Shown here in pieces: positions 1 through 64,000 of a DNA stretch of 64,000 nt; positions within the stretch are counted from its first letter, which is position 1; each line of letters starts with the position of its first letter. The DNA comes from Rudanella paleaurantiibacter (GTDB taxonomy: Bacteria > Bacteroidota > Bacteroidia > Cytophagales > Spirosomataceae): NCBI RefSeq assembly GCF_009184635.1, contig NZ_WELI01000005.1, forward strand, positions 248,001-312,000, in the 5' to 3' direction. Position numbers and translations under genes: made by a program. Below the pieces are notes generated by a model, which was not told the origin of the DNA, did not search any database, and saw only the letters and a program-made list of their open reading frames with translations.

Positions 1-241
1 GGGTAATCAGCCCGCCGAGCGAGTTCATTGGCGCACCGAATCCGGCCGATAGTTGCGCCCCCATGTTACGAGCACTACGGCTCGCTCCGTTCATGTTACT
101 CGACAACTGGCCGAGCGCCCGACTACCGGTCTGCTGCATCCGGCCTGCCCACTGAGACAGGTTTTGCGAGGCCCGGTTAAGACCCTGCGCAAAGGGCCGG
201 TCGTCGAGCCCTAATGCTACTGATAGACTGCGGGCATCCAT
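1..241 (-). CDS. Phage tail tape measure protein, N-terminus (partial)
   Basis: Only the first 80 residues are in the window; the gene continues past position 1. The start ATG is at 241. The visible part begins MDARSLSVALGLDDRPFAQG and continues with an amphipathic, Gln/Ser/Asn-rich helix. 'LGLDDRPFAQGLNRASQNL' resembles the start of many tape measure proteins, where each repeat reads as a short beta strand followed by a long helix. Tape measure proteins set tail length and are ejected with the DNA. The position directly after the frameshifted tail assembly chaperone is the canonical place for this gene in siphophages. The call rests mainly on that gene order, because the long repeat body is not visible. 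Confidence 0.7.
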   Translation of the reverse strand, partial: MDARSLSVALGLDDRPFAQGLNRASQNLSQWAGRMQQTGSRALGQLSSNMNGASRSARNMGAQLSAGFGAPMNSLGGLIT

Positions 242-247
242 AGCTAA

Positions 248-610
248 TTACGTTGTCGTGTTGGTATATGCCAGCCCGGCTGCAAACTGCCGGAGGGCTT
301 CTCGTTTTTCCTCAGGCGTCATGTCCTGACGTGATTTGGCCCGCTTTACCGACGGACTTTCCTCACCGGGCAGGCTCATGTACTGCTCGGGTTTTATGCG
401 TCGCTTGCGGTCCTGATTGTAGATTTCAGTTGCCAGAATCCGGACCCCTTTCATCATCGACACCCAGTCCTCGTGTGCGACCTCCTGCCGGGCGATGATA
501 TAGCCGATAGCCTGCCCGTAGCCCATCGTGTAGAACTGATCCGGCAGCAGGCCCACGCGAAAGGCTTTATCTTCTAATTCTCCCCAGCTGGGCCAGACTG
601 GGGTTCGGCG
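248..610 (-). CDS. Tail assembly chaperone frameshift extension (lambda gpT-like part)
   Basis: This frame is open upstream to 790 but reads as convincing protein only after about 610, where it is entered by a -1 slip from the overlapping upstream gene. The extension is 120 residues and starts after the slippery site with R-R-T-P-V-W. It holds a conserved-looking middle (QFYTMGYGQAIGYIIARQEV) and a basic C-terminus. The fusion product (1038 to 610, then -1 to 248) would be 263 residues, in line with the gpG-gpGT arrangement. Such G-T proteins bind the tape measure protein and recruit tail tube protein during tail assembly. An independent start at 526 (ATG) is possible but would discard the well-formed frameshift signal. 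No homologue was searched. Confidence 0.75.
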   Translation of the reverse strand, partial: RRTPVWPSWGELEDKAFRVGLLPDQFYTMGYGQAIGYIIARQEVAHEDWVSMMKGVRILATEIYNQDRKRRIKPEQYMSLPGEESPSVKRAKSRQDMTPEEKREALRQFAAGLAYTNTTT

Positions 611-1038
611 TTTGGGTCTGGCTCCGTTTCTTGGGTAGGCTCTGGATTGGCAGCTAATGCCGCTTCCATTTCCAGCCGGATGCGCCGGGCCTCCTCTGTT
701 GTTTTCCGATACAGCGATCCCACAAAGGCGTCGAAAATCTCTACGCCCTGCTCTGGTGTTCCTGCGTTGATGATTTCCACAATCTGCCACTCAGTATAGG
801 TAGCGGACTTGTTCTGAGTCTTCGCGTAGCCCTCCAATCCCGCCCGTACCAGTTCAATCATGTACTCATCAGGGTGGAGTGCTGACACAAACCGCATGAT
901 TTGGGCCGGATCAGTGGAGAGGTTAAAAGCCCGCGCAAAATGGCGGGTAGCCAGTACGTTGTAGGCGAGGGTATGTGAACCGGCCTGTACGATATTATTC
1001 ATAGTGAGATACGAAAAAAGGGTTTCCGGCAAATCCAT
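574..1038 (-). CDS. Tail assembly chaperone (lambda gpG-like)
   Basis: A 154-residue protein lying between the major tail protein and the tape measure gene. The body (about residues 1-115) is helical, and the C-terminal 30 residues are rich in Glu, Pro and Gln, ending in PQSGPAGEN. In lambda-like phages the short form is made in excess, and a few percent of ribosomes slip back one base near the end to make the longer form. The slippery heptamer lies 11 codons before this gene's stop, which is the usual location. The start ATG at 1038 is the first in frame. Function is called from position and from the frameshift cassette rather than from sequence identity. Confidence 0.75.
   Translation of the reverse strand: MDLPETLFSYLTMNNIVQAGSHTLAYNVLATRHFARAFNLSTDPAQIMRFVSALHPDEYMIELVRAGLEGYAKTQNKSATYTEWQIVEIINAGTPEQGVEIFDAFVGSLYRKTTEEARRIRLEMEAALAANPEPTQETEPDPNAEPQSGPAGEN
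582..616 (-). promoter_or_regulatory. Programmed -1 ribosomal frameshift signal
   Basis: On the minus strand, C CCA AAC (616 down to 610) is an exact X XXY YYZ slippery heptamer in the zero frame. It is followed by a 6-base spacer GCCGAA (609-604) and a hairpin with stem CCCCAG/CTGGGG (603-598 with 587-582). The 10-base loop has some further pairing potential (CTGG/CCAG). Slipping moves CCA-AAC to CCC-AAA and opens the frame that ends at 248. Heptamer, spacer and stem all match the arrangement known for phage tail chaperone genes. Confidence 0.85.
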
Positions 1039-1072
1039 ACGAATCAGCCAAAAACCCCCGGTTTAGAACGAA

Positions 1073-1507
1073 TTAGGCCGTCAGGTTGCCCTCTACTGGC
1101 TGCGTGGTGATTGACAGACCCAGTGAAGCCCGGTAAGCGGTTTCCATTTCGGCGGTCGTCTCGCACGAGGTCAAAAAACCCTTGAAGGTCACGCCAATAT
1201 CCTGCGTGGCATCAATGCGGATACGCCAGTTCTTGATCTCACGCGACAGTAGCATGGCCCGCAGAGCCGAGTAGTTGATTTTGCCCGCCGAGGTAGCCCG
1301 GTCAACCAGTACCTCGAACGTGTTTTCCCCCGACTTCAGGCCCGGAATCTCTTCACGCCAGCCGCCATTGTCTTTGCTGGTTACGTCGATTTTGTCCACG
1401 TTCAGCCGCTCAGTCTGGCTCGTTTCTTCGGACACCAGCAGCCAGGTACCGGGCGTTACCGATTCAACTTCAAGTCGGACAAGGGTACCATTTAATTTCT
1501 CTGCCAT
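1073..1507 (-). CDS. Phage major tail (tube) protein, TP901-1-like
   Basis: A 144-residue protein that probably polymerises into the tail tube. It shows the TP901-1-type pattern: a short N-terminal MAEKLNGTLVRLEV strand, a tryptophan region (GTWLLVSEETS), a long central beta section with GLKSGENTFEVLVDR, and a helix-strand end with CETTAEMETAYRASL. The length fits small major tail proteins. It sits directly between the tail completion genes and the tail chaperone, where the abundant tube protein is expected. Its stop is separated by about 35 bases from the chaperone start, so it may be strongly and separately translated. Confidence 0.75.
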   Translation of the reverse strand: MAEKLNGTLVRLEVESVTPGTWLLVSEETSQTERLNVDKIDVTSKDNGGWREEIPGLKSGENTFEVLVDRATSAGKINYSALRAMLLSREIKNWRIRIDATQDIGVTFKGFLTSCETTAEMETAYRASLGLSITTQPVEGNLTA

Positions 1508-1509
1508 GA

Positions 1510-1938
1510 TTATACTTGGTTAAGTGTGTGACTCACAGTAATGATTTTCCGGACTACCGTATCGGTGTCCAACAGTTGCGGCATATCACGCGTACCCACT
1601 ACCTGCACCCGAACTACATTGAATCCCGCGACCGATAGTCCCGTTTTGCCCGGTGACGGCGTAATGAGTGCCGTAGCCAGGTTAGCAATGTCCGTTGCCG
1701 GTTTTTTGCTGACAGGTCCCGTGAACCGGGTTACCACGTCAAGCGTAATCTCTCCGGTCTGACCGAAACTGTCTTTTGTCCCGGCCGGCACGCTCACCCA
1801 CGGCCCCAGAATGATGTAGGGTGCTACGGCGTTGTCGGGAGCCTGTAAGCTGTAGAGGACTACCGACTTTCCGTTGTAGGTCAACCCGCCCAGTAGGGTC
1901 GCGTAGGCAGCAGCGAGGGCAAAACCAGCGTCGGTCAT
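1510..1938 (-). CDS. DUF3168-like tail completion protein
   Basis: A 142-residue protein resembling the DUF3168 (tail terminator or neck) group. An N-terminal helix (ALAAAYATLLGGLTYNGKSV) is followed by PYIILGPWVSVPAG and a C-terminal pair of beta strands with VVRKIITVSHTLNQV. In HK97-like phages this protein caps the tail tube and joins it to the head. Its ATG overlaps the stop of the upstream gp10-like gene by 4 bases (1935-1938), so the two are translationally coupled. The family call is from pattern and position. Confidence 0.65.
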   Translation of the reverse strand: MTDAGFALAAAYATLLGGLTYNGKSVVLYSLQAPDNAVAPYIILGPWVSVPAGTKDSFGQTGEITLDVVTRFTGPVSKKPATDIANLATALITPSPGKTGLSVAGFNVVRVQVVGTRDMPQLLDTDTVVRKIITVSHTLNQV

Positions 1939-2348
1939 AGTCGGGCGAGTAGGCGCTTCAGGTCGTTGTAGTAGATTTCGCGGTGCTTAAGAAAGGCGGG
2001 TATCAGGTGGGGCCGGGCAGGTAGATTGATTTGCCGACCTCCTGCACCCCGAAACTGAGAGGCCAGATCATCGAATCCGGGCGGCACATTTACCAGGCCA
2101 CCCGTACCAAATTCGAGGTAGGGGGAGTAAGCCATCGAAAAACTCACCTTCGCCCCCATGCCGTTATTCGTGGGCTCGTAGCTGCCCGATTGCCGGTGTT
2201 TACCCGTGTCGACGGGCGCATTTAGCACGGCCTCCGCTTCAATGTTGCGCCCCGCCCGCTCAGCCAGATTAGCCGCTTCCTGTCGAAGGGTACGGCCCGC
2301 CCCACGAAACGAACGAAGCACATTGTCCAGTCCATTCAGGCGCATCAT
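1935..2348 (-). CDS. HK97 gp10-like head-tail joining protein
   Basis: 137 residues with the usual HK97-gp10 features: an N-terminal RLNGLDNVLRSFRG, a helix with many Ala and Arg, the motif APVDTGKHRQSGSYE near residue 45, a central YSPYLEFGTGG, and 'ARPHLIPAF' before the last helix. 'PVDTG.L..S' followed by 'Y....E.GT' and 'PF..PA' is the family signature, and each is recognisable here. The protein acts at the head-tail interface. It overlaps both neighbours by about 4 bases, as expected in a compact morphogenesis operon. The start may be the first or second Met. Confidence 0.75.
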   Translation of the reverse strand: MMRLNGLDNVLRSFRGAGRTLRQEAANLAERAGRNIEAEAVLNAPVDTGKHRQSGSYEPTNNGMGAKVSFSMAYSPYLEFGTGGLVNVPPGFDDLASQFRGAGGRQINLPARPHLIPAFLKHREIYYNDLKRLLARL

Positions 2349-2668
2349 GGTGTCAGCGATTGGGTTTCAAGGGTCTGCTGCCGACGGTCGTCACTCAGCA
2401 GCGGTGGCGCAATTAGCCCCAGCCGCTCACCCCGGTAAATAATCACATCGCCCACATGCAACTGAATCGTAGCCGGTACATACCCCGTAAACGAGTAGCG
2501 AGGATTCAGATAGGGCTTAAAGCCCTCGGCGGTCATCGTGCCGTTTCGGCGTTTCACCGAAAACAGACCCGAAAACACCGTGACATCAGCACCCGCCAGA
2601 AAGCCCCCGGCTCCATCGGGCACCGTACCTGCCCGCACAATTTGTATCGGTTCGGTTAGCTTGCCCAT
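2345..2668 (-). CDS. Phage head closure / head-tail adaptor protein
   Basis: Start chosen at 2668 (MGKLTEPIQIVRAG), because the open frame upstream to 2704 lies inside the preceding gene. The product is 107 residues and matches head closure proteins such as SPP1 gp16 or HK97 gp9-like: a first strand 'L.EPIQI', then PDGAGGF, SVKRRNGT, a strand pair, and 'IIYRGERLGLIAPP' near the C-terminus. The gene overlaps the upstream connector by 13 bases. It would close the connector channel after DNA packaging. The sequence is strongly beta-rich, as expected. Confidence 0.7.
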   Translation of the reverse strand: MGKLTEPIQIVRAGTVPDGAGGFLAGADVTVFSGLFSVKRRNGTMTAEGFKPYLNPRYSFTGYVPATIQLHVGDVIIYRGERLGLIAPPLLSDDRRQQTLETQSLTP

Positions 2669-3153
2669 GTGACGGTTCGGTAGGCCCGCGCGAGTGTTTT
2701 CCACTCACGGGGTATATTATCGAAGAGCGAACCGGCCAGTAAACAAATAGCCTCGGCCAGATCACCCGGCAGCGTCGTGTAACCAGTGGTTACAGTCAGC
2801 TTCAACTCCGAACCAACGGGCATATCTGGAATGTAGCCACCTGCATACGGCGCGAGGTCTGTCAGTGTCACCCCGTCCAGTTCGGCCCCGGTAACGGCCA
2901 CAAAGGGAACCACCGGAATCCGCCAGGCTATGGGAGTCGACACAACCAGTACCGCCGTCGAGGGGATCAGCGTCGCCCCTGTCCAGCTACTCACCCGGTT
3001 AATAGCTGCGGTGAGGCAAGCCGTTAACCGGGTGTCGTGCTGGTTGAAGTCAATCGAAAGCAAACCCTTCAGCGACGGCAGCAGCGTCGTAGCCATAGCA
3101 TCCGCTGTGCTGGTGGGCGTTATGGTTAGCTGCTGAGTCATGCGAACGGTCAT
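2656..3153 (-). CDS. Phage head-tail connector (gp6-like)
   Basis: 165 residues. It has the connector layout: helices at the N-terminus (SLKGLLSIDFNQHDTRL, then LTAAINRVSSWTG), a beta insertion that includes PYAGGYIPDMPVGSELKLTV and TTGYTTLPGDL, and closing helices (AEAICLLAGSLFDN). 'TGY..LP.DL..A...L....' is typical of the HK97 gp6 and DUF3199-like connectors that form a ring under the portal. Alternative starts exist at Met1 and Met5, and the first is kept. It directly follows the acidic protein, 2 bases after its stop. Confidence 0.7.
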   Translation of the reverse strand: MTVRMTQQLTITPTSTADAMATTLLPSLKGLLSIDFNQHDTRLTACLTAAINRVSSWTGATLIPSTAVLVVSTPIAWRIPVVPFVAVTGAELDGVTLTDLAPYAGGYIPDMPVGSELKLTVTTGYTTLPGDLAEAICLLAGSLFDNIPREWKTLARAYRTVTWAS

Positions 3154-3155
3154 TC

Positions 3156-3443
3156 TTAGGCTTTTTTACACTTTTCGGGCTTCTCTTCGACAGTGGCCTT
3201 CTCAGGATCCGGTGCAGGTTCACCTTTTTCAGGTTCGGTCTCTGGCTCCGGTGCAGGTTCCTCATCCGGCTCCGATTCTCCATCCGGTTCTGGCTCCTCA
3301 TCCGGCTCAGGAATCTCTTCCTCTGCCAGATAAGCAACACCGTCGGCGATGTAGCTGTCAGCGATCCAGTCCGGCACCGTCACCGTTGTGTTTTCGGGCA
3401 CTCCCGTCTGTTCGAGAGTGCCCGTTGTGGTGATCGTCTTCAT
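3156..3443 (-). CDS. Acidic Glu/Pro-repeat protein of the head operon
   Basis: 95 residues in two parts. Residues 1-40 look folded (MKTITTTGTLEQTGVPENTT and a short ADGVAYLAEEE segment), and the rest is a repeat of E-P-D/E-E-P-x units ending in a Lys-rich tail. The stretch is almost purely Glu, Asp and Pro and is expected to be disordered. It lies between the major capsid and connector genes with only a few bases on either side, so it is probably translated. Small proteins at this place are often head decoration or connector accessory proteins, but nothing here proves a role. Confidence 0.55.
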   Translation of the reverse strand: MKTITTTGTLEQTGVPENTTVTVPDWIADSYIADGVAYLAEEEIPEPDEEPEPDGESEPDEEPAPEPETEPEKGEPAPDPEKATVEEKPEKCKKA

Positions 3444-3449
3444 GAGCGA

Positions 3450-4844
3450 TTAGGCCAGCAGCGCCGTGATACCAGCCGCGAAGGTGCCTTTTACAAACGC
3501 CTTCGTGCTGGGCCCTTTGATGTAGTGAACCCCGCGCATGGTTCCCGTGATGGTTTTGAAGCCCTTCACGGCATCGTCCTCGTTCTGGTCGTAGATGTTC
3601 AACTCAATCCCTTCGCGCACTTTGAAGATCGACTGCGTGAAATCACCCACTAAGAAGCTACCCTGCGTTACCCCTACATTCTGCACAATTGGCAGGCCCG
3701 AAATACGGCGTCCGTTCATGTCCCAGAATGGCGGCATCACGTACACGTCGTTAGCGTCTTTCTTGAGGTTGAGCGCCAGCAAATCGGTCGGGTGCATGAC
3801 GATGTACGTAGGCGTAAACAGGTTGTTGTACACCTGCGTAGCCGCTGTGGCCAGTACATCGAAGTAGCTGGCATCGGCAACAGCCAGCAAACCGGCTGGC
3901 TTGGCAAACGCCGTTGCATACTCCAGAATGCCCTTCAGGTTGGGCGAGGTGCCGTCACCCTTAAACACCTGCTCGTCAGCCTTCAACTCAAGCGAGGTGA
4001 TGATTTCGCTTTGAATCTCACCCATCAGGTAGTCGATGTCGTTGAGGTTCTTACGAGACAACTTGGCAAACACCGTGATGAACTCGGCCGAACGGCTGAA
4101 CTCCTGATAGCTGGTCGAGATTTGGGCGTACTTGGTACCCTCTGCCGTCGTGGCTGCGCCACCCTGCCGGTCAACGCGCTCCACCCAAGAGGCCGTATCA
4201 CTTTCACCGAGCGAGGCTACTGTGATCAGATCGGTAATGAACGGCTGCCGGTCTGGAGCCTTGGCTACGCCCGGATCACGCGACCAAACCGGAATCCGTG
4301 AGCCAGAGGCTACAGTATTCGAGGAGGTCATGTTGACAGCTGCCTTGATTTCCAGATTCACCGAAGTGTTTTTCTGCAACAGCTGGCTCTTTACCGCCGT
4401 TTTGCCGTCAGCGGTCGTGGCATTCAACTGCTCCTCGATCTGCTGCTTAAACGACTTAGTGCGCGTAGAGCCATCCGACTCTTTCAGGCGTTTAGCCTCA
4501 AGTTGCAGATCGTCGAGACCCTTCTGAAGCTGCTCGAACCTATCCTTGTATTCACCTTTAAGGGCTTCGATGTCATCTTTGCTAGCCTTTTTGTTATCGG
4601 CCTCTTTCAGTTCATCCACCCAGCCCTTTACGGTATCCTTCATCTTATCAATGCCTTCTTTGACGCCTTTTTCAACGTCTTCAAGTGAGGTATTGAACCA
4701 ACGCGCCGTACGCTCATAGAGCGGATTTGTGTTGCTCGCCATAAGAGCCATCGACAGGGCAAATGACGGATTACCCTTCCGGGCGGATAGGCTCAGAAAA
4801 AGAGCAAAGACCGCCAACATCATCATGCAGAGTTGCAGATTCAT
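3450..4844 (-). CDS. HK97-type major capsid protein
   Basis: 464 residues. Residues 45-140 form a charged coiled-coil region (DVEKGVKEGIDKMKDTVKG and further heptads) that matches the delta domain acting as internal scaffold and removed by the prohead protease. From about residue 170 the HK97 fold follows: SGSRIPVWSRDPG, then EFITVFAKLSRKNLND, 'LELKADEQVFKGDGTSPNLKG' and the C-terminal 'GLPIVQNVGVTQGSFLVGDF'. The gene comes 8 bases after the protease stop. Oddly, the annotated N-terminus is hydrophobic (residues 2-20); a start at residue 35 (4742) would remove it. Confidence 0.9.
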   Translation of the reverse strand: MNLQLCMMMLAVFALFLSLSARKGNPSFALSMALMASNTNPLYERTARWFNTSLEDVEKGVKEGIDKMKDTVKGWVDELKEADNKKASKDDIEALKGEYKDRFEQLQKGLDDLQLEAKRLKESDGSTRTKSFKQQIEEQLNATTADGKTAVKSQLLQKNTSVNLEIKAAVNMTSSNTVASGSRIPVWSRDPGVAKAPDRQPFITDLITVASLGESDTASWVERVDRQGGAATTAEGTKYAQISTSYQEFSRSAEFITVFAKLSRKNLNDIDYLMGEIQSEIITSLELKADEQVFKGDGTSPNLKGILEYATAFAKPAGLLAVADASYFDVLATAATQVYNNLFTPTYIVMHPTDLLALNLKKDANDVYVMPPFWDMNGRRISGLPIVQNVGVTQGSFLVGDFTQSIFKVREGIELNIYDQNEDDAVKGFKTITGTMRGVHYIKGPSTKAFVKGTFAAGITALLA

Positions 4845-4852
4845 GGTTGTGA

Positions 4853-5620
4853 TTAAAAAGAAAATTGAGATTTAAGCCGCTGGGCAAGGGCCTGCAAATC
4901 GGACGAATCCGGCTGAGTGGTAATTTCCGGCTCAGTGGTTTTCAGAGATTTGAGAACACTCTGCATTTGGGCAAACTGGGACTCTAACTGAATAAAGCAT
5001 TCATCAGTGAAGGTGCCCGTTTTGAGGGCCTTTGTGAGAGAGACAAACTGCTCTTCGAGGTCTCGGTATGATTTGACCTCCACCGTCGGCGTATCGGGAT
5101 TGGCCCCCCAAAGCACCGTCGACCCCTCAAAGAGTTTAACTTCGGCGATCTCGAAGTAACGCCCACCAATGGACGTGGTACGCGAATCGCCCTTGACGGT
5201 GCGAAATCCGACCGAGTGCTGATTCACCAGCCCCATGTCATACATTTTCAGGACATCCAGCGCGTGCGAGGTATCGAGAAACGTAGTGATACCCTTGAGT
5301 CCGGTCGTGTCAACCTCCAGATCGGGTTTACCCAGGCAGAACTCGGGCTGTGAACGGTGGTTGGAAAGATGCCAGATTAAGTCAGAACCCTTGCGGCCAC
5401 GTTCCTTAATCGTTTTGGTGAATGCCGAGGGCAACATCAAATCGCCATCGGAGTCGACGTTGCCGAACTTGGAGAAGTAAACGACGACCTGCCGCTTTTG
5501 CGTGTCGACATCGACGGCCCCGCCCGATATAGATTTAAATTTCACCGTGTGCCCTGATTTGGTTGCGGTGAAACTAAAAAGCCCCTTGGGGAAAGGGGCT
5601 AAAATTCGACTCTTCGGCAA
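4853..5620 (-). CDS. HK97 family prohead protease
   Basis: 255 residues, a serine protease that cleaves the capsid delta domain during head maturation. The typical sequence elements are present in order: a strand near VDTQKRQVVVYFSKFGNVD, DGDLMLPSAFTKTI, the catalytic His region WHLSNHRSQP near residue 105, GLVNQHSVGFRT with the catalytic Ser near residue 137, and WGANPDTPTVEV. The C-terminal 75 residues are helical and may act in assembly. Its place immediately before the capsid gene is the standard order. The start at 5620 is the first ATG. Confidence 0.9.
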   Translation of the reverse strand: MPKSRILAPFPKGLFSFTATKSGHTVKFKSISGGAVDVDTQKRQVVVYFSKFGNVDSDGDLMLPSAFTKTIKERGRKGSDLIWHLSNHRSQPEFCLGKPDLEVDTTGLKGITTFLDTSHALDVLKMYDMGLVNQHSVGFRTVKGDSRTTSIGGRYFEIAEVKLFEGSTVLWGANPDTPTVEVKSYRDLEEQFVSLTKALKTGTFTDECFIQLESQFAQMQSVLKSLKTTEPEITTQPDSSDLQALAQRLKSQFSF

Positions 5621-5632
5621 TTGGCGAAGGGG

Positions 5633-5854
5633 CTATTCACGAAAGGCGGGCTGGCCTTCCGGAAACACCTTAGCCAACTCCGGTTTTACCTCCCGTACAC
5701 GATCACCTACCTGATCGGGCTGCACGGTGTCATGCTTGCGTCTTCCCGTGAAGATGTCATCGGGTATGCGCTTTGGGTACGCTGCACAGGTGAACCGCTT
5801 CCCATAGTGAACGCATTTAAAACAATACATCGATGTCATAATGCCAGGGAGCAA
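5633..5854 (-). CDS. Small Cys/His protein, paralogue A
   Basis: 73 residues with CFKC near the N-terminus, a third Cys in 'FTCAAYPKRIPD', then 'GRRKHDTVQPDQVGD'. The C-x-x-C, C-x-A-Y-P, I/V-P, G and H arrangement resembles small proteins found beside MuF genes in other phages (C..C...C.AFP..IP...G...H). Three Cys and one His could bind a zinc ion. It is paralogous to the gene immediately upstream (5858-6055), sharing AYP and TVQPDQVG. The likely real start is one of three nearby Met codons (residues 1, 6, 9). Function is unknown. Confidence 0.65.
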   Translation of the reverse strand: MLPGIMTSMYCFKCVHYGKRFTCAAYPKRIPDDIFTGRRKHDTVQPDQVGDRVREVKPELAKVFPEGQPAFRE

Positions 5855-5857
5855 ACG

Positions 5858-6055
5858 CTACACATCACGCTTAAGCACAAACGTACCGACCTGATCCGGC
5901 TGAACGGTACGATGTTCCTCTTCGCCAAACTCGTACTTCTCAGGAACTCCATTCGGATAAGCCCGGCACACAAGACGCTTCTTTTTAACGCCCGAGTGCT
6001 CACATTGAAAGCAGGGAGGAATCCGTTGTCCCATGTCTTTTAGTGGCTTTTCCAT
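5858..6055 (-). CDS. Small Cys/His protein, paralogue B
   Basis: 65 residues and the tandem partner of the next gene. CFQC at residues 15-18, a third Cys in LVCRAYPNGVPE, a Gly-rich turn, and 'EEEHRTVQPDQVG' at the C-terminal side. It lacks the C-terminal tail of paralogue A. Three Cys plus His suggests a small zinc-binding fold. It starts exactly where the MuF-metallopeptidase gene ends (both at 6055), implying coupled translation. The duplicated pair inside the head operon is unusual and hints at a dosage or heteromer role, but this is only inference. Confidence 0.65.
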   Translation of the reverse strand: MEKPLKDMGQRIPPCFQCEHSGVKKKRLVCRAYPNGVPEKYEFGEEEHRTVQPDQVGTFVLKRDV

Positions 6056-7566
6056 TATGGTAAAGATACTATTTTTTTGAGTAGTAACCGCTCCAGCGCC
6101 GAGAGCTTTTCGACCCTGTTAGGCAAATAGTGATAGGCTACGAATGCCTCAGCTAAGGACTCATGCTGATCCAGTCGGGCATACTTGGAGATGGCATCCT
6201 GTTTTTCCTCTTCTGATAGCTTCTTACTCAGGCTACGCACCCAATTTGCATTAATTCGCTCGTAGCTGATATCTGAATCCAGAAATGTAGACAGGTGGAG
6301 CAAGTGACCATACTCATGCACTACGGCGGACTCCACACTTCCCCGGAAGAAAAAGCCTACTTTCTCCATTCTGGCTGCGTATTCCTCGGTTTGACGAGCT
6401 TTACGCGGACTCCACAGGTTACCATTTATGAGCAGCTGTACCTGATTGGTGGTTTTATACATCAAGCCGGTCGAAAAGGTAGTATCCCTCTGCATATCAA
6501 ACCGAATCGCTATACTGTCATAACTCTTGCCGTATTTCACTTTCAGAGCATAGAGCTGGTTGTTGATCCGATTAGCCACTTTAGGGGCAATCCCTGTATA
6601 ATCTACTTCTCCGCCAATGTGCTGCTCAGCCCACGTAGCCGCTTCATCGGTAGTTTTAGCCTCACTAAACGGGACACCTTTCCGCTTCTTGATAATATCG
6701 CGAGTGATCGGCTTTGTTGGCCCGGCTATTATGTCTTCGTCATCCCCCAACGCCATCGGCCGCGCGTAGGGCGTTCCAGCAGGTACGTACAACACCCGGC
6801 ACCGACAATTCACGCAGTTGGCCGCTCCGCCGGCCGGATCACCTGGGTAACGCATCCGCACCCCTCCGACCGTAAACAGGGCCTCCTTGGGAATCGCAGG
6901 TTTGCCGATCATAGCCCGATGGGCGTCGCGTGTGCGTGGGTCGGCAGTAGCCACCCACCGCTTCGCCAAATCAAGCCCCGTCGATGCGGCCCCGGCTTCG
7001 TGGCCCGCGTTGGCGGCCCGCGTGGTTTCGGTACGGGCAATGGTGATGCTACGCCGTTCGCCCCGCTTCCCCCCGATGGCCGTGCGGATGCGCCGGGCCG
7101 TGGCTCGGATGTCGAGCCGTTCGGCGTTGGCTCCGACGAGCGCCTGACGGATGGCGGTACGGGTCGTGTTGCTGATCTGGGTCACCCGGGCGGCCGTATC
7201 GGGCTGCATGAGCATCGACTCCACCCGGCCCTGCCATACCCGCGAGAAAAACCCTACCTGCATCGACTCAGGTACGGGCGTTCCTTGGTCGGCAACCATC
7301 TGCCGAATCCGCTCAAACTCCCCCGTCGCGGCCGAGGGAAACACCTGCCGGTATATGCGACCGAGCATCGCCCGTACGTCCATGGCAGGCACCAACCGTT
7401 CCAGGTTGTTTAGCGTCGCCATGATGCCGTTCTCTTCCAGATAGGCAATCACCGCTTCACGAACCCGGCGGAGCCATAGACGCACGTAACCCGTCGACCG
7501 GCGCTCCATAGTCAGGAGCCACCGAACATACTGGCGCGATTCGCGGTCGTTTTGGGCCGGGGTCAT
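6055..7566 (-). CDS. MuF head morphogenesis protein fused to a zincin metallopeptidase
   Basis: 503 residues in two parts. Residues about 120-265 are the MuF domain: ARTETTRAANAGHEAG, KRWVATADPRTRDAHRAMIG, VRMRYPGDPAGGAANCVNCR with the conserved NCRC. MuF proteins enter the procapsid with the portal. The C-terminal part (about 300-503) carries HEYGH at 417-421 and a downstream HESLAEAF (Glu469 candidate third ligand), the HExxH...E pattern of a zincin. Similar MuF C-terminal extensions include toxins and peptidases. The gene overlaps the DUF6527 gene by 4 bases. The peptidase target is unknown. Confidence 0.85.
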   Translation of the reverse strand: MTPAQNDRESRQYVRWLLTMERRSTGYVRLWLRRVREAVIAYLEENGIMATLNNLERLVPAMDVRAMLGRIYRQVFPSAATGEFERIRQMVADQGTPVPESMQVGFFSRVWQGRVESMLMQPDTAARVTQISNTTRTAIRQALVGANAERLDIRATARRIRTAIGGKRGERRSITIARTETTRAANAGHEAGAASTGLDLAKRWVATADPRTRDAHRAMIGKPAIPKEALFTVGGVRMRYPGDPAGGAANCVNCRCRVLYVPAGTPYARPMALGDDEDIIAGPTKPITRDIIKKRKGVPFSEAKTTDEAATWAEQHIGGEVDYTGIAPKVANRINNQLYALKVKYGKSYDSIAIRFDMQRDTTFSTGLMYKTTNQVQLLINGNLWSPRKARQTEEYAARMEKVGFFFRGSVESAVVHEYGHLLHLSTFLDSDISYERINANWVRSLSKKLSEEEKQDAISKYARLDQHESLAEAFVAYHYLPNRVEKLSALERLLLKKIVSLP

Positions 7567-7871
7567 TTAAACCAGTCGTCAAAGGGTGGCAAATCAACCG
7601 TTTGTCCTGCCAGTTCATGTGTAGAATCAGACAGGAACTCAATGCGCCCATCTGTAATAAATGAGTGGCACCGCGGTTGACCCGGATGCGTATCCGTGCC
7701 CTCCCAAGCATGAACCAAAACAGATGCCCGTACTGTGGGCCTCTCCGGCGTTCCTGTTATGTCCCAAATCGTGTCCTTGACGCCATGAACACCTTTGCAA
7801 CCGGGGCAAAAGAAAAGATGCTGTCCGGTTGGTATGCCTTCTGCATTTACGGTGGGTTTTAGTCTTTCCAT
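7563..7871 (-). CDS. DUF6527 family protein
   Basis: 102 residues with the DUF6527 pattern: 'FFCPGCKGVH' near residue 20, then 'PERPTVRASVLV', 'PRCHSFITDGRIEFLSDSTH' and 'ELAGQTVDLPPFDDW'. Cys and His in CPGC and RCHSF are probable metal ligands. These proteins are common in phages and mobile regions, and their function is not established. The gene lies between the portal and the MuF gene and overlaps the latter by 4 bases, so it belongs to the head operon. Confidence 0.75.
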   Translation of the reverse strand: MERLKPTVNAEGIPTGQHLFFCPGCKGVHGVKDTIWDITGTPERPTVRASVLVHAWEGTDTHPGQPRCHSFITDGRIEFLSDSTHELAGQTVDLPPFDDWFK

Positions 7872-7945
7872 GTCGAACCTGTGTGGAATTGAAACTTAAT
7901 CGGGCAATTGTTCAAGCGTACAGATTTCGCCGTCGGTGCACATGG

Positions 7946-9358
7946 CTATGCCTCTTCTTCGTACACGTCCTCTTCCTCAGTATCCGGCTCATTACCTGAT
8001 GGCGGGTCAGTTGGCACGAAGTCGGTCACCGGGGTACGGCCTGCGGGCACCATCGGCACGTTCATCATGGGGTGGTCGTGAGGCTCGTACCCGAACGCTT
8101 CGAGCCGCTGGTTTTCAGTCAGGGCCAAATGGTCGAGGTATTTGGCCTTCCGCTCGTTATCTTCCTGCAACTCGGGGTAATAATCGAGATCAGGTTCGAG
8201 GTGATACTGTTCCCGTTCGGTATTATACGAGGCCACGAAGAAGGCGTTGAGGTAATCATAGATAAGTGCCTGATCGGGCAGCACCCCGTCGGTCAAACTG
8301 GATTTCCGGGCCTCGGTCAGATTGTTGAAGGTGGATTGTTTACCCGAGCTATGCACTTCTTTGCGGGTATGATACACCGCGCAAACTTTCTCCAGCATCG
8401 CGTCGTACGATTCGATAATGTTCAGGTCGACCAGCGTACTCCCCACGTCGATACTGCCCAACTCCATTGAGTTCGCAATAACTTTCCCGTACCCGCCCGA
8501 AAGTTTTGCGTCGAGATGCTCCTGCACCTCTTTTACCTGCTTTACGTCCAGATCGTCGATGTTTCCACCTTTTGGAAACACCAGTTTTCTGGCCCCCCGG
8601 TTCTGGAAGGCCTCGGCCTCGGCGGCATTGGCCTCCGCGTGCTTCGTCAGTACAGACTTACGCAGGGGTTCCAGGCGCGAAAGGCCCCAGTGCCATTGGG
8701 CGTTGATTTCGGCGAGTGGGTTGAATGACTTCAACATCATCACCCGGTCGGCCGGTATTGCTTCTCTCAAGCCCAGCGCCCGAAACACCGTCGGCCCCGA
8801 CATCAGCCCCATGCCCTCGACCATCATGCCCAGCTCCGGTAGCCGCCAAAGCTCTCGAACCTGACCCTTATTGACTCCGGTATCGAGCTTGTTCCCGTAC
8901 ACGAACACCGTACCCACCACATCCAGCATTGTGGCGAGTGCATACATCAACTGGACACGGGTCTGCATGGGGTTCGGCCGCTCCAGCACATCGAGAATAT
9001 AGTGCCGGTCGACGGGTTCCAGAGCAGCCTCACGAGCCGCTTTGCGGGCAATCCCCAGAATACGGTCGTTGGGTTGTTCCAGACACTTGCGCGACAATTC
9101 CCGGTACTGGCGAAACTTCACCTTGTCCTTGACCTGAAACAGCATTGGCGGAGCGGCCGCAATCTTCTGGCTTTTCCAGTCCTGCACCGAGAAAATCATA
9201 TCGTCCTCGGTATAGGCCCGAACGTAGGTAGCTACATCGGCCGGCAATACCTGCACCTGCCGACCGGTCCAAATAAAATTGAGCCGCCCACTACGCAGAG
9301 CGGGCAAGGTGCCGGGCATCAGGGCCGTGGCCAGTTTAGTACGCAGTTCCTTTAGCAT
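7946..9358 (-). CDS. Phage portal protein
   Basis: About 470 residues of an HK97-type portal. Recognisable parts are AAAPPMLFQV near the start, 'DVLERPNPMQTR', 'GTVFVYGNKLD', 'LWRLPELGMMVEG', 'DRVMMLKSFNPL', 'NRGARKLVFPKGGN' and 'KVCAVYHTRKEV', followed by 'TFNNLTEARKSS'. The C-terminus is acidic (DTEEEDVYEEEA). The portal forms the 12-fold ring through which DNA enters the head. The start is taken at 9358 because TAATG overlaps the terminase stop there; an ATG at 9373 gives five more residues. A 74-base space follows. Confidence 0.88.
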   Translation of the reverse strand: MLKELRTKLATALMPGTLPALRSGRLNFIWTGRQVQVLPADVATYVRAYTEDDMIFSVQDWKSQKIAAAPPMLFQVKDKVKFRQYRELSRKCLEQPNDRILGIARKAAREAALEPVDRHYILDVLERPNPMQTRVQLMYALATMLDVVGTVFVYGNKLDTGVNKGQVRELWRLPELGMMVEGMGLMSGPTVFRALGLREAIPADRVMMLKSFNPLAEINAQWHWGLSRLEPLRKSVLTKHAEANAAEAEAFQNRGARKLVFPKGGNIDDLDVKQVKEVQEHLDAKLSGGYGKVIANSMELGSIDVGSTLVDLNIIESYDAMLEKVCAVYHTRKEVHSSGKQSTFNNLTEARKSSLTDGVLPDQALIYDYLNAFFVASYNTEREQYHLEPDLDYYPELQEDNERKAKYLDHLALTENQRLEAFGYEPHDHPMMNVPMVPAGRTPVTDFVPTDPPSGNEPDTEEEDVYEEEA

Positions 9359-10698
9359 TATGCGACGGCCCACTGTCGGGCGGGTTTGAGTTCGAAATAT
9401 TCGCGCATCATCATACAGTCCGAAAAGTCAGGCGACCGACCCAGAATGGCCGACACCTCTTCTTTGGGGACGACGGTTTGCTTTCCGTCCTTCTCGATGT
9501 CCTTCTTTTTGACCTGCTCCAGCTCCTCAATCAACCGCTCCTTTTGCTCTACGGACATACAGCCAGGCGCAACGCGAATCGCCCCCCGGTTGATGCGGTC
9601 AGCCAGTTTGAAGTAGCATTGAGATTTGAGGTTGGCATAGTTGAGTGTCTTTTTACCTTCGATAGGTACGCGCTCCTCCATCGGCCGGGCATTGTTGATA
9701 AAGCCATGGCAACGCACCAGATCGACAACACCTCCGCCAACGCCATCCTCATCCGCTACCACGCGTTTAGGCGTCAGGCCATGCTTTTGCAGGAGTTCAT
9801 TGATTTTGGCGGCCGTTTCGGTCACGGCTGATTTGGGCATCGTGTGCCACTCGACAATATCCCAATCGGCCCAGACAGCGATGACGGTGAAGTCGGAGCC
9901 GAACCGGGCCACGTCACAGGTAATGTGCGTGGGCGTGGTGGACAGAGTGCCCGCATCCCATAGGCCCACGATGGCATCGTAGGCAATCAGAGCCGATGGG
10001 TCATCATCATACTCCCAGTCACCATCCAACAAACGGGCCTTGCTCGCCTTGTCCAGCGTATTCAGATTGGCGATGTAGTGCTTACTGATATGCGGGTTGT
10101 CTGTAACCAGCGCCTGAATGAATGCCCGCTCAGGCGGCAGCGTGCGCTCGCGGTGTGGCTTATAGAACCGGGCGTACACAAAGGTTTTGGCCGGGTTACA
10201 GGAGCCCAGTAGCTTCGGGATAAGGCCGAACTCGTCCAGCTTGTAGCGAATACGCGACTTGACGATGTTCCAGGCTTTCTCGGTAATCTGGTTACACTCA
10301 TCAATGAAGCCGCCCGTGATTTCGAGTGAACCGAGACTGTCGAAGTTTGGGTCTGACGGGTATAGTTTCAGATCTTTCAACAGAATCTCAGACCCGTTAC
10401 TCCAGCGAATCGTACCCGACTGCTGGTTGTAGTTGTAGTGAATCCCACCACCCCGAAAGCCGAAGCGCCCCGCAACCTCAAAGAAGGTATTCAGCGTCGT
10501 TTCTTTGAGGATCTTGAGCTCTGAACGCCCCATCAGCCACCGGGTGCCGGGGTAGAGTTGGCAGCACTGGATCAACCAGACGCAACCAAAGGCCGACTTG
10601 CCACCACCCGCCCCACCACCAAACAGAATCTCGGTCGTGTGCCCATCCATCAGGTAGTCGTAGGCCTGATCCTGTTTATGGGTCAGTTCAAAGTCCAT
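9358..10698 (-). CDS. terL: Terminase large subunit
   Basis: 446 residues, the packaging motor and DNA-cutting enzyme. The ATPase part has Walker A GGGAGGGKS at 27-35, Walker B with FIDE at 131-134, and a coupling motif GSCNP at 165-169. The C-terminal RNase H-like nuclease shows Asp262 in CDVARFGSDFTVI, an acidic cluster VVADEDGVGGG near 316-318, and Asp424/Asp427 in RSPDFSDCMMM. All catalytic positions appear intact. It overlaps the small subunit gene by 11 bases and the portal start by one base. Confidence 0.92.
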   Translation of the reverse strand: MDFELTHKQDQAYDYLMDGHTTEILFGGGAGGGKSAFGCVWLIQCCQLYPGTRWLMGRSELKILKETTLNTFFEVAGRFGFRGGGIHYNYNQQSGTIRWSNGSEILLKDLKLYPSDPNFDSLGSLEITGGFIDECNQITEKAWNIVKSRIRYKLDEFGLIPKLLGSCNPAKTFVYARFYKPHRERTLPPERAFIQALVTDNPHISKHYIANLNTLDKASKARLLDGDWEYDDDPSALIAYDAIVGLWDAGTLSTTPTHITCDVARFGSDFTVIAVWADWDIVEWHTMPKSAVTETAAKINELLQKHGLTPKRVVADEDGVGGGVVDLVRCHGFINNARPMEERVPIEGKKTLNYANLKSQCYFKLADRINRGAIRVAPGCMSVEQKERLIEELEQVKKKDIEKDGKQTVVPKEEVSAILGRSPDFSDCMMMREYFELKPARQWAVA

Positions 10699-11179
10699 CT
10701 TTGGCAGGCCGGATGATGTTGACAGTTACAGGCGGTATGGCGCCAGCGGGATTAATCTTACCCTGGGCTTCGAGAATCTTAACCACCGCATCTTTGGCGT
10801 CGTGCAGCTCGATGCTAATACCACGAGGCCCCTGGGTTATTTTCTTGATCAGATGCAGATTGGCGCGGGCTTCTTCACTTGTGAGGTCTAATGCGCCATC
10901 CTCTGTAACAAACGGGCTCATGTCGGCCCTTGCCCAGTCGGTGAGTCGCGAAATGCCCTCCTCAACCGGCATCTGCCGTGCTTCCAGCAGCGGGGCCAAT
11001 GCCTCTTTGATGTGAGGTTTAGTGAGGTTCTCGTACGCCGTTTCTTTGGCCGTAGCTTCTGAATAGCCAGCCTCCCGGGCGGCCCGTGCACCATTGAGGT
11101 GCAGGGCGTACCGCTCCACGAACTTCCTTTCTTTCGGGGTAAGTTTTTTGGGGGCTGGGGTGTTCGATGGCTCATTCAT
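10688..11179 (-). CDS. terS: Terminase small subunit
   Basis: About 163 residues from ATG at 11179 (MNEPSN); the frame is open to 11215 but that extension (MSCWRC) looks non-coding. It shows a helix-turn-helix typical of DNA-recognising small terminases: 'KLTPKERKFVERYALHLNG', 'ARAAREAGYSEATAKETAYE' and LTKPHIKEAL. A central helical oligomerisation region and a basic C-terminus follow. It binds the packaging start site and loads the large subunit. It begins the packaging operon, 64 bases after the LytTR gene. Confidence 0.85.
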   Translation of the reverse strand: MNEPSNTPAPKKLTPKERKFVERYALHLNGARAAREAGYSEATAKETAYENLTKPHIKEALAPLLEARQMPVEEGISRLTDWARADMSPFVTEDGALDLTSEEARANLHLIKKITQGPRGISIELHDAKDAVVKILEAQGKINPAGAIPPVTVNIIRPAKDGL

Positions 11180-11242
11180 AGCGAAAGGCCGAAATGAACA
11201 CCGCCAGCACGACACCTACCGTATATTTCGACTCTTCGGCGG

Positions 11243-11605
11243 CTACTGGCGACAGAGTGGCCCCACGGCATCTACCAACTCGGCCACCGTATACCCAATG
11301 CGCCGACGGGCCACGGGCAACACTACCCCACCCCTCAGCCGGAGACGATAGCACTTGGTGTTCTCCGGCCGCTGCTCGAAGGCGTCGACATGCTGGGGGT
11401 TAACGAGGTAGCTTTTGTGGGGACGGAGGAAGCCGGGCAGTTGCTGGGCGAAGCCGGCCAGTGGAGTCGCGCACAGGATGGGCCGAATAAAGGGCCGGGC
11501 GTATACGTAACAGTAATTACCCTCAGCACGCAGATAGGTGATCTCCTGAACCACAACAGGCCCGTACGAGGGCACGTGAAGCATGCCCGGTTGAAGGTTT
11601 TTCAT
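11243..11605 (-). CDS. Stand-alone LytTR DNA-binding regulator
   Basis: 120 residues, essentially only a LytTR domain. 'EITYLRAEGNYCYVYA' is the entry strand, 'LPGFLRPHKSYLVNPQHVDA' is the family hallmark (F.R.H.SYlvN), and a beta strand with LRLRGGVVLPVARRR follows. Full LytTR regulators have an N-terminal receiver, which is absent here. It is the last gene before the chromosomal block and sits directly upstream of terminase on the same strand, so it may control late phage transcription. A role in host regulation cannot be excluded. Similar single-domain LytTR proteins are common in Cytophagales. Confidence 0.8.
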   Translation of the reverse strand: MKNLQPGMLHVPSYGPVVVQEITYLRAEGNYCYVYARPFIRPILCATPLAGFAQQLPGFLRPHKSYLVNPQHVDAFEQRPENTKCYRLRLRGGVVLPVARRRIGYTVAELVDAVGPLCRQ

Positions 11606-11795
11606 GTCTATGCTGGTAGTAATAGTGAAATTCCGCTCCGGTGATGTAATTTCGCCGTATGCGGTTGCTGGCTACTGTAAATTTAAACTTTTTCAGTAAC
11701 CCTTCACTAATACAGGCAATAAAAGAAGTTAACAAACTGAAAATCAGTATATAATGTTATATTTCAAGCTTTTATTGCCAAATTGATTTTAGACA
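11606..11795 (+). other. Divergent intergenic region at the prophage/chromosome edge
   Basis: This 190-base, AT-rich region separates the minus-strand LytTR gene from the plus-strand cdsA. It must contain promoters for both. No exact TAnnTTTG box, tRNA or convincing att repeat is visible, so the exact prophage end cannot be set from this window. An integrase gene is not seen at this end. Confidence 0.4.
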
Positions 11796-12629
11796 ATGAG
11801 ACAACGTTTGGCTGAAATGTCGAACCTTCGGCAGCGGATTCTTGCCGCTATGCTGGGGGTTCCGATTATTCTGCTGGCGATCTGGTACGACGACTGGAGC
11901 TTTGCGCTTCTGTTTATCGTAATCAGCGCCTTAACCCAATTAGAGTTTTACCGGCTGCTTGGCCTTGATGGCAATCAACCGCTGACGGCATATGGTACAG
12001 CGGTGGGCTGTTTTATCTGCCTGCTGGCTTACCTTATCGAAACCGACGTTATTGATTTCGACAATTACTTCCTGATCTGCCCGGCGGCTTCGATGATCTT
12101 TCTGATCAAGCTCTACAAAAAGAAAGACATGAAGCCATTCAGTAATATCGGCTTTACGTTTCTGGGTATTATCTACGTAGCCGTGCCGTTTGCCCTACTG
12201 ATTGTGATGGCCCTGCGGGGTGGCACTTACCACCCTACGCTGGTTGTCGGGTGCCTGCTGCTGATGTGGGCCAGCGACATTGGAGCTTATTTTGCAGGTA
12301 CCAAATTTGGCCGCCGAAAGCTTTTTGAGCGGGTGTCGCCCAAAAAATCGTGGGAAGGCAGCGTGGGCGGAGCTTTAGCCTCGGCTGCGGTGGCACTCGG
12401 ACTGGCTATTTACGCTCCCGTACTGCAACCCTGGCAGTGGTACAGTGTCGGGGCCATTATTGTGGTAACGGGCACCTACGGCGACCTGGTGGAATCGCTG
12501 TTTAAGCGCAGCATTGCCATCAAAGACTCCGGCACGAGTATTCCGGGGCATGGCGGTTTCCTCGACCGTTTTGATGGACTGTTGCTGGCGGCTCCGTTCA
12601 TCATCACGTTTTTAAAGCTTTTCGCTTAA
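11796..12629 (+). CDS. cdsA: Phosphatidate cytidylyltransferase
   Basis: 277 residues, an inner-membrane enzyme that makes CDP-diacylglycerol from phosphatidic acid and CTP, the branch point for phosphatidylethanolamine and phosphatidylglycerol. About eight hydrophobic helices are visible. The C-terminal signature is complete: SLFKRSIAIKDSGTSIPGHG, followed by G-F-L-D-R-F-D-G, matching the S..KR....KD......HGG..DR.D family pattern. The length is normal. Translation may start at residue 8 (MSNLRQRIL) instead of the first ATG. Confidence 0.93.
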   Translation: MRQRLAEMSNLRQRILAAMLGVPIILLAIWYDDWSFALLFIVISALTQLEFYRLLGLDGNQPLTAYGTAVGCFICLLAYLIETDVIDFDNYFLICPAASMIFLIKLYKKKDMKPFSNIGFTFLGIIYVAVPFALLIVMALRGGTYHPTLVVGCLLLMWASDIGAYFAGTKFGRRKLFERVSPKKSWEGSVGGALASAAVALGLAIYAPVLQPWQWYSVGAIIVVTGTYGDLVESLFKRSIAIKDSGTSIPGHGGFLDRFDGLLLAAPFIITFLKLFA

Positions 12630-12723
12630 TTATACCGACGATTTACCTCGTTACCGAGCGAAACCTACGTTCTTAACAATCCTTAAAATCGCCTTTGGTC
12701 AAACGTTACTGTCCGAATAGTCG

Positions 12724-12732
12724 TTTACTTTG
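12724..12732 (+). promoter_or_regulatory. Possible -7 promoter element
   Basis: TTTACTTTG lies about 20 bases before the start of the next gene. It approximates the Bacteroidota -7 box (TAnnTTTG) with one base less in the spacer. A -33 element at the usual distance is not obvious. Confidence 0.3.
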
Positions 12733-12752
12733 TACAAATACTTTGCCTGCTG

Positions 12753-13478
12753 ATGAAAAAGTTGCTTACGTTACTCGTGCTTACAATTGTATTCCTGTCG
12801 GTTGCGGGATTGTTCTCGCTTGCGCAGGCACAGGGACAAGAGCGTCAGGTAACGTTTACGGGCTTTATCACGGGCGGTAAGAACAACGAGCCACTCCCGC
12901 AAGCCTACGTGTACATTCCGAAAGCAGGACGGGGGGTGCTATCGGCCAACAACGGTTACTTTGCGCTTCCGGTATTTCCCGGCGATAGTATCATTTTCAG
13001 CTATGTCGGCTTTAAACCGCAGTACCACATTATTCCGCGTCGGCTCACCGACGTGACGTACTCGGCCGTAGTGGCGCTTCAGGAAGATGTAAAAACGCTG
13101 GCCGAGGTAAAAGTGTACCCGTACGCCACCGAGCAGCTGTTTAAGGAAGCGTTTGTGAGCATGAAACTGCCCGATCAGAAAGAGCGCGACAATCTGGCCA
13201 AAAATACCGACCCGATGTACATGATGCGGATGTCGGCCATTACGCCCATGGGGGCTATGGCTAACCATCAGTATTTTATGAACCAGCAGATTTTTGGGCG
13301 CGAGGCCCTGGCCAACCGGGGGCAGGCTACCACGTTCAATTTCACCAACCCTTTTGCCTGGGCCAACTTCATCCGCTCCGTGAAACGGGGCGACCTGAAA
13401 TCAAAAGAATATCGCGATATTCTGAATCAGGCTCCTGCCGACAACATCCGGCGCGAAGATATGTTGCGGGGCAACTAA
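12753..13478 (+). CDS. Carboxypeptidase-regulatory-like domain periplasmic protein
   Basis: 241 residues with a clear signal peptide (basic MKK, a hydrophobic stretch to residue 22, then SLAQAQG). Residues 33-120 form a carboxypeptidase regulatory-like beta sandwich: GFITGGKNNEPLPQAYVYI, LSANNGYFALPV, DSIIFSYVGFKP and a final strand. In Bacteroidota such domains usually sit at the N-terminus of TonB-dependent receptors or on small secreted proteins. The rest (121-241) has no recognised domain, contains several Met-rich segments (MYMMRMSAITPMGAM) and may be a helical tail. No TonB-dependent receptor follows it. Function unknown. Confidence 0.75.
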   Translation: MKKLLTLLVLTIVFLSVAGLFSLAQAQGQERQVTFTGFITGGKNNEPLPQAYVYIPKAGRGVLSANNGYFALPVFPGDSIIFSYVGFKPQYHIIPRRLTDVTYSAVVALQEDVKTLAEVKVYPYATEQLFKEAFVSMKLPDQKERDNLAKNTDPMYMMRMSAITPMGAMANHQYFMNQQIFGREALANRGQATTFNFTNPFAWANFIRSVKRGDLKSKEYRDILNQAPADNIRREDMLRGN

Positions 13479-13489
13479 ACTACCGAAGT

Positions 13490-13570
13490 CGTTTTTGGTT
13501 AAACAAGAACAAGCTGGCTGGGGACTCTACAGGGTGCCCAGCCCGATTTCTGTTTACTCAACCGAAAACG
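13490..13570 (+). repeat. Intergenic nested inverted repeat (cruciform-like)
   Basis: Positions 490-500 pair with 560-570 (CGTTTTTGGTT with AACCGAAAACG, one G-U), extended by AAAC (501-504) with GTTT (552-555). Inside, GGCTGGG (516-522) pairs with CCCAGCC (537-543). It fills the gap between the 12753 gene and the SDR gene, ending 7 bases before the SDR ATG. It could work as a terminator for the upstream gene or as a leader structure for the next. Confidence 0.6.
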
Positions 13571-13576
13571 ATTCGT

Positions 13577-14299
13577 ATGCCACTGACTGAGAAAATTGCT
13601 ATTGTGGCCGGAGGAGCTGGCGGTGTTGGCGAAGGCATTGTCCGGTCGTTGCTTGAACACGGAGCCACTGTAGTGGTGCCCGTTCGTACCCCTTCCAAAA
13701 TTGTACAGCTCACCGATTACGTGGCCGATGTTCAACGGGGAGAGCTTATTACACTCCACGCCAATATCGGCACCGAAACGGGCGCCCGTGAAGTGAGCGA
13801 TTTTCTAACGCAGAAATTTCGGGGTGGTATCGACCTGGCAGTGGCCTCACTCGGAGGCTGGTGGCAGGGGCTCCCACTCACCTCCATTGACCTAAATACC
13901 TGGAATCGGGTACTGGCCAGTAACTTAACGGCTCATTTTCTGGCGATTCGTACGCTGGTCCCCTGCCTCATTCCAAACCGGGGCATGTATATCCACATAA
14001 ACGGATTTAGCGCCGAACAGGCTTACCCGCACGCAGGCCCGGTAGCCATGAGTGCAGCCGCTCAGAAATCGCTGATGATGACCCTGGCCGAAGAGGTAAA
14101 GCCGATGGGCCTAAAAGTGTACGAACTGATTCTGGGACCGGTACAAACCCGCGAGCGAATAAAACATCATCAGGGCCACAAAGTCGACGGCCTCCCCGAC
14201 TGGTTCTACCCCGAAGATGTCGGGGATTACATCACGAACCTCGTCAGCGGGCGTACCGATAAAGCCGATGAGTTGATTCACAGACTATTAAATAAGTAG
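13577..14299 (+). CDS. SDR-fold protein with atypical active site
   Basis: 240 residues with a Rossmann nucleotide-binding start: AGGAGGVG at 11-18 in place of TGxxxGxG, so NAD(P) binding is likely. A serine-type strand (HINGFSAEQ) is present. At the usual YxxxK position the sequence is ASAAAQKSL-like: Lys164 is present, but the residue four before it is Ala160, so the catalytic Tyr is missing. The protein may therefore be a non-catalytic or altered family member. It is followed by a strong hairpin shared with the convergent TrpB2 gene. Substrate unknown. Confidence 0.75.
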   Translation: MPLTEKIAIVAGGAGGVGEGIVRSLLEHGATVVVPVRTPSKIVQLTDYVADVQRGELITLHANIGTETGAREVSDFLTQKFRGGIDLAVASLGGWWQGLPLTSIDLNTWNRVLASNLTAHFLAIRTLVPCLIPNRGMYIHINGFSAEQAYPHAGPVAMSAAAQKSLMMTLAEEVKPMGLKVYELILGPVQTRERIKHHQGHKVDGLPDWFYPEDVGDYITNLVSGRTDKADELIHRLLNK

Positions 14300-14319
14300 G
14301 TAGGAGATGGGAGTGAGGA

Positions 14320-14384
14320 GTGAGGAGTGAGGAGTTGCTGACGCGTTAGCACTACTCATGCGTCAGCAACTCCTCACTCCTCAC
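14320..14384. terminator. Long inverted repeat between convergent genes
   Basis: A perfect 25-base inverted repeat (14320-14344 with 14360-14384) separated by a 15-base loop; an outer AGGAGAT/ATCTCCT pair extends it. The left arm is a run of GAGGAGT words. It lies between the SDR gene (+) and the TrpB2 gene (-), and could act as a bidirectional terminator. Confidence 0.65.
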
Positions 14385-14394
14385 TTCTATCTCC

Positions 14395-15753
14395 TTAAAT
14401 CAACGGTGTATCCAACTCCGCCAGAGACGCCATGATTTCTTCCTGGGTCACTTCGTGCTCCACGAGTTTACCGGCCAGATACTGTTCGTACGAAGCCATG
14501 TCGAAGTGACCGTGGCCGCACAGGTTAAACAGAATGGTTGGGCTGGTTCCCTCTTCATTGGCCCGCTGTGCCTCCCGAATCACGGTTGCAATGGCGTGCG
14601 TGGCCTCTGGTGCAGGAATAATTCCCTCGGCACGGGCAAACTTAATACCGGCGTCGAAGCATTCGAGCTGCTTAAACGCCTGTGCTTCAATCAGTCCATC
14701 GTTGAGCAGCTGACTCACAATGGCTCCCGCTCCGTGGTAGCGCAAGCCCCCGGCATGGATAGGTGCCGGAATAAAATTATGCCCCAGCGTGTACATAGGC
14801 AGCAAGGGTGTCATGCCGACGGTATCGCCCAAATCGTACCGAAATACCCCCCGCGTCAGCTTGGGGCACGACGCTGGCTCGGCCGCAATGCACCGAATTG
14901 ATTTACCCTCTTCGAGGTTGTAGCGCAGGAACGGGAACGCAATACCGGCAAAGTTGGAGCCACCGCCGAAAGGAGCCACCACAATATCGGGGAAATCGCC
15001 TGCTTTTTCGAGTTGGGTGATGGCTTCAAGACCAATCACGGTCTGGTGCATCAGTACGTGATTCAGTACCGAACCAAGCGCGTATTTGGTATCGTCGGCC
15101 TGCATGGCCAGTTCGACGGCCTCTGAGATAGCGATACCGAGGCTACCGGGCGAGTTGGGGTCTTGCGCCAGAATAGACCGGCCCGCCTGGGTGCGCTCCG
15201 ACGGAGAGGGGTACACATTAGCCCCCCAGGTGTTCATCATGATTTTGCGGTACGGCTTACCCTCGTAGCTGGCCCGCACCATATACACGTCGCACTCAAT
15301 TCCGAACAGCTGACAGGCGAAGCTGAGGGCGCTGCCCCACTGCCCGGCACCGGTTTCGGTGGTGATGCGCTTAACGCCTTCCTGCTTGTTGTAATATGCC
15401 TGCGGTACGGCCGTATTGGGCTTGTGCGAGCCCGCCGGGCTTACGCCTTCATACTTGTAGTAAATCTTAGCGCGGGTACCGAGCATTTTCTCCAGACCCG
15501 TAGCCCGAAACATGGGTGTTGGCCGCCAGATTTTGTACACTTCCCGCACTTCTTCGGGAATACCAACCCACTTATCGGCCGTCACTTCCTGCTTGATTAA
15601 CTCCATCGGGAACAACGGAGCCAACATCTCAGGGCCAATGGGCTCGTGCGTGCCGGGATGAAGCGGTGGCAGGGGCTTATTGGGCATATCGGCCACAATG
15701 TTGTACCAGCTTTCGGGGATTTCGTCTTCGGTGAGCGTAATTTTCTTTTGCAT
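14395..15753 (-). CDS. TrpB2-type tryptophan synthase beta-like enzyme
   Basis: 452 residues, PLP-dependent. The TrpB2 subgroup is indicated by length, by the N-terminal 'IPESWYNIVADMPNK' and by 'WRPTPMFRATGLEKMLG'. PLP Lys111 lies in SPAGSHKPNTA, and the phosphate-binding loop is 'FGGGSNFAG'. TrpB2 enzymes condense indole and serine without TrpA control, or act on related substrates. No trpA or other trp genes lie next to it. The gene is convergent to the SDR gene and shares a hairpin with it. Its reading frame is intact. Confidence 0.88.
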   Translation of the reverse strand: MQKKITLTEDEIPESWYNIVADMPNKPLPPLHPGTHEPIGPEMLAPLFPMELIKQEVTADKWVGIPEEVREVYKIWRPTPMFRATGLEKMLGTRAKIYYKYEGVSPAGSHKPNTAVPQAYYNKQEGVKRITTETGAGQWGSALSFACQLFGIECDVYMVRASYEGKPYRKIMMNTWGANVYPSPSERTQAGRSILAQDPNSPGSLGIAISEAVELAMQADDTKYALGSVLNHVLMHQTVIGLEAITQLEKAGDFPDIVVAPFGGGSNFAGIAFPFLRYNLEEGKSIRCIAAEPASCPKLTRGVFRYDLGDTVGMTPLLPMYTLGHNFIPAPIHAGGLRYHGAGAIVSQLLNDGLIEAQAFKQLECFDAGIKFARAEGIIPAPEATHAIATVIREAQRANEEGTSPTILFNLCGHGHFDMASYEQYLAGKLVEHEVTQEEIMASLAELDTPLI

Positions 15754-16105
15754 TCGGTTTTACTGTTTAGGGGAATTGGCATCCAGTACTGGACATTGGG
15801 ACTTCGGACACCAGACGTTGGACTTACCACCAATCTGTAGAGAAGTTTAGTGTCGACCATCTACTGTCCAGTACTGAGGAATTGGCACACAAGATACCCG
15901 GTTTTTTGGCACCGGCCTCTGCATCGACCAGAAGATTTTTACGGCTTGAGAACCGGGTAAACAGTCTATCTCTGCACGGTCACTTCACTCGGCTAACTAC
16001 CTGAAATATGGGGCTGATTTACCCCTTGCTTACCTTTTTATCTCCACGTAAAGTAACCAAAGTGGAACTCACGGAGTTAGATACACAAACAGTTTACTCA
16101 ACAAA
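15754..16105. other. 352-base intergenic region with short inverted repeats
   Basis: It separates the divergent TrpB2 (-) and sugar dehydrogenase (+) genes. It has CAGTACTGGAC (15784-15794) and its exact inverted copy GTCCAGTACTG (15866-15876), enclosed by a direct GAATTGGCA pair. Between them lies a run of GGACATTGGGACTTCGGAC-type words. Nearer to 16106, TACCTTTT resembles a -7 box with one mismatch. No RNA gene or ORF was recognised. Confidence 0.45.
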
Positions 16106-17410
16106 ATGAGAATCGCACACTTTTTACTCGCAGGCTCCCTGTCTGCGTTGGTCATGGCTTGTGGCCAGAAAGAAAAAGGCAATCAACCCTCTGATGCCAA
16201 CAACGCCCAGCTACCGGCCGCGCCGGAACTACCCGCACCGGGCGAATCCAACAAGCGTTTCAGTAATGTGATTGGCTGGCCCGAAGGCAAAACGCCAACG
16301 GCACCTGCCGGTTTCGCCGTGACCGAGTTTGCCCGCGATCTGGTTAATCCACGCTGGATGTACGTAGCTCCCAACGGCGATGTGCTGGTTGCCGAGGCTA
16401 ATACCGAGAAAAAAGGGGCCAAACGTGCCACCGCCGTTGTTACGGGACAGAACAAATCGCAGCGGTTCGACGAAAGCGCCAACCGGATCACATTACTCCG
16501 CGACACCAATGGCGATGGCAAACCTGACCTCCGCAAAACCTTTGTCGACAATCTGAATCAGCCGTTTGGGATGCTTATTCAGGGCGACTATTTCTACGTA
16601 GCCAATACCGACGGCATTTTACGGTTTCCGTACAAAACCGGCCAAACCAGCCTGACCGGTTCGGGTACTAAAATCAAGGAGCTACCGGCGGGTGGCTACA
16701 ACAATCACTGGACGCGCAACCTGCTCGGCAGCCCCGATGGCAAAAAGATTTACGTGAGCGTGGGCTCTGGCAGTAACGTAGGCGAAAACGGGATGGAACA
16801 CGAGGTAAAACGGGCCGCTATCTGGGAAATCAACCCCGACGGATCGGGCGAGCGCATGTATGCCGAGGGACTGCGCAACCCGGTGGGCATGGCCTGGTAC
16901 CCCGGAAGCCAAACCTTGTACACGGCTGTAAATGAGCGCGACGAGCTGGGTGATGAACTGGTACCTGATTACCTGACGAGCGTGAAAGAGGGTGGTTTTT
17001 ACGGGTGGCCATATGCCTACTTCAACCAGATTGAAGACCCCCGCCGAAAAGGAGAGCGCCCTGACCTGGTCAAAAAAACCATCACCCCCGACGTAGCTCT
17101 GGGTGCGCATACAGCCTCACTTGGGCTTGCTTTTTACGACAAAACTAAGTTTCCCCAGAAATACCATAACGGGGCTTTCATAGGGCAACATGGCTCCTGG
17201 AACCGTACCGAATTTTCAGGATATAAAGTCGTGTTTGTGCCTTTCAGCAACGGTAAACCGTCGGGTAACCCAGAGGATTTCCTGACCGGATTTATCGCCA
17301 ATGATAAAGATGTGTACGGCCGCCCGGTTGGCGTAACTCCCCTACCCGATGGATCCATACTGGTTGCCGACGATGCTGGAAATCGAATCTGGCGGGTGGC
17401 AGCTCAGTAA
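16106..17410 (+). CDS. Sorbosone/PQQ-dependent sugar dehydrogenase family lipoprotein
   Basis: 434 residues. The N-terminus is a lipoprotein signal with a lipobox before Cys19 (LVMAC), so the protein is anchored in a membrane and acts in the periplasm or at the surface. The rest is a beta-propeller of the PQQ-dependent dehydrogenase type: 'NPRWMYVAPNGDVLVAEA', 'ITLLRDTNGDGKPD', 'GLRNPVGMAWYPGSQTLYTA', 'NERDELGDELVPDY', 'GGFYGWPYAYFNQIEDPR', then 'IGQHGSWNRTEFSGYKV'. Such enzymes oxidise aldoses or sorbosone. The substrate cannot be fixed from sequence. A terminator follows directly. Confidence 0.85.
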   Translation: MRIAHFLLAGSLSALVMACGQKEKGNQPSDANNAQLPAAPELPAPGESNKRFSNVIGWPEGKTPTAPAGFAVTEFARDLVNPRWMYVAPNGDVLVAEANTEKKGAKRATAVVTGQNKSQRFDESANRITLLRDTNGDGKPDLRKTFVDNLNQPFGMLIQGDYFYVANTDGILRFPYKTGQTSLTGSGTKIKELPAGGYNNHWTRNLLGSPDGKKIYVSVGSGSNVGENGMEHEVKRAAIWEINPDGSGERMYAEGLRNPVGMAWYPGSQTLYTAVNERDELGDELVPDYLTSVKEGGFYGWPYAYFNQIEDPRRKGERPDLVKKTITPDVALGAHTASLGLAFYDKTKFPQKYHNGAFIGQHGSWNRTEFSGYKVVFVPFSNGKPSGNPEDFLTGFIANDKDVYGRPVGVTPLPDGSILVADDAGNRIWRVAAQ

Positions 17411-17422
17411 ACCCGAATACAT

Positions 17423-17459
17423 AAAAAGGCCCACCGAGCAATTGGTGGGCCTTTTTTTA
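17423..17459. terminator. Bidirectional rho-independent terminator
   Basis: GGCCCACC and GGTGGGCC form an 8-base GC-rich stem flanked by A and T runs (stem about 17426-17453, T-run 17452-17458). It sits between the sugar dehydrogenase (+) and RND pump (-) genes, so it can end transcription from both. Confidence 0.9.
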
Positions 17460-17470
17460 TACTTTTCAAC

Positions 17471-20400
17471 CTACTTAAACGTGCCAACTTCTACAACAGG
17501 GTCACGATCTCCGGTATCGCGGCCATCCGGCTGCGGAAGTGGTCGGTTCTCATCACCTGGTCCGGCATGTCCGTCCTGCGAGTTTCCATCTTTTCGGCGC
17601 GAGAGGTACGTATAGATTGCCGGCACCACGTACAAGGTCAGGATAAGCGAAAACAGCAATCCGCCCACAATCACGATACCGAGGGGCACCCGGCTTTTAC
17701 TAGCCGCGCCCAACGCCAACGCCAGAGGCAGTGCCCCAAAAGCGGCTACCAACGTCGTCATCAGAATAGGCCGGAGACGCATGGCGGCCGACTCTACAGC
17801 GGCTTCGAACTTATTTTTACCGGTGAGTCGCTGTTCATTGGCAAACTCCACGATCAGGATACCATTTTTAGTCACAAGCCCCACGAGCATGATGATACCG
17901 ATCTGGCTGAAAATGTTCAGCGTTTGTCCGAACAGCCACAGCGACAGAACCGCCCCGGCAATAGCCAGCGGTACGGTAATCATGATGATAAACGGATCAA
18001 CAAAACTATCGAACTGGGCGGCCAGAATCAGGTAGACCAGAATCAAGGCCAAACCAAACGCAAACAAGGTATTCGACGAACTTTCCGCGTAATCGCGGGA
18101 AGCCCCCGACAAGGACGTTTGGAATGTGTTGTCGAGTACCCGGGCCGCAATGGCATTCATAGCCGCTACCCCATCACCGATGGTTTTGCCCGGTGCCAAA
18201 CCCGCCGACACCGTTGCCGACTTGAAGCGATTGTAGTGGTACACCTGCGGGGGGCTTGACCGCTCCTCAAATCGAACGAGGTTATCAAGCTGAATGAGTT
18301 GACCCGCATTATTGCGAACGTAGAACGAAGCCAGGTCCACGGGTTCATCGCGGTCTTCGCGGTCCACCTGCCCAATTACCTGATACTGTTTGCCGTTCAT
18401 GAGCATGTACGCCAGCCGCCGGTTACTAAGTGCCAGTTGCACAGTATTCGACACGTCGAGTACCGATAGACCCAGGCTCGTTGCTTTTTCGCGGTCAATG
18501 CTGATGTTCAATTCAGGCTTATTAAACTTCAGGTCGACGTCGACGTTCTGGAAAGTCGGGTCTTTACGGGCTTCTTCGAGGAAAAGGGGGAGTTTTTCGC
18601 GCAGCTTGTCGAAGTTCAGGTTTTGCAACACAAACTGAACCGGCTGACCGCCCCCGCGCCCTACCTGAATCGTCTGTTCCTGCACCGGGAACATGCGGGC
18701 ATCACTGAAATTCCGCAGGTTAGCCGTGAGGTAATCGGCAATTTGTTGCTGTGACCGGTTCCGGTCCTGCGGGTCTTTCATGTTCACAAACACAAACCCG
18801 CTGTTCACGGCCCCCGCTCCCGAGAAACCGGGCGCAACCACACTAAAGGTCAGTGTAGTTTCGGGAACCGAATCAAGAACGAATTGCGTGAGCCGGTCGG
18901 TAATAGTGGCCATTGACTCAAAGCTTGTTCCTTCGGGAGCTGTGATGGGTATCCGAAGGCGCCCCCGATCTTCGAGCGGAGCCAGCTCTGATTTAAGCAG
19001 GGTACCAATGCCGAAAATAAGGGCCAAACAGGCGGCAATAATCACCAGCGACCAGGCCCGTGCGCGCATGAACGCTTCGAGCGAGCTTCGGTAACTCCGG
19101 TCAAGCCACTGGAAAAAGGGCTCCGTCTTTTTGTAGAACCAGCTCCCCTTGCCGTGATCTTTACTCGTGAGTTTCACACTCAGCACCGGAGTCAGGGTAA
19201 GCGACACAAACGCTGAAATAATTACGGCCCCGGCCACCACAATCCCGAACTCCCGGAACAGACGCCCCACAAACCCTTCGAGGAAAATGATGGGCAAAAA
19301 CACCACGGCAAGCGTAATAGACGTAGCGATAACGGCAAAGAAAATCTCGTCGGAGCCTTCGCGGGCGGCCCGTTTAGGGTCCATTCCCTGCTCAACCTTT
19401 TTGAAGATGTTCTCCGTGACCACAATCCCGTCGTCAACTACCAGACCCGTTGCCAACACAATACCTAACAGTGTTAACACATTGATACTGAAGTCGGCGA
19501 CATACATGATAAAGAAGGCACCAATCAGCGATACCGGGATGTCGATGAGAGGCCGGAAGGCAATCAGCCAGTCGCGGAAGAAGAAATAAATGACCAGTAC
19601 AACCAGAATGAAGGAGATAATCAGGGTTTCCTGAACCTCCAGAATGGCTTTTCGGATGAACGTACTCCGATCAATTCCGACATTCACTTCAATATCGGGT
19701 GGTAGTTCTTTTTTAAGGTCTTCAAACCGTTTGTAAAACTCGTCGGCAATCTCAACGTAGTTGGCACCCGGCTGCGGAATCAACACCAGAATAACTCCCT
19801 GTCGGCCGTTCTGCTTCGACTGGGTTTCTTCGTTTTCGGGGCCCAGCACCGCGTAGCCAATATCTTTGAAGCGAACAATTTGCCCGGCTGTCTGCTGCAC
19901 AATGAGGTCGTTGAAGTCCTGCTCAGTGGTCAATCGACCTACCGATTTCACGGTCAACTCCGTATTGTTTCCGTAGATTTTACCACCGGGCAACTCAACA
20001 TTCTGACGGGTCAGTGCCTGCTGAATATCCTGCACAGTCAGGCGATACGCAGCCAGTTTGATGGGGTCAATCCACAAGCGCATAGCAAAGCGCTTCAGAC
20101 CATAAATGTTTACCTGGCTTACCCCCGGAATTGTTTGCAGACGTTCCTGCAACACGTTTTCGGCGTAGTCAGACAGCTGCATAATGTTACGCGTCGAACT
20201 CTGCACCGGCATAAACACAATGGGGTCGGAGTTGGCGTCGGCTTTGGTAACCACCGGTGGCGCATCAATATCCTGCGGAAGCTGACGCTGCGCCTGCGCC
20301 ACTTTGTCGCGCACGTCGTTGGCCGCCCGCTCCAAATCCGCGTTGAGGTCAAACTCAACCGTGATAGTGCTGGCACCAAGTGCACTATTAGACGAGATCG

Positions 20401-20635
20401 TCCGAATACCCTCAATGCTGTTAAGCGATTTTTCAATGGGCTCGGTGATCTGCGACTCGATAATTTCGGGGTTAGCTCCGGTATAGTTGGTACGCACCGT
20501 GATTACCGGCGGGTCGATGGCTGGGTACTCCCGCACCCCCAGAAACCGGTAACCGATCAGGCCAAACAACACAATCACGATGGACATAACCATCGCGAAC
20601 ACGGGCCGATTTAGCGAAAGCGAAGAAAGACTCAT
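17471..20635 (-). CDS. RND multidrug efflux pump, inner-membrane subunit
   Basis: 1054 residues with the AcrB/MexB (HAE1) layout: TM1 near residues 10-30, two large periplasmic loops, and 12 helices. The proton-relay pair is in 'GLVVDDGIVVTEN' near residue 400. Ends of both halves have the characteristic 'SLTLTPVLSVKL' and 'RLRPILMTTLVAAFGALPLA'. The C-terminal 40 residues are charged. Upstream on the same strand is its periplasmic adaptor; no outer-membrane factor or regulator is adjacent. It probably exports drugs or hydrophobic compounds using the proton gradient. Confidence 0.93.
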   Translation of the reverse strand: MSLSSLSLNRPVFAMVMSIVIVLFGLIGYRFLGVREYPAIDPPVITVRTNYTGANPEIIESQITEPIEKSLNSIEGIRTISSNSALGASTITVEFDLNADLERAANDVRDKVAQAQRQLPQDIDAPPVVTKADANSDPIVFMPVQSSTRNIMQLSDYAENVLQERLQTIPGVSQVNIYGLKRFAMRLWIDPIKLAAYRLTVQDIQQALTRQNVELPGGKIYGNNTELTVKSVGRLTTEQDFNDLIVQQTAGQIVRFKDIGYAVLGPENEETQSKQNGRQGVILVLIPQPGANYVEIADEFYKRFEDLKKELPPDIEVNVGIDRSTFIRKAILEVQETLIISFILVVLVIYFFFRDWLIAFRPLIDIPVSLIGAFFIMYVADFSINVLTLLGIVLATGLVVDDGIVVTENIFKKVEQGMDPKRAAREGSDEIFFAVIATSITLAVVFLPIIFLEGFVGRLFREFGIVVAGAVIISAFVSLTLTPVLSVKLTSKDHGKGSWFYKKTEPFFQWLDRSYRSSLEAFMRARAWSLVIIAACLALIFGIGTLLKSELAPLEDRGRLRIPITAPEGTSFESMATITDRLTQFVLDSVPETTLTFSVVAPGFSGAGAVNSGFVFVNMKDPQDRNRSQQQIADYLTANLRNFSDARMFPVQEQTIQVGRGGGQPVQFVLQNLNFDKLREKLPLFLEEARKDPTFQNVDVDLKFNKPELNISIDREKATSLGLSVLDVSNTVQLALSNRRLAYMLMNGKQYQVIGQVDREDRDEPVDLASFYVRNNAGQLIQLDNLVRFEERSSPPQVYHYNRFKSATVSAGLAPGKTIGDGVAAMNAIAARVLDNTFQTSLSGASRDYAESSSNTLFAFGLALILVYLILAAQFDSFVDPFIIMITVPLAIAGAVLSLWLFGQTLNIFSQIGIIMLVGLVTKNGILIVEFANEQRLTGKNKFEAAVESAAMRLRPILMTTLVAAFGALPLALALGAASKSRVPLGIVIVGGLLFSLILTLYVVPAIYTYLSRRKDGNSQDGHAGPGDENRPLPQPDGRDTGDRDPVVEVGTFK

Positions 20636-20685
20636 AACGTGTATTTTATGGATCGTGACGGCTGTTTGGATGCCACTTCATGAGG

Positions 20686-21909
20686 TTAGAGTTTGGCCTG
20701 AGCATCGGTGGCGGGCACCCCGGTTGTCGGGTTCAGGGGTACTTTGGGCAGCCCGGCTACCTTCGCCACCTTCACGGGACCATCGGGCTTCAGGAACAAC
20801 AGGCCCGTTGTGGCAACGGTATCACCCTGGTTAAGCCCCGACAGAATCTGGATCGCACTGGCGGTACGAATACCCGTAGTCACGTCCTGAAAAACTGCTT
20901 TGCCGTTCCGAACCACAACCACCTGCTTTCCACGCGTTTGTGGAATCACAGCCTGAGTAGGCACAACCAGCCCACTCTCATTCTGAATCGCCAGCGTCAC
21001 TTTGGCGAACGTGCCGGGCCGGAGCCGGGCACCGTTGTTGTTGACCCGGGCCCGCACCCGCAGGTTACGGGTTTCTTCTTCAACCGATGGCTCGGTGGCA
21101 TACACCGTACCGTTGAAACGCTGCTGGAGCCCATCGACCGTAAAGGTGACACCGCTCCCGTTCTTGATGCTTGGCCCGTATTTTTCCGGGATAGAGAAAT
21201 CAAGTTTGAGCGAGCTGGTTTGCTGGAGCCGGGCAATGAGTGTCTGGGGGGTTACGTAGGCGCCGGGGCTTACATTACGCAGACCGATCACGCCCGAAAA
21301 AGGAGCCCGAATCTCGGTTCGGCGCAGGTTGGCTTTAACGAGTTCAATATCGGCAAGGGCACTTTTGAGGTTTGTAACCACAATGTCGTACTCCTGCTGG
21401 CTGATTCCACCCCGTTGCAGAAGCTGCTTGTTACGTTCTTCGGTTCGTTGGGCATTCTCCTGCTGCACATACAGCCGCTGCAACTGAGCACGCAGATCGG
21501 CATCGTACAATTTGATCAGCAGGCTCCCCTGCGAAACGGGCTGACCCTCCCGAATCGACATTTGCGTGATCCGACCCGCTACTTCGGGGTAAATATCAAT
21601 CTGTTCGGCGGCCAACAGCGACCCACTGGCTACTACCTCTTCTTTCAACGCCTGCGAAACCACCACAAAGCCCGTGACGCTTGTAGGCCGGTTGCCACCA
21701 CCGGGGCCACCGGGACCACCCGGTCCGCCACCGCCGGGGCCGCCCGGTCCACGACCACCACCTCCGGCCGCTGCAGCTGCAGGGTCTTCTTTCTTCGACT
21801 TTCCAAACTTATTGTATGCGACGACTCCGCCGACAATCAACACAACAAGACCAATAGCTATCCAGCGTTTCACAGAGCTACAGAAAAAAACGTATCCTTT
21901 TATAAACAA
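20686..21909 (-). CDS. RND efflux periplasmic adaptor (MFP)
   Basis: 407 residues. One N-terminal membrane helix (residues 15-34) anchors it. Residues 41-74 are a Gly/Pro-rich linker, followed by the usual lipoyl, alpha-hairpin and beta-barrel domains: 'QIDIYPEVAGRITQMSIREG', 'YDADLRAQLQRLYVQQENAQ', 'TEIRAPFSGVIGLRNVSPG' and 'RLRPGTFAKVTLAI'. It joins the pump at 17471-20635 to an outer-membrane channel. A GTG at 21873 (VKRWIAIG) is an attractive alternative start that removes MFIKGYVFFCSS. It is 50 bases upstream of the pump and in the same operon. Confidence 0.9.
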   Translation of the reverse strand: MFIKGYVFFCSSVKRWIAIGLVVLIVGGVVAYNKFGKSKKEDPAAAAAGGGGRGPGGPGGGGPGGPGGPGGGNRPTSVTGFVVVSQALKEEVVASGSLLAAEQIDIYPEVAGRITQMSIREGQPVSQGSLLIKLYDADLRAQLQRLYVQQENAQRTEERNKQLLQRGGISQQEYDIVVTNLKSALADIELVKANLRRTEIRAPFSGVIGLRNVSPGAYVTPQTLIARLQQTSSLKLDFSIPEKYGPSIKNGSGVTFTVDGLQQRFNGTVYATEPSVEEETRNLRVRARVNNNGARLRPGTFAKVTLAIQNESGLVVPTQAVIPQTRGKQVVVVRNGKAVFQDVTTGIRTASAIQILSGLNQGDTVATTGLLFLKPDGPVKVAKVAGLPKVPLNPTTGVPATDAQAKL

Positions 21910-21953
21910 CTACCACCCTGCCCAAATGTTGGTCGGCTGGTTACCTATTCTTG

Positions 21954-23105
21954 CTACCGCGCACAAAGGGCAGCGTACTCGTTTAAAAGCTGACGCGAGA
22001 GCCGGTCGATGTCGTACTTCTCCGTCACTAACCGGCGCGCATTTTGCCGTACCGTGTCCCGGCGCGACTCATCTGATAAAAGCACCTGAAGCCCCGACAA
22101 TACCCCTTCCGGCGTTAATTCGATTAACTGGGCCGCGTCGTAGGCCCGGATAGACTCACCAAAGCCCACACGGTCAGAGAGTAAGCTTGGCGTACCCGCA
22201 GCCATCGCTTCCAGACAAGCCATCGAAAACCCTTCCGAATACGACGGTAGCGTAAACAGAGTAGCATCGGCAAGGGCCGCTTTTTTCAGGTCTCCTTTGA
22301 TCATGCCCACCATCCGAATTCGGTCGTCGAGCCCATATTGGCTTATAAACTGCCGAGCTGTTTGCGCGTACCCATCGTCGGGTCCGGCAAGTACCAACAC
22401 CGCATCGTCGTTCTGTTGGGCATACTGCCTGAAAGCCGGCAACAATAAGTCGAGACCTTTCTTGGCATTGAGCCGACTCATAAACAAAACGATTTTCTGC
22501 TCTTTTTTAATGTTAAATTCATGACGAAATGTATCCTTAGCGGGCATCTCGGCAAAGTCTCTAACCTTAACCCCATTGGGGATCAGCACGATATTTGGGT
22601 GAGTAGTACCGAGATAATGGTTTACATCCTCACGTTCTTCTTCGGTAATGACGTGAATCAGATCGGCCTGTTGCAGGAATCGTTTTTGGGCGAGGGTATC
22701 CACCAGCTGCTTTTTCCAACGGCTTTGCGCATAGGCCCATCGGTCGAGTACACCGTGCACGGTAACTACTTTCACCACACCGGGGCTATCGATCATAAAC
22801 GGGGCCAGTGCCCCCCAGTGCCAAAGCCCGTGGCAATGCACCACATCGTATTCGCGGAGGTGAGCCCGCAGGTAGCTAAATAAGGGCCACGAAAATTCAC
22901 GGAACACACGGCTGATGGGCGCGGTTCGCTTAAACCGCAACAGCCGCCCCCCTTCCGGTACCGGGTACGGGGTTTCACCCTCTGAGTAAGGGCTCAAAAT
23001 ATCGACCTGATGCCCTTCGGCCAAAGCCACTTCGGTATGATCGTAAATTACCTTCGGGGGACCACCAATCTCCCACGAATACGCACAGATATGGGCTATT
23101 TTCAT
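21954..23105 (-). CDS. Glycosyltransferase family 4
   Basis: 383 residues in GT-B form. The N-terminal domain has AHICAYSWEIGGPPKVIYDH with a GG loop, and VVHCHGLWHWGALAPF. The C-terminal nucleotide-sugar domain has the EX7E pattern in 'YSEGFSMACLEAMAAGTPSL' near residue 285. It probably adds a retained-anomer hexose to the growing glycan in the cytoplasm. The stop TGA and ATG of the upstream GT abut (TGAATG), showing one operon. It is the last gene of the polysaccharide cluster in transcription order. Donor sugar unknown. Confidence 0.88.
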   Translation of the reverse strand: MKIAHICAYSWEIGGPPKVIYDHTEVALAEGHQVDILSPYSEGETPYPVPEGGRLLRFKRTAPISRVFREFSWPLFSYLRAHLREYDVVHCHGLWHWGALAPFMIDSPGVVKVVTVHGVLDRWAYAQSRWKKQLVDTLAQKRFLQQADLIHVITEEEREDVNHYLGTTHPNIVLIPNGVKVRDFAEMPAKDTFRHEFNIKKEQKIVLFMSRLNAKKGLDLLLPAFRQYAQQNDDAVLVLAGPDDGYAQTARQFISQYGLDDRIRMVGMIKGDLKKAALADATLFTLPSYSEGFSMACLEAMAAGTPSLLSDRVGFGESIRAYDAAQLIELTPEGVLSGLQVLLSDESRRDTVRQNARRLVTEKYDIDRLSRQLLNEYAALCAR

Positions 23106-24266
23106 TCAATGACCAAGTCTTAGAAATCCGGCCAGCATCTCGTCGGCCACCGCCCCGACCGACCAGGGCTTAATCATCTCCTCCGAAACCGACCCCAGCC
23201 GGGCCCGCTCGGCATCGGATAACTGCATGATTTCCAGCAGCAGTTCGGTGAGCTGACCAGGCTGATCGGGGTCGAACAAAAACCCGTTTTCTCCGTGGCG
23301 AACCAGATCACCGACACAGCCACACCGATTCGACACGAGCACGGGCATACCACACACCATGGCTTCGTTGACCACCAGCCCCCAGGGTTCGGAGCGGCTC
23401 GGTAACACCAGAACATCGGCAAGAGCAAGTGTTTGGGGAACCTCGTACCAGGGCGCTGCGGGCAAAAACCGAACCCGCTCGGTAAGGCCAAGGGCCTGCG
23501 CTTGTCTTTCAAGAGCAGATTGAAGCGGCCCATCGCCCAGAAAAACAAGTCCCCAGCTGCTATTGTCTACTTGTTGGCAGGCTTGGGCAAACGAGTCGAG
23601 CAAGGCCGGTAGGTTTTTAGGCTCAATGAGCCGACCCACAAACACAAAGTTGCGGGGAGGCAAGCCCATCTGCGTCAACTTAGCGGTGCGGTTGGGCCTA
23701 ACCTCGTTGTAAACCCGTAGAAGTACGTCATTATCAACGGCCGTTTTGCGGAGCAGAATTTTACGGGCGGGCACACCAAGTTCCATCAGGTACTGGGCCT
23801 GCAAGGAACCAAAGCAGAAGAAGCCATCGCAAAGCCGCAGAATGGTTCGTTTCAGGGCTTCTTTAGGTCCACCCCGGCCGTGGTCGGCGGCTGTGCTTTC
23901 CATCTGCATCACTACGGGTACCCCCGTCAGTTTAGCATAGGCCAGCAGCGCCAGCTGGGCCGGGTCATAATAACCCGTGAGGTACAGCACATCGGGCCGA
24001 AATTGCCGCATTCGACTCAGCAACGCGCGCGTACGCTCACCCACTGATACCTCTTCCACAAACCGGTCGAACAGCAGTTCGTAGTCGTACTGATACACGG
24101 GGGCATCGGCGGCAGTGGTCTCCCACCCCGCCCGCGATCGTTCGTTTCGGGCAATCTGTAGGACCTTTATTTGAACGTCAGCTGAGGCCGACCGCGCATG
24201 GAGTGCCTGAAAAACAGCCGCTTTGTAATGAGCCCAGAGGATGTTGTGAACAATCAGAACTTTCAT
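23106..24266 (-). CDS. Glycosyltransferase family 4
   Basis: 386 residues in GT-B form. The first domain starts 'MKVLIVHNILWAHYKAAVFQ', with 'DVLYLTGYYDPAQLALLAYA' further in. The second has 'NFVFVGRLIEPKNLPALLDS' and the EX7E pattern in 'RSEPWGLVVNEAMVCGMPVL'. It resembles the WbnH/WcaI-like GT4 group. Its ATG overlaps the upstream polymerase gene's stop by 4 bases. Donor and acceptor are not determined. Confidence 0.88.
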   Translation of the reverse strand: MKVLIVHNILWAHYKAAVFQALHARSASADVQIKVLQIARNERSRAGWETTAADAPVYQYDYELLFDRFVEEVSVGERTRALLSRMRQFRPDVLYLTGYYDPAQLALLAYAKLTGVPVVMQMESTAADHGRGGPKEALKRTILRLCDGFFCFGSLQAQYLMELGVPARKILLRKTAVDNDVLLRVYNEVRPNRTAKLTQMGLPPRNFVFVGRLIEPKNLPALLDSFAQACQQVDNSSWGLVFLGDGPLQSALERQAQALGLTERVRFLPAAPWYEVPQTLALADVLVLPSRSEPWGLVVNEAMVCGMPVLVSNRCGCVGDLVRHGENGFLFDPDQPGQLTELLLEIMQLSDAERARLGSVSEEMIKPWSVGAVADEMLAGFLRLGH

Positions 24267-25702
24267 GCGGCCGATTCAGATGCCGATGGTTCTGAGACGA
24301 CGGTTTCGGTCGATACGGCATGGATAGCACTGGGGCCCGCCGGGTTAGGGACCGCATACCCGTCGTAATCGTACGCCGGTGGGTTCGTCCAGAGTCGGAT
24401 GGGGAACAAATGCTCGACCCCAACAAATCGAATCATCAACGCCAGCGGATGCCAGAACGAGATTTCGTTGGGTCGACCATTGGTAAACATCTGGACGAAA
24501 ATGAGCATGTAAAAATAAGCCAGGCAGGTAGTGAGCGGGTTCGGATTGGTGCGCATGGCCTGGAGGCAGTTGTAGAAAATGAGCAGATTGAGCCCACCAA
24601 ACAGCACCAATCCGGCAATTCCATGATTAATCCAGGCTTCGAGTACCGGAATGTCCAGATACAGAAATTTATACCCGTTACCGAAAACCAGCATCTCCAT
24701 GTGACCAATCAACACGTTGCCCAGAAACCCCGTACTGACGGTCCGGTTTGCCGACGATGCATCAAAACTCGCAGCGTAACCAGCCTTTGTTTTCAACCCA
24801 AGCAGAGCCAGAATATTTTCGGTATTCCGCTCAATAAAGCCCATGACATACCCGTACAACAGGTTATAGATGTCATTGTACCGCTGGAGGAACGCCATTA
24901 ATCCCACGATAAAAATACCGATCGTGATGAGGGGTAATGGCCTGAAAATACCCCGAACGGCTGTTTTTATCTGGGCCGGACGGACGTTGTAGAACATAAA
25001 CAAGGCAATCACCAGCACCAGAGCCACAATACTCGAGCGGGTTTGGGTCATGACCAGAATAGCTGCACTCACCGCCCCTGTAAACAAGGCAAAAATCCGA
25101 AACAGCAGGCCCGTGCGGGCATCAAACGCCCATACGCCACAAGCAACTACTCCTAAGAGGGCGTTTCGGGCAAATACGTGGGGGTTACCCGATCGTTCGC
25201 CTGCTTCGCCCGCTGTACCAAAATTGATAGCTGCCCGCTGACCAAGAGCCCAGGTTGGGTCGGTAATCATGGCGTAAATCAGCCCCAGATTTGACACCAG
25301 TGTAAAGACGACAATTACCGGTACGGCCACTTCGATAATATCGTTGGGTACGCAAACCACCAAAAACAGGAAAATAAACGCGAACAGAAAGTACATACTA
25401 TCTGTCCCCAGCGCACTGAAACCCGGCTCTCCAACGAAGTAAATCATGTAGAAGACCATCAGCAACAGGCAGGCGATGGCCATGTAGAAAGCCAGCAGGT
25501 TGGGTTTGTACAGCTTACGGAAAATAGAGAAAGGCACCATCAGGATAAACCCCAGGGCCAGAAAGCCAGCCGTAAACGCCGAACTACCGGGAGCCAGTCC
25601 CATAGTTTCTTTCAAAAAAAAGATCAGCGGGTATCCGTCAACCACCATGCAGATGCCCACCACAATCCGCATGTAATCTACTTTTCTGAGTAACTGCAGC
25701 AT
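24263..25702 (-). CDS. O-antigen polymerase/ligase-like membrane protein
   Basis: 479 residues, with about 11-12 hydrophobic segments. A long loop between late helices (residues 290-350) contains 'LFGYV'-type and 'ASSANRTVSTGFLGNVL' sequences, as in Wzy polymerases and WaaL ligases; both classes share a periplasmic loop with Arg and His. In the operon it lies between glycosyltransferases, favouring Wzy. The C-terminal tail (about 445-479) is hydrophilic and Ser/Pro-rich. Wzy and WaaL cannot be distinguished from this sequence alone. Confidence 0.75.
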   Translation of the reverse strand: MLQLLRKVDYMRIVVGICMVVDGYPLIFFLKETMGLAPGSSAFTAGFLALGFILMVPFSIFRKLYKPNLLAFYMAIACLLLMVFYMIYFVGEPGFSALGTDSMYFLFAFIFLFLVVCVPNDIIEVAVPVIVVFTLVSNLGLIYAMITDPTWALGQRAAINFGTAGEAGERSGNPHVFARNALLGVVACGVWAFDARTGLLFRIFALFTGAVSAAILVMTQTRSSIVALVLVIALFMFYNVRPAQIKTAVRGIFRPLPLITIGIFIVGLMAFLQRYNDIYNLLYGYVMGFIERNTENILALLGLKTKAGYAASFDASSANRTVSTGFLGNVLIGHMEMLVFGNGYKFLYLDIPVLEAWINHGIAGLVLFGGLNLLIFYNCLQAMRTNPNPLTTCLAYFYMLIFVQMFTNGRPNEISFWHPLALMIRFVGVEHLFPIRLWTNPPAYDYDGYAVPNPAGPSAIHAVSTETVVSEPSASESAA

Positions 25703-25784
25703 GAAATCGTTATCCGTTGTCTGTCAATTCCTGTCAACCCCGGCCTGACCATAGCCAGTACCCGAGCGACCCTTAACCGACGAC

Positions 25785-26678
25785 TTATTTTCTGAGTGAC
25801 AGCCGGTGGCGAACGTAGGTAAAGTTGCCCCGAAATACAAAGTACAGCAATTTTCGGATGCGACAGTACCGCACCCAGAAGCTTTCGCCCCAACGGCTCT
25901 TGAGGGCCGGTGCGAATTTTTGCCGTATCCGGGCGTGTTCAGCTACGCCAACCGTTGCGATATTCGATGATTTAGCGTCGGGCTGCACCCGAAAACCACC
26001 CCAAAACCCGTCGACATGCCGGAACCGCACCCCCGGCTGTACGCCCAAACGGGCCACAATTTCGTAGTCGATGACAAACCGGAGGCTTTCGTCGAGCAAG
26101 CCAAACTGGTCGAGCAGTTCCCGACGGACAAAAAACGACTGGTTGAAAACCTGCATCCCTTCGTAGATGTGGCATTCGGCACAAAACGGGGGAACCCGCA
26201 TCTCCTCGGTTATGGCGTCGTTTTCATCGATAATATACATATCCCCGAAAAACACACCGGCTGTGGGGTCTTGCTGCCATGCTTTGGCTACACGCCAGAA
26301 AGCATCAGGCGCAAATACATCGTCGGAGTTCTGAAACGCTACCAAATCACCCGTTGCCCGCCGAAACCCTTTATTGATCGCATCGGTTTGCCCACGGTCA
26401 GGCTCGCTCACCCAACCAGCCAGGTAGGGCTCGTATTTCTTGATTATCTCTACACTCCCGTCTGTCGACCCGCCGTCCATAATAAAGTATTCCAGATTAG
26501 GATACCCCTGATTCAGGACGCTCAGGATGGTTCGCTCCAAGTATTCGACCTGATTGTACGAAGGTGTCACAACGGTCAGTTTGGGTAGTTTTTCGGCCTC
26601 CTGACGAGGGGGAGCGCTCGTAGCTCCCAGTTCGGTCGTCACAAAGGAACGTAGCGAACGAGTTGATGAATCGTGCAC
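25785..26678 (-). CDS. Glycosyltransferase family 2
   Basis: 297 residues in GT-A form. After a 28-residue, poorly conserved N-terminus it has LPKLTVVTPSYNQVEYLERT, 'EYFIMDGGSTDGSVEII', 'GWVSEPDRGQTDAINKGFRR' and the metal-binding SDD in 'LVAFQNSDDVFAP'. 'FFGDMYIIDEND' and 'QSFFVRRELLDQFG' follow. It resembles GT2 enzymes of the GalNAc/GlcNAc class. GTG at 26678 is the start, as no ATG precedes the conserved region. A TATTTTTG box lies 35-42 bases upstream. Confidence 0.88.
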   Translation of the reverse strand: MHDSSTRSLRSFVTTELGATSAPPRQEAEKLPKLTVVTPSYNQVEYLERTILSVLNQGYPNLEYFIMDGGSTDGSVEIIKKYEPYLAGWVSEPDRGQTDAINKGFRRATGDLVAFQNSDDVFAPDAFWRVAKAWQQDPTAGVFFGDMYIIDENDAITEEMRVPPFCAECHIYEGMQVFNQSFFVRRELLDQFGLLDESLRFVIDYEIVARLGVQPGVRFRHVDGFWGGFRVQPDAKSSNIATVGVAEHARIRQKFAPALKSRWGESFWVRYCRIRKLLYFVFRGNFTYVRHRLSLRK

Positions 26679-26712
26679 AGATAAATAGCTCAGATTGAAT
26701 CGTACTAAGGTA

Positions 26713-26720
26713 CAAAAATA
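26713..26720 (-). promoter_or_regulatory. TAnnTTTG -7 promoter box
   Basis: Minus-strand TATTTTTG is an exact match to the Bacteroidota -7 consensus, giving a predicted start site near 26706 and a leader of about 28 bases before the GTG of the GT2 gene. A TTG lies 23 bases further upstream, slightly outside the usual spacing. It would be an internal promoter of the polysaccharide cluster. Confidence 0.5.
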
Positions 26721-26744
26721 GGGTACAAACCTATCGGGCCGTGC

Positions 26745-27848
26745 TCAAGGAGCCAATTCGCGGTAAACCTGTAGGGTCTGATGAGCGGTTTTCTCGCAGG
26801 AAAAGAGTTTAAGTCGCTCTGTACCCAGTGCCGCAAGTTCGGCCCGGCGTGCGTCGTTGAAAACTAACCCCTCTACAGCCGAAAGCATCGATTCATCGTT
26901 TTCGGGATCAAAATAAACGGCGGCTTCGCCCGCTACTTCGGGCAATGAGCTTCGGTCGCTCAGGAGCACCGGGCACTTGCCGCTGAAAGCCTCAAGGACC
27001 GGAATTCCGAACCCTTCGTTGAGCGACGGAAACACAAACGCCCGGGCGTGCTGGTACAAATGTAAAAGCGAGGCATCCGTGATTGGATGCTGATGCACCT
27101 GTCCAGAAAGCCCGACCGCAGCAAATAAGGCCTGTTCGCCTGGCGTAAAACTGCCTCCACCCGCGCACACCAGGTGCAGTTCGGGGTGGCGTTTCAACAA
27201 AGGCGTGATGGCCTTGAAAAACCGGTCGAAGTTTTTGTAGAGCGGGCGTTTACCTACGTAAAGCAGGTATTCATACGGCAATGGCTGAAGCCCCGTCGTA
27301 TCGGTCTCGCCCAGCGTCGTGCCCAGATGCACCACATCGACCCGGTCGGGGCGGATGCCAAAAAATCGCTCGATCTCCTGCCGCGAAAACTCCGACACAG
27401 CAATAATCCGATCGGCCCGGTTGAGCAACACTTTTTTCAGTTCGGGCAAATGCTGTCCCACGTCGGGAAACTGATCGGCGTAACGTTCGCTGGTGGCATC
27501 GTGAAACGTAATCACAAACGGTTTTTTGCCGATATAATCCAGAAAATACCGATGGTAATACGTCGGGTGGAACACATCGAACCGGCCAGCCCGCAGGTGC
27601 CGAATGCTATTCATCCGGTTCAAAACCGAGGCTACCTGATTGGCCCGTTGGTTGTGTGCCAACGGCTTGAACGTAAAGTGATTGGCAAACGGCCGATTGG
27701 CCAGATACTCACTATTCGACAATAACAGCGAAAGGTCGAACGTCACTCCCTCTTCCTGAGTCAGGCAACGCAAAAGGTCGTAAAAATACCGAGCCACCCC
27801 GCCGTACGTGTGCCCGGTAAAGGCCTGATGGTCATACAGTATATTCAT
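26745..27848 (-). CDS. Glycosyltransferase family 4 (mannosyltransferase-like)
   Basis: 367 residues from ATG at 27848 (MNILYDHQAFTG); the frame is open to 27911 but that part lies inside the preceding gene. 'GGVARYFYDLL', 'ADRIIAVSEFSRQEIERFFG', 'LLYVGKRPLYKNFDRF' and the EX7E motif in 'LNEGFGIPVLEAFSGKCPVL' mark a WbaZ/WbdB-like GT4. 'SLPEVAGEAAVYFDPEN' is typical of that subgroup. A mannose donor is plausible but not certain. Confidence 0.88.
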   Translation of the reverse strand: MNILYDHQAFTGHTYGGVARYFYDLLRCLTQEEGVTFDLSLLLSNSEYLANRPFANHFTFKPLAHNQRANQVASVLNRMNSIRHLRAGRFDVFHPTYYHRYFLDYIGKKPFVITFHDATSERYADQFPDVGQHLPELKKVLLNRADRIIAVSEFSRQEIERFFGIRPDRVDVVHLGTTLGETDTTGLQPLPYEYLLYVGKRPLYKNFDRFFKAITPLLKRHPELHLVCAGGGSFTPGEQALFAAVGLSGQVHQHPITDASLLHLYQHARAFVFPSLNEGFGIPVLEAFSGKCPVLLSDRSSLPEVAGEAAVYFDPENDESMLSAVEGLVFNDARRAELAALGTERLKLFSCEKTAHQTLQVYRELAP

Positions 27849-27901
27849 GGTACGCGATTCGATGGGAGTTTGCTGAGCCCCCATAGGGCTTCGGGCTACG
27901 T

Positions 27902-28876
27902 TTATTTCCAAACGGGCAAGGGCATGGTGTTTATCTGATTGACCAGACTACGCAAAGCCTCCACCGCCCCGCGACGCCAGCCAAACACCACCGGCTTTTC
28001 GGGTTGACGACCGTAGGCAGGCGGGCGATCAAAAGCGGGTTGTGCCAGCCGCTGTACGCCCGCGCGGTAGTCGGTCAGGAGACGTTGCAGAGCAGAGTCA
28101 CGGGTGGGATCAACGCGAGTTTGGTAGGCAAAAAACCCCTCGTTTCGGTTGTAGAGACCTTTGAAGTTGACCCACAGTGGCTGTTCAGGTTTATCTGCTG
28201 TGCCCCCCCATTCGTGCCAGTTCCAAAGCCCCCGGTGCCAGTCGATGTTTTTCGCAATCTGCACACCATCAAAAAAGGCGGGGACGTGCATGAGCCAGAT
28301 CTGATCGAGGCACAGGCTTTCGCAAAAATCGATACGGGCCCGGGTCTGCACCCGATCTTCCCACCAGGGCAGCATCCGATCAGTTTCCGCCGACCGACGA
28401 AACGCCAGAAAATCGGCATTATACAGCCCTATATTCTGCATATACTTCTCGTCGGGCAGAGCATCATCGGCTGGTGCTTTCTGCATAAACGGCGTGAGCA
28501 GCACCGAGGCTGTTTGCAACCGTTCCAGCACGGGTGTCAGTGGCGCGTAAATAGCCGAGTTAGGGTCGAGGTAAATCAGGTGTTGAACCTCCGGAAACTG
28601 CGTGTAGGCGGCTCGTATAAATGTTGGCTTCAGCGCCCCCGCTAACTCAGTGGGCGAGTACTGCCCGGACAGAGTATTCAGCATACCGGGCTCTATCATC
28701 GATGAAACCGGCAATACCTGATACGGCAAATTAATGCCGGCTATACCCTGTTCGGCGTCGGCCAGACCTATTAAGAACGTAGCATTGGGGTGCAGCCTGT
28801 CGACCGATTGACCCAGCGCAAGCGCCTGCGGGAGTTGTCGGACGGTACAGACTGTCAGAAATAATAAATCAGACAC
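27902..28876 (-). CDS. GT8-like glycosyltransferase paralogue with DPN in place of DPD
   Basis: 324 residues in GT-A form. It is paralogous to the gene at 31831-32835: both share TELxxAxKPxFI and the strand with IYxDP near residue 102. In this copy the metal-binding site reads D104-P-N106, whereas the paralogue has D104-P-D106. GT8-like enzymes usually need DxD for a manganese ion, so activity here may be altered or lost. 'LCLDQIWLMHVPAFFDGVQI' and 'NIDWHRGLWNWHEWGG' are conserved with the paralogue. It resembles proteins annotated as hypothetical glycosyltransferases in Bacteroidota. Confidence 0.7.
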   Translation of the reverse strand: MSDLLFLTVCTVRQLPQALALGQSVDRLHPNATFLIGLADAEQGIAGINLPYQVLPVSSMIEPGMLNTLSGQYSPTELAGALKPTFIRAAYTQFPEVQHLIYLDPNSAIYAPLTPVLERLQTASVLLTPFMQKAPADDALPDEKYMQNIGLYNADFLAFRRSAETDRMLPWWEDRVQTRARIDFCESLCLDQIWLMHVPAFFDGVQIAKNIDWHRGLWNWHEWGGTADKPEQPLWVNFKGLYNRNEGFFAYQTRVDPTRDSALQRLLTDYRAGVQRLAQPAFDRPPAYGRQPEKPVVFGWRRGAVEALRSLVNQINTMPLPVWK

Positions 28877-28930
28877 TAACCAGTTTGTAGTTTACAAGTG
28901 ACAGGCCTGGGAGCCCCCTGCCTATTCGGA

Positions 28931-29953
28931 TTATTCAAGCATATCACCGACGGCCGCCAGATACGGGCTGTACCAATCGGCCGACGGGTCGGCGTAGCGG
29001 TGATAATTCCCATTCTGCAGATCGTTCAGAACGGGCCAAAGTCGCCGGAGCCGATTGTCGGGCAAGGTACTACGCATGGTATAATGGGCCAATTTACGGT
29101 CCAGCTGTTTCATACCATCCAGGTTTGGATCTACGCGTTCGCGAAGGTAGTGCCTTATACGCAGCAATTTGTCACGCATCTTCGCCAACGGCTCTAATTT
29201 TAAGGAGCGGTCCCGGCTAAAACGGTCGCTCAACCGAATCCGGGGGCCCGGTGGTTGAGCCCGCACCCCTACCTGCTGTTGTTCGTGCGTACGGTACAAC
29301 TGCAACGGCTTGTCGACAAACTGAATCACGTTCATCGACGCCCCAACGAGTGAAATCCAGCCATCGTAGATGTACGATGGAATATCAGTAGGAATAGGCA
29401 ACAGGCGGCTCATAAACGTCCGCCGAATCACGGTAGCGCACCCCATCATGCGGTTCCCATCAAGCAGCACCTCCATGGCGAGGCCCTCTTTCCAGCGCTG
29501 TTGTTGCAGGGCATCGAGCCGTACCTGTGTCCAAAATAGTCGATTCAGATTCTGCAGAGCATCATCGGCCATGTAGGCATTGCAAAAGGCAATCTGAACG
29601 TCGGGCTGGGTGTCCATGAAGTGGGTCATGGTCTGTAGTTTTTCAGGAAACCAGTAATCATCCTGATCACAGATAAACACCAGATCGCCCGTGCAATGGC
29701 TCAGAGCCTTCTCAAAATTTTTGTTGAATCCCAGTTGCGCATCGTTTCGCACGGGCACAACGGCAAACGGGGCCTGTGCGGCAAGTTCCTGCACCAATGC
29801 CCAGGTGCCGTCGGTTGAGCGGTCGTCACAAACGACGATTTCGTCGGGTTGTCGGGTTTGTTTCAGCAGGCTATCCCACTGCTCACGCAGATGGGTTTCG
29901 CCGTTGTATGTACATAACGCAATCGAAATTTTCGGAACAGGCATTTGCATCAT
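28931..29953 (-). CDS. Glycosyltransferase family 2 (rhamnosyl/alpha-glycosyl type)
   Basis: About 340 residues, start taken at 29953 (MMQMPVPKISIALCTYNGET); a longer frame to 30058 overlaps the preceding gene. It has the GT2 strand CTYNGETHLREQWDSLLKQT, VVCDDRSTDGTWALV, and the metal site 'DLVFICDQDDYWFPEKL'. 'GNRMMGCATVIRRTFMSRL' and 'YDGWISLVGASMN' follow. This subgroup includes rhamnosyl and fucosyl transferases. The exact Met among three close candidates is uncertain. Confidence 0.85.
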   Translation of the reverse strand: MMQMPVPKISIALCTYNGETHLREQWDSLLKQTRQPDEIVVCDDRSTDGTWALVQELAAQAPFAVVPVRNDAQLGFNKNFEKALSHCTGDLVFICDQDDYWFPEKLQTMTHFMDTQPDVQIAFCNAYMADDALQNLNRLFWTQVRLDALQQQRWKEGLAMEVLLDGNRMMGCATVIRRTFMSRLLPIPTDIPSYIYDGWISLVGASMNVIQFVDKPLQLYRTHEQQQVGVRAQPPGPRIRLSDRFSRDRSLKLEPLAKMRDKLLRIRHYLRERVDPNLDGMKQLDRKLAHYTMRSTLPDNRLRRLWPVLNDLQNGNYHRYADPSADWYSPYLAAVGDMLE

Positions 29954-29963
29954 TACACGTAGC

Positions 29964-30797
29964 TCAAATTTGGTAGCCCAGCTGGGCAAAAAGCAGCCGC
30001 CAGTAATCGGTACCATGAATATCCCAGGCGTGGCACCCAAACGGCAGTTGCCCGCCATTGTAATCCCGAACGGCCCGCTCGGGGTAAAACTCTACGGCAA
30101 AGCGTAGCCCGGTTCGGAAGTTCGGAATACGCAGGTGCGGCCAGTACCGGTTTACTTCGATGCTGAAAAATACATCTTCGTTGTACTGATGCAGCGAATG
30201 GGCCTCGTATTCCTGAATGGTGCGCTCGAACCGTTGCAGGCAGGCATGCATGGCCTTGACCCGGCGCAACGAAAAACCACCATTACCGACTTCATTCAGG
30301 GTAATGATCTCACGGGGGGTTATGCCATCGGCCTTTTTCAGATTCAACCAGGTCGCTATTTGCTTCTTGGTGTCGAAAATAAACTCGTCTAACCGACCCG
30401 AAAAATCAATATCCCTGAGCCAGGGGGCACCAATATAATCATAATTCCGACGACACCAATCCGTTAGCTCATCCCGAAAAACAAAGGCATCTAACTGATG
30501 AATCAGGATGTACTCGTAGGCAAAGAAGGCTTCGTAGAATGATTTCGACAACATGAGTTGATTGTACGACTGCACGCTCTCGAAAAACGAATCGGCAAAC
30601 CGGACAACCTGTAGCTTAGGGAACTCCGCCGTGATGGCCGACACGTCGAGCGTTTGCGGGCACACGAGCCAAATTGGGTAATGCCCCAGTACTCGGGTAC
30701 ACTGCGTGAGGGCAATACGCTCGTAGGGACTCAGTTGCGGCTTGTACACCGGCACGACTACACCCACCAGACTACTTGTTGGGGCTTTTTTGGTCAT
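29964..30797 (-). CDS. DUF5672 family protein, probable glycosyltransferase
   Basis: 277 residues from ATG at 30797 (MTKKAPTSS), which overlaps the upstream stop as ATGA; the frame upstream is non-coding. 'VVVPVYKPQLSPYERIAL', 'YEYILIHQLDAFVFRDEL', 'NYDYIGAPWL' and 'NEVGNGGFSLRRVKAM' are the DUF5672 hallmarks. LIHQLDAFVF corresponds to the DxD strand of a GT-A fold. 'NEDVFFSIE' is conserved. Members usually sit in glycan clusters, as here. Substrate unknown. Confidence 0.8.
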   Translation of the reverse strand: MTKKAPTSSLVGVVVPVYKPQLSPYERIALTQCTRVLGHYPIWLVCPQTLDVSAITAEFPKLQVVRFADSFFESVQSYNQLMLSKSFYEAFFAYEYILIHQLDAFVFRDELTDWCRRNYDYIGAPWLRDIDFSGRLDEFIFDTKKQIATWLNLKKADGITPREIITLNEVGNGGFSLRRVKAMHACLQRFERTIQEYEAHSLHQYNEDVFFSIEVNRYWPHLRIPNFRTGLRFAVEFYPERAVRDYNGGQLPFGCHAWDIHGTDYWRLLFAQLGYQI

Positions 30798-31828
30798 ACG
30801 TACCGGGCCTGGGTTAAATGTTGCTGAACAGCCTCCTGCACCCATTCAAAGGGTAGTTCGGAGCACGGAGAGCCCAGCTTATTCAAAATAGTAACCCCCT
30901 CGCCCCGCTTGTACCGGCCCGAATAGGGCAGGTATTCGACATAATCGAACAGTTTGCCCAACAGAATAACCCCGTCTGTACCCATAGCGTTGGCGAAATG
31001 CGCGGGGCCACTATCAATACCGATAAACAAGCGGGCTTTGCCGATTACCTCGGCCGTTTGCAATATACTCAGCTGTCCGCATAGGTCAATAAACCGGGGG
31101 TTGCTGTTGCGTACAACTGGTTTTAAGCCTACTTCGATTACCGGATACGGGTATGTTTCGAGGAGCCAGTTCACCAACCGATCCCACTCATGCGGAGGCC
31201 AATCGCGCGGGGTATAGCTCGACTGACAGTGGATCACCACCGCATTGTCGGGTAGGTTCAGGGCCGCTACCCGCCGGGCATCAGCCTCCGGTATGTACAT
31301 TCGGGGTTCATCGGTAATAGCCGGTAGGCCAGCCGCCCGCGAGAACACATCCAAGAGATCGCCGTGGAAGTAATAATTGGCATAATCGATCCCGAGCGAG
31401 TCGGCAATCGGATTCACGGGGTCTTCTTTGCAGTATTTACATTTTCGGTGCGACAGATGTAGGTTATACACCTTGTCGAACACGCCCGTATCGAGCAGAC
31501 GGGTTCGTTCGCCGGGGCAAAGCTCCAGCACGTAACTGTCAATATTGGGGTTGTGCAGAATCAGGTCCAGGTATGGTTTGCGCACAAACCACACAATATG
31601 CGCGTTGGGATGCCGCCGACGCACTTCACGCCCAACGGGCTCACAGGCGACAACATCCCCCATTTGTTCAGACAGCACAATAGCCACTAGCGGGCGTTGG
31701 CCGATGCGCAGTTTACGCCAGCGCAGCAGACCATATTTATACGCAACCGACAGGTATTTATGGGCGATATGACTGTACTTGTGGTACCGATGCGTCCAGA
31801 GTTGTTTAAAACGAGGCCAGGTGGTCAT
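30794..31828 (-). CDS. Glycosyltransferase family 9 (heptosyltransferase-like)
   Basis: 344 residues in GT-B form. 'GQRPLVAIVLSEQMGDVVAC' is the GT9 start, 'HPNAHIVWFVRKPYLDLIL' the second strand, and 'ARLFIGIDSGPAHFANAMGT' with D-S-G-P-A-H is the donor-site motif. 'SLGIDYANYYFHGD' lies in between, with a Cys pair in 'CKYCKED'. GT9 enzymes normally add heptoses, but in Bacteroidota they serve several surface glycans. It couples by ATGA with the DUF5672 gene. Confidence 0.87.
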   Translation of the reverse strand: MTTWPRFKQLWTHRYHKYSHIAHKYLSVAYKYGLLRWRKLRIGQRPLVAIVLSEQMGDVVACEPVGREVRRRHPNAHIVWFVRKPYLDLILHNPNIDSYVLELCPGERTRLLDTGVFDKVYNLHLSHRKCKYCKEDPVNPIADSLGIDYANYYFHGDLLDVFSRAAGLPAITDEPRMYIPEADARRVAALNLPDNAVVIHCQSSYTPRDWPPHEWDRLVNWLLETYPYPVIEVGLKPVVRNSNPRFIDLCGQLSILQTAEVIGKARLFIGIDSGPAHFANAMGTDGVILLGKLFDYVEYLPYSGRYKRGEGVTILNKLGSPCSELPFEWVQEAVQQHLTQARYV

Positions 31829-31830
31829 TG

Positions 31831-32835
31831 CTACTTCCTTTCTTCGAGTAGTGCGATCAGTTTATGGATTGGCGCATTCAATAGCCGCCTTACTCGCTTG
31901 TAACGCATTACCTTGGGCGGTTTTATGTACACACAAGGGTATTTGCGATACCGGTCATTGTGGTTAGCCAGCAAACTGGTCCGGTAAATTTCGAACAGCG
32001 GGCGCATATCGGGGCGCTGCCGCTCGGGTACAGCCCCTACAAACGTGTACCGGGTCTGGTATTTCGAAATCTCGTCGGGTTTGTACGGATCGTACCCACT
32101 GAAATGGAAAAACTGGAGGGGCTCGTCGCCGTTAATCATCCATGTTTCGCCCGACTGACTCGCCTGCCGTTCGTGCAGGTTCCAGTAGGCCACATTATAG
32201 CCCCGATGCTTTTCAATCCAGACGTTCTGGTGGTACACCGGTGCAAAATTAACCCAATGCTGATCGACAAACAGGCCCGCACAGAGGTCGATACGGCACT
32301 CGTACACAAGCCGTTCTTTCCACCAGTTTACAAAGGTACGGGCTTCGGCGCTGTTACTGAGTCCAATAAAACCGAGGTTGAAAATACCTGTACCCAGGTG
32401 ATGCTGCTCATTGGGGCGCTCCCAGTCGGGGGTGGGCGCACAGGTATGCGGAGTGAGTACCATACTGTAGGTGTCCAGATGGTTTTCGAGCCGGGTCAGG
32501 GGTTGAAATACAATGATGTCCGGGTCGAAATAGATCACCTTGTCGTATCGGGGCGACGACTGGTAAAAATAATCAATGAAGAAGGGCTTCACGGCCGTAT
32601 TCAGTTCGGTAATATCGTACCGGTCGCACATGGCTTCAAAATCGGGAATCCCGATTTTGGCCACCTCGATCATAGGAAAGTCAGGGACCAGATCTGGTGA
32701 GAGATTGGCCGCAGCCAGATCATCAACTAACCCAATGATATACGTCCAATCCGGATTGGTACGTCGTAATGAATCGCCCAGGGTACGCGCCTGAGCCAGA
32801 TAATTGACAGAACAAATTGTAAATGCGAGGGTCAT
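31831..32835 (-). CDS. GT8-like glycosyltransferase
   Basis: 334 residues. The GT-A fold is indicated by 'FTICSVNYLAQARTLGDSL', 'TELNTAVKPFFIDYFYQSSP' and the metal-binding D104-P-D106 in 'KVIYFDPDIIVFQPLTR'. 'GTGIFNLGFIGLSNSAEA' and 'FVDQHWVNFAPVYHQNVWI' follow. It is clearly related to the gene at 27902-28876, where the second Asp is Asn. Two copies in one cluster suggest duplication followed by divergence. Its donor is unknown. Confidence 0.78.
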   Translation of the reverse strand: MTLAFTICSVNYLAQARTLGDSLRRTNPDWTYIIGLVDDLAAANLSPDLVPDFPMIEVAKIGIPDFEAMCDRYDITELNTAVKPFFIDYFYQSSPRYDKVIYFDPDIIVFQPLTRLENHLDTYSMVLTPHTCAPTPDWERPNEQHHLGTGIFNLGFIGLSNSAEARTFVNWWKERLVYECRIDLCAGLFVDQHWVNFAPVYHQNVWIEKHRGYNVAYWNLHERQASQSGETWMINGDEPLQFFHFSGYDPYKPDEISKYQTRYTFVGAVPERQRPDMRPLFEIYRTSLLANHNDRYRKYPCVYIKPPKVMRYKRVRRLLNAPIHKLIALLEERK

Positions 32836-32887
32836 GAAAAGAGGTCTGAATTCGCAAACGAAGTCGAGCCGGCAGTCGGGTTAACCC

Positions 32888-34009
32888 TTATTCCGTTGGG
32901 TGCTCTCTTCGGCGATCGGTTGGTGTGTTTTTGTACGAAAAATACTGTTTCAGCGAGTTAATCGGCTTCTCAAACGCATACCATGATACGCTGGCTACCG
33001 CAATGAGCACCGCCAAACTGAATGCCCGATGCCCCCAATACCCTAAATCAGGTACATGCCCGCGTAGCAGCCGGTTCATCACCCGCAACACAAACGGCAC
33101 AATATAACCCGGAACAATCATATGGAATACATACAGACCGTAACTGATTCGGCCTATGTATTGTAGGGCACCGTTATCGAGCACGCTACCCACGCCCCCC
33201 TTGAACCCAAAACTGGCTCCTACCACGAGGTAAAGGGCCAGTACGGAAATGATAAATCGCTCAAACAACACCACTGCAATATGGTCGTCGGGCAGAAACA
33301 GTAAAACACCCATCAGCACCAGTGCCACCCCAGCCGCGCCATTTAGCACCGACCGAAACCGAGCTATTTGGTCCGTTGCCTGCATGGTAACCCAGGCCCA
33401 AAGTGCACCTAAACCGAACGAGTCAAGATTGGCCGGAGTCAGCACCCCGTCCAGATCGCCCTGACTGTAGCCGTAGGCCCGAAACAGAATACCTGCCGCA
33501 ACCATACCCGCTATAACACCCACCAGCCGCCGGGATGGTAACAACAACACTACCCACGGCCACACCAGATACAACTGTTCTTCAACGCCCAGCGTCCAGA
33601 AAGGTGATAGCAGGTCGGCCCAGTTACCGGTTTGGTGAAGCAGAATATTGTAGCCGTACAGATAGTAATACAACGGCCGTTCGTCGATGTCGGAGGCTTC
33701 GGGAATCAGGAGCCAAACGGCCGTAATGACCAGGTAATACAACGGAAAAATCCGCAGCGCCCGCCTGATAAAGAAGTTCCGATACGTATTGCCCAGCGTA
33801 CTGGTTCCTGCCTGAATAGAGGCCCGGTTGGTAAGCAGAATACGCGTAATGAGGAATCCGCTGATCACAAAAAACACCATCACCCCAATGGTACCGTTGG
33901 GCAACCAGTTGATACCAGTACCGGTCGGAAACCAGTGATAAATAATCACCAACGCCACCGCAAACGTGCGGAGGGCGTCGAGTTGGGGCATATGTCCGAG
34001 ATTCTTCAA
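32888..34009 (-). CDS. Acyltransferase family 3 membrane protein
   Basis: 373 residues, about ten membrane helices. The N-terminus has the OafA-like pattern MPQLDALRTFAVALVIIYHW, with the conserved His of the acyl-binding site, and 'IGVMVFFVISGFLITRILL'. 'SPFWTLGVEEQLYLVWPWVV' and 'LQYIGRISYGLYVFHMIVPG' are also typical. It probably acetylates a sugar of the surface glycan at the inner membrane. The C-terminal tail is hydrophilic. The start is a TTG at 34009 or an ATG at 33991; similar proteins extend slightly before 'PQLD', so the longer form is kept. Confidence 0.85.
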   Translation of the reverse strand: MKNLGHMPQLDALRTFAVALVIIYHWFPTGTGINWLPNGTIGVMVFFVISGFLITRILLTNRASIQAGTSTLGNTYRNFFIRRALRIFPLYYLVITAVWLLIPEASDIDERPLYYYLYGYNILLHQTGNWADLLSPFWTLGVEEQLYLVWPWVVLLLPSRRLVGVIAGMVAAGILFRAYGYSQGDLDGVLTPANLDSFGLGALWAWVTMQATDQIARFRSVLNGAAGVALVLMGVLLFLPDDHIAVVLFERFIISVLALYLVVGASFGFKGGVGSVLDNGALQYIGRISYGLYVFHMIVPGYIVPFVLRVMNRLLRGHVPDLGYWGHRAFSLAVLIAVASVSWYAFEKPINSLKQYFSYKNTPTDRRREHPTE

Positions 34010-34066
34010 CGAGCGCGTAATCGACTTGGGGTTATAACAGGCAATTTCTGGTTTTTCAGTATTTGC

Positions 34067-35260
34067 TCACCTATTCAGTAGCTTCGTGAATAGATTAAGT
34101 AACACCGTGACCCCTTGCTCAGCAGGATGCCGTTCGAGGACTTTTTCGCGTAACCGTTGCCCTAACTGCCGGGCCTGCTCGGGCGCTTCGGCCAGGGCGA
34201 CTATGGCGCGGGCCATGGCGTCAACGTGCAGGTAATGCACTACTACGCCCGCGTCGGTCTCAACCAATTCGGGCGAGCCACCCGCCCCCGCAAAACATAC
34301 TACGGGCACCTCGCACAGGCCCGCTTCGAGAACAACCAGCGGGTACGGGTCCTCGCGCGAAGTGAGCGCAAACATACTAAAGCGACTCATGTACTGAAGC
34401 ACATCGGGCGTCGGCTCCAAAAAGTGAACTCGCTCGGTAAGCCAGGCTTTTTGCACATCGAGCCAGAGTTCGTCGCGGTACGGCCCTTTGGGCATCCCTA
34501 CCCATACAAAGTAAATAGGCACAGCCGGGGCCAGGTTAGCCACTAAACGAGCCAGCAACACAAACAAGTCGTTGCCTTTGCGCCATTCGGCATTGCCACA
34601 GCCGCCCACCAGAATAGCGTCGGGTGGAATACCCAACTGCCGGATCAGTCCGGCACCGTCGGCTTCGCGCGCCCGGTCGACGTTCTGAACCAGCGTAGGC
34701 GTATCTATGAGCGTAAACAGGGTAATCCGGGCCGGGTCGAAGCTGTGCGATTCGATGTAATAATTGGCCGTTGCCTTCGACACAGCCAGCATATGCGTGG
34801 TCCGGGCGAGCAAATAGCGTAGTTCATCGGGTTGGGTGTACATCTGCACCGACATAGCCAGTTCGTGCACAAACGTAACCACCGGCACCTTCGGCGAAAG
34901 ATTCAACTGACCGAACCAACGGGCGCTCGTTACGGTATTAACTAACACCAGATCAACGCCATCCAGGTTAAGCTCCTGCCGGAGGGCAGCCTGCCGGGCA
35001 GTCTGCTGCTTGCGATAGCGGCTTTCCCAAACGCCCAGCTTGCCCAGCACCTTATCGGCCAAGGGCCCTACCACATGGTCAGGCTCGGCTGGCCAGATGG
35101 TTACGGGGGCCAACGCCTGGTATTCGGCCAGTAACGGCCCTCCCTCACCCAAAAGCAGGCGCATGGTTACGTTTTGTGCACGCAACAGGCGCATGAGTTG
35201 CAGCAGTACCAGCTGTGCGCCGGCCCGGTTGGCATCGTGTCCTATTAACAGTAGGTTCAT
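34067..35260 (-). CDS. Glycosyltransferase family 4 with DX7E motif
   Basis: 397 residues from ATG at 35260 (MNLLLIGHDANRAGAQLVLL); the upstream frame to 35362 encodes only the intergenic repeat. GT-B marks: 'GHDANRAGAQLVLLQLMRLL', 'VDLVLVNTVTSARWFGQLNL', 'GNAEWRKGNDLFVLLARLV', and 'TSREDPYPLVVLEAGLCEV'. In the last, the usual first Glu of EX7E is Asp. The N-terminal half is near to group-1 transferases that act on surface glycans. Donor unknown. Confidence 0.85.
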   Translation of the reverse strand: MNLLLIGHDANRAGAQLVLLQLMRLLRAQNVTMRLLLGEGGPLLAEYQALAPVTIWPAEPDHVVGPLADKVLGKLGVWESRYRKQQTARQAALRQELNLDGVDLVLVNTVTSARWFGQLNLSPKVPVVTFVHELAMSVQMYTQPDELRYLLARTTHMLAVSKATANYYIESHSFDPARITLFTLIDTPTLVQNVDRAREADGAGLIRQLGIPPDAILVGGCGNAEWRKGNDLFVLLARLVANLAPAVPIYFVWVGMPKGPYRDELWLDVQKAWLTERVHFLEPTPDVLQYMSRFSMFALTSREDPYPLVVLEAGLCEVPVVCFAGAGGSPELVETDAGVVVHYLHVDAMARAIVALAEAPEQARQLGQRLREKVLERHPAEQGVTVLLNLFTKLLNR

Positions 35261-35272
35261 AGAGTCAGTAGC

Positions 35273-35353
35273 AGTAGGCAGAATGCAGTAGCAGTAGGCA
35301 GTGGCAGTAGCTGACGCACAAATACTGCCTACTGCTACTGCATTCTGCCTACT
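35273..35353. repeat. Perfect 30-base inverted repeat made of CAGTAGGCAG words
   Basis: 35273-35302 and 35324-35353 are exact inverted copies, separated by 21 bases. Each arm carries AGTAGGCA or CAGTAG words twice. It occupies the whole 98-base gap between two same-strand genes and is expected to form a very stable hairpin in RNA. Confidence 0.85.
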
Positions 35354-35358
35354 ACCAC

Positions 35359-36012
35359 TCAATACGTTTCGTAGCTTGGTTTTGGGAGTTTTTTGGGCGG
35401 ATTACCAATGTACACTCCCCACGGCTCAGAGTCTTTGTAAAGTGCCGAGGCCATACCGAGTAGCGTGCCCTCAGCCACATTCAGGTAGTCGCGGATAGTG
35501 CTGTTAACTCCGAAAAAACTATATGACCCGATATGGCAGTGCCCCGACATAACCACGTGCGAGGTAAAAAAGACGTGGTCATCGATCCGACCGTGGTGAC
35601 CAATGTGATTCCCACTCCAGAGCACTACATTGTTGCCAATGGTGGTAAACGGCTGAATGGTATTGTCTTCCAGAATAAAGCAGTTCTCGCCGATTTCGTT
35701 GCCAAAGTGCGTTGCTTTAGAGCTGATGTACGAAATAAACGGATACCCTTTCGCTTTCGCTTCCAGATACACCCGCTCCCGGTTTTTGTTCATACCGCGC
35801 CCGGTCATAGGCGCAAAAAAATGATATTCGCCCGGCGTAAATACCGTTTCTACATCTTCGAAAGCCACCACCGGAAGCCCCCGAAACTCCGTACTGTTCA
35901 TGTACTCCCGGTTGACGGTAAACGCGACTACCTCGTGCTCGGAGTCGTGCGTCAGGTAGAAGTGGGCCAGTTCGGCCGTGTCCAGAATTCCAAAGATGAC
36001 TACTTTTGCCAT
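35359..36012 (-). CDS. PglD/NeuD-like sugar acyltransferase
   Basis: 217 residues. The N-terminal 85 residues form a Rossmann-like PglB-type domain ('MAKVVIFGILDTAELAHFYL' and EVVAFTVNREYM). From about residue 110 comes a left-handed beta helix with hexapeptide spacing ('IGENCFILEDNTIQPFTTIG', 'GHHGRIDDHVFFTSHVVMSG'). His near 'NHIGHHGRI' is a likely catalytic base. 'WGVYIGNPPKKLP' closes the protein. It would N- or O-acylate an amino sugar and pairs logically with the DegT aminotransferase at 39040. Confidence 0.85.
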   Translation of the reverse strand: MAKVVIFGILDTAELAHFYLTHDSEHEVVAFTVNREYMNSTEFRGLPVVAFEDVETVFTPGEYHFFAPMTGRGMNKNRERVYLEAKAKGYPFISYISSKATHFGNEIGENCFILEDNTIQPFTTIGNNVVLWSGNHIGHHGRIDDHVFFTSHVVMSGHCHIGSYSFFGVNSTIRDYLNVAEGTLLGMASALYKDSEPWGVYIGNPPKKLPKPSYETY

Positions 36013-36114
36013 ACGTTTTTGAGCGAATTAGCGGTTGAGCAGACCGTCGGGCGGCCCCAATTATTCTCTGTGTCAGGCAGGTATCGTACTTGTCACACCT
36101 AACCTGAATAGCAC

Positions 36115-36813
36115 TTACACCAGTTCAAAAGCACCGAACATAGCCCGAACATCGTTAACGTTGTTGACCATCAGGATATCCAGAATCGACAGCCAAGGTA
36201 CAAACTCTGGGGCTTGCTGCGTGTACTCTACTCGTTTTGACTGGATAAAACTCAGTTGGACACCCGCATCAGCAAATCGCTGCCGATCGTACAACTCCTG
36301 CCCACCAATCGGATTAATGTAATGAGTGGCTCCCTCCTGCCCACAAATATCCAGAATCCGCTCCTGTGCTTTCAGGTGGCCATTTTCGTAAATCGTTGAC
36401 GACGGAATCAGGGCCGTTGTAATGTCGAGGTAAGCCGTCAGTTCGGTGAAGCTGTGAAAGATGTAGTCGGCGATATTGTCGGCCTCAAAATTCACAATCC
36501 GCTCCAGCATGGGCATTACATCCTCGTAATGCGACGCTTTCCGGTAACTCTGTTCTACCGTTTTGAGCAGCTTACCGCGCCATTTCGGGTCACTGCTGAG
36601 CGCTATTTCCCGGATGGTTTTGTTCTGGCTTGCTCCCTGCAACGGCACTGTAAACAGGTGTTCTTTCCCCCCAACCAGCATTCGGTTACGGTTTACCCAA
36701 CCCCGGTTAATAAAGGCCACATCATCATAAAACACAAACTTGTCAACCGTATTCATCAGTTGTAAATACCCGATGTACGGCAAAAAGTAGGGTTGCATGA
36801 TGGCAAGAGTCAT
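36115..36813 (-). CDS. WbqC family protein
   Basis: 232 residues. 'MTLAIMQPYFLPYIGYLQLM', 'DKFVFYDDVAFINRGWVNRN' and 'HLFTVPLQGASQNKTIREI' are the WbqC signature. 'GATHYINPIGGQELYDRQRF' and 'LSFIQSKRVEYTQQAPEFVP' are also conserved. WbqC-like proteins lie in O-antigen clusters near amino-sugar genes, and their activity is not well defined. It is separated from the upstream gene by a terminator, suggesting its own promoter. Confidence 0.88.
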   Translation of the reverse strand: MTLAIMQPYFLPYIGYLQLMNTVDKFVFYDDVAFINRGWVNRNRMLVGGKEHLFTVPLQGASQNKTIREIALSSDPKWRGKLLKTVEQSYRKASHYEDVMPMLERIVNFEADNIADYIFHSFTELTAYLDITTALIPSSTIYENGHLKAQERILDICGQEGATHYINPIGGQELYDRQRFADAGVQLSFIQSKRVEYTQQAPEFVPWLSILDILMVNNVNDVRAMFGAFELV

Positions 36814-36842
36814 GAGATACTGAGTTTGGGGATTGGAGTATG

Positions 36843-36871
36843 AAAAACCCGTTGATGCGGCATCGACGGGT
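36843..36871 (-). terminator. Rho-independent terminator after the 711-residue membrane protein gene
   Basis: On the minus strand ACCCGTCGATG and CATCAACGGGT pair (one C-A mismatch) around a CCG loop, followed by a T-run. It begins 16 bases after the stop of the upstream gene (36887) and would divide the polysaccharide cluster into two transcription units. Confidence 0.8.
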
Positions 36872-36886
36872 CTTATCCACTCGAAA

Positions 36887-39022
36887 CTACTTCAATTTTC
36901 GCAGGTAATAATCTTCGCCCGGCACCACTACATTATGGGTCATGGTGGTATCGGTGCCCAGCCGGATATCGCCGGGTTGGGGCTTTATCACGCTGCTGGC
37001 AAAAAAGAGATAACTCGCTTCTTTCGGAATAGGCTGCACCCCACGCTCAAACGGGTTGATCGGAATGAGTCGCCGTTGGAGCCGGGGGCCGTACAGCGGG
37101 TACTCATAATCGTCGTTAATGGTACCTAAAGCTACGGTTGCCGTGTCGGGCACCATATCGTCGAAGCGCTTGTACGGCACATAAATATCAGGCCGCCCGA
37201 TGGTCATCACCCGAACGCGGTCGGCTTCAAATGCTGATGGAAACTCACGCCAGGCAAACGGCAACGCCCGAATGTTAAGAAACACGCAGAGCAGCGCCGA
37301 AAGACACCCGAGCAGAACAACCCCACCCACATAGGCTTTCCCTACCAATCGGCCCGGCACGTCGACCCGGATGTTGGGCGCCAGAAACAGCAATGACAGG
37401 AAAGTAACGCCAAACAGACCCGTTTCGATAAAATAACGCCCTTTGAAGGGATCATAAGGGGCGGAGTACGACAGGGCGATAAAATGCAGCAACAGGGCCG
37501 CTCCCAGAAACAGGTGCGGAATAGAGCGCACAATCGACAATCCTACCAGAAAAATAAGCGGAAAAATGAGCGCGAAGCCGATAACTCCCCAATACGGGTT
37601 GGCGTTGTAAAACACAAACCGGCGGTCGAACGCAAACGGCTGGATAGAGAAATCCGTCACCTCGTCGAGCCGCAGGTTGAGCTTATCCTCCAGGTAGACC
37701 AAGGGCATCCGCATTACCTGATTGGCCTTGAAGCCCAGATCGGTGTTCCGAATCCCATCCAGATTGATGTGGTCGTATCCGTACCGAATCACGTTGCGGG
37801 TGCCCTGAATAATCAGGTTTTTGGTAGAGCCCGCCCGTTCAACGGATTGGTGCTTGAGCGCCGTTGGTGGCCCAATCGGGTGGCCAAAGACCTGAATATT
37901 TTTCAGGTATCCGGTGGGCAACGTCCAGATGGATACCGCCACTAGAATAGCGGCCCCCAGGCGCAACACACGCCCGAAGAATATCCCGAACGACGGAGCC
38001 CAGAACACCGTGTAGATCATAATGATAAACACAGAGGGCAACAGTAGCAGGAACGTAATTTTGTGTCCCAACGCCAGCGCAAACGCCATAGCGGCCAGCC
38101 ACAAGTACCGGTTTTCGCGCACGCCTACCCCAGCTCCTTCTGTGGCCCGACCATCCGTGGCCCGATACGAGAACAAGGCGTAGAGCAGCACGCTGAGGTA
38201 AGCCGTGAGCACAATGTCGGTTTCGGTGGTAATGGCCTGCATCAGAAAATCAGGCAGCAGGGCGTAGGCAATCGCACAGAAAATACTGGCCGACAATGAA
38301 GGGGCTTGCCCACGCAGCTGGGCCAGTCGCTGCACAATGCCAAATATGGCCACAACAGCCGTCCAGTAGCTAAGATGATGAATGAGCTTAAACGCATTCT
38401 CGAACCGACCCGTAATCAGAAACGAATAAATCTGAATGGTACAAACACTCTTGGGGTACGTATCGATATTCCAGTTTGTACCGCCAAAATGCCGCATGGT
38501 TCCGCGTTGAATGTACTGCATCACCCGGTTAAGATGCCCCGTCATGCTATCCCACTCGTTGGGCACCGTAAACAGCACCAACAGTAGGTTCGTGACTGCA
38601 ATGACGGTCAACGTCCCGATCATCGCCGAGAAAACGATTTTTGGGAAGGTAGTTAGCCCCCGGAACCAGTCGGTAAACAGGTCCCACCGGTCGGCCAATA
38701 GTTGCCGCACCGAAAACCGTAAGGGCGGGTTTGGGTCCTGCCACCGGACGAGTGTACGGAGCGCATACGCCAGAACGGTAGCCGTGATAAATACCGCGAA
38801 GCCCCAGGCCGTCGCATTGCCGGTAAGGTACAAGGCCGACAGAATCCAGCCTGCCGGAATGACACTCCCTGTAAATAGTAAAAATGACACCAGCCACCAC
38901 TCGCTCAACGACCGCCGGGCAATACCCGACGCCAGCCGACCAATGTAGCCGATGAACAGAAGAAATAAAACGTAATGCAATAGTAGCAGCGACCCGTCGA
39001 TCAGGTTAAATAGCAACACCAT
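36887..39022 (-). CDS. Large polytopic membrane protein, probable GT-C-like
   Basis: 711 residues, about 13 membrane helices and a soluble C-terminal part (from about 600). 'VLFTVPNEWDSMTGHLNRVM' and 'MRHFGGTNWNIDTYPKSVCT' lie in the first periplasmic loop, with a conserved-looking D-S and 'NWNIDTYPKS'. 'TTETDIVLTAYLSVLLYALF' and 'RYFIETGLFGVTFLSLLF' resemble lipid-linked sugar transferases (ArnT/GT39-type). 'PNEW..M..H' is a pattern seen in a set of bacterial membrane GT-C proteins. The call as a GT-C enzyme is inference. Expected to act on lipid-linked sugars. Confidence 0.6.
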   Translation of the reverse strand: MVLLFNLIDGSLLLLHYVLFLLFIGYIGRLASGIARRSLSEWWLVSFLLFTGSVIPAGWILSALYLTGNATAWGFAVFITATVLAYALRTLVRWQDPNPPLRFSVRQLLADRWDLFTDWFRGLTTFPKIVFSAMIGTLTVIAVTNLLLVLFTVPNEWDSMTGHLNRVMQYIQRGTMRHFGGTNWNIDTYPKSVCTIQIYSFLITGRFENAFKLIHHLSYWTAVVAIFGIVQRLAQLRGQAPSLSASIFCAIAYALLPDFLMQAITTETDIVLTAYLSVLLYALFSYRATDGRATEGAGVGVRENRYLWLAAMAFALALGHKITFLLLLPSVFIIMIYTVFWAPSFGIFFGRVLRLGAAILVAVSIWTLPTGYLKNIQVFGHPIGPPTALKHQSVERAGSTKNLIIQGTRNVIRYGYDHINLDGIRNTDLGFKANQVMRMPLVYLEDKLNLRLDEVTDFSIQPFAFDRRFVFYNANPYWGVIGFALIFPLIFLVGLSIVRSIPHLFLGAALLLHFIALSYSAPYDPFKGRYFIETGLFGVTFLSLLFLAPNIRVDVPGRLVGKAYVGGVVLLGCLSALLCVFLNIRALPFAWREFPSAFEADRVRVMTIGRPDIYVPYKRFDDMVPDTATVALGTINDDYEYPLYGPRLQRRLIPINPFERGVQPIPKEASYLFFASSVIKPQPGDIRLGTDTTMTHNVVVPGEDYYLRKLK

Positions 39023-39039
39023 AGATTGTCCGCAGTTCG

Positions 39040-40119
39040 TTACACATTTTCGTTGATAATCCGACTTACCCGCTCGACCTCTGCCTCGGGCAAGGCCGGA
39101 TGAAATGGCAACGATAACACCCGCAATGAATAGTCTTCGGACACAGGGCAGGCTTGCCGACTCGTGGCTGGCAAAAAGTCCAGGGTGTTGAGCGACGGGT
39201 AAAAGTACCGCCGGGGAATAATGTTATCCGCTTTGAGAGCTGCCATTACCCGCAACAGCACCGTTTCGGACTCAAACACAACGGGATAATACGCGTAATT
39301 GTAGTCTACATCCGGGCTGATGGTTGGCCGCCGGATCCGGTCAAAATTCAGCCGGGCGTCGTACCAGGAAGCCACCTGCTTTCGGTCTGCAATAAGACCG
39401 GCAACTTTAGGTAGCATCACCAGGCCCATTGCTGCATGAAACTCCGAGTTTTTGGCGTTGATACCGACACTGAAGTAGTCGTCGTTGCGATGGCCGAAGC
39501 TGCGGTAATTGTACAGCTTTCGCTCCATAACGGGGTCGTGGCACACAATACAACCACCCTCAATGGTATGAAATACCTTGGTAGCGTGGAAACTACAGGT
39601 GCTCAGGTCGCCATAACTCAGGATGGAGCGACCTTTGTAGCTTGCTCCAAACGTGTGCGCGGCATCATAAATCACTTTGAGGTTGTACCGCCGGGCAATA
39701 ACCTCGATTCTTTCAATCTGACAGGCATTCCCGTACACGTGCGTGGCCAGAATTGCCTGCGTGTTTTCGGTAATGAGCGGCTCAATAGCGTCCGGGTCGA
39801 TATTGAAATCGTCGGGGCTAATGTCAGCAAATACGGGTGTACAGTTTTCCCACAAAATGGCGTTGGTGGTAGCCACGTACGAGAACGGTGTGGTAATCAC
39901 TTCTTTGGTGATATCCAGCGCTTTCAGAGCCATCTGCAGAACAACTGTCCCGTTGGTTGTAAACTTCAGATGCTCTACACCCAAATACGCCTGCAACTGT
40001 TTCTCCAGATCTTTGACCAGCGGTCCATCGTTTGTCAATTGACCCGATGCCCAAATCCGCTTTAGCTGCTCGTAATACTCTTCTGGCTCGGGCAGGTATG
40101 ACTTAGTGACATATAGCAT
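39040..40119 (-). CDS. DegT/DnrJ/EryC1-type sugar aminotransferase
   Basis: 359 residues, PLP enzyme. 'FTTNGTVVLQMALKALDI' binds the cofactor phosphate, 'TTPFSYVATTNAILW' is the family strand, Asp152 in VIYDAAHTFGA contacts the pyridine ring, and Lys181 in 'CSFHATKVFHTIEGG' is the PLP lysine. It would transfer an amino group to a nucleotide keto-sugar (for example 3- or 4-keto-6-deoxyhexose), and the PglD-like acyltransferase at 35359 may then acylate it. The start at 40119 fits 'MLYVTKSYLPEPEEYYEQLK'. Confidence 0.9.
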   Translation of the reverse strand: MLYVTKSYLPEPEEYYEQLKRIWASGQLTNDGPLVKDLEKQLQAYLGVEHLKFTTNGTVVLQMALKALDITKEVITTPFSYVATTNAILWENCTPVFADISPDDFNIDPDAIEPLITENTQAILATHVYGNACQIERIEVIARRYNLKVIYDAAHTFGASYKGRSILSYGDLSTCSFHATKVFHTIEGGCIVCHDPVMERKLYNYRSFGHRNDDYFSVGINAKNSEFHAAMGLVMLPKVAGLIADRKQVASWYDARLNFDRIRRPTISPDVDYNYAYYPVVFESETVLLRVMAALKADNIIPRRYFYPSLNTLDFLPATSRQACPVSEDYSLRVLSLPFHPALPEAEVERVSRIINENV

Positions 40120-40272
40120 AAACAGGCATTCACCCGATTGGGCAAACCAAAAAGGCTAAAATTAAGAGGTTCGAAGTGTATGATCTTCTACGTAGACAGG
40201 CAATCCCGTCAGAAGGTGTCATTGCCCTCGTAAAAAAGGCAACATTAATCCTGATTACAACCCATACACTGC
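40120..40272 (-). other. Intergenic region between the aminotransferase and ABC exporter genes
   Basis: 153 bases. Minus-strand sequence is AT-rich near 40150-40170 (TTAATTTTAGCCTTTTTGG) and may carry a promoter for the downstream aminotransferase gene, but no clear -7 box or hairpin with T-run is visible. Confidence 0.3.
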
Positions 40273-41532
40273 TTACTTGACCGGCTCTGCAACGAGCGAG
40301 TCCATGTGAAACTGAAACTGTGGCCGCACGTAGCCAGGCCATTTACCGTACCAGGCAACGCCCTCACGGTAATCTTCCACATCGAACGTGAGGCCTTCCT
40401 CCATGTGGTAGAGGGGCGTCACGGTATCTTTCACAATCATCATCGAGATCGTGTACGACCCGTCGTTGAGGAAATACCCCGGAATGGTACACTCACCCGT
40501 AACGAGTCCTTTCCCATAGGGCTGCGACTTAGACCCCACATTGAAAATGCACTCGCCCGTAAGTGAGTTAAGGTGCATGCTCAGGTTAAGGTTGGCGCTG
40601 TCCATCATATTCCAGAACTCGAACCGCACGCGCATGGGTGTCCGTACGTCAATGTGCGTCAGTTTGTCCTGATATTCAGGAATCAACTCAATACGCTTAA
40701 TCCGTACCTGATCGTTGCCGGGCGCTTCTTCGGGTGTGTCCCAGCTCCGGCATAGCCGCGTACGTGATACTTTGCTCAGGTAGGTTGCGATGACAGCGTT
40801 GGTCTCGCCGTTTTCGAGCAACTGACCTTTCTCAAAATACAGCGTTTTATTACAAAGTGCCTGTACCGCCGTCAGGTTATGACTCACGAATAAGATAGTA
40901 CGTCCGCTCGCTGAGTTGTCGCGCATTTTACCCAGACTTTTCTTCTGGAATTCGGCGTCACCTACGGCCAGTACTTCATCCACGATCATGATTTCGGGAT
41001 CGAGGTGGGCCGAAATAGCAAACCCCAGACGCACGTACATGCCTGATGAATAGCGTTTTACGGGCGTATCGAGAAACTTCTCGACCCCGGCGAAATCAAC
41101 AATAGCGTCGAACTGCCGCCGGATTTCGTTGCGCGACATGCCCAGCAGAGAGCCGTTCAGGAAAATGTTTTCACGCCCCGTCAGTTCGGGGTGAAATCCC
41201 GTTCCCACTTCGAGCAGTGAGGCCACCCGTCCCCGAATTTTCACCGAGCCCGTTGTGGGTTCGATAATTCGGCTCAGGATTTTAAGCAGTGTCGACTTTC
41301 CAGCCCCATTATGCCCCACAATCCCTACCCGGTCGCCTTGCTCAATGTTGAAATTCACATCGCGCAGGGCCCAGAACTCCTCATGCGTAACTTCTTCGTC
41401 GTCAGGACGTTTCTTTCCAAACCAGCTTCGCAAATTCTCACTCACCATGTCGCGGAGGGTGGTTCCACCCTTACCCCGCTTGTGGTCAATGATGTAATGC
41501 TTACTTATATTTTCGACCGTAATAACAGACAT
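40273..41532 (-). CDS. wzt: Polysaccharide ABC exporter ATPase, Wzt-like with carbohydrate-binding tail
   Basis: 419 residues. Residues 1-245 are the ABC domain: Walker A GHNGAGKST at 73-81, signature YSSGM at 161-165, Walker B IMIVDE at 181-186. 'TGFHPELTGRENIFLNG' is a hallmark of the Wzt/TagH group. Residues about 255-419 form a beta-rich domain like Wzt-C, which in O-antigen exporters reads the capped end of the glycan ('SMHLNSLTGECIFNVGSKSQ'). It pairs with the permease 82 bases upstream. The first 45 residues have a charged insert typical of this group. Confidence 0.9.
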   Translation of the reverse strand: MSVITVENISKHYIIDHKRGKGGTTLRDMVSENLRSWFGKKRPDDEEVTHEEFWALRDVNFNIEQGDRVGIVGHNGAGKSTLLKILSRIIEPTTGSVKIRGRVASLLEVGTGFHPELTGRENIFLNGSLLGMSRNEIRRQFDAIVDFAGVEKFLDTPVKRYSSGMYVRLGFAISAHLDPEIMIVDEVLAVGDAEFQKKSLGKMRDNSASGRTILFVSHNLTAVQALCNKTLYFEKGQLLENGETNAVIATYLSKVSRTRLCRSWDTPEEAPGNDQVRIKRIELIPEYQDKLTHIDVRTPMRVRFEFWNMMDSANLNLSMHLNSLTGECIFNVGSKSQPYGKGLVTGECTIPGYFLNDGSYTISMMIVKDTVTPLYHMEEGLTFDVEDYREGVAWYGKWPGYVRPQFQFHMDSLVAEPVK

Positions 41533-41614
41533 CTTCGCTTGATTAATGACGCGTAATGGATGGTTCGTAGCAAACTGCGGTCCGAAACCGCCGGGACACT
41601 ACGCCTTGCCCGGC

Positions 41615-42445
41615 TTAAATATCATCCACAAAACTATTCTCCCGCTTGCGGAAGAAATACACCGACAACAGCAAACAGATCAGCACGATAGCCACCGAAT
41701 ACACCAGACTCTGCGGATTGAAATAGGCCTTACCGCCCAGCAACGACCAGCGGAATCCGTCGATAATGCCGACCATCGGGTTGAGCATATAAATCGAGTA
41801 CCAGCGCTCACCCGCTACCAGTCGGCTGCTGTAGGCAATGGGACAGGCATAAAAACCAACCTGTACTATAAACGGAATCAGCTGCCCTATGTCGCGGAAC
41901 CGCACGTTGACCACGGCGAAAAACAATCCGAAGGCAAACGAGGCCAGCACTGCCAAAATCATAAACAGAGGTACAAACAGCAAATGCCAGTCGGGCATAA
42001 ACCGGTACCAGGCCGCCAAGATAATAAACAGCCCGAGCGAAACCAGAAAGTCGATAAAACTAACGGCAATAGAGCTAAGCGGCATAATGAGCCGCGGAAA
42101 ATACACCTTCGTAACCAGATTGGAGTTAAGCGTAACGCTATTGCTCACCTGGGTAAACGCCGTCGAAAAAAACGTCCAGATGGTAATTCCGCCCAACACC
42201 ATCAGGGGGTATGGTACGCCGGGGTCACCCTGAAGCTTAGCCACTTTACTGAACACAAATACCATGATGAGCATGGTAGTCAGCGGCCGAATCAGACCCC
42301 AGGCAGCACCCAAAGCCGTTTGCTTGTACCGAACTGATACGTCGCGCATCGACAGAATGTAGAGCAACTCGCGGTTGCGCCACAAATCACGCCAGTAATG
42401 CCGCTCCGAACGGCCCGCTTTAATTTCAACTTCCTGAACTTTCAT
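41615..42445 (-). CDS. wzm: Polysaccharide ABC exporter permease, Wzm-like
   Basis: 276 residues, six predicted helices of the ABC-2 type. It has 'RELLYILSMRDVSVRYKQTA', 'LGAAWGLIRPLTTMLIMVFV', 'SNSVTLNSNLVTKVYFPRLI' and 'FYACPIAYSSRLVAGERWYS'. The pattern RD..vRYk.t.LG..W....P..... is the Wzm family signature. It transports lipid-linked polysaccharide across the inner membrane with the ATPase at 40273. The C-terminus is 'FFRKRENSFVDDI'. Expressed from the same unit as the Wzz and SLBB genes upstream. Confidence 0.92.
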   Translation of the reverse strand: MKVQEVEIKAGRSERHYWRDLWRNRELLYILSMRDVSVRYKQTALGAAWGLIRPLTTMLIMVFVFSKVAKLQGDPGVPYPLMVLGGITIWTFFSTAFTQVSNSVTLNSNLVTKVYFPRLIMPLSSIAVSFIDFLVSLGLFIILAAWYRFMPDWHLLFVPLFMILAVLASFAFGLFFAVVNVRFRDIGQLIPFIVQVGFYACPIAYSSRLVAGERWYSIYMLNPMVGIIDGFRWSLLGGKAYFNPQSLVYSVAIVLICLLLSVYFFRKRENSFVDDI

Positions 42446-42548
42446 GGTATTTCAGTTTCCAGCTTTGGGTTTGTAGTGGCCGTTTTGAAACAGCCCCGAC
42501 GCCAACACGGTTGCGCCTACTCTTAACCGTAAACCGTAAACTCTAAAA

Positions 42549-43685
42549 TTATCCTTCCTGCATCACCGACCGGTACGTTTCGCGAACGAACACAATCAGC
42601 AAGCTAATAATTAAACCTAACACAATACCGGCCTGCATCGCAATGGATGTCCGAATTTCTTTATACAACGGTAACGATACCGGTTCAATCTCGGTAAAGA
42701 GCGGAGCTTCCTTGATGAGCGACAGGCGCATGTTATCCTGCTGCTGGAGAGCTGCAAAATATTGCTGGCTCAGGAAGGTTGAATTACGGGTCAGGCGGGT
42801 TTCCTGAATCTGTGCCTGAGCCGCTACCACCTGCTGATTCTGATCAATCTGCCGGGCCAGCTGCCGCTCAGTACCGGTCATTACCCGATACAGTGAGTCG
42901 GTACGCTCTTTGAGCAACGTGTACATCTCCCGCGTTTTCTTAGTCTGCTTTTCCCGGTAATCCTCCTCAATCGTTTTGAGGTGAGTTTCTACAAACACCT
43001 TCGTCAGGGCTTCGTCTTCCATGGCAGCCGTGAGCCGCATAAACGAAGACTTACGCTCAGGCTGAGAGACCGCCATTTCCGTAGCAATTCGGGCGTAGAC
43101 CTGCGACATGGCAAGAATCTCCTGCTTATTGTATTCTTCGGGCTTCTTGGCCCGATCAAACGTAAGCGTGCGGAGCGTATCGCTGTCTTCCCACTCTTTA
43201 TCCCGAATGCCACTATGCACGATGTAATAGTTGACCAACAAGGTGTCCTTACCGTTGATCTTCACCGTTTTCATGAGCGTTTTCTCCACAACCGGCCGCG
43301 ACTTGGCGTAGATCATGAAGTTATCCCCCACAAAGATATTTGCGTCGGGTGCGCTGCTGCCGAGACCAAAAGCGCCCGCCAGGGCACCCAACTCACCCAG
43401 GCCACCGCCGGTAGCACCTCCCCCACCGAGGTTGAAGGTAATACCCCCGTTGTAAACGGGCTTACGCTCCTCGGATATGTCAATAATTTTGCCGATGACG
43501 CCACCCAGCACCATCAATACTAGAATCAGTTTCCAATAGCGCTTGAAAACATGCTTCAGCTTAAACACCTGAAGCACAACCGCTTTGGGCGAAAGCTGGT
43601 CGGGAGGTACGGGCCGAACCAATGGAGCAGGTACTTCACTCATATTGGTAACAGGGGTATTCGGATTCATAAGGTCTTTAGGCAA
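42549..43685 (-). CDS. Wzz/chain-length co-polymerase
   Basis: 378 residues with the Wzz layout: a first helix near residues 50-68 (RYWKLILVLMVLGGVIGKI), a long periplasmic coiled-coil part, and a second helix near residues 345-368 followed by 'FVRETYRSV'. A Gly-rich loop (residues 84-110, 'GGGGATGGGLGELG') is an insertion typical of Bacteroidota proteins. The Tyr-kinase domain of BY-kinases is absent. It likely regulates the chain length of the glycan and works with the SLBB exporter, which abuts it (stop to start spacing zero). Confidence 0.88.
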   Translation of the reverse strand: MPKDLMNPNTPVTNMSEVPAPLVRPVPPDQLSPKAVVLQVFKLKHVFKRYWKLILVLMVLGGVIGKIIDISEERKPVYNGGITFNLGGGGATGGGLGELGALAGAFGLGSSAPDANIFVGDNFMIYAKSRPVVEKTLMKTVKINGKDTLLVNYYIVHSGIRDKEWEDSDTLRTLTFDRAKKPEEYNKQEILAMSQVYARIATEMAVSQPERKSSFMRLTAAMEDEALTKVFVETHLKTIEEDYREKQTKKTREMYTLLKERTDSLYRVMTGTERQLARQIDQNQQVVAAQAQIQETRLTRNSTFLSQQYFAALQQQDNMRLSLIKEAPLFTEIEPVSLPLYKEIRTSIAMQAGIVLGLIISLLIVFVRETYRSVMQEG

Positions 43686-46259
43686 TTACGGCGCAACACG
43701 CGTCAGGGCGATAATCAGGCCGATTACGGATAACAACGATGAAATAGTGCCAGCGGTAGAAGCCAAAATCTGCTGTGGCGTCAAAGGCACTCCGGTCTTC
43801 TTAGGAACAATGATTTCCGAGCCCGGCTCTACCCGTGGGTACACGTTGAAGAACATGAACTTGCGGGTCCGGTCCACAGAACCATTCGCGTAGAGCACAT
43901 ACGATTTCCGACGCTGTGACCGGTCGGTAAATCCGCCGGCCTGGGCTACATAGTCCTGGAACGTCTGACCGGGCCGGTATTTTACCGTGGTCGGTAACAT
44001 CAGTTCACCCTGCAAACGAACCGTTTCAAGTCGTTTTGGAATACGCAGAAGGTCGTCTTCCAATAACAGAATATCTTCGCTCGAGCCTGGGCTCTGCAAA
44101 ATCTTTTGCAGGTTAATACCTATCGATTCCGTTTTAGTCGGACTTACTTCTTCGATTTGAACAACACCTTTCCGGCTATCATCCGAAATTTCATTGACAG
44201 ATCGTTGGCGAATCGCTAACTCCTCTTCGCTCAGTTTAACTGTCCGGATTAGGGTCGCTCCCTCCACATAGGCAAACGGCGACAGACCACCAGCAGCCGT
44301 TACCAGATCCGATATTTTCTGATCTTTCCGAACGATTGGGTACTGACCGGGCAAAAGCACTTCACCTTCGATACGAGCATAGGTCTGCACCTGATAATTG
44401 GGCGACCGACGCACGATGACCTGATCGAATGGCTGCAACACAAACTTGCTGTCGGTACCTTTAATGGTCAGATCCCGGTCAATGTTGAACCGGAACGCTT
44501 CAGCAACAGACGCATTGGTTGAAGTCACGTCAACGTCTTTTTTCCGCCGAATCACCTCGATCTGGGCCGACGAAGCAGACTCTTTTAGGCCACCGGCCCG
44601 CAGAATCAGGTCTTCGAGCGTCATGTTGGCTACATATTGGAAGCCTTCTGAGGGCTGGTTTACCTCACCCTGAATGGATACACTGGCTCCTTCGGCCAAT
44701 TCGAATTTCGATGTTACGATAATCTGGTCTTCCCGTTGCAGCGGAATATCGGCTGCAGAGCCGTTCAGAATATCGGCCAGGTTTACGGATAAGTTTTCCA
44801 CCGCCAAGTCTTCACGCGTACGCACAATCTGAACGCGGCCCGTGAAGGCATCGCCTTTGAGACCTTCAGCGTTGTTAATCAACTGACGCAAAGTCTTGTT
44901 CTGATCGAGCGAGTAGCGGCCAGGCCGGAAAACGGCCCCCTGCACTGTCACCTGGTTTTCGAAGCGATCTAGCAACTGCTCTACGTTCACAATGTCGCCG
45001 TCCTGCATCACAAATGCCTTATACTGATCCTGTGTCACATCGATCACTTTACGCTCACGGTCGGTCAGGCGGGTTACTTTCACCCGATTTTTGTACGCAT
45101 TGGCGGCAAAGTCTCCGGCGTAAAAGAGCAGACGATCCATTGTCTCGCCGGGCAGCATTTCAAAGATATTGTTCCGGTTCACGGTGCCGGTAATCTCGAC
45201 CCGGCTCACGTACTTACCAAACCGAATAATATCGCCATCCTGTAAACGGACGTCGTTACGCTGAACGCCTGTCAACAGGTAATCGTACAGGTCAAGTGTT
45301 GTCAGTACCCGGTTGTTACGAATCAGACTTACCCGGCGGTATGAGCCCAACACATCGGGGCCACCGGCCTGATAAATCGCGTTCATAGCCGTCGATAGCG
45401 ACGACAAAACGTACGTACCGGGCTTGAACGCTTCGCCCAATACCGATACCCGGATGCTACGGACAGCACCCAGCGTTACCTCAAGATACGTATTCTGGGC
45501 GCCGTACTGACTATTTTTCAAGCCGACAAATTTGGTCGACAGCCGATTGGCAATGCGTGCCTTGGCGGCTTCTACGGTAAGGCCCAATACCGATACCGGC
45601 CCAATACCACTATTTTGCTTGAAATACACATACCCCTCATTCGACACTGTCTGACTGAAATCAGCTTCGGTGTACCCATACAACAGAATGTTCAGGGCAT
45701 CGCCGGGGCCAACTACATAGTTACGGGGCGTAGCAATGGTTGTTGAGGGCTGAAAAGGATTCTGATTATTCGAGTTGTTGAAGATTTCGTACCCGAACAG
45801 CTTCTGGCGGAGTTGTTCACGCTCGCGCCGACGGGCTGCCTGGTAACCATCTTCAATGGCTTCCTCTTGTGTTTTGGGCTCATCGGGCGTCTGCTGATCG
45901 GGCGCAATGCCATCAGCGGGTTGGCTACCATCTGTTACACCGGCACCTTGGCCATTAGCACCTTGCGGTGTTAAAGCCCCATTGGCACCACGGCCAGTCT
46001 GGTTTTGTCCGTTGGCCGGAACATTAGCCGGGGTGGTTCCCCGGTTAGAGCCCGGCGCGGTAACGCCCGGCTGCCCGGCCCGACCAGGTTGTGCGTTGCC
46101 CGGTACCACAACTCCTCCTGGTAATGTAGCCCCCGGACGGGCACCACCCGGCAGTGCCGATGGCTGTGCACTCGGCGCCGATGGTGTTACCTGCGCATTT
46201 GTTTGCGGAATCTGAGCCAACAGCCCAACCAGAACGAAAGAAAGGGCCGGCTTAAGCAT
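43686..46259 (-). CDS. SLBB-domain outer-membrane polysaccharide export protein
   Basis: About 857 residues from ATG at 46259 (MLKPALSFVLVGLLAQIPQT), giving a signal peptide cleaved after T-N-A; an in-frame ATG at 46343 or 46325 is possible but puts the hydrophobic stretch internally. A low-complexity Pro/Gly/Asn/Gln linker (about residues 25-125) precedes the poly-export domain ('NYVVGPGDALNILLYGY') and several SLBB domains ('RIEGEVLLPGQYPIVRKDQK' and repeats of V.V.G.V..PG.Y). The C-terminal helix is 'ILASTAGTISSLLSVIG'. It is Wza-like but much larger and would form the outer-membrane exit. Confidence 0.87.
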   Translation of the reverse strand: MLKPALSFVLVGLLAQIPQTNAQVTPSAPSAQPSALPGGARPGATLPGGVVVPGNAQPGRAGQPGVTAPGSNRGTTPANVPANGQNQTGRGANGALTPQGANGQGAGVTDGSQPADGIAPDQQTPDEPKTQEEAIEDGYQAARRREREQLRQKLFGYEIFNNSNNQNPFQPSTTIATPRNYVVGPGDALNILLYGYTEADFSQTVSNEGYVYFKQNSGIGPVSVLGLTVEAAKARIANRLSTKFVGLKNSQYGAQNTYLEVTLGAVRSIRVSVLGEAFKPGTYVLSSLSTAMNAIYQAGGPDVLGSYRRVSLIRNNRVLTTLDLYDYLLTGVQRNDVRLQDGDIIRFGKYVSRVEITGTVNRNNIFEMLPGETMDRLLFYAGDFAANAYKNRVKVTRLTDRERKVIDVTQDQYKAFVMQDGDIVNVEQLLDRFENQVTVQGAVFRPGRYSLDQNKTLRQLINNAEGLKGDAFTGRVQIVRTREDLAVENLSVNLADILNGSAADIPLQREDQIIVTSKFELAEGASVSIQGEVNQPSEGFQYVANMTLEDLILRAGGLKESASSAQIEVIRRKKDVDVTSTNASVAEAFRFNIDRDLTIKGTDSKFVLQPFDQVIVRRSPNYQVQTYARIEGEVLLPGQYPIVRKDQKISDLVTAAGGLSPFAYVEGATLIRTVKLSEEELAIRQRSVNEISDDSRKGVVQIEEVSPTKTESIGINLQKILQSPGSSEDILLLEDDLLRIPKRLETVRLQGELMLPTTVKYRPGQTFQDYVAQAGGFTDRSQRRKSYVLYANGSVDRTRKFMFFNVYPRVEPGSEIIVPKKTGVPLTPQQILASTAGTISSLLSVIGLIIALTRVAP

Positions 46260-46572
46260 TGATGAAGTGAGACGGTGGCGTAATGGCCGGTCTTGAGCCG
46301 GTGAATGGCACGAATCTTTTTGCATATTTTTTAGATGCATCATCTACATCGTTGGGCTAAACCCTAATTTGAAGGCTAAACGTCGGGCCCGCTGAAATCG
46401 TACTTTTCTTTATTTAGGTAGCAAAGTAAACGAACTTTCACCGCATTCTAAACAGTTTTCTATTTGGCGGAATTTTTCGTATCTTGCTACTCAAGAATTT
46501 CAGTCGTTTTCCATTTTTGCATTTTACCCCGAAAGTTCCTCTACGCTGTTTGTAGAGTTTGTTAACTGCTTT
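46260..46572. other. Divergent intergenic region (export operon / topoisomerase)
   Basis: It separates the SLBB export gene (-) and the topoisomerase gene (+). On the minus strand TTTACTTTGC (46421-46430) and on the plus strand CATTTTTG (46512-46519) each approximate a -7 box with one mismatch, so both promoters probably lie here. No ORF or RNA was recognised. The 84 bases next to the export gene may be coding if an earlier start is used. Confidence 0.4.
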
Positions 46573-48465
46573 ATGACCAATAACACCACTAAGACAGTTC
46601 AGTACGATGAAGATAGTATTCGGTCTCTGGATTGGCGCGAACATATCCGCCTACGACCGGGGATGTACATCGGTAAACTGGGCGACGGTTCGGCAGCTGA
46701 CGATGGTATCTATGTGTTACTGAAAGAGGTCGTGGATAACTGTATCGATGAACACGTTATGGGCCACGGCAAAAACATTGATATCAAAGTAACCGACCAC
46801 CGGGTCGAAATCCGGGATTACGGACGCGGTATTCCGCTCGGTAAGGTGGTCGAGGTTGTTTCCAAAATCAATACCGGTGGCAAATACGACTCGGGGGCAT
46901 TCCAGAAATCGGTAGGTCTCAATGGCGTGGGTACCAAGGCCGTCAATGCACTATCGTCGTATTTCAAAGTACAGTCGTATAGAGAGGGCAGGTCGGTATG
47001 GGCCGAGTTTGCGCAGGGCATTCTGAAAAACACCGGCGAAGAGACCACCACTGAGCGTAACGGTACTCTGGTCTGCTTTGAACCCGACGATTCGGTGTTC
47101 AAGAACTTCCATTACATACCGCAGTTTCTGGAGAACATGATCTGGAACTACTGCTACCTGAATGCGGGTCTGACCATTACCTTCAACCGGCAGAAGTACG
47201 TTTCGCAGAATGGTTTGCTCGACCTGCTTCGGAACAAAACGGATGAAGATGCGCTCCGCTACCCGATCATTCACCTGAAAGGGCAGGATCTGGAGATTGC
47301 TCTGACCCACGGCAACCAGTACGGTGAAGAATACTACTCGTTTGTGAACGGACAGTACACCACGCAGGGAGGTACGCACCTGGCAGCCCTGCGCGAAGCC
47401 GTCGTGAAAACCGTTCGCGAGCACTTTGGTAAAGATTACGATGCGTCGGACGTGCGCGCCAGCATCATTGCGGCCGTAAGTATCCGGGTACAGGAGCCTG
47501 TTTTCGAGTCCCAAACAAAAACAAAGCTGGGCTCCATCAACATGGCGCCCGATGCCGATGCCCCTTCGGTACGTTCGTTTGTGCTTGATTTTGTCAAGGA
47601 GCGGCTCGACGACTTCCTGCACATGAACCCCACCGTTCGGGATGCGCTGAAAAAACGGATTGAGCAGTCGGAACGGGAGCGTAAAGAACTGGCCGGGATC
47701 AAGAAACTGGCCAACGAGCGCGCCAAAAAAGCGAACCTGCACAACCGTAAACTTCGCGACTGCCGCCTGCACCTGACCGATCAGAAAGGCGAAGATCAGC
47801 TCGAAACCACCTTGTTTATCACCGAGGGAGACTCGGCAAGCGGGTCGATTACCAAGTCACGGAATGTACAGACGCAGGCTGTGTTCAGCCTGCGCGGCAA
47901 ACCCCTCAACTGCTTTGGCCTCACCAAAAAGGTAGTCTACGAAAACGAGGAGTTTAACCTCTTGCAACACGCCCTCGACATTGAAGACGGTCTGGACTCG
48001 CTCCGCTACAACCGGATTGTGATTGCCACCGACGCCGACGTCGACGGAATGCACATCCGCTTGCTGATGCTGACGTTTTTCCTTCAGTTTTTCCCGGATC
48101 TGGTGCGTAACGGTCACCTGTATATTCTGGAAACACCCCTCTTCCGGGTTCGGAATCCGAAAAATCACAAGGAAACTGTCTACTGCTACTCGGAAGACGA
48201 AAAGCAGAAAGCGATCAACAAGCTAACCAAGAGCGGCAAAAAAGTCGAGATCACCCGTTTCAAAGGACTCGGCGAGATTTCGCCCGATGAGTTTGGATTA
48301 TTCATTGGCGAAAACATGCGACTGGAGCCGGTAATCATGGAAAAAGAAACATCGATTCCGAAGCTCCTGAGTTATTTCATGGGTAAAAACACGCCCGACC
48401 GGCAGCGATTTATTATCGACAACCTGCGCATTGAAAAAGACGTAGAAGATGTAGCGCTGGTATAA
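46573..48465 (+). CDS. parE: DNA topoisomerase IV subunit B (GyrB/ParE type)
   Basis: 630 residues. GHKL ATPase motifs: EVVDNCIDE at 52-60, [11 protein letters not shown], and [13 protein letters not shown]. The transducer domain follows, then the Toprim domain with EGDSASGS near 418 and DADVDG near 486, and a C-terminal '[13 protein letters not shown]'. Its length and lack of the large gyrase B insert fit the Bacteroidota ParE form. The partner subunit A is not adjacent; pheA follows after 162 bases. Gyrase B is less likely but not excluded. Confidence 0.9.
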
Positions 48466-48469
48466 ACAG

Positions 48470-48584
48470 CGAACAGTGAACAACAAACAGTGTTTTTTAC
48501 TGATAGTAGGGGATTTGTTTGCCTAACTGTACTTTTGTCGTACAATTCATTCATTACGACTTACTGTTGGTTGTTCACTGTTCG
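48470..48584. repeat. Intergenic inverted repeat of GAACAGTGAACAAC words
   Basis: 48470-48491 and 48563-48584 are inverted copies of 22 bases with one mismatch, enclosing 71 bases. The unit AAACAGCGAACAGTGAA (48464-48480) is repeated exactly at 61783-61799. Further GTTCGTT and CACTG words continue to the pheA start. Confidence 0.75.
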
Positions 48585-48627
48585 TTATCAACTGTTCGTT
48601 GATCACTGACCACTGTTACCTGTTCCA

Positions 48628-49701
48628 ATGACCCTCCAGAATTTACGCGACCAAATCGACTCCCTCGACGATCAACTTCTCCAACTCCTTAATCAACGCA
48701 TGAATTTTGTTCGTCAGGTAGGCGAACTCAAGCGTTCAACCAACTCGATTATTTATAGACCCGAGCGCGAACGGCAGATTCTGGATCGGATGAATGCTCT
48801 GAACGGCGGACCACTAAGCGAGTCGGCGCTGGAAGCGATTTTTTTGGAGATTTTCGCGGCTGCCCGTAACATGGAACTGCCTGAGCGGGTCGCGTTTTTG
48901 GGGCCTGAGGGAAGCTTCACCCATCAGGCGGCCGAAAGCCGGTTTGGTGCCGTAAGTGCTTACATGGCCCAACCCACGATCCGGTCGGTGTTTGAGAGCG
49001 TCGAAACAGGTCGGGCCCGGTTTGGGGTGGTGCCCATTGAAAACAATCAGGAGGGTGTGGTCAACGAAACCATTGACCTGCTCAACGAGAAAAACCTCAT
49101 GATTGCGGCCGAAGCCGAGATTGCCGTGCACTTTACCTTTGCGACTCAGACCGATAATCTGGCCGACATCACGCACATCTACTCCAAAGACATTGCGTTC
49201 CGGCAGTGCAGCAAATTCCTGAACGATTCGTTTGATGGCTTGCAGGCCGAAATGGTGCCTGTGGAGTCAACGTCGAAGGCCGCCAAAATGGCCGCACAGC
49301 AGCCCCGTACGGCCGCTATCTGTTCGCATATTGCGGCCAAGTTATTTGGCGTACCAGTTCTGTTTGATAACATCGAGGATTCGAACCTCAACCGCACCCG
49401 GTTTCTCCTGTTAGCCAAGGACTTCCGCAATGAACCGAGCGGACGCGACAAAACCACCCTGATTGCCCGTCTTCAAAACTCCAATTCACCGGGTGTACTG
49501 GCCGAGTTTCTGCAGGAGTTCAACGCGCGGGGTATTAACCTGACCAAGATTGAAAGCCGCCCTCTCCGCGAAGGAGCCACCTTCCGCTACTGGTTCCTGC
49601 TCGAATGCGAAGGTCACGCCGACGACCCGGCCCTTCAGGAGATTCTCAACCACCATACCGCTGATGTGAAGTGGCTGGGAAGTTATGTACGGGTATCATA
49701 A
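48628..49701 (+). CDS. pheA: Bifunctional chorismate mutase / prephenate dehydratase
   Basis: 357 residues making phenylpyruvate in phenylalanine synthesis. Residues 1-85 are the AroQ-type mutase ('LRDQIDSLDDQLLQLLNQRM', 'RPERERQILDRM'). The dehydratase starts near 88 ('VAFLGPEGSFTHQAAESRFG') and includes the catalytic T-R-F near 255 in 'NRTRFLLLAKD'. The ACT regulatory domain near 275-357 has the Phe-binding GVL and 'IESRP' (near 308). All motifs are intact. No other aromatic gene is adjacent. It may be subject to feedback inhibition by Phe. Confidence 0.94.
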   Translation: MTLQNLRDQIDSLDDQLLQLLNQRMNFVRQVGELKRSTNSIIYRPERERQILDRMNALNGGPLSESALEAIFLEIFAAARNMELPERVAFLGPEGSFTHQAAESRFGAVSAYMAQPTIRSVFESVETGRARFGVVPIENNQEGVVNETIDLLNEKNLMIAAEAEIAVHFTFATQTDNLADITHIYSKDIAFRQCSKFLNDSFDGLQAEMVPVESTSKAAKMAAQQPRTAAICSHIAAKLFGVPVLFDNIEDSNLNRTRFLLLAKDFRNEPSGRDKTTLIARLQNSNSPGVLAEFLQEFNARGINLTKIESRPLREGATFRYWFLLECEGHADDPALQEILNHHTADVKWLGSYVRVS

Positions 49702-49712
49702 ATAAATGCAGA

Positions 49713-49770
49713 AAATGAAAAGGGAGGAAGGAGAAAGGGTTGCCCTTTTCTCTTTCCTCCCTTTTCATTT
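49713..49770. terminator. Long purine/pyrimidine inverted repeat between convergent genes
   Basis: 49713-49739 (AAATGAAAAGGGAGGAAGGA...) and 49743-49770 form an almost complete inverted repeat of about 27 bases with a single mismatch and one indel around a 3-base loop. It sits between pheA (+) and the RecD-like helicase (-), so it is a likely bidirectional terminator. Further CCTTTTCCCC words continue to 49797. Confidence 0.7.
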
Positions 49771-49797
49771 CCTCCTTTTCCCCTTTTTCTTTCTCCC

Positions 49798-51219
49798 CTA
49801 TTCAAAAAACGCCGGGCTGAAGTTCATCAGGTACACTTCATCGGTTGCACGGGTCACGGCGGTGTAGAGCCATCGGACAAACTCGTGCGTGACAGTCGGC
49901 TCGGGCAGATACCCCTGATCAATAAACACCGCACTCCACTGCCCACCTTGCGACTTATGCGCCGTCAGGGCGTAGGCAAACTTCACCTGTAAGGCTGTCA
50001 GGTACGAGTCACGCCGGACGGCTTCGGCCCGCTCTTTTTTAGATTTTATGTAGAAATAATCTTTCTGCACGCTTTCGTACAGATTGCGGCTTTCTTCCTG
50101 ACCCAGCGCGGGGGTCGACGAGTACAGCGTGTCCAGAATGATCTTAGCTTCAAACTCGGGTTGCTCTTCGTAATCGACGAGCCGGAGGGTTACCGTGGCA
50201 AATCGTAAACCGTGCATCTCCTCCTTCCGCCGGATTTTAAGCACTTCAGCAAATTCGCCGTTGGCCAGAAAACCCGCAGGCGAGTCTTCTTCGAGCGTGG
50301 TGTAGTTGTTACGGGCAATCATAATCATATCCCCCGCATCGAGCTCATCTTCGCACCCATTGATCACCCGCCGGACAAACTGATTGTATTGCACAGCCGT
50401 TTTATTAGAACGGCACAAAATCACGGTGTTCTCCCGCCCAAACTTATTGTAGGCATACTGAATACCGTCTTCGAGCCGGGCTTGTGGCATCTTGTAAATA
50501 TCCCGAAACGGTCGGGTTTGGAGCCGAATCATAGGCTCAGCAATGGCAAGCTCATTGCGGAGGTCGGTCGCATTAGCCAATATCCCCGACGTCTCCTCCT
50601 GCCGCATTACCTCGGTCAGCTCCTGCTCATGCACCACCATATCGAAGTTGTGGGCCAGAAAATCGCGGTTTAAAGCCGGGCTAAGGTCACTACCCACGGG
50701 AGGAAGCTGCGCGGTATCACCAATGAGCATTAGCTTATTACCACCGTTTTCAAACACAAACTCGATCAAATCGGTCAGAAGCCCTTTACCCCCAAAGTCA
50801 GCCTCGTCAGAAATCATCGATGCTTCATCCACAATAAACAGGGTGTCTTCGTGATAGTTTTTCTGACGCTGAAAATGGAGCGCCCCGGAGCCGGGGTCGG
50901 CTACCTGCCGGTATATTTTGCGGTGAATGGTTTGGGCCGACTTTTTGGCGTAATTCGACATCACCTTAGCCGCCCGGCCGGTTGGTGCCAACAGAACCGA
51001 TTTATACCCGAACCGGGGCAGCACTTTAATAAGCGTACTGATAAGCGTAGTTTTTCCCGTTCCGGCGTATCCCCGCAGCAGAAAGCAATCGCGGTAATGT
51101 TCAAATTCTTCGCGGGTGATAAACGCTCCTATTTTCTCGAAAAATTCTTCCTGTCCCGGAGTCGGTTTAAAAGGGAAACGTTTGGCCAGCAACTGAGCAG
51201 CCGTTTGGGTTTCATTCAT
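49798..51219 (-). CDS. RecD-like superfamily 1B helicase
   Basis: 473 residues. Walker A RGYAGTGKTT at 49-58, Walker B 'LFIVDEASMI' near 130, 'GDTAQLPPVG' (motif III), and the C-terminal 'ALTAHKSQGGQW' and 'LYTAVTRATDEVYLM' motifs V and VI. The layout is that of small RecD2/Pif1-related helicases with an SH3-like insert near residue 300-350 ('ELDAGDMIMIARNNY'). It lacks the N-terminal domain of RecD2. It probably acts in DNA repair or recombination without RecBC. No recB or recC genes lie nearby. Confidence 0.85.
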   Translation of the reverse strand: MNETQTAAQLLAKRFPFKPTPGQEEFFEKIGAFITREEFEHYRDCFLLRGYAGTGKTTLISTLIKVLPRFGYKSVLLAPTGRAAKVMSNYAKKSAQTIHRKIYRQVADPGSGALHFQRQKNYHEDTLFIVDEASMISDEADFGGKGLLTDLIEFVFENGGNKLMLIGDTAQLPPVGSDLSPALNRDFLAHNFDMVVHEQELTEVMRQEETSGILANATDLRNELAIAEPMIRLQTRPFRDIYKMPQARLEDGIQYAYNKFGRENTVILCRSNKTAVQYNQFVRRVINGCEDELDAGDMIMIARNNYTTLEEDSPAGFLANGEFAEVLKIRRKEEMHGLRFATVTLRLVDYEEQPEFEAKIILDTLYSSTPALGQEESRNLYESVQKDYFYIKSKKERAEAVRRDSYLTALQVKFAYALTAHKSQGGQWSAVFIDQGYLPEPTVTHEFVRWLYTAVTRATDEVYLMNFSPAFFE

Positions 51220-51370
51220 ACCTTAAATTTACCCAAAAGGGGGCAGATCCGAAAGCAAATCACCCCGAAAACAAGCCGCTTTCATCTGATTTTTAAACTT
51301 TTCCGGGCAGCCACTTCACACTTTCTCATTTGTTCGTTATCTTCAACTTCCTAACAACCCTTTATTCACC

Positions 51371-51808
51371 ATGAAAATCAAGCAAATACTATCCGGCAAA
51401 GCCATTAACACCATTTATTCCGTCCAATCGTCTGATACGGTATTCGATGCCCTCCGGCTCATGGCTGAGAAAAACATCGGAGCGGTGCTGGTTATCGACG
51501 AAGGGCAACTGGCCGGGATCTTTTCGGAGCGCGACTATGCCCGCAAAGTAATTTTGCAGGGACGGGCTTCCAAAGATACCCTCATTGCTGATGTCATGAC
51601 CAGCAAACTCATTACGGTAGCTTCCGACGATAAGCTGGAAATGGCCATGCGGATTATGTCTGAGAAGCACATCCGTCACCTGCCCGTTATTGACAATGAC
51701 GAACTAACAGGTATAATTTCGATCAACGACGTGGTTTCGGCTATTATGCACGATCAGCGTAACCGAATCAACTCACTCGAAAGCTACATCTCGGGCAACC
51801 CATTCTGA
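51371..51808 (+). CDS. Two-CBS-domain protein
   Basis: 145 residues, two CBS domains in tandem (about 9-65 and 75-135): 'SVQSSDTVFDALRLMAEKNI', 'GQLAGIFSERDYARKVILQG', 'LEMAMRIMSEKHIRHLPVID' and 'ELTGIISINDVVSAIMHDQ'. Such pairs bind adenine nucleotides and dimerise. There is no attached enzyme domain. It is transcribed divergently from the RecD-like helicase with 151 bases between. A role in signalling energy status is possible but not shown. Confidence 0.9.
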   Translation: MKIKQILSGKAINTIYSVQSSDTVFDALRLMAEKNIGAVLVIDEGQLAGIFSERDYARKVILQGRASKDTLIADVMTSKLITVASDDKLEMAMRIMSEKHIRHLPVIDNDELTGIISINDVVSAIMHDQRNRINSLESYISGNPF

Positions 51809-51963
51809 GTAAGCTGATAACCGGTTCAGCGTATATGGTTCGTATAACAACCCGTTACATCGTTGTTCCGAACCCCATGCAAGGTGATCCAACAGACCGA
51901 AACGGATAGCTGTTTTGGGACAAGCGTCCGTCAAATTCCGTATCTTCGTCCTCTTTTTGTGCG

Positions 51964-52479
51964 TTGATGAGTAGAATCATGACAGTAACCGAGGACAAAG
52001 CTCGTTCCGAAGTGCTCCGCCTATACGGCAACCGGCTCCGTATCCGTGTCTGCGGCCTATATCGGGAGGGCGACCGTCTTTTGATGGTTCGGCACCGGGG
52101 TATCAACCCATCCGATACGTTTTGGTGCCCGCCGGGCGGTGGGTTACAATTTGGCGAACAAACCCGCGAGGGGCTCGTGCGGGAGTTTGACGAAGAAACT
52201 GGCCTGAAAATTGAAGTAGGTGAGATGTTGTTCGTCAATGAGTTTATGGAGCCACCGCTTCATGCCCTCGAGCTGTTTTTTGTCGTGCACGCCATTGGTG
52301 GTTCACTGCGGCAGGGTACCGACCCTGAGATGAGCCTCGACGGGCAGATTATTGAAGATGTACGGTTGATGACGTTCGACGAAATCAAATCGTATCCGCC
52401 CGAAGAGGTACATACCTTATTTGGCCGGTGCCATTCAATAGAAGAAGTGTTTGCCCTGCGTGGCTATTTTGGTTCATAA
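51964..52479 (+). CDS. Nudix hydrolase
   Basis: 171 residues. The full Nudix box GX5EX7REUXEEXGU is present in 'GLQFGEQTREGLVREF' and 'DEETGL' (residues about 60-82). 'RIRVCGLYREGDRLLMVRHR' is the preceding strand pair. The C-terminal half includes 'LELFFVVHAIGGSLRQGTDP'. The family acts on nucleoside diphosphate derivatives; the substrate cannot be fixed. A second, partial Nudix gene lies at the end of the window but is clearly a different subgroup. Confidence 0.9.
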   Translation: MMSRIMTVTEDKARSEVLRLYGNRLRIRVCGLYREGDRLLMVRHRGINPSDTFWCPPGGGLQFGEQTREGLVREFDEETGLKIEVGEMLFVNEFMEPPLHALELFFVVHAIGGSLRQGTDPEMSLDGQIIEDVRLMTFDEIKSYPPEEVHTLFGRCHSIEEVFALRGYFGS

Positions 52480-52526
52480 TTTGTTAATCGTGTAATTCGT
52501 TTTTATCAAGTTATCTGCTCACTCTT

Positions 52527-53420
52527 GTGCTAACGTCCACCACCGTGTCGCCTATTGTAACCGTTCGTCAGGATACGTTTGATGCTGCTCAGACGGAGCA
52601 ATCGGTGCTATGCATGGAAGTAAGCAAAGACCATTTCCGGTTTTCGTACCTCGATAGCCAGAAACGGATTGCGTGGCTTGAAGACTTTGCGTTTCCGTCG
52701 CTGCTGACGGAACGCTCTCTCGCCGACAACCTGCCCGCTATTTTTCAGGACCATGCGGTATTACCCGCCGGTCCGTGGCAGCAGGTTTTGGTGTCGGTCA
52801 ACTCGCCGGCTTTTACACTCATTCCCAAGCCGCTGTTCCGCAAGGAGTACGCCAGCAGCTACATGACCCTCATGCGGGGTAGCGCGTTGCCTCCGCACGA
52901 GTATGCTCACTTTTTTGAGCAACCGAACGAAAATTTCGTGTCGGTTTTCAACGTGGAGCACCGGTTAGCCAATTACCTCGCGGGTGTATATCCACTGCAA
53001 AATCTCACGTTTGTACACCAGACCACAGCCCTGATTACGGCTTCGGCCGCGGTAGACCGTCACCTCATCAGTACGCAAAACTTATTGCTGTATTTTGAAG
53101 ATGAGTTTGCCACGGTGATTCTGCGGTCGAACCGGGAGTTACGGTTTTGCAACCGGTTTGGGTTTAAAAATCCGCTTGATCTGACGTATTACCTCCTGTA
53201 CGTCATTGAGGAACTACGGCTTGAGCCTTACTCGGTGAATGTACTGTTGTACGGTGAGATAACCCCCTTTGCCGATACGTACCTTCAATTAGCTGAGTTT
53301 ATGCCTCATATGGTGTTTGGGCAAACTCCGGCCGGTATTCGGTTCGACGGCGATAACTTCGACGATCTCCCCGAACACCGGTACCTGAGTCTGTATGGCC
53401 TTAGCCTGCTGACAGCCTAA
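52527..53420 (+). CDS. DUF3822 family protein
   Basis: 297 residues. The first part 'SVLCMEVSKDHFRFSYLDSQ' and 'PAIFQDHAVLPAGPWQQVLV' together with 'TLIPKPLFRKEYASSYM' and the C-terminal 'EELRLEPYSVNVLLYGEI' match DUF3822, an actin-like fold family of Bacteroidota. In related genomes it often neighbours rsmD and coaD, which are not here. Its stop is one base from the stop of the convergent 53422 gene. No function can be assigned. Confidence 0.85.
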   Translation: MLTSTTVSPIVTVRQDTFDAAQTEQSVLCMEVSKDHFRFSYLDSQKRIAWLEDFAFPSLLTERSLADNLPAIFQDHAVLPAGPWQQVLVSVNSPAFTLIPKPLFRKEYASSYMTLMRGSALPPHEYAHFFEQPNENFVSVFNVEHRLANYLAGVYPLQNLTFVHQTTALITASAAVDRHLISTQNLLLYFEDEFATVILRSNRELRFCNRFGFKNPLDLTYYLLYVIEELRLEPYSVNVLLYGEITPFADTYLQLAEFMPHMVFGQTPAGIRFDGDNFDDLPEHRYLSLYGLSLLTA

Positions 53421-53421
53421 G

Positions 53422-55098
53422 CTACTCCCGAACCTGCGTATCGAACGCCCCCGTCAGCACCTGCCCATTACGTTTTACCTGTACCCAGACCCGGTAATGC
53501 CCCGCCCGTGGAAACGCGTACGGAAACTCCACCATGTTGTTCGTGCTCATCGCGTGGTTCATCGGGCCCATTTCGGCTTTGAGTAGTGCATTCCGGCGGC
53601 TTTCGGGCATTTCTTTGAGCTGGGCCAGGTAGGTATCAATACTATCGCGGAAACGGGCACTATTGGGTTTCTGCACGGCCCGGCTGGTATCAGCAATCCG
53701 TTTACTGAGCGTTTCTTCGGCCGCCATCGAATACGTCCCAACCGGATGCAGGTGAATATACACCGTTCCGTCGGAGCGCAGAATAGCCGCGTGGCCGCTC
53801 ATGCCCAGGTAAGGTTCCAGTGTGGCAGCTTTACCGGTCGGGTCGGCCACGGCAAACTTCAGCATATACAACTTGCCCGCATCCAGCGTTTTACCGGGCT
53901 TATCGGTCCACACCATCGTGCTCCCATCGGCCAGTTTGGTACTGGCACCCGGCTTCCCGCAGGCTACCATATCTTCGTCCAGATGCAGTTTACCCACGGC
54001 ATCCTGCTTTACGCCCATTGGCTCGGTAATCAGAAAACTGTCGTCGGGGTCGGTAACGCGGCCGAGGGCGGCCTGCGCGGCCGATTGCTTAATCATGGGC
54101 AAATCGAGCGTGTCGGTCAGGGTTTCGGTATAGCCCGACCGGTACACCACATCGGCAAATAGTAGGTAACGACCACCGGGCAGCTGGGGGAGCCGGGCGG
54201 TAAACTGAAGCGAGTCGGTACGTTCGGGGTGCAAATGGGCGAAGGCATCCATGCCCGAATCGGCACGTACCAGAAACGCGTGCATCAGCTTGCCGTGGTC
54301 AGGAATGAGCAGGTTGAAATCGCGCCGACGTTGCCGATTGTGAGCAAACCCGGTGGTATCAGGCCGGATGGTCAGCACCACCCCACCCGATTCAGGCCTG
54401 GCTGACGAAATCAGGGAAACGGGTTTGTAGAGCTGATACGCTCGGTACTCATCGGCCCAGCTATCCCACCAGAACCGCCCGCCAGTTAGCAGTAAAACCA
54501 ATACCACACCCCCAATTCCCATGCCCACCAGTCGTTTGCGCCGAAGCGCTTTGGGGTCCGAAACGCCTACCCCATCGGCATTACTGGCGCCGATGATGGT
54601 GATCATCATACCAACGAGAACCAGTCCCATCAGGGCCAGCCCGGCACCCGTTCCGGCGGGCATATCGCGGGTTGCGGTTGATATGGCCACCACCGGCACC
54701 ACCACCTCGGCTGGGCCGTCGGGGCCATTGATGGCCAACTGAATACTGGTCGAGCCAGACTCCATAAGCCAAACAGCCCCCTCGAACCGGTTGGCTTCAG
54801 TTCGGGTCAGCTCGTCGTGCGTCGGGGCCCCCTCATCGCCCGCGTTGAAGTACACAGGCCGCCCCTCAATCCGGGCTACGCGCCCCTGCTCTACAAATAC
54901 GGTTACTTTGGCCGTACCGGGCACCACATCAGGCGGCAGCACCTGCACCAGCAGGCTGTATTTACCTACCTGCTTCTGCACAATTACCCCCGCACTACCT
55001 ACGTGAGCCCACGCTGGTAAAGCCAGCATGAGCAACGCCCAAAGTTGGGCCAATACGCCCTTTTTTCTCATCCAGCCTGTTTGTGTTGTCTTGTTCAT
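53422..55098 (-). CDS. Membrane-anchored periplasmic His-rich protein (YtkA/CopC-like parts)
   Basis: 558 residues from ATG at 55098 (MNKTTQTGW), which follows the upstream stop at 55112; an ATG at 55122 overlaps it. A signal peptide (residues 9-34, ending A-W-A-H) is followed by a beta domain ('VGKYSLLVQVLPPDVVPGTA'). Two hydrophobic segments lie near 165-190 and 203-223. The C-terminal domain has 'HAFLVRADSGMDAFAHLHPE' and 'MSGHAAILRSDGTVYIHLHP', the H.h....F.HlHP pattern of YtkA-like metal-associated proteins. It could carry or sense copper, which is inference. Confidence 0.65.
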   Translation of the reverse strand: MNKTTQTGWMRKKGVLAQLWALLMLALPAWAHVGSAGVIVQKQVGKYSLLVQVLPPDVVPGTAKVTVFVEQGRVARIEGRPVYFNAGDEGAPTHDELTRTEANRFEGAVWLMESGSTSIQLAINGPDGPAEVVVPVVAISTATRDMPAGTGAGLALMGLVLVGMMITIIGASNADGVGVSDPKALRRKRLVGMGIGGVVLVLLLTGGRFWWDSWADEYRAYQLYKPVSLISSARPESGGVVLTIRPDTTGFAHNRQRRRDFNLLIPDHGKLMHAFLVRADSGMDAFAHLHPERTDSLQFTARLPQLPGGRYLLFADVVYRSGYTETLTDTLDLPMIKQSAAQAALGRVTDPDDSFLITEPMGVKQDAVGKLHLDEDMVACGKPGASTKLADGSTMVWTDKPGKTLDAGKLYMLKFAVADPTGKAATLEPYLGMSGHAAILRSDGTVYIHLHPVGTYSMAAEETLSKRIADTSRAVQKPNSARFRDSIDTYLAQLKEMPESRRNALLKAEMGPMNHAMSTNNMVEFPYAFPRAGHYRVWVQVKRNGQVLTGAFDTQVRE

Positions 55099-55111
55099 AC
55101 GGTAGGTTTGG

Positions 55112-56329
55112 TTAGCGTACAATGCGTTTCATCCAGTTACCCCACCACAAACCAACACGGGCCGAAACCATCGCAATCACAATAGCTTTCCCAAAACTCA
55201 GCGCCAGCTCGGTCGTTGTCTGGTCAAAGTACGGATTAAATTTATACCGATACTTCCAGTCAGGGTCATTGTCGTAAGGCCACGCTTCGCCCAGGAAAAA
55301 CCAGTTGCGCGCATAGGGCGACTCCAGCAAGAAGCCACCAAAATGCCATTGCACCACCCCAAACAGGGCTACAAACACTACCCCTGCCAAAGCCGCCAGA
55401 CCCCAGTCGGAAATGCGGCCCGCAAACCGCCTGTTCAGCCAGTCGAGAGCCAGGCCGGGTACCACCAGCAACAGCGGGAATGAATAAGGCTGGTAATGGG
55501 TGATGGGATTCATAACCGGCCCCAGCTTAGGCGTAGCCGGAAACAACGGCAAGACCCAGTTAGGCAACAGAATAGCCAGCATGTACAAGACTGTGATAGT
55601 AGCGATCGGGTATGCGAGCGTAGACCCTCGGCCAACGGCCATCAGAAAAACGGGAAAAATAAAAGCCGCAGTAACGTAGTACGAGGTGTTGTGAGAAACC
55701 CAACGGCCCATGTTTTCCGACAGCAGAATGTACAGTACCGACAATAAGAAGGCCGCCGACAGTGCATACAACACCCGGATACGCCCCGCCGACCGGGCAT
55801 CGGCCGTGGTGGTGGTGTTTTGCAGGGCCAGAACGCCTACCATTGCGCCAAACTGCACCATCATCATACCCAGCACCAGCACCGTGTGCGGAGGAGTCAG
55901 AATCTGGACATCGAGCCCGTAGGTGTTATGCCACCAATCATCGAACGGGGCCGAGGTCAGCATGGCCAAAGCGCCCCAGACGCAGTACATTGCGCCCAGC
56001 GACCCGTAAAAAACACCCCAGAAACGTACCGATCGTGACCGGGCCGGGTGTTGCCTGCGCAGGGTAGTCGACAAAATCTGGTAGCCTGAGAACAGGCCTG
56101 ACACCAGAGCACCTACGTAGATAACCACGTGCGGGGGCGAAAACAGCCCGTCGCGGCCAATACTGATGTGCCACATGATGTCCCAGAGCAGGCCCATGAC
56201 AATGCAGAATGACGCAAAAACCACGGCATACACATACGTGGGAACGGTAGCTGAAACTGGCTCTACCCGCTGGCCAGTTACGGGTTCTGCATAACCGGGT
56301 AGGGATTGAAGAGGGAGAGTAGGTTGCAT
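55112..56329 (-). CDS. Polytopic membrane protein, conserved with the cytochrome c and YtkA-like genes
   Basis: 405 residues from ATG at 56329 (MQPTLPLQSL); the frame extends to 56449 but that part is less convincing. About ten helices. Candidate metal-binding residues lie in helices and loops: 'WDIMWHISIGRDG', 'SPPHVVIYVGALVSG', 'PPHTVLVLGMMMVQFGAM' and 'MGRWVSHNTSYYV'. The family was not recognised. Its partners are the His-rich protein downstream (14 bases) and a divergent membrane cytochrome c gene (129 bases), which suggests an oxidative or copper-handling function. This is inference from context only. Confidence 0.6.
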   Translation of the reverse strand: MQPTLPLQSLPGYAEPVTGQRVEPVSATVPTYVYAVVFASFCIVMGLLWDIMWHISIGRDGLFSPPHVVIYVGALVSGLFSGYQILSTTLRRQHPARSRSVRFWGVFYGSLGAMYCVWGALAMLTSAPFDDWWHNTYGLDVQILTPPHTVLVLGMMMVQFGAMVGVLALQNTTTTADARSAGRIRVLYALSAAFLLSVLYILLSENMGRWVSHNTSYYVTAAFIFPVFLMAVGRGSTLAYPIATITVLYMLAILLPNWVLPLFPATPKLGPVMNPITHYQPYSFPLLLVVPGLALDWLNRRFAGRISDWGLAALAGVVFVALFGVVQWHFGGFLLESPYARNWFFLGEAWPYDNDPDWKYRYKFNPYFDQTTTELALSFGKAIVIAMVSARVGLWWGNWMKRIVR

Positions 56330-56457
56330 ACGTGAAGAAGGGTTAACGAGGCTAAAAGGTAAATATTTTTCGGGTGAAAAAGAGCCTGTATAGGTATGAA
56401 CGGTACATTTAGCCGGGCAAAGTCTGTTTTTGCCTCTTTCCATTTTCATTCATTACC

Positions 56458-56949
56458 ATGAATACGAATAATCCATTTCAAAACGAGCAATTCCGGCGGC
56501 TCGTACCGGTTGTTTATGGCCTTGTAACGCTTGTTATCGGCCTTTTTGCGTTAACGTCTGTGGTAGCTTTCATGCAGCTCACATCGAGTGGCAGCCCCGC
56601 TACCCCAACACAGACAACTGGAACGCCCACACCCCCTACGCCAGTAGTTGCCCAACTTTCCGAAGCCCAGGAACACGGCAAATCGCTGTTCACGAACAAC
56701 TGCGCCCAGTGCCACGCTATAACAGACGAAGTACTGGTTGGCCCCGGTCTCAAAGGGGTTCGGGAGCGCACACCGGGCGATGAGTGGCTGAAAAAGTGGA
56801 TTCGGAACTCGTCGGCGCTGGTAGCTGCGGGAGACCCTTATGCGGTACAGGTGTTCAATAAATTCCAGAAGATTCCAATGTCATCGTTCACGTCGTTGAG
56901 CGATGCCGACTTAAACGATCTCCTTGATTACATCGGTACAGCCAAATAG
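56458..56949 (+). CDS. Membrane-anchored monohaem cytochrome c
   Basis: 163 residues. A membrane helix at 14-38 is followed by a Thr/Pro-rich linker (about 42-64) and a class I cytochrome c domain. Haem binding at C82-x-x-C85-H86 (NCAQCHAITD), axial Met141 in 'KIPMSSF', and the C-terminal 'LSDADLNDLLDYIGTAK' are all present. It faces the periplasm and carries one electron, probably to an oxidase. It is divergent from the 55112 gene with a short intergenic space, so the two are likely co-regulated. Confidence 0.9.
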   Translation: MNTNNPFQNEQFRRLVPVVYGLVTLVIGLFALTSVVAFMQLTSSGSPATPTQTTGTPTPPTPVVAQLSEAQEHGKSLFTNNCAQCHAITDEVLVGPGLKGVRERTPGDEWLKKWIRNSSALVAAGDPYAVQVFNKFQKIPMSSFTSLSDADLNDLLDYIGTAK

Positions 56950-57054
56950 CGTTTATTGGTTTTGCGTCTATAGTTTCTGGTTAATAGCATAAAGGCGGAG
57001 GATTCTCTACAGAAACAAGACCGTATAAACGACAACGAAGTATCAGAAATCCGG

Positions 57055-57062
57055 TATTTTTG
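57055..57062 (+). promoter_or_regulatory. TAnnTTTG -7 promoter box
   Basis: TATTTTTG is an exact match to the Bacteroidota -7 consensus. The predicted transcription start is near 57067-57069, at the first base of the hairpin that precedes the aminotransferase gene. A clear -33 TTG is not seen. Confidence 0.55.
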
Positions 57063-57065
57063 CAG

Positions 57066-57102
57066 GACCCCTGCGGGCAGGATGCTCGTCAGGGGTCTTT
57101 TT
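57066..57102 (+). terminator. Terminator-like leader hairpin ending 3 bases before a start codon
   Basis: GACCCCTG (57066-57073) and CAGGGGTC (57090-57097) pair, and an inner CGGGC/GCTCG stem (57074-57078 with 57084-57088) extends it, followed by TTTTT (57098-57102) and the ATG at 57105. It looks like an intrinsic terminator, but its placement directly before the start codon suggests leader regulation or initiation control. Confidence 0.65.
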
Positions 57103-57104
57103 AC

Positions 57105-58322
57105 ATGGAAATTCTGAAAAGCCAGCGGCTGAACAACTTACGGTACGACATTCGGGGGCCTGTGTACGAGAAATCGTTGGAACTCGAAAGTCAGGGTTAC
57201 AAAATCATCAATCTGAACATTGGCAACCCCGCCCCTTTCGGCTTTGATGCCCCCGACGAAATTGTCCACGATATTATTCTGAACATTCGTAACGCGCAGG
57301 GCTACGCCGACTCGCGGGGCCTATTCGCGGCCCGTAAGGCTGTCATGCATTACACGCAGACGCTGAACCTGCCCGGTATTACGATCAACGATATTTTCAT
57401 CGGCAACGGCGTCAGCGAACTCATTCTGCTGTCGATGCAGGCGTTGATCAATGAGGGCGATGAGGTACTGGTTCCCGCGCCCGACTATCCGCTCTGGACT
57501 ACGTCGGTTGCCCTAAGCGGAGGCAAGCCTGTGCATTATGTGTGCGACGAAGCCGCTGGCTGGAACCCCGACCTGGCTGATCTGGAACGCAAAATCACAA
57601 AAAAAACCCGGGCTTTAGTCGTAATCAACCCCAACAACCCCACCGGTGCGGTGTACGACAAAGCCGTACTTGAAGGCATTGCCCAGATTGCCGAACGGCA
57701 CAGCCTGATTGTGTTCACCGACGAGATTTACGACAAAATTCTGTACGATGGCGCCCAGCATCACCCGATGGCGCGGTTTGTACACGACACGCTCTGTATC
57801 ACTATGGGCGGTCTTTCCAAGAACTACCGGGCGGCCGGTTTTCGGGGGGGGTGGCTTATCCTGAGCGGGGCTCGCGCTAAAGCGAAATCCTATATCGAAG
57901 GGCTTACCCTGATGGCCTCACTCCGTTTGTGCGCCAACGTTCCTACGCAGTACGCCATTCAAACAGCTCTGGGCGGCTACCAGAGTATTCAGGATCTGGT
58001 TCACCCGTCGGGGCGGCTTTATAAACAGATTATGCTCGCCCACGAGCGGCTCACGGCCATGCCGGGTATCACCTGCACCAAGCCCAAAGGAGCCTTATAT
58101 GTATTCCCAAAAATCGACCTGAGTCAGTTTCGGTTCAAAGACGACAACGAGTTTGTGTACGACCTGCTGGCCGAGCAAAAAGTGCTTGTTGTAGCCGGAC
58201 AAGGCTTCAATTACCCCCAACCGGATCATTTCAGGGTTGTTTGCCTTCCCACCGTCGACGAGCTGAACGTGGCCCTGGACCGGATTGAAGCCTTCCTCGT
58301 TAGTCGGCATATTGGTAGTTAA
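57105..58322 (+). CDS. PLP-dependent class I/II aminotransferase (AlaA-like)
   Basis: 405 residues from ATG at 57105 (MEILKSQRLNNL). The AlaA-like start 'RYDIRGPVYEKSLELESQGY' is followed by 'LNIGNPAPFGFDAPDEIVHD', 'GNGVSELILLSMQALINEGD', 'PAPDYPLWTTSVALSGGKPV', 'INPNNPTGAVYDK', and PLP Lys in 'GGLSKNYRAAGFRGGW'. The C-terminal 'VVCLPTVDELNVALDRIEAF' closes the fold. The enzyme probably makes alanine from pyruvate and glutamate. Its leader is a strong hairpin. The frame upstream of this ATG only covers the leader. Confidence 0.9.
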   Translation: MEILKSQRLNNLRYDIRGPVYEKSLELESQGYKIINLNIGNPAPFGFDAPDEIVHDIILNIRNAQGYADSRGLFAARKAVMHYTQTLNLPGITINDIFIGNGVSELILLSMQALINEGDEVLVPAPDYPLWTTSVALSGGKPVHYVCDEAAGWNPDLADLERKITKKTRALVVINPNNPTGAVYDKAVLEGIAQIAERHSLIVFTDEIYDKILYDGAQHHPMARFVHDTLCITMGGLSKNYRAAGFRGGWLILSGARAKAKSYIEGLTLMASLRLCANVPTQYAIQTALGGYQSIQDLVHPSGRLYKQIMLAHERLTAMPGITCTKPKGALYVFPKIDLSQFRFKDDNEFVYDLLAEQKVLVVAGQGFNYPQPDHFRVVCLPTVDELNVALDRIEAFLVSRHIGS

Positions 58323-58360
58323 CGCTCACCCCATTCATACAATTCCTAAACTCCATCCCT

Positions 58361-59590
58361 GTGTCTCCAACTGCTCCTGCATCGTCCAAATCGTACCTTG
58401 GGCCTCTGCTCATTATCGGCGCTCTGTTTTTTGTATTCGGCTTCGTAACCTGGGTCAACAGCGTTCTGATTGCCTTTTTCAAACAGGCCTTTAACCTCAG
58501 TACGGTAGCCTCCAACCTGGTGGCCTTTGCCTTTTTTATCTCGTACACGGTCATGGCCATCCCCTCGTCGGCGGTACTCCGGCGTACCGGTTTCAAAAAC
58601 GGCATGTCGGTAGGGTTGGGCGTGATGGCGCTGGGTACGCTTGTTTTTGTACCGGCAGCCAGCTCGGTTTCGTATCCGATGTTTCTGGCGGGTTTGTTTC
58701 TGATTGGTATCGGGCTAACTGTATTACAAACGGCTTCCAACCCCTACGTGACCATTTTGGGCCCGCGCGAGTCGGCGGCTCAACGGATCAGCTTCATGGG
58801 TATTGCCAACAAACTGGCGGGTATTGCCAGTCAGCTTATCTTCGGAAATATCCTACTCTCCGAAAGCGGCTCTACCGGTACCAACGCCCTTGAGAAAGTA
58901 GTAACGCCCTATCTGATTCTGACCGGTGTCCTGGTCGTTCTGGCCTTGCTCGTGCGGTTCTCAACCCTCCCCGAAGTATCGGAAGAGCAGGACGATGTAC
59001 CCGCCGAAGAATTGGGCAATGCGCACAACCACACCAGTATTTTTCAGTTTCCGAACCTGGTTCTGGGTGTTATTGCGCTGTTTTGTTACGTGGGTGCCGA
59101 GGTAATCGCCGGCGACACCATTATCAACTACGGCATGGCCATGGGCTTCAGCAATGATGAAGCCAAGTACTTCACTACCTACACGCTGTATGGCTTGCTG
59201 GCAGGCTACCTCCTCGGCATCGTAGCCATTCCTCGCTACATTTCGCAGCAGAAAGCCTTGTTGTACGGTTGTATTCTGGCCCTTGCGTTCACGGTGGGCG
59301 CTCTGCTGACCGACGGGTATGCGTCGATTCTTTGTGTGTCGTTGCTTGGGTTTGCTATTGCTCCGGTATGGCCCGCTGTTTGGCCGCTGGCCCTGAACCG
59401 GCTTGGCCCGTTTACCAAGCTGGGGTCGGCCTTGCTGATTATGGCTATTTCGGGCGGGGCCCTGCTGCCGCTGCTGCACGGCTACCTCACCGACCACATC
59501 AGCCCACGTACGGCCTACGCGCTCTTGCTGCCCCTTTTTGGTTTTATCCTGTACTATGCCGCCATTGGGCATAAAAAGACAAAATGGTAA
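58361..59590 (+). CDS. FucP-family sugar:proton symporter (MFS)
   Basis: 409 residues, 12 membrane helices. 'LIIGALFFVFGFVTWVNSVL' is the FucP/GluP signature, 'FKQAFNLSTVASNLVAFAFF' and 'GLTVLQTASNPYVTILGP' follow, and 'SFMGIANKLAGIASQLIFG' lies near TM5. 'AEVIAGDTIINYGMAMGF' is in the second half. It takes up hexoses such as glucose, galactose or fucose with protons. The start is GTG at 58361, giving V-S-P-T-A. It comes 38 bases after the aminotransferase and is followed by a hairpin. Confidence 0.87.
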   Translation: MSPTAPASSKSYLGPLLIIGALFFVFGFVTWVNSVLIAFFKQAFNLSTVASNLVAFAFFISYTVMAIPSSAVLRRTGFKNGMSVGLGVMALGTLVFVPAASSVSYPMFLAGLFLIGIGLTVLQTASNPYVTILGPRESAAQRISFMGIANKLAGIASQLIFGNILLSESGSTGTNALEKVVTPYLILTGVLVVLALLVRFSTLPEVSEEQDDVPAEELGNAHNHTSIFQFPNLVLGVIALFCYVGAEVIAGDTIINYGMAMGFSNDEAKYFTTYTLYGLLAGYLLGIVAIPRYISQQKALLYGCILALAFTVGALLTDGYASILCVSLLGFAIAPVWPAVWPLALNRLGPFTKLGSALLIMAISGGALLPLLHGYLTDHISPRTAYALLLPLFGFILYYAAIGHKKTKW

Positions 59591-59651
59591 GTCGTAGTTG
59601 TCAGCGATGACATCTGGTTTAGAGGGATGTCTTCTCAAAAGCCAGTTCTAA

Positions 59652-59686
59652 AGAGATGTCATCTCTCCAAATGAGATGACATCTCT
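59652..59686. terminator. 14-base inverted repeat of GAGATGACATCTC words
   Basis: 59652-59665 and 59673-59686 are exact inverted copies (AGAGATGTCATCTC / GAGATGACATCTCT) with a 7-base loop. A related GATGACATCT lies at 59606-59615. It lies after the sugar transporter gene and could act as a terminator, although no long T-run follows. Confidence 0.6.
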
Positions 59687-59755
59687 GCCCCCCCTTCCAT
59701 GTGACTTCCGTTCACCATCCGCCGAATTGGCGAACACGCGTGGCCCAGATTGTGT

Positions 59756-59763
59756 TACCTTTG
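59756..59763 (+). promoter_or_regulatory. TAnnTTTG -7 promoter box of ispG
   Basis: TACCTTTG is an exact -7 match located 38 bases before the ATG at 59801. A TTG lies 26 bases upstream, further than usual, so the -33 element is not convincing. It argues that translation begins at 59801 and not upstream. Confidence 0.55.
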
Positions 59764-59800
59764 TACCGGACTAACCCTCCGTTCCAATTCGACCACGCGT

Positions 59801-61798
59801 ATGCTTGATCTGCTGCCTACTTCGGCCTCGGCCTCTGATTCTAAATCCCGTTTATATACCCCCTCGCTGACCGAATACGTTCGGCGTAAAACCGTTACCG
59901 TTCGGATTGGCGATGTGCCGATGGGCTCCGACTTCCCGATTCGGGTACAATCCATGACCACCATCGATACGATGGACACGGCCGGTTCGGTTGAGCAGTC
60001 GATTCGGATGATTGAGGCCGGGTGCGAATACATTCGTATTACCGCCCCCAGCGTAAAAGAGGCACAGAATCTCGAAAACATTCGCAAAGAACTCCGCGCA
60101 CGAGGGTACACCACCCCACTCGTGGCCGATATTCACTTCACGCCCAATGCCGCCGAACTGGCCGCCCGAATTGTGGAGAAAGTGCGTATCAACCCCGGCA
60201 ATTATGCCGACCGCAAGCGATTTGAACACATTGATTACACCGATGCCTCCTACGCAGCCGAGCTGGAACGCATCCGGGAGAAGTTTCTGCCGCTCGTTCG
60301 GATTTGCAAAGAGTATGGCACGGCCATGCGGATTGGCACAAACCACGGCTCGCTTTCCGACCGGATTCTGAGCCGCTACGGCGATACACCCGTCGGCATG
60401 GTGGAGTCGGCCCTGGAGTTTCTGCGCATCTGCGAAGACGAACAGTATTACAACATCGTGTTGTCGATGAAATCGAGCAACCCGCAGGTGATGGTAGAAG
60501 CCTACCGACTGCTGGTACAGCGACTCGATGAAGAAGGGCTGCAACCCTACCCGCTGCACTTGGGCGTGACCGAGGCCGGGGAAGCCGAAGATGGTCGAAT
60601 CAAATCGGCCGTGGGCATTGGCACTCTGCTCGAAGACGGTCTGGGCGATACCGTTCGGGTTTCGCTTACCGAAGAACCTGAACGCGAAGCCCCCGTGGCC
60701 AAAGCGCTGATTGACAGGTACACGCGCCGGGCCGCCGAGGCTTCGGCAATCCCACCAGTAGGCCACTACCCTATTGACCCCTTTCAGTACAAGCGCCGGT
60801 CCACGCACGAGGTCTTTAATTTTGGCGGGGCCAACGTACCTCGCGTCATTGCCGACTACAGCCAAACCCCGGTTACGGAGTACGATCAACTGAAAGCCAT
60901 CGGGCATTTTTACCTGCCTGTCCCTGACAAATGGGCTATGAACGACCTGGGGGCCGATTTCATCTACACGGGTGCTACCCCAGCCGCTTTCATGTTGCCT
61001 AATGGCCTGAAAGAAATCATCGACTATACGGCCTGGCAAACCACGGGCGATACGGCCAACAAGTTTCCGCTCCTGACCGCCGACGAGTACCTGGCGGCCC
61101 GTCAGACACCGCTGAGCAACCGGCTCAACGTGGTGCGGGTTTCGTTGTCCGAACTGAGCGAATCACTCATCGAAACCCTCCGCGCCGACCCAACGGCCGT
61201 TTTGCTGGCCACCACCACCAACGCCCACGCCATGCCCGAACTGCGCCGGTTGTTTGTCGAGTTGATAAACGGGGGCCTCACACTACCCGTGATCATTCAA
61301 CGGGCTTTCCCGACCGTTTCGGCCGACGACCTGCCTCTGTATGCCGCCACCGATATGGGCGGTTTGCTGGTTGATGGACTCGGCGATGGGGTAATGCTGG
61401 CTGGTGGCACCGAACCTGCCGAACAGAAACGCCATAACGAACTGGCGTTTGGAATTTTGCAGGCTGCCCGCACCCGCATTACCAAAACCGAATATATCTC
61501 GTGCCCCTCCTGCGGCCGTACCCTGTTTGACCTTCAGGAAACGACAGCCATGATTCGTCAGCGCACCGACCACCTCAAGGGCGTAAAAATTGGCATTATG
61601 GGCTGCATTGTAAATGGTCCCGGCGAGATGGCCGATGCCGACTATGGGTATGTAGGCATCGGACGCGACAAGATTGCCCTGTACCGGGGGCAACAGGTGG
61701 TGAAAAAGTCGGTGCCGGCCGCCAATGCCGTCGACGAGCTGATTGGATTAATCCGGGAAGATGGCCGCTGGCTCGAACCAACAAACAGCGAACAGTGA
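59801..61798 (+). CDS. ispG: 4-hydroxy-3-methylbut-2-enyl diphosphate synthase (long form)
   Basis: 665 residues, catalysing the penultimate step of the MEP isoprenoid pathway. The TIM barrel comes first ('IRVQSMTTIDTMDTAGSVEQ', 'ADIHFTPNAAELAARIVEKV', 'MRIGTNHGSLSDRILSRYGD'). A large insert between barrel and Fe-S domain is the Bacteroidota/plant-type long form. The 4Fe-4S ligands are in 'SCPSCGRTLFDLQ' near 566 and 'GIMGCIVNGPGEMADADYG' near 597, with the usual Glu. The last residues NSEQ and the stop are encoded by the GAACAGTGAA repeat found again at 48464. Confidence 0.94.
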   Translation: MLDLLPTSASASDSKSRLYTPSLTEYVRRKTVTVRIGDVPMGSDFPIRVQSMTTIDTMDTAGSVEQSIRMIEAGCEYIRITAPSVKEAQNLENIRKELRARGYTTPLVADIHFTPNAAELAARIVEKVRINPGNYADRKRFEHIDYTDASYAAELERIREKFLPLVRICKEYGTAMRIGTNHGSLSDRILSRYGDTPVGMVESALEFLRICEDEQYYNIVLSMKSSNPQVMVEAYRLLVQRLDEEGLQPYPLHLGVTEAGEAEDGRIKSAVGIGTLLEDGLGDTVRVSLTEEPEREAPVAKALIDRYTRRAAEASAIPPVGHYPIDPFQYKRRSTHEVFNFGGANVPRVIADYSQTPVTEYDQLKAIGHFYLPVPDKWAMNDLGADFIYTGATPAAFMLPNGLKEIIDYTAWQTTGDTANKFPLLTADEYLAARQTPLSNRLNVVRVSLSELSESLIETLRADPTAVLLATTTNAHAMPELRRLFVELINGGLTLPVIIQRAFPTVSADDLPLYAATDMGGLLVDGLGDGVMLAGGTEPAEQKRHNELAFGILQAARTRITKTEYISCPSCGRTLFDLQETTAMIRQRTDHLKGVKIGIMGCIVNGPGEMADADYGYVGIGRDKIALYRGQQVVKKSVPAANAVDELIGLIREDGRWLEPTNSEQ

Positions 61799-61976
61799 AT
61801 AACGAACAGTTAGCAGTGAACCACGAACAGTAGGCAAATCACAATCTACGGGAGTTTGTCAAAACTGTGGGTTCCTGTGAACAATTTTCGTAAACAAAAC
61901 ATTGTCTTTTAGTAGTGTCACCCTTTTTAGAAGAAGCTATTTACTGCTCATTGTTCGCTGATAGCTGTTCGTTGTA
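61783..61976. repeat. Intergenic imperfect inverted repeat of GAACAGTGAA words
   Basis: The left side (from 61783 through about 61820) is a run of ACAGCGAACAGTGAATAACG-type words. An imperfect inverted copy lies at 61940-61975 (CTGCTCATTGTTCGCTGATA). The unit at 61783-61799 is an exact 17-base match to 48464-48480. It fills the gap between ispG and the DUF6728 gene. Confidence 0.6.
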
Positions 61977-62165
61977 ATGAATCGTCTTCTGGATTACCTC
62001 AAAATCGGGCCCGTATTTGCGTACTTCCTGCGGGTATTTCGCAAGCCCAACCCAAATGACCCATCGAGTTTCAACCTTCGTATGATGCACGGCATCAACC
62101 GGATCTCGATTGTGATGTTTCTGTTCTGTCTGACCGTAATGGCCGTTCGGGCCTGTACCCGATGA
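61977..62165 (+). CDS. DUF6728 family small membrane protein
   Basis: 62 residues. 'LLDYLKIGPVFAYFLRVFRK' and 'FNLRMMHGINRISIVMFLFC' match DUF6728, a short Bacteroidota family with one C-terminal membrane helix (residues about 42-58). It overlaps the next gene by 4 bases (ATGA), so the two are co-translated. The N-terminal half is basic and amphipathic. Function unknown. Confidence 0.85.
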   Translation: MNRLLDYLKIGPVFAYFLRVFRKPNPNDPSSFNLRMMHGINRISIVMFLFCLTVMAVRACTR

Positions 62166-62524
62166 ACGTGGAAGACCTGCGCGAGTACGGTTTGAGCAAA
62201 CCCGGCGCTACGGAGTCGTTTCCGTTCGGCCCCGAAACACTCGTACTCAAAGTAGGTGGTAAAGTCTTTGCCCTGATTAGCCTGGATGCCCAGCCCACCA
62301 CCCTCAACCTCAAGTGCGACCCCGAACGGGCCGTGCAGTTACGGGAAGAGTACGACGCTGTGCGGCCGGGCTATCACCAGAACAAACTGCACTGGAATAC
62401 AGTGATTCTGGGGCCGTCGCTACGCTGGAGTCTGGTTCAGGAATGGATCGATCACTCCTACGAGCTGGTTTATCAGGGATTGTCTAAATCCGTGAAAGCG
62501 GAATTGAACGGTTTAACACTTTAG
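62162..62524 (+). CDS. MmcQ/YjbR family protein
   Basis: 120 residues. 'GATESFPFGPETLVLKVGGK', 'VFALISLDAQPTTLNLKCDP' and 'PGYHQNKLHWNTVILG' are the YjbR family pattern. The fold is a small, CyaY-like DNA-binding type known from YjbR. It overlaps the DUF6728 gene (ATGA) and is 35 bases before the TPR gene, in a likely operon. No partner suggests a more specific role. Confidence 0.88.
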   Translation: MNVEDLREYGLSKPGATESFPFGPETLVLKVGGKVFALISLDAQPTTLNLKCDPERAVQLREEYDAVRPGYHQNKLHWNTVILGPSLRWSLVQEWIDHSYELVYQGLSKSVKAELNGLTL

Positions 62525-62559
62525 GTAGTATATTCGTAGCTGTCAAGCCAGACTGTGTC

Positions 62560-63117
62560 ATGGAAATTGCGCTGTTGAGTCTGCTGTTTATCCCATATTT
62601 GGTGATTAAGTACTTCTTTACCGACCACGATACGCCGTCGGATAAAGACCGTAAGCGCTTTGGTAAAGGGCTCGAACTACTCAAAAACCGGGATACGCAG
62701 GAGGCTTTCTCTTTTTTCGACGAAGCCGTTCGCCAACACCCTAAATCAGCCATTGCTTACGCCTGCCGGGGCCGCTGCCAGCTTTGGCAGGAAAACTATT
62801 ACTCGGCTATCTATGACCTGACACAGGCCATCAGCCGCGACAATACCCTTGGCGAGTGCTACCTGGACCGGGGTATTGCCTACTACCGTACCCATCAGTT
62901 TCCTGAAGCCTTCCGCGAGTTCGACAAGGCAGTATGGCACCTGCGCGACGAGCAGCCCGATGCGTACCGTTGGCGAGCATTGGCCCGAATTCAGCTCCGA
63001 CAACTGCAACAGGCTGAAAACGACCTGCGCCGGGCCGTGATGCTGGGCGACGAAAACTCGTTTCAGATTCTGCGACAGCCGCCCTTCACAAAAGGCGTTT
63101 TTCAAACCCGCCCCTGA
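62560..63117 (+). CDS. TPR-repeat membrane protein
   Basis: 185 residues. An N-terminal membrane helix (residues 1-18) is followed by about four TPR units starting near residue 37: 'GLELLKNRDTQEAFSFFDEA', 'AYACRGRCQLWQENYYSAIY', 'CYLDRGIAYYRTHQFPEAFR' and 'YRWRALARIQLRQLQQAEND'. Such proteins act as scaffolds. It is three bases from the stop of the convergent LysE gene. No interacting partner is evident. Confidence 0.85.
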   Translation: MEIALLSLLFIPYLVIKYFFTDHDTPSDKDRKRFGKGLELLKNRDTQEAFSFFDEAVRQHPKSAIAYACRGRCQLWQENYYSAIYDLTQAISRDNTLGECYLDRGIAYYRTHQFPEAFREFDKAVWHLRDEQPDAYRWRALARIQLRQLQQAENDLRRAVMLGDENSFQILRQPPFTKGVFQTRP

Positions 63118-63120
63118 CGT

Positions 63121-63759
63121 TTACCAGTTTACCCAATTCATGAGGGGTTGGTATAACCGTGTCCAGGCCAGATTGGCCGCAATGCCCAGAAATACAATTC
63201 CGGTAATCCGGTTGAAGTTGAGCACCACGCGGGGCGTGAAAAGCCGCTTGAGCTTGTGCGCCGACAGAGCCAGTGCCGACTCGGTTAGAAAAATACCGAC
63301 CAAGCTCATCGCCATAAAGGCAATCTGCCGGTCGAGGGTGTAGTGCAGGGAATTGCGTAGATAAGCCGCCAGCGTAACCCAGGTAATGAAGTTGATGGGG
63401 TTGAGTCCGTTGAGCAGAAAACCCGTCCAGAAATAATACAGAAAATTACCGAATCGGGTTTTGGGATAGGCCAGCCGGGGGGTGCCCTTCAGCAAATTAG
63501 CTAACCCGATTGCCACCAGAAAAATAACGCCGATTAACGTCAGGAGCACATCGAAACCTTCTATTTTGGGCAGGTACGAAGTCCCGAATAAGGCCGAAGC
63601 CACAAACAGCATATCACAAACCACTACACCAAACGCAATTTTGATACCCGCCCGGTATCCATTGTCTACGCTGTTTTGCAGCAGTGAGAAAAACACGGTG
63701 CCAAACGTAAGGCAGAGCAGAAAGCCCGTCAGCAGGCCGTAGAATAAAGCTTCAATCAT
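63121..63759 (-). CDS. LysE family transporter
   Basis: 212 residues, six membrane helices. 'LLTGFLLCLTFGTVFFSLLQ' and 'GIKIAFGVVVCDMLFVASAL' match the LysE/RhtB entry, and 'LNPINFITWVTLAAYL' is the conserved N-P stretch. It exports amino acids or related compounds. Its ATG overlaps the stop of the upstream Nudix gene (ATGA, 63756-63759), showing coupled translation. Confidence 0.87.
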   Translation of the reverse strand: MIEALFYGLLTGFLLCLTFGTVFFSLLQNSVDNGYRAGIKIAFGVVVCDMLFVASALFGTSYLPKIEGFDVLLTLIGVIFLVAIGLANLLKGTPRLAYPKTRFGNFLYYFWTGFLLNGLNPINFITWVTLAAYLRNSLHYTLDRQIAFMAMSLVGIFLTESALALSAHKLKRLFTPRVVLNFNRITGIVFLGIAANLAWTRLYQPLMNWVNW

Positions 63760-64000
63760 ACACCGAGAGTTCTACTAACCATCAAAATAGCGGTCATGCT
63801 GATCGCGTCGGTAATTTCACTGGCCATCACCATCCGAACGGCTTCGGCGAGGGGCACTTTGCGCACCTGTAGGTCTTCGGTGTCTTCGGGTTCCTGCTCA
63901 CCCTGCACAAGGTCCTGGGCCAGAAAGATAAAGCCCTCTTCGTCGGTGGCGGAATTGGAGGTATGAATCCGGGCGATAGATGTCCACCGGCGGGCTTCGA
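63756..64000 (-). CDS. Nudix hydrolase, C-terminal part (ADP-ribose pyrophosphatase type)
   Basis: 81 residues are visible; the gene continues past the window end. 'RIHTSNSATDEEGFIFLAQD', 'PEDTEDLQVRKVPLAEAVRM' and 'SEITDAISMTAILM' match the end of ADP-ribose pyrophosphatase-like Nudix proteins, where 'SNSATDE.G..FLA..L' follows the Nudix box. The Nudix box itself lies outside. The stop codon overlaps the LysE start. Confidence 0.75.
   Translation of the reverse strand, partial: EARRWTSIARIHTSNSATDEEGFIFLAQDLVQGEQEPEDTEDLQVRKVPLAEAVRMVMASEITDAISMTAILMVSRTLGV

Follow-up and report, generated by a model that had tools for sequence, protein, structure and literature searches.

A lambda-type G/GT tail chaperone locus with a probable −1 frameshift signal in a Rudanella prophage

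Introduction

In phage lambda the tail assembly genes G and T are joined by a frameshift at the heptamer GGGAAAG, and this G/GT frameshift was reportedly described by Levin in 1993 and by Xu, Hendrix and Duda in 2004 and 2013. The open reading frames (ORFs) overlap, a −1 shift near the end of G yields a scarce fusion protein that binds both the tape measure and the tail tube proteins, and the ratio given for lambda is 30:1 (PMC5009743). The same source describes the tail frameshift as widely conserved although sequence similarity is low, and reports a g-t frameshift in the haloarchaeal viruses HCTV-1, -2 and -5 with the heptamers GGGAAAC, AAAAAAC and GGGAAAG (PMC5009743). A scan that took in 22 Bacteroidetes genomes includes a tail-chaperone cluster, and 6–7% is reported for two tail-chaperone genes tested (PMC3711429). 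In the open-access papers searched we found no paper on tail-chaperone frameshifting in Bacteroidota phages, and a search for CCCAAAC together with frameshifting, which would miss other spellings of the heptamer, returned no title on the subject. The Cellulophaga phages phi18:1, phi18:2, phi12:3 and phi17:1 (Helsingorvirus) have the same gene order as the locus studied here, and their G/T pair is annotated as two hypothetical proteins.

The locus lies at one end of a 64,000-nt stretch of the Rudanella paleaurantiibacter contig NZ_WELI01000005.1 (positions 248,001 to 312,000), which as a whole we call the window. A preliminary description had proposed that a −1 frameshift cassette of the lambda-like gpG/gpGT design is present there in a prophage tail chaperone.

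Results

The features of the locus, all on the minus strand of the window, are the following.

1 to 241, minus strand: N-terminus of the tape measure protein (TMP_3, E 8.3e-29); 843 aa in total, continuing beyond the window (L002:12710-15241)
251 to 616, minus strand: T extension (−1 frame), with 120 codons following the slip; predicted GT fusion of about 251 aa
577 to 1002, minus strand: gene G, putative tail assembly chaperone, short product; 142 aa from the probable start at ATG 1002, stop at 576–574
582 to 603, minus strand: presumed stimulatory hairpin, 22 nt; 9 bp with one bulge and a 3-nt loop
604 to 609, minus strand: 6-nt spacer GCCGAA
610 to 616, minus strand: slippery heptamer C CCA AAC (read 616–610), near the end of gene G
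1073 to 1507, minus strand: major tail (tube) protein (PF06199, E 1.8e-8; phrog_1407, E 9.6e-16)
1510 to 11215, minus strand: remaining head-tail module, with tail terminator, HK97-gp10-like protein, head-tail adaptor, capsid, protease-like ORF, portal, and large and small terminase subunits

The genes follow one another in the order terminases, portal, capsid, connectors, tail terminator, PF06199 tail tube, G, T and TMP_3 tape measure, and there are two overlapping ORFs between the major tail protein and the tape measure protein, as in the lambda-type G/GT class. Within the head-tail module the ORF at 2345–2704 was without a family match, and the protease-like ORF at 4853–5620 was named from its position only. 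Between the portal and the capsid module there is a long ORF (window 6055–7566) whose N-terminal part, judged by eye, is minor-head-protein-like and whose C-terminal part has a HEYGH motif, which would suit a fused peptidase or toxin domain. The longest ORF for G runs from 577 to 1038 (154 aa from ATG 1038); we moved the start to ATG 1002, probably the correct one, because the sister genome described below lacks an ATG at 1038. The host genome holds 57 T9SS sorting tails, a number consistent with a Bacteroidota host; among 14 control genomes only Deinobacterium and Bacteroides gave a signal, and one of these two exceeds the cut-off. The queuosine gene tgt is present in the host, which decides nothing about slippage on AAC.

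The heptamer C CCA AAC stands in the zero-frame phase of G, 11 codons before the zero-frame stop at 576–574, with the 6-nt spacer at 609–604. The −1 frame is open from 790, continues past the slip for 120 codons and ends with the stop at 250–248, which is 6 nt from the tape measure gene. The heptamer, the spacer, the distance to the zero-frame stop and the length of the −1 frame agreed with the preliminary description; the CCCCAG/CTGGGG stem reported there was also present, but it was longer than the 6 bp described, the complete hairpin (603–582) having these 6 bp, a bulged U and 3 bp more, a 3-nt loop and a computed stability of about −13 kcal/mol, and being GC-rich. CCCAAAC was the sole in-frame X XXY YYZ heptamer where G overlaps the open −1 frame; the frame relation and the presence of such a heptamer in the overlap are those of the lambda-type G/GT class. 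In codon shuffles of the 72-codon overlap a heptamer with A or T at Y arose with P = 0.167 (about 17%). For the hairpin the shuffle P was 0.04 in a 45-nt fold, the count in 38-nt shuffles was 15 of 200, the positional test gave P 0.44, and a 77-nt fold from the heptamer preferred another structure to the site hairpin (z 0.27). Each taken alone, the heptamer and the hairpin of the window are therefore compatible with chance. The layout is as the preliminary description gave it; the window by itself is weak evidence, not clearly above chance, and the significance of the site comes from its relatives. An SD-like GGAG upstream of the heptamer was considered as a stimulator and dropped because it is absent in locus L030.

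When G or T was the query, the matches were an almost identical prophage from the same genus (genome G157) and, for T, weak matches to two further genomes of the family. The window and this sister prophage have 27 differences in 760 nt. From position 697 up, 14 of 19 differences fall at third positions of the zero frame; from 572 down, 7 of 8 fall at third positions of the −1 frame; the 124 nt in between, signal included, show none, and the heptamer is unchanged. The main coding frame therefore changes within the stretch that holds the heptamer.

More distant relatives were found through the major tail protein. A profile of this protein matched in 11 of 390 genomes of the order and 15 of 222 of the family, plus viral contigs; a T-profile search of 395 genomes of the phylum found its own genome alone, two scans of genome contigs found no relatives, and a viral scan with the tail protein of L030 found none. 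The set of 20 non-redundant loci was made up of 19 distinct genomes and two further viral contigs (L024 and L040), minus G157 as a duplicate of the window; L008, L009, L022 and L023 were left out as copies. To define G in each locus we looked 300 to 900 nt beyond the tail protein for ORFs with a minimum of 75–80 codons and chose the one that ended first. A search of related prophages was one of the checks proposed in the preliminary description, and the outcome was favorable: 19 of the 20 loci have T in the −1 frame and keep an X XXY YYZ heptamer in the overlap as the sequence drifts, with stems that differ. A heptamer with A or T at Y was found in the −1 overlap of all 18 loci tested, against 3.6 expected from codon shuffles, a contrast that is overstated if the loci are taken as independent, because some are related (L016/L036, L017/L018, L019/L020 and L030/L012). 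L015, G157 and the later-found L040 were not part of this test, and L040 makes the nineteenth case. The heptamers included CCCAAAC, GGGAAAC, GGGAAAG, AAAAAAC, and A- and T-runs. L030, from another genus of the same family, has CCCAAAC in an identical 15-nt block, with the same spacer and a different stem. In L031 (G183) there are in-frame AAAAAAG and AAAAAAC heptamers 36 nt apart, and only the second has a hairpin at +6. A locus in which the heptamer is lost while the −1 frame persists as a separately started gene, named beforehand as the case that would speak against the reading, was absent from the 20; nearest to it were L015, where T is in the +1 frame, and two A-run loci whose junction contains an ATG, L035 and L038.

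Hairpin placement was compared in 16 of the 18 loci, with L036 and L020 left out as near-duplicates and L031 represented by its second heptamer. Hairpins were counted by start offset under a strict rule (five or more pairs in a row, 4 of 5 of them GC, and an energy of −9 or better), which was fixed once some hairpins had been viewed and is thus post hoc. By this rule a hairpin started exactly at +6, the spacing of the window, in 7 of the 16 loci, and 9 had no hairpin at that offset; offsets more than 15 nt away held 0.13 hairpins on average and never more than 2. The excess at +6 has a Poisson P of 1e-10, a value that ignores relatedness and the post hoc choice of rule. When 6 uninterrupted pairs were required, 6 of 16 loci started at +6. 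In a looser energy profile +6 was not singled out, the mean being lowest at offset −1 (−9.6) and next at +6 (−9.1). With 45-nt folds the shuffle P was 0.05 or less at 8 of 20 sites, window included. The stems themselves differ: besides that of the window there are GCGCCAT/ATGGCGC in L030, GCGTCGCC/GGTGGCGC in L012, GACGGG/CCCGTC in L013 and GCCAGC/GCTGGC in L024, and in L005 (heptamer GGGAAAC) a 15-bp stem starts at +4. The zero-frame stop of L005 begins at the last loop base of this stem (L005:1486-1530), and in L017 and L018 the zero-frame stop TAA, after TTTTTTT, lies within the hairpin loop.

Junctions with long A-runs behaved differently. At the A9 run of L015 (G056) the frame of the T homologue is +1 (−2), unlike that in L035 and L038 from the same genus, where it is −1. 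Of the Cellulophaga phages, phi18:1 (L045), phi18:2 (L047) and phi12:3 (L046) have A9 at the G/T junction and T in the +1 frame, whereas phi17:1 (L048) has A10 and T in the −1 frame; the T sequence past the run is the same between A9 and A10 phages. This flip of frame with run length, in which they differ from the window, may reflect transcriptional slippage, as the sequences would allow, or possibly a homopolymer sequencing error. Start codons from which T might be translated are present in L035, L038 and the Cellulophaga genes. Hairpins of −9 kcal/mol or better at +2 to +8 were present at all 8 sites whose A/T run did not exceed 7 and at 3 of 14 sites with longer runs (22 sites tested; the cut was read off afterwards, and the first site of L031, AAAAAAG with a run of 7, was left out). 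Phi18:2 and phi17:1, the two Cellulophaga phages tested, had no qualifying hairpin. A shuffle P of 0.1 or less was obtained at 5 of 8 short-run and 1 of 14 long-run sites (Fisher 0.011); the window is not among the five. It is quite conceivable, with the balance somewhat against it, that Bacteroidota tailed phages pass from G to GT at this one gene position by two interchangeable designs, a heptamer with a hairpin about 6 nt away for a ribosomal −1 shift or an A8–A10 run mostly without a hairpin, at which transcriptional slippage would tolerate exchange between −1 and +1/−2 when the length of the run changes.

The preliminary description held that neither half of the pair is recognizable by motif. 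This was so for sequence families, as G and T had no match in Pfam, NCBIfam or the named PHROGs, the PHROGs yielded one weak unnamed match (E 0.007), and neither protein belongs by sequence to a curated family; it was not so for synteny and, tentatively, for fold. We did not take the missing family match as defining, because the tail frameshift is reported to be conserved despite low similarity (PMC5009743). An AF2 model of G (mean pLDDT 82.6) matched nothing in the PDB folds better than E 1.7, and PDB sequence searches gave only matches of E 0.26 and 0.97. In Foldseek searches of BFVD, in which all matches are predicted structures named by annotation, the best match of the G model, and the sole one at E 0.001 or below, was an unnamed phage protein (E 7.5e-4); matches annotated as tail assembly chaperone began at E 7.7e-3 (prob 1.00, TM about 0.46), other matches were named tail tube protein or tape-measure chaperone, most top matches had a TM of about 0.4–0.5, and N15 GT matched only at E 0.85. 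The G model may resemble predicted tail assembly chaperones. The T model (pLDDT 81.1) had weak fold matches only, the second of which was S0A4N5 of Cellulophaga phage phi18:2 (E 0.062); the G model also matched S0A451 of the same phage (E 0.010). These proteins, of 139 aa (S0A451) and 110 aa (S0A4N5), have the same lengths as gp54 and gp55 of phi18:2 and, judged by length and organism, are presumably those products, which are overlapping neighbors flanked by the tail protein and the tape measure. By hhalign T matched gp57 of phi18:1 with a probability of 96.8%, whereas G and gp56 gave 1.5% and no profile match. We conclude from the profile alignment that T is homologous to an unnamed gene that occupies the corresponding position in Cellulophaga phages. 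A tblastn search of phages with G found no match, the tail protein of the window had one weak Bacillus phage match, and that of L018 had none.

Discussion

The gene order, the heptamers in 19 of 20 loci, the repeated 6-nt hairpin spacing and the tentative resemblance of the G model to predicted tail assembly chaperones support the lambda-like gpG/gpGT tail chaperone design proposed at the outset, and a programmed −1 ribosomal frameshift very probably yields the GT fusion. The locus shares with lambda the overlapping ORFs and the −1 heptamer near the end of G, and differs from it in having CCCAAAC instead of GGGAAAG and a G/T pair without a family-library match. The heptamers given for HCTV-1, -2 and -5 (GGGAAAC, AAAAAAC and GGGAAAG) are those of L005, L012 and L024; these are archaeal viruses, however, and CCCAAAC is not among their three heptamers as listed there (PMC5009743). 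The finding is real and was correctly read: it is a new member of the G/GT class with an unannotated protein family, not a new kind of system.

As we infer the occurrence and rate of frameshifting, the effect of the hairpin and the role in assembly, most ribosomes would translate G to its stop, and the hairpin 6 nt downstream would slow a minority of them. On these the tRNAs on CCA in the P site and AAC in the A site would slip together one base back to CCC and AAA, retaining the first two pairs of both codons, and the slipped ribosomes would read on through T to give a GT protein of about 251 aa. By analogy with lambda, G would line the tape measure protein, the T part of GT would bring in the tail tube protein, and a low GT:G ratio would matter in tail assembly. 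In E. coli with the IS3 stimulator 61 of 64 heptamers are reported as shift-prone, the strongest being CCCAAAG at 54%; codons such as AAC gave less shifting, and AAAAAAC and GGGAAAC were weak, yet are very likely used by IS elements (PMC4066793). By these E. coli rules (PMC4066793) CCCAAAC is expected to shift weakly, and weak shifting aided by a hairpin would be in keeping with a low GT:G ratio.

That T is instead an independent gene, begun at an internal start codon and coupled to G in translation, is very unlikely. Start codons in the T frame do occur in the window, a GTG 20 nt and an ATG 50 nt beyond the G stop, but the conserved W.ELE block of T lies upstream of the first of them; and while the A-run loci L035 and L038 have a junction ATG (+5 and −1 relative to the G stop) immediately ahead of the conserved T sequence, and the Cellulophaga T homologues are annotated as separate ORFs, start positions differ from locus to locus, L017 lacks any start from a point 60 nt ahead of the heptamer onward, and the heptamers and recurring hairpin spacing would be left unexplained. 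A chance heptamer between two decayed or mis-sequenced halves of one gene is less likely still: the codon-shuffle value of the window alone would permit it, but the same arrangement recurs in a second genome and in 19 of 20 loci, and both frames show a coding-type substitution pattern. Least likely of all is transcriptional slippage as the source of the GT fusion, for which we counted the A8–A10 runs at the junction in many relatives and the report that many bacterial genomes, a large share of them, avoid A/T runs from a length of nine (PMC1088944), because no A/T run at the window site exceeds 3 and an in-phase heptamer and hairpin are found there instead.

The programmed −1 frameshift reading adds to the lambda G/GT class a chaperone family that profile libraries do not recognize. 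For Bacteroidota prophages it suggests an annotation rule, namely a heptamer with a hairpin about 6 nt away, between the tail tube and tape measure genes. The locus would also serve as a system for gauging CCCAAAC, expected to be weak in E. coli, on Bacteroidota ribosomes.
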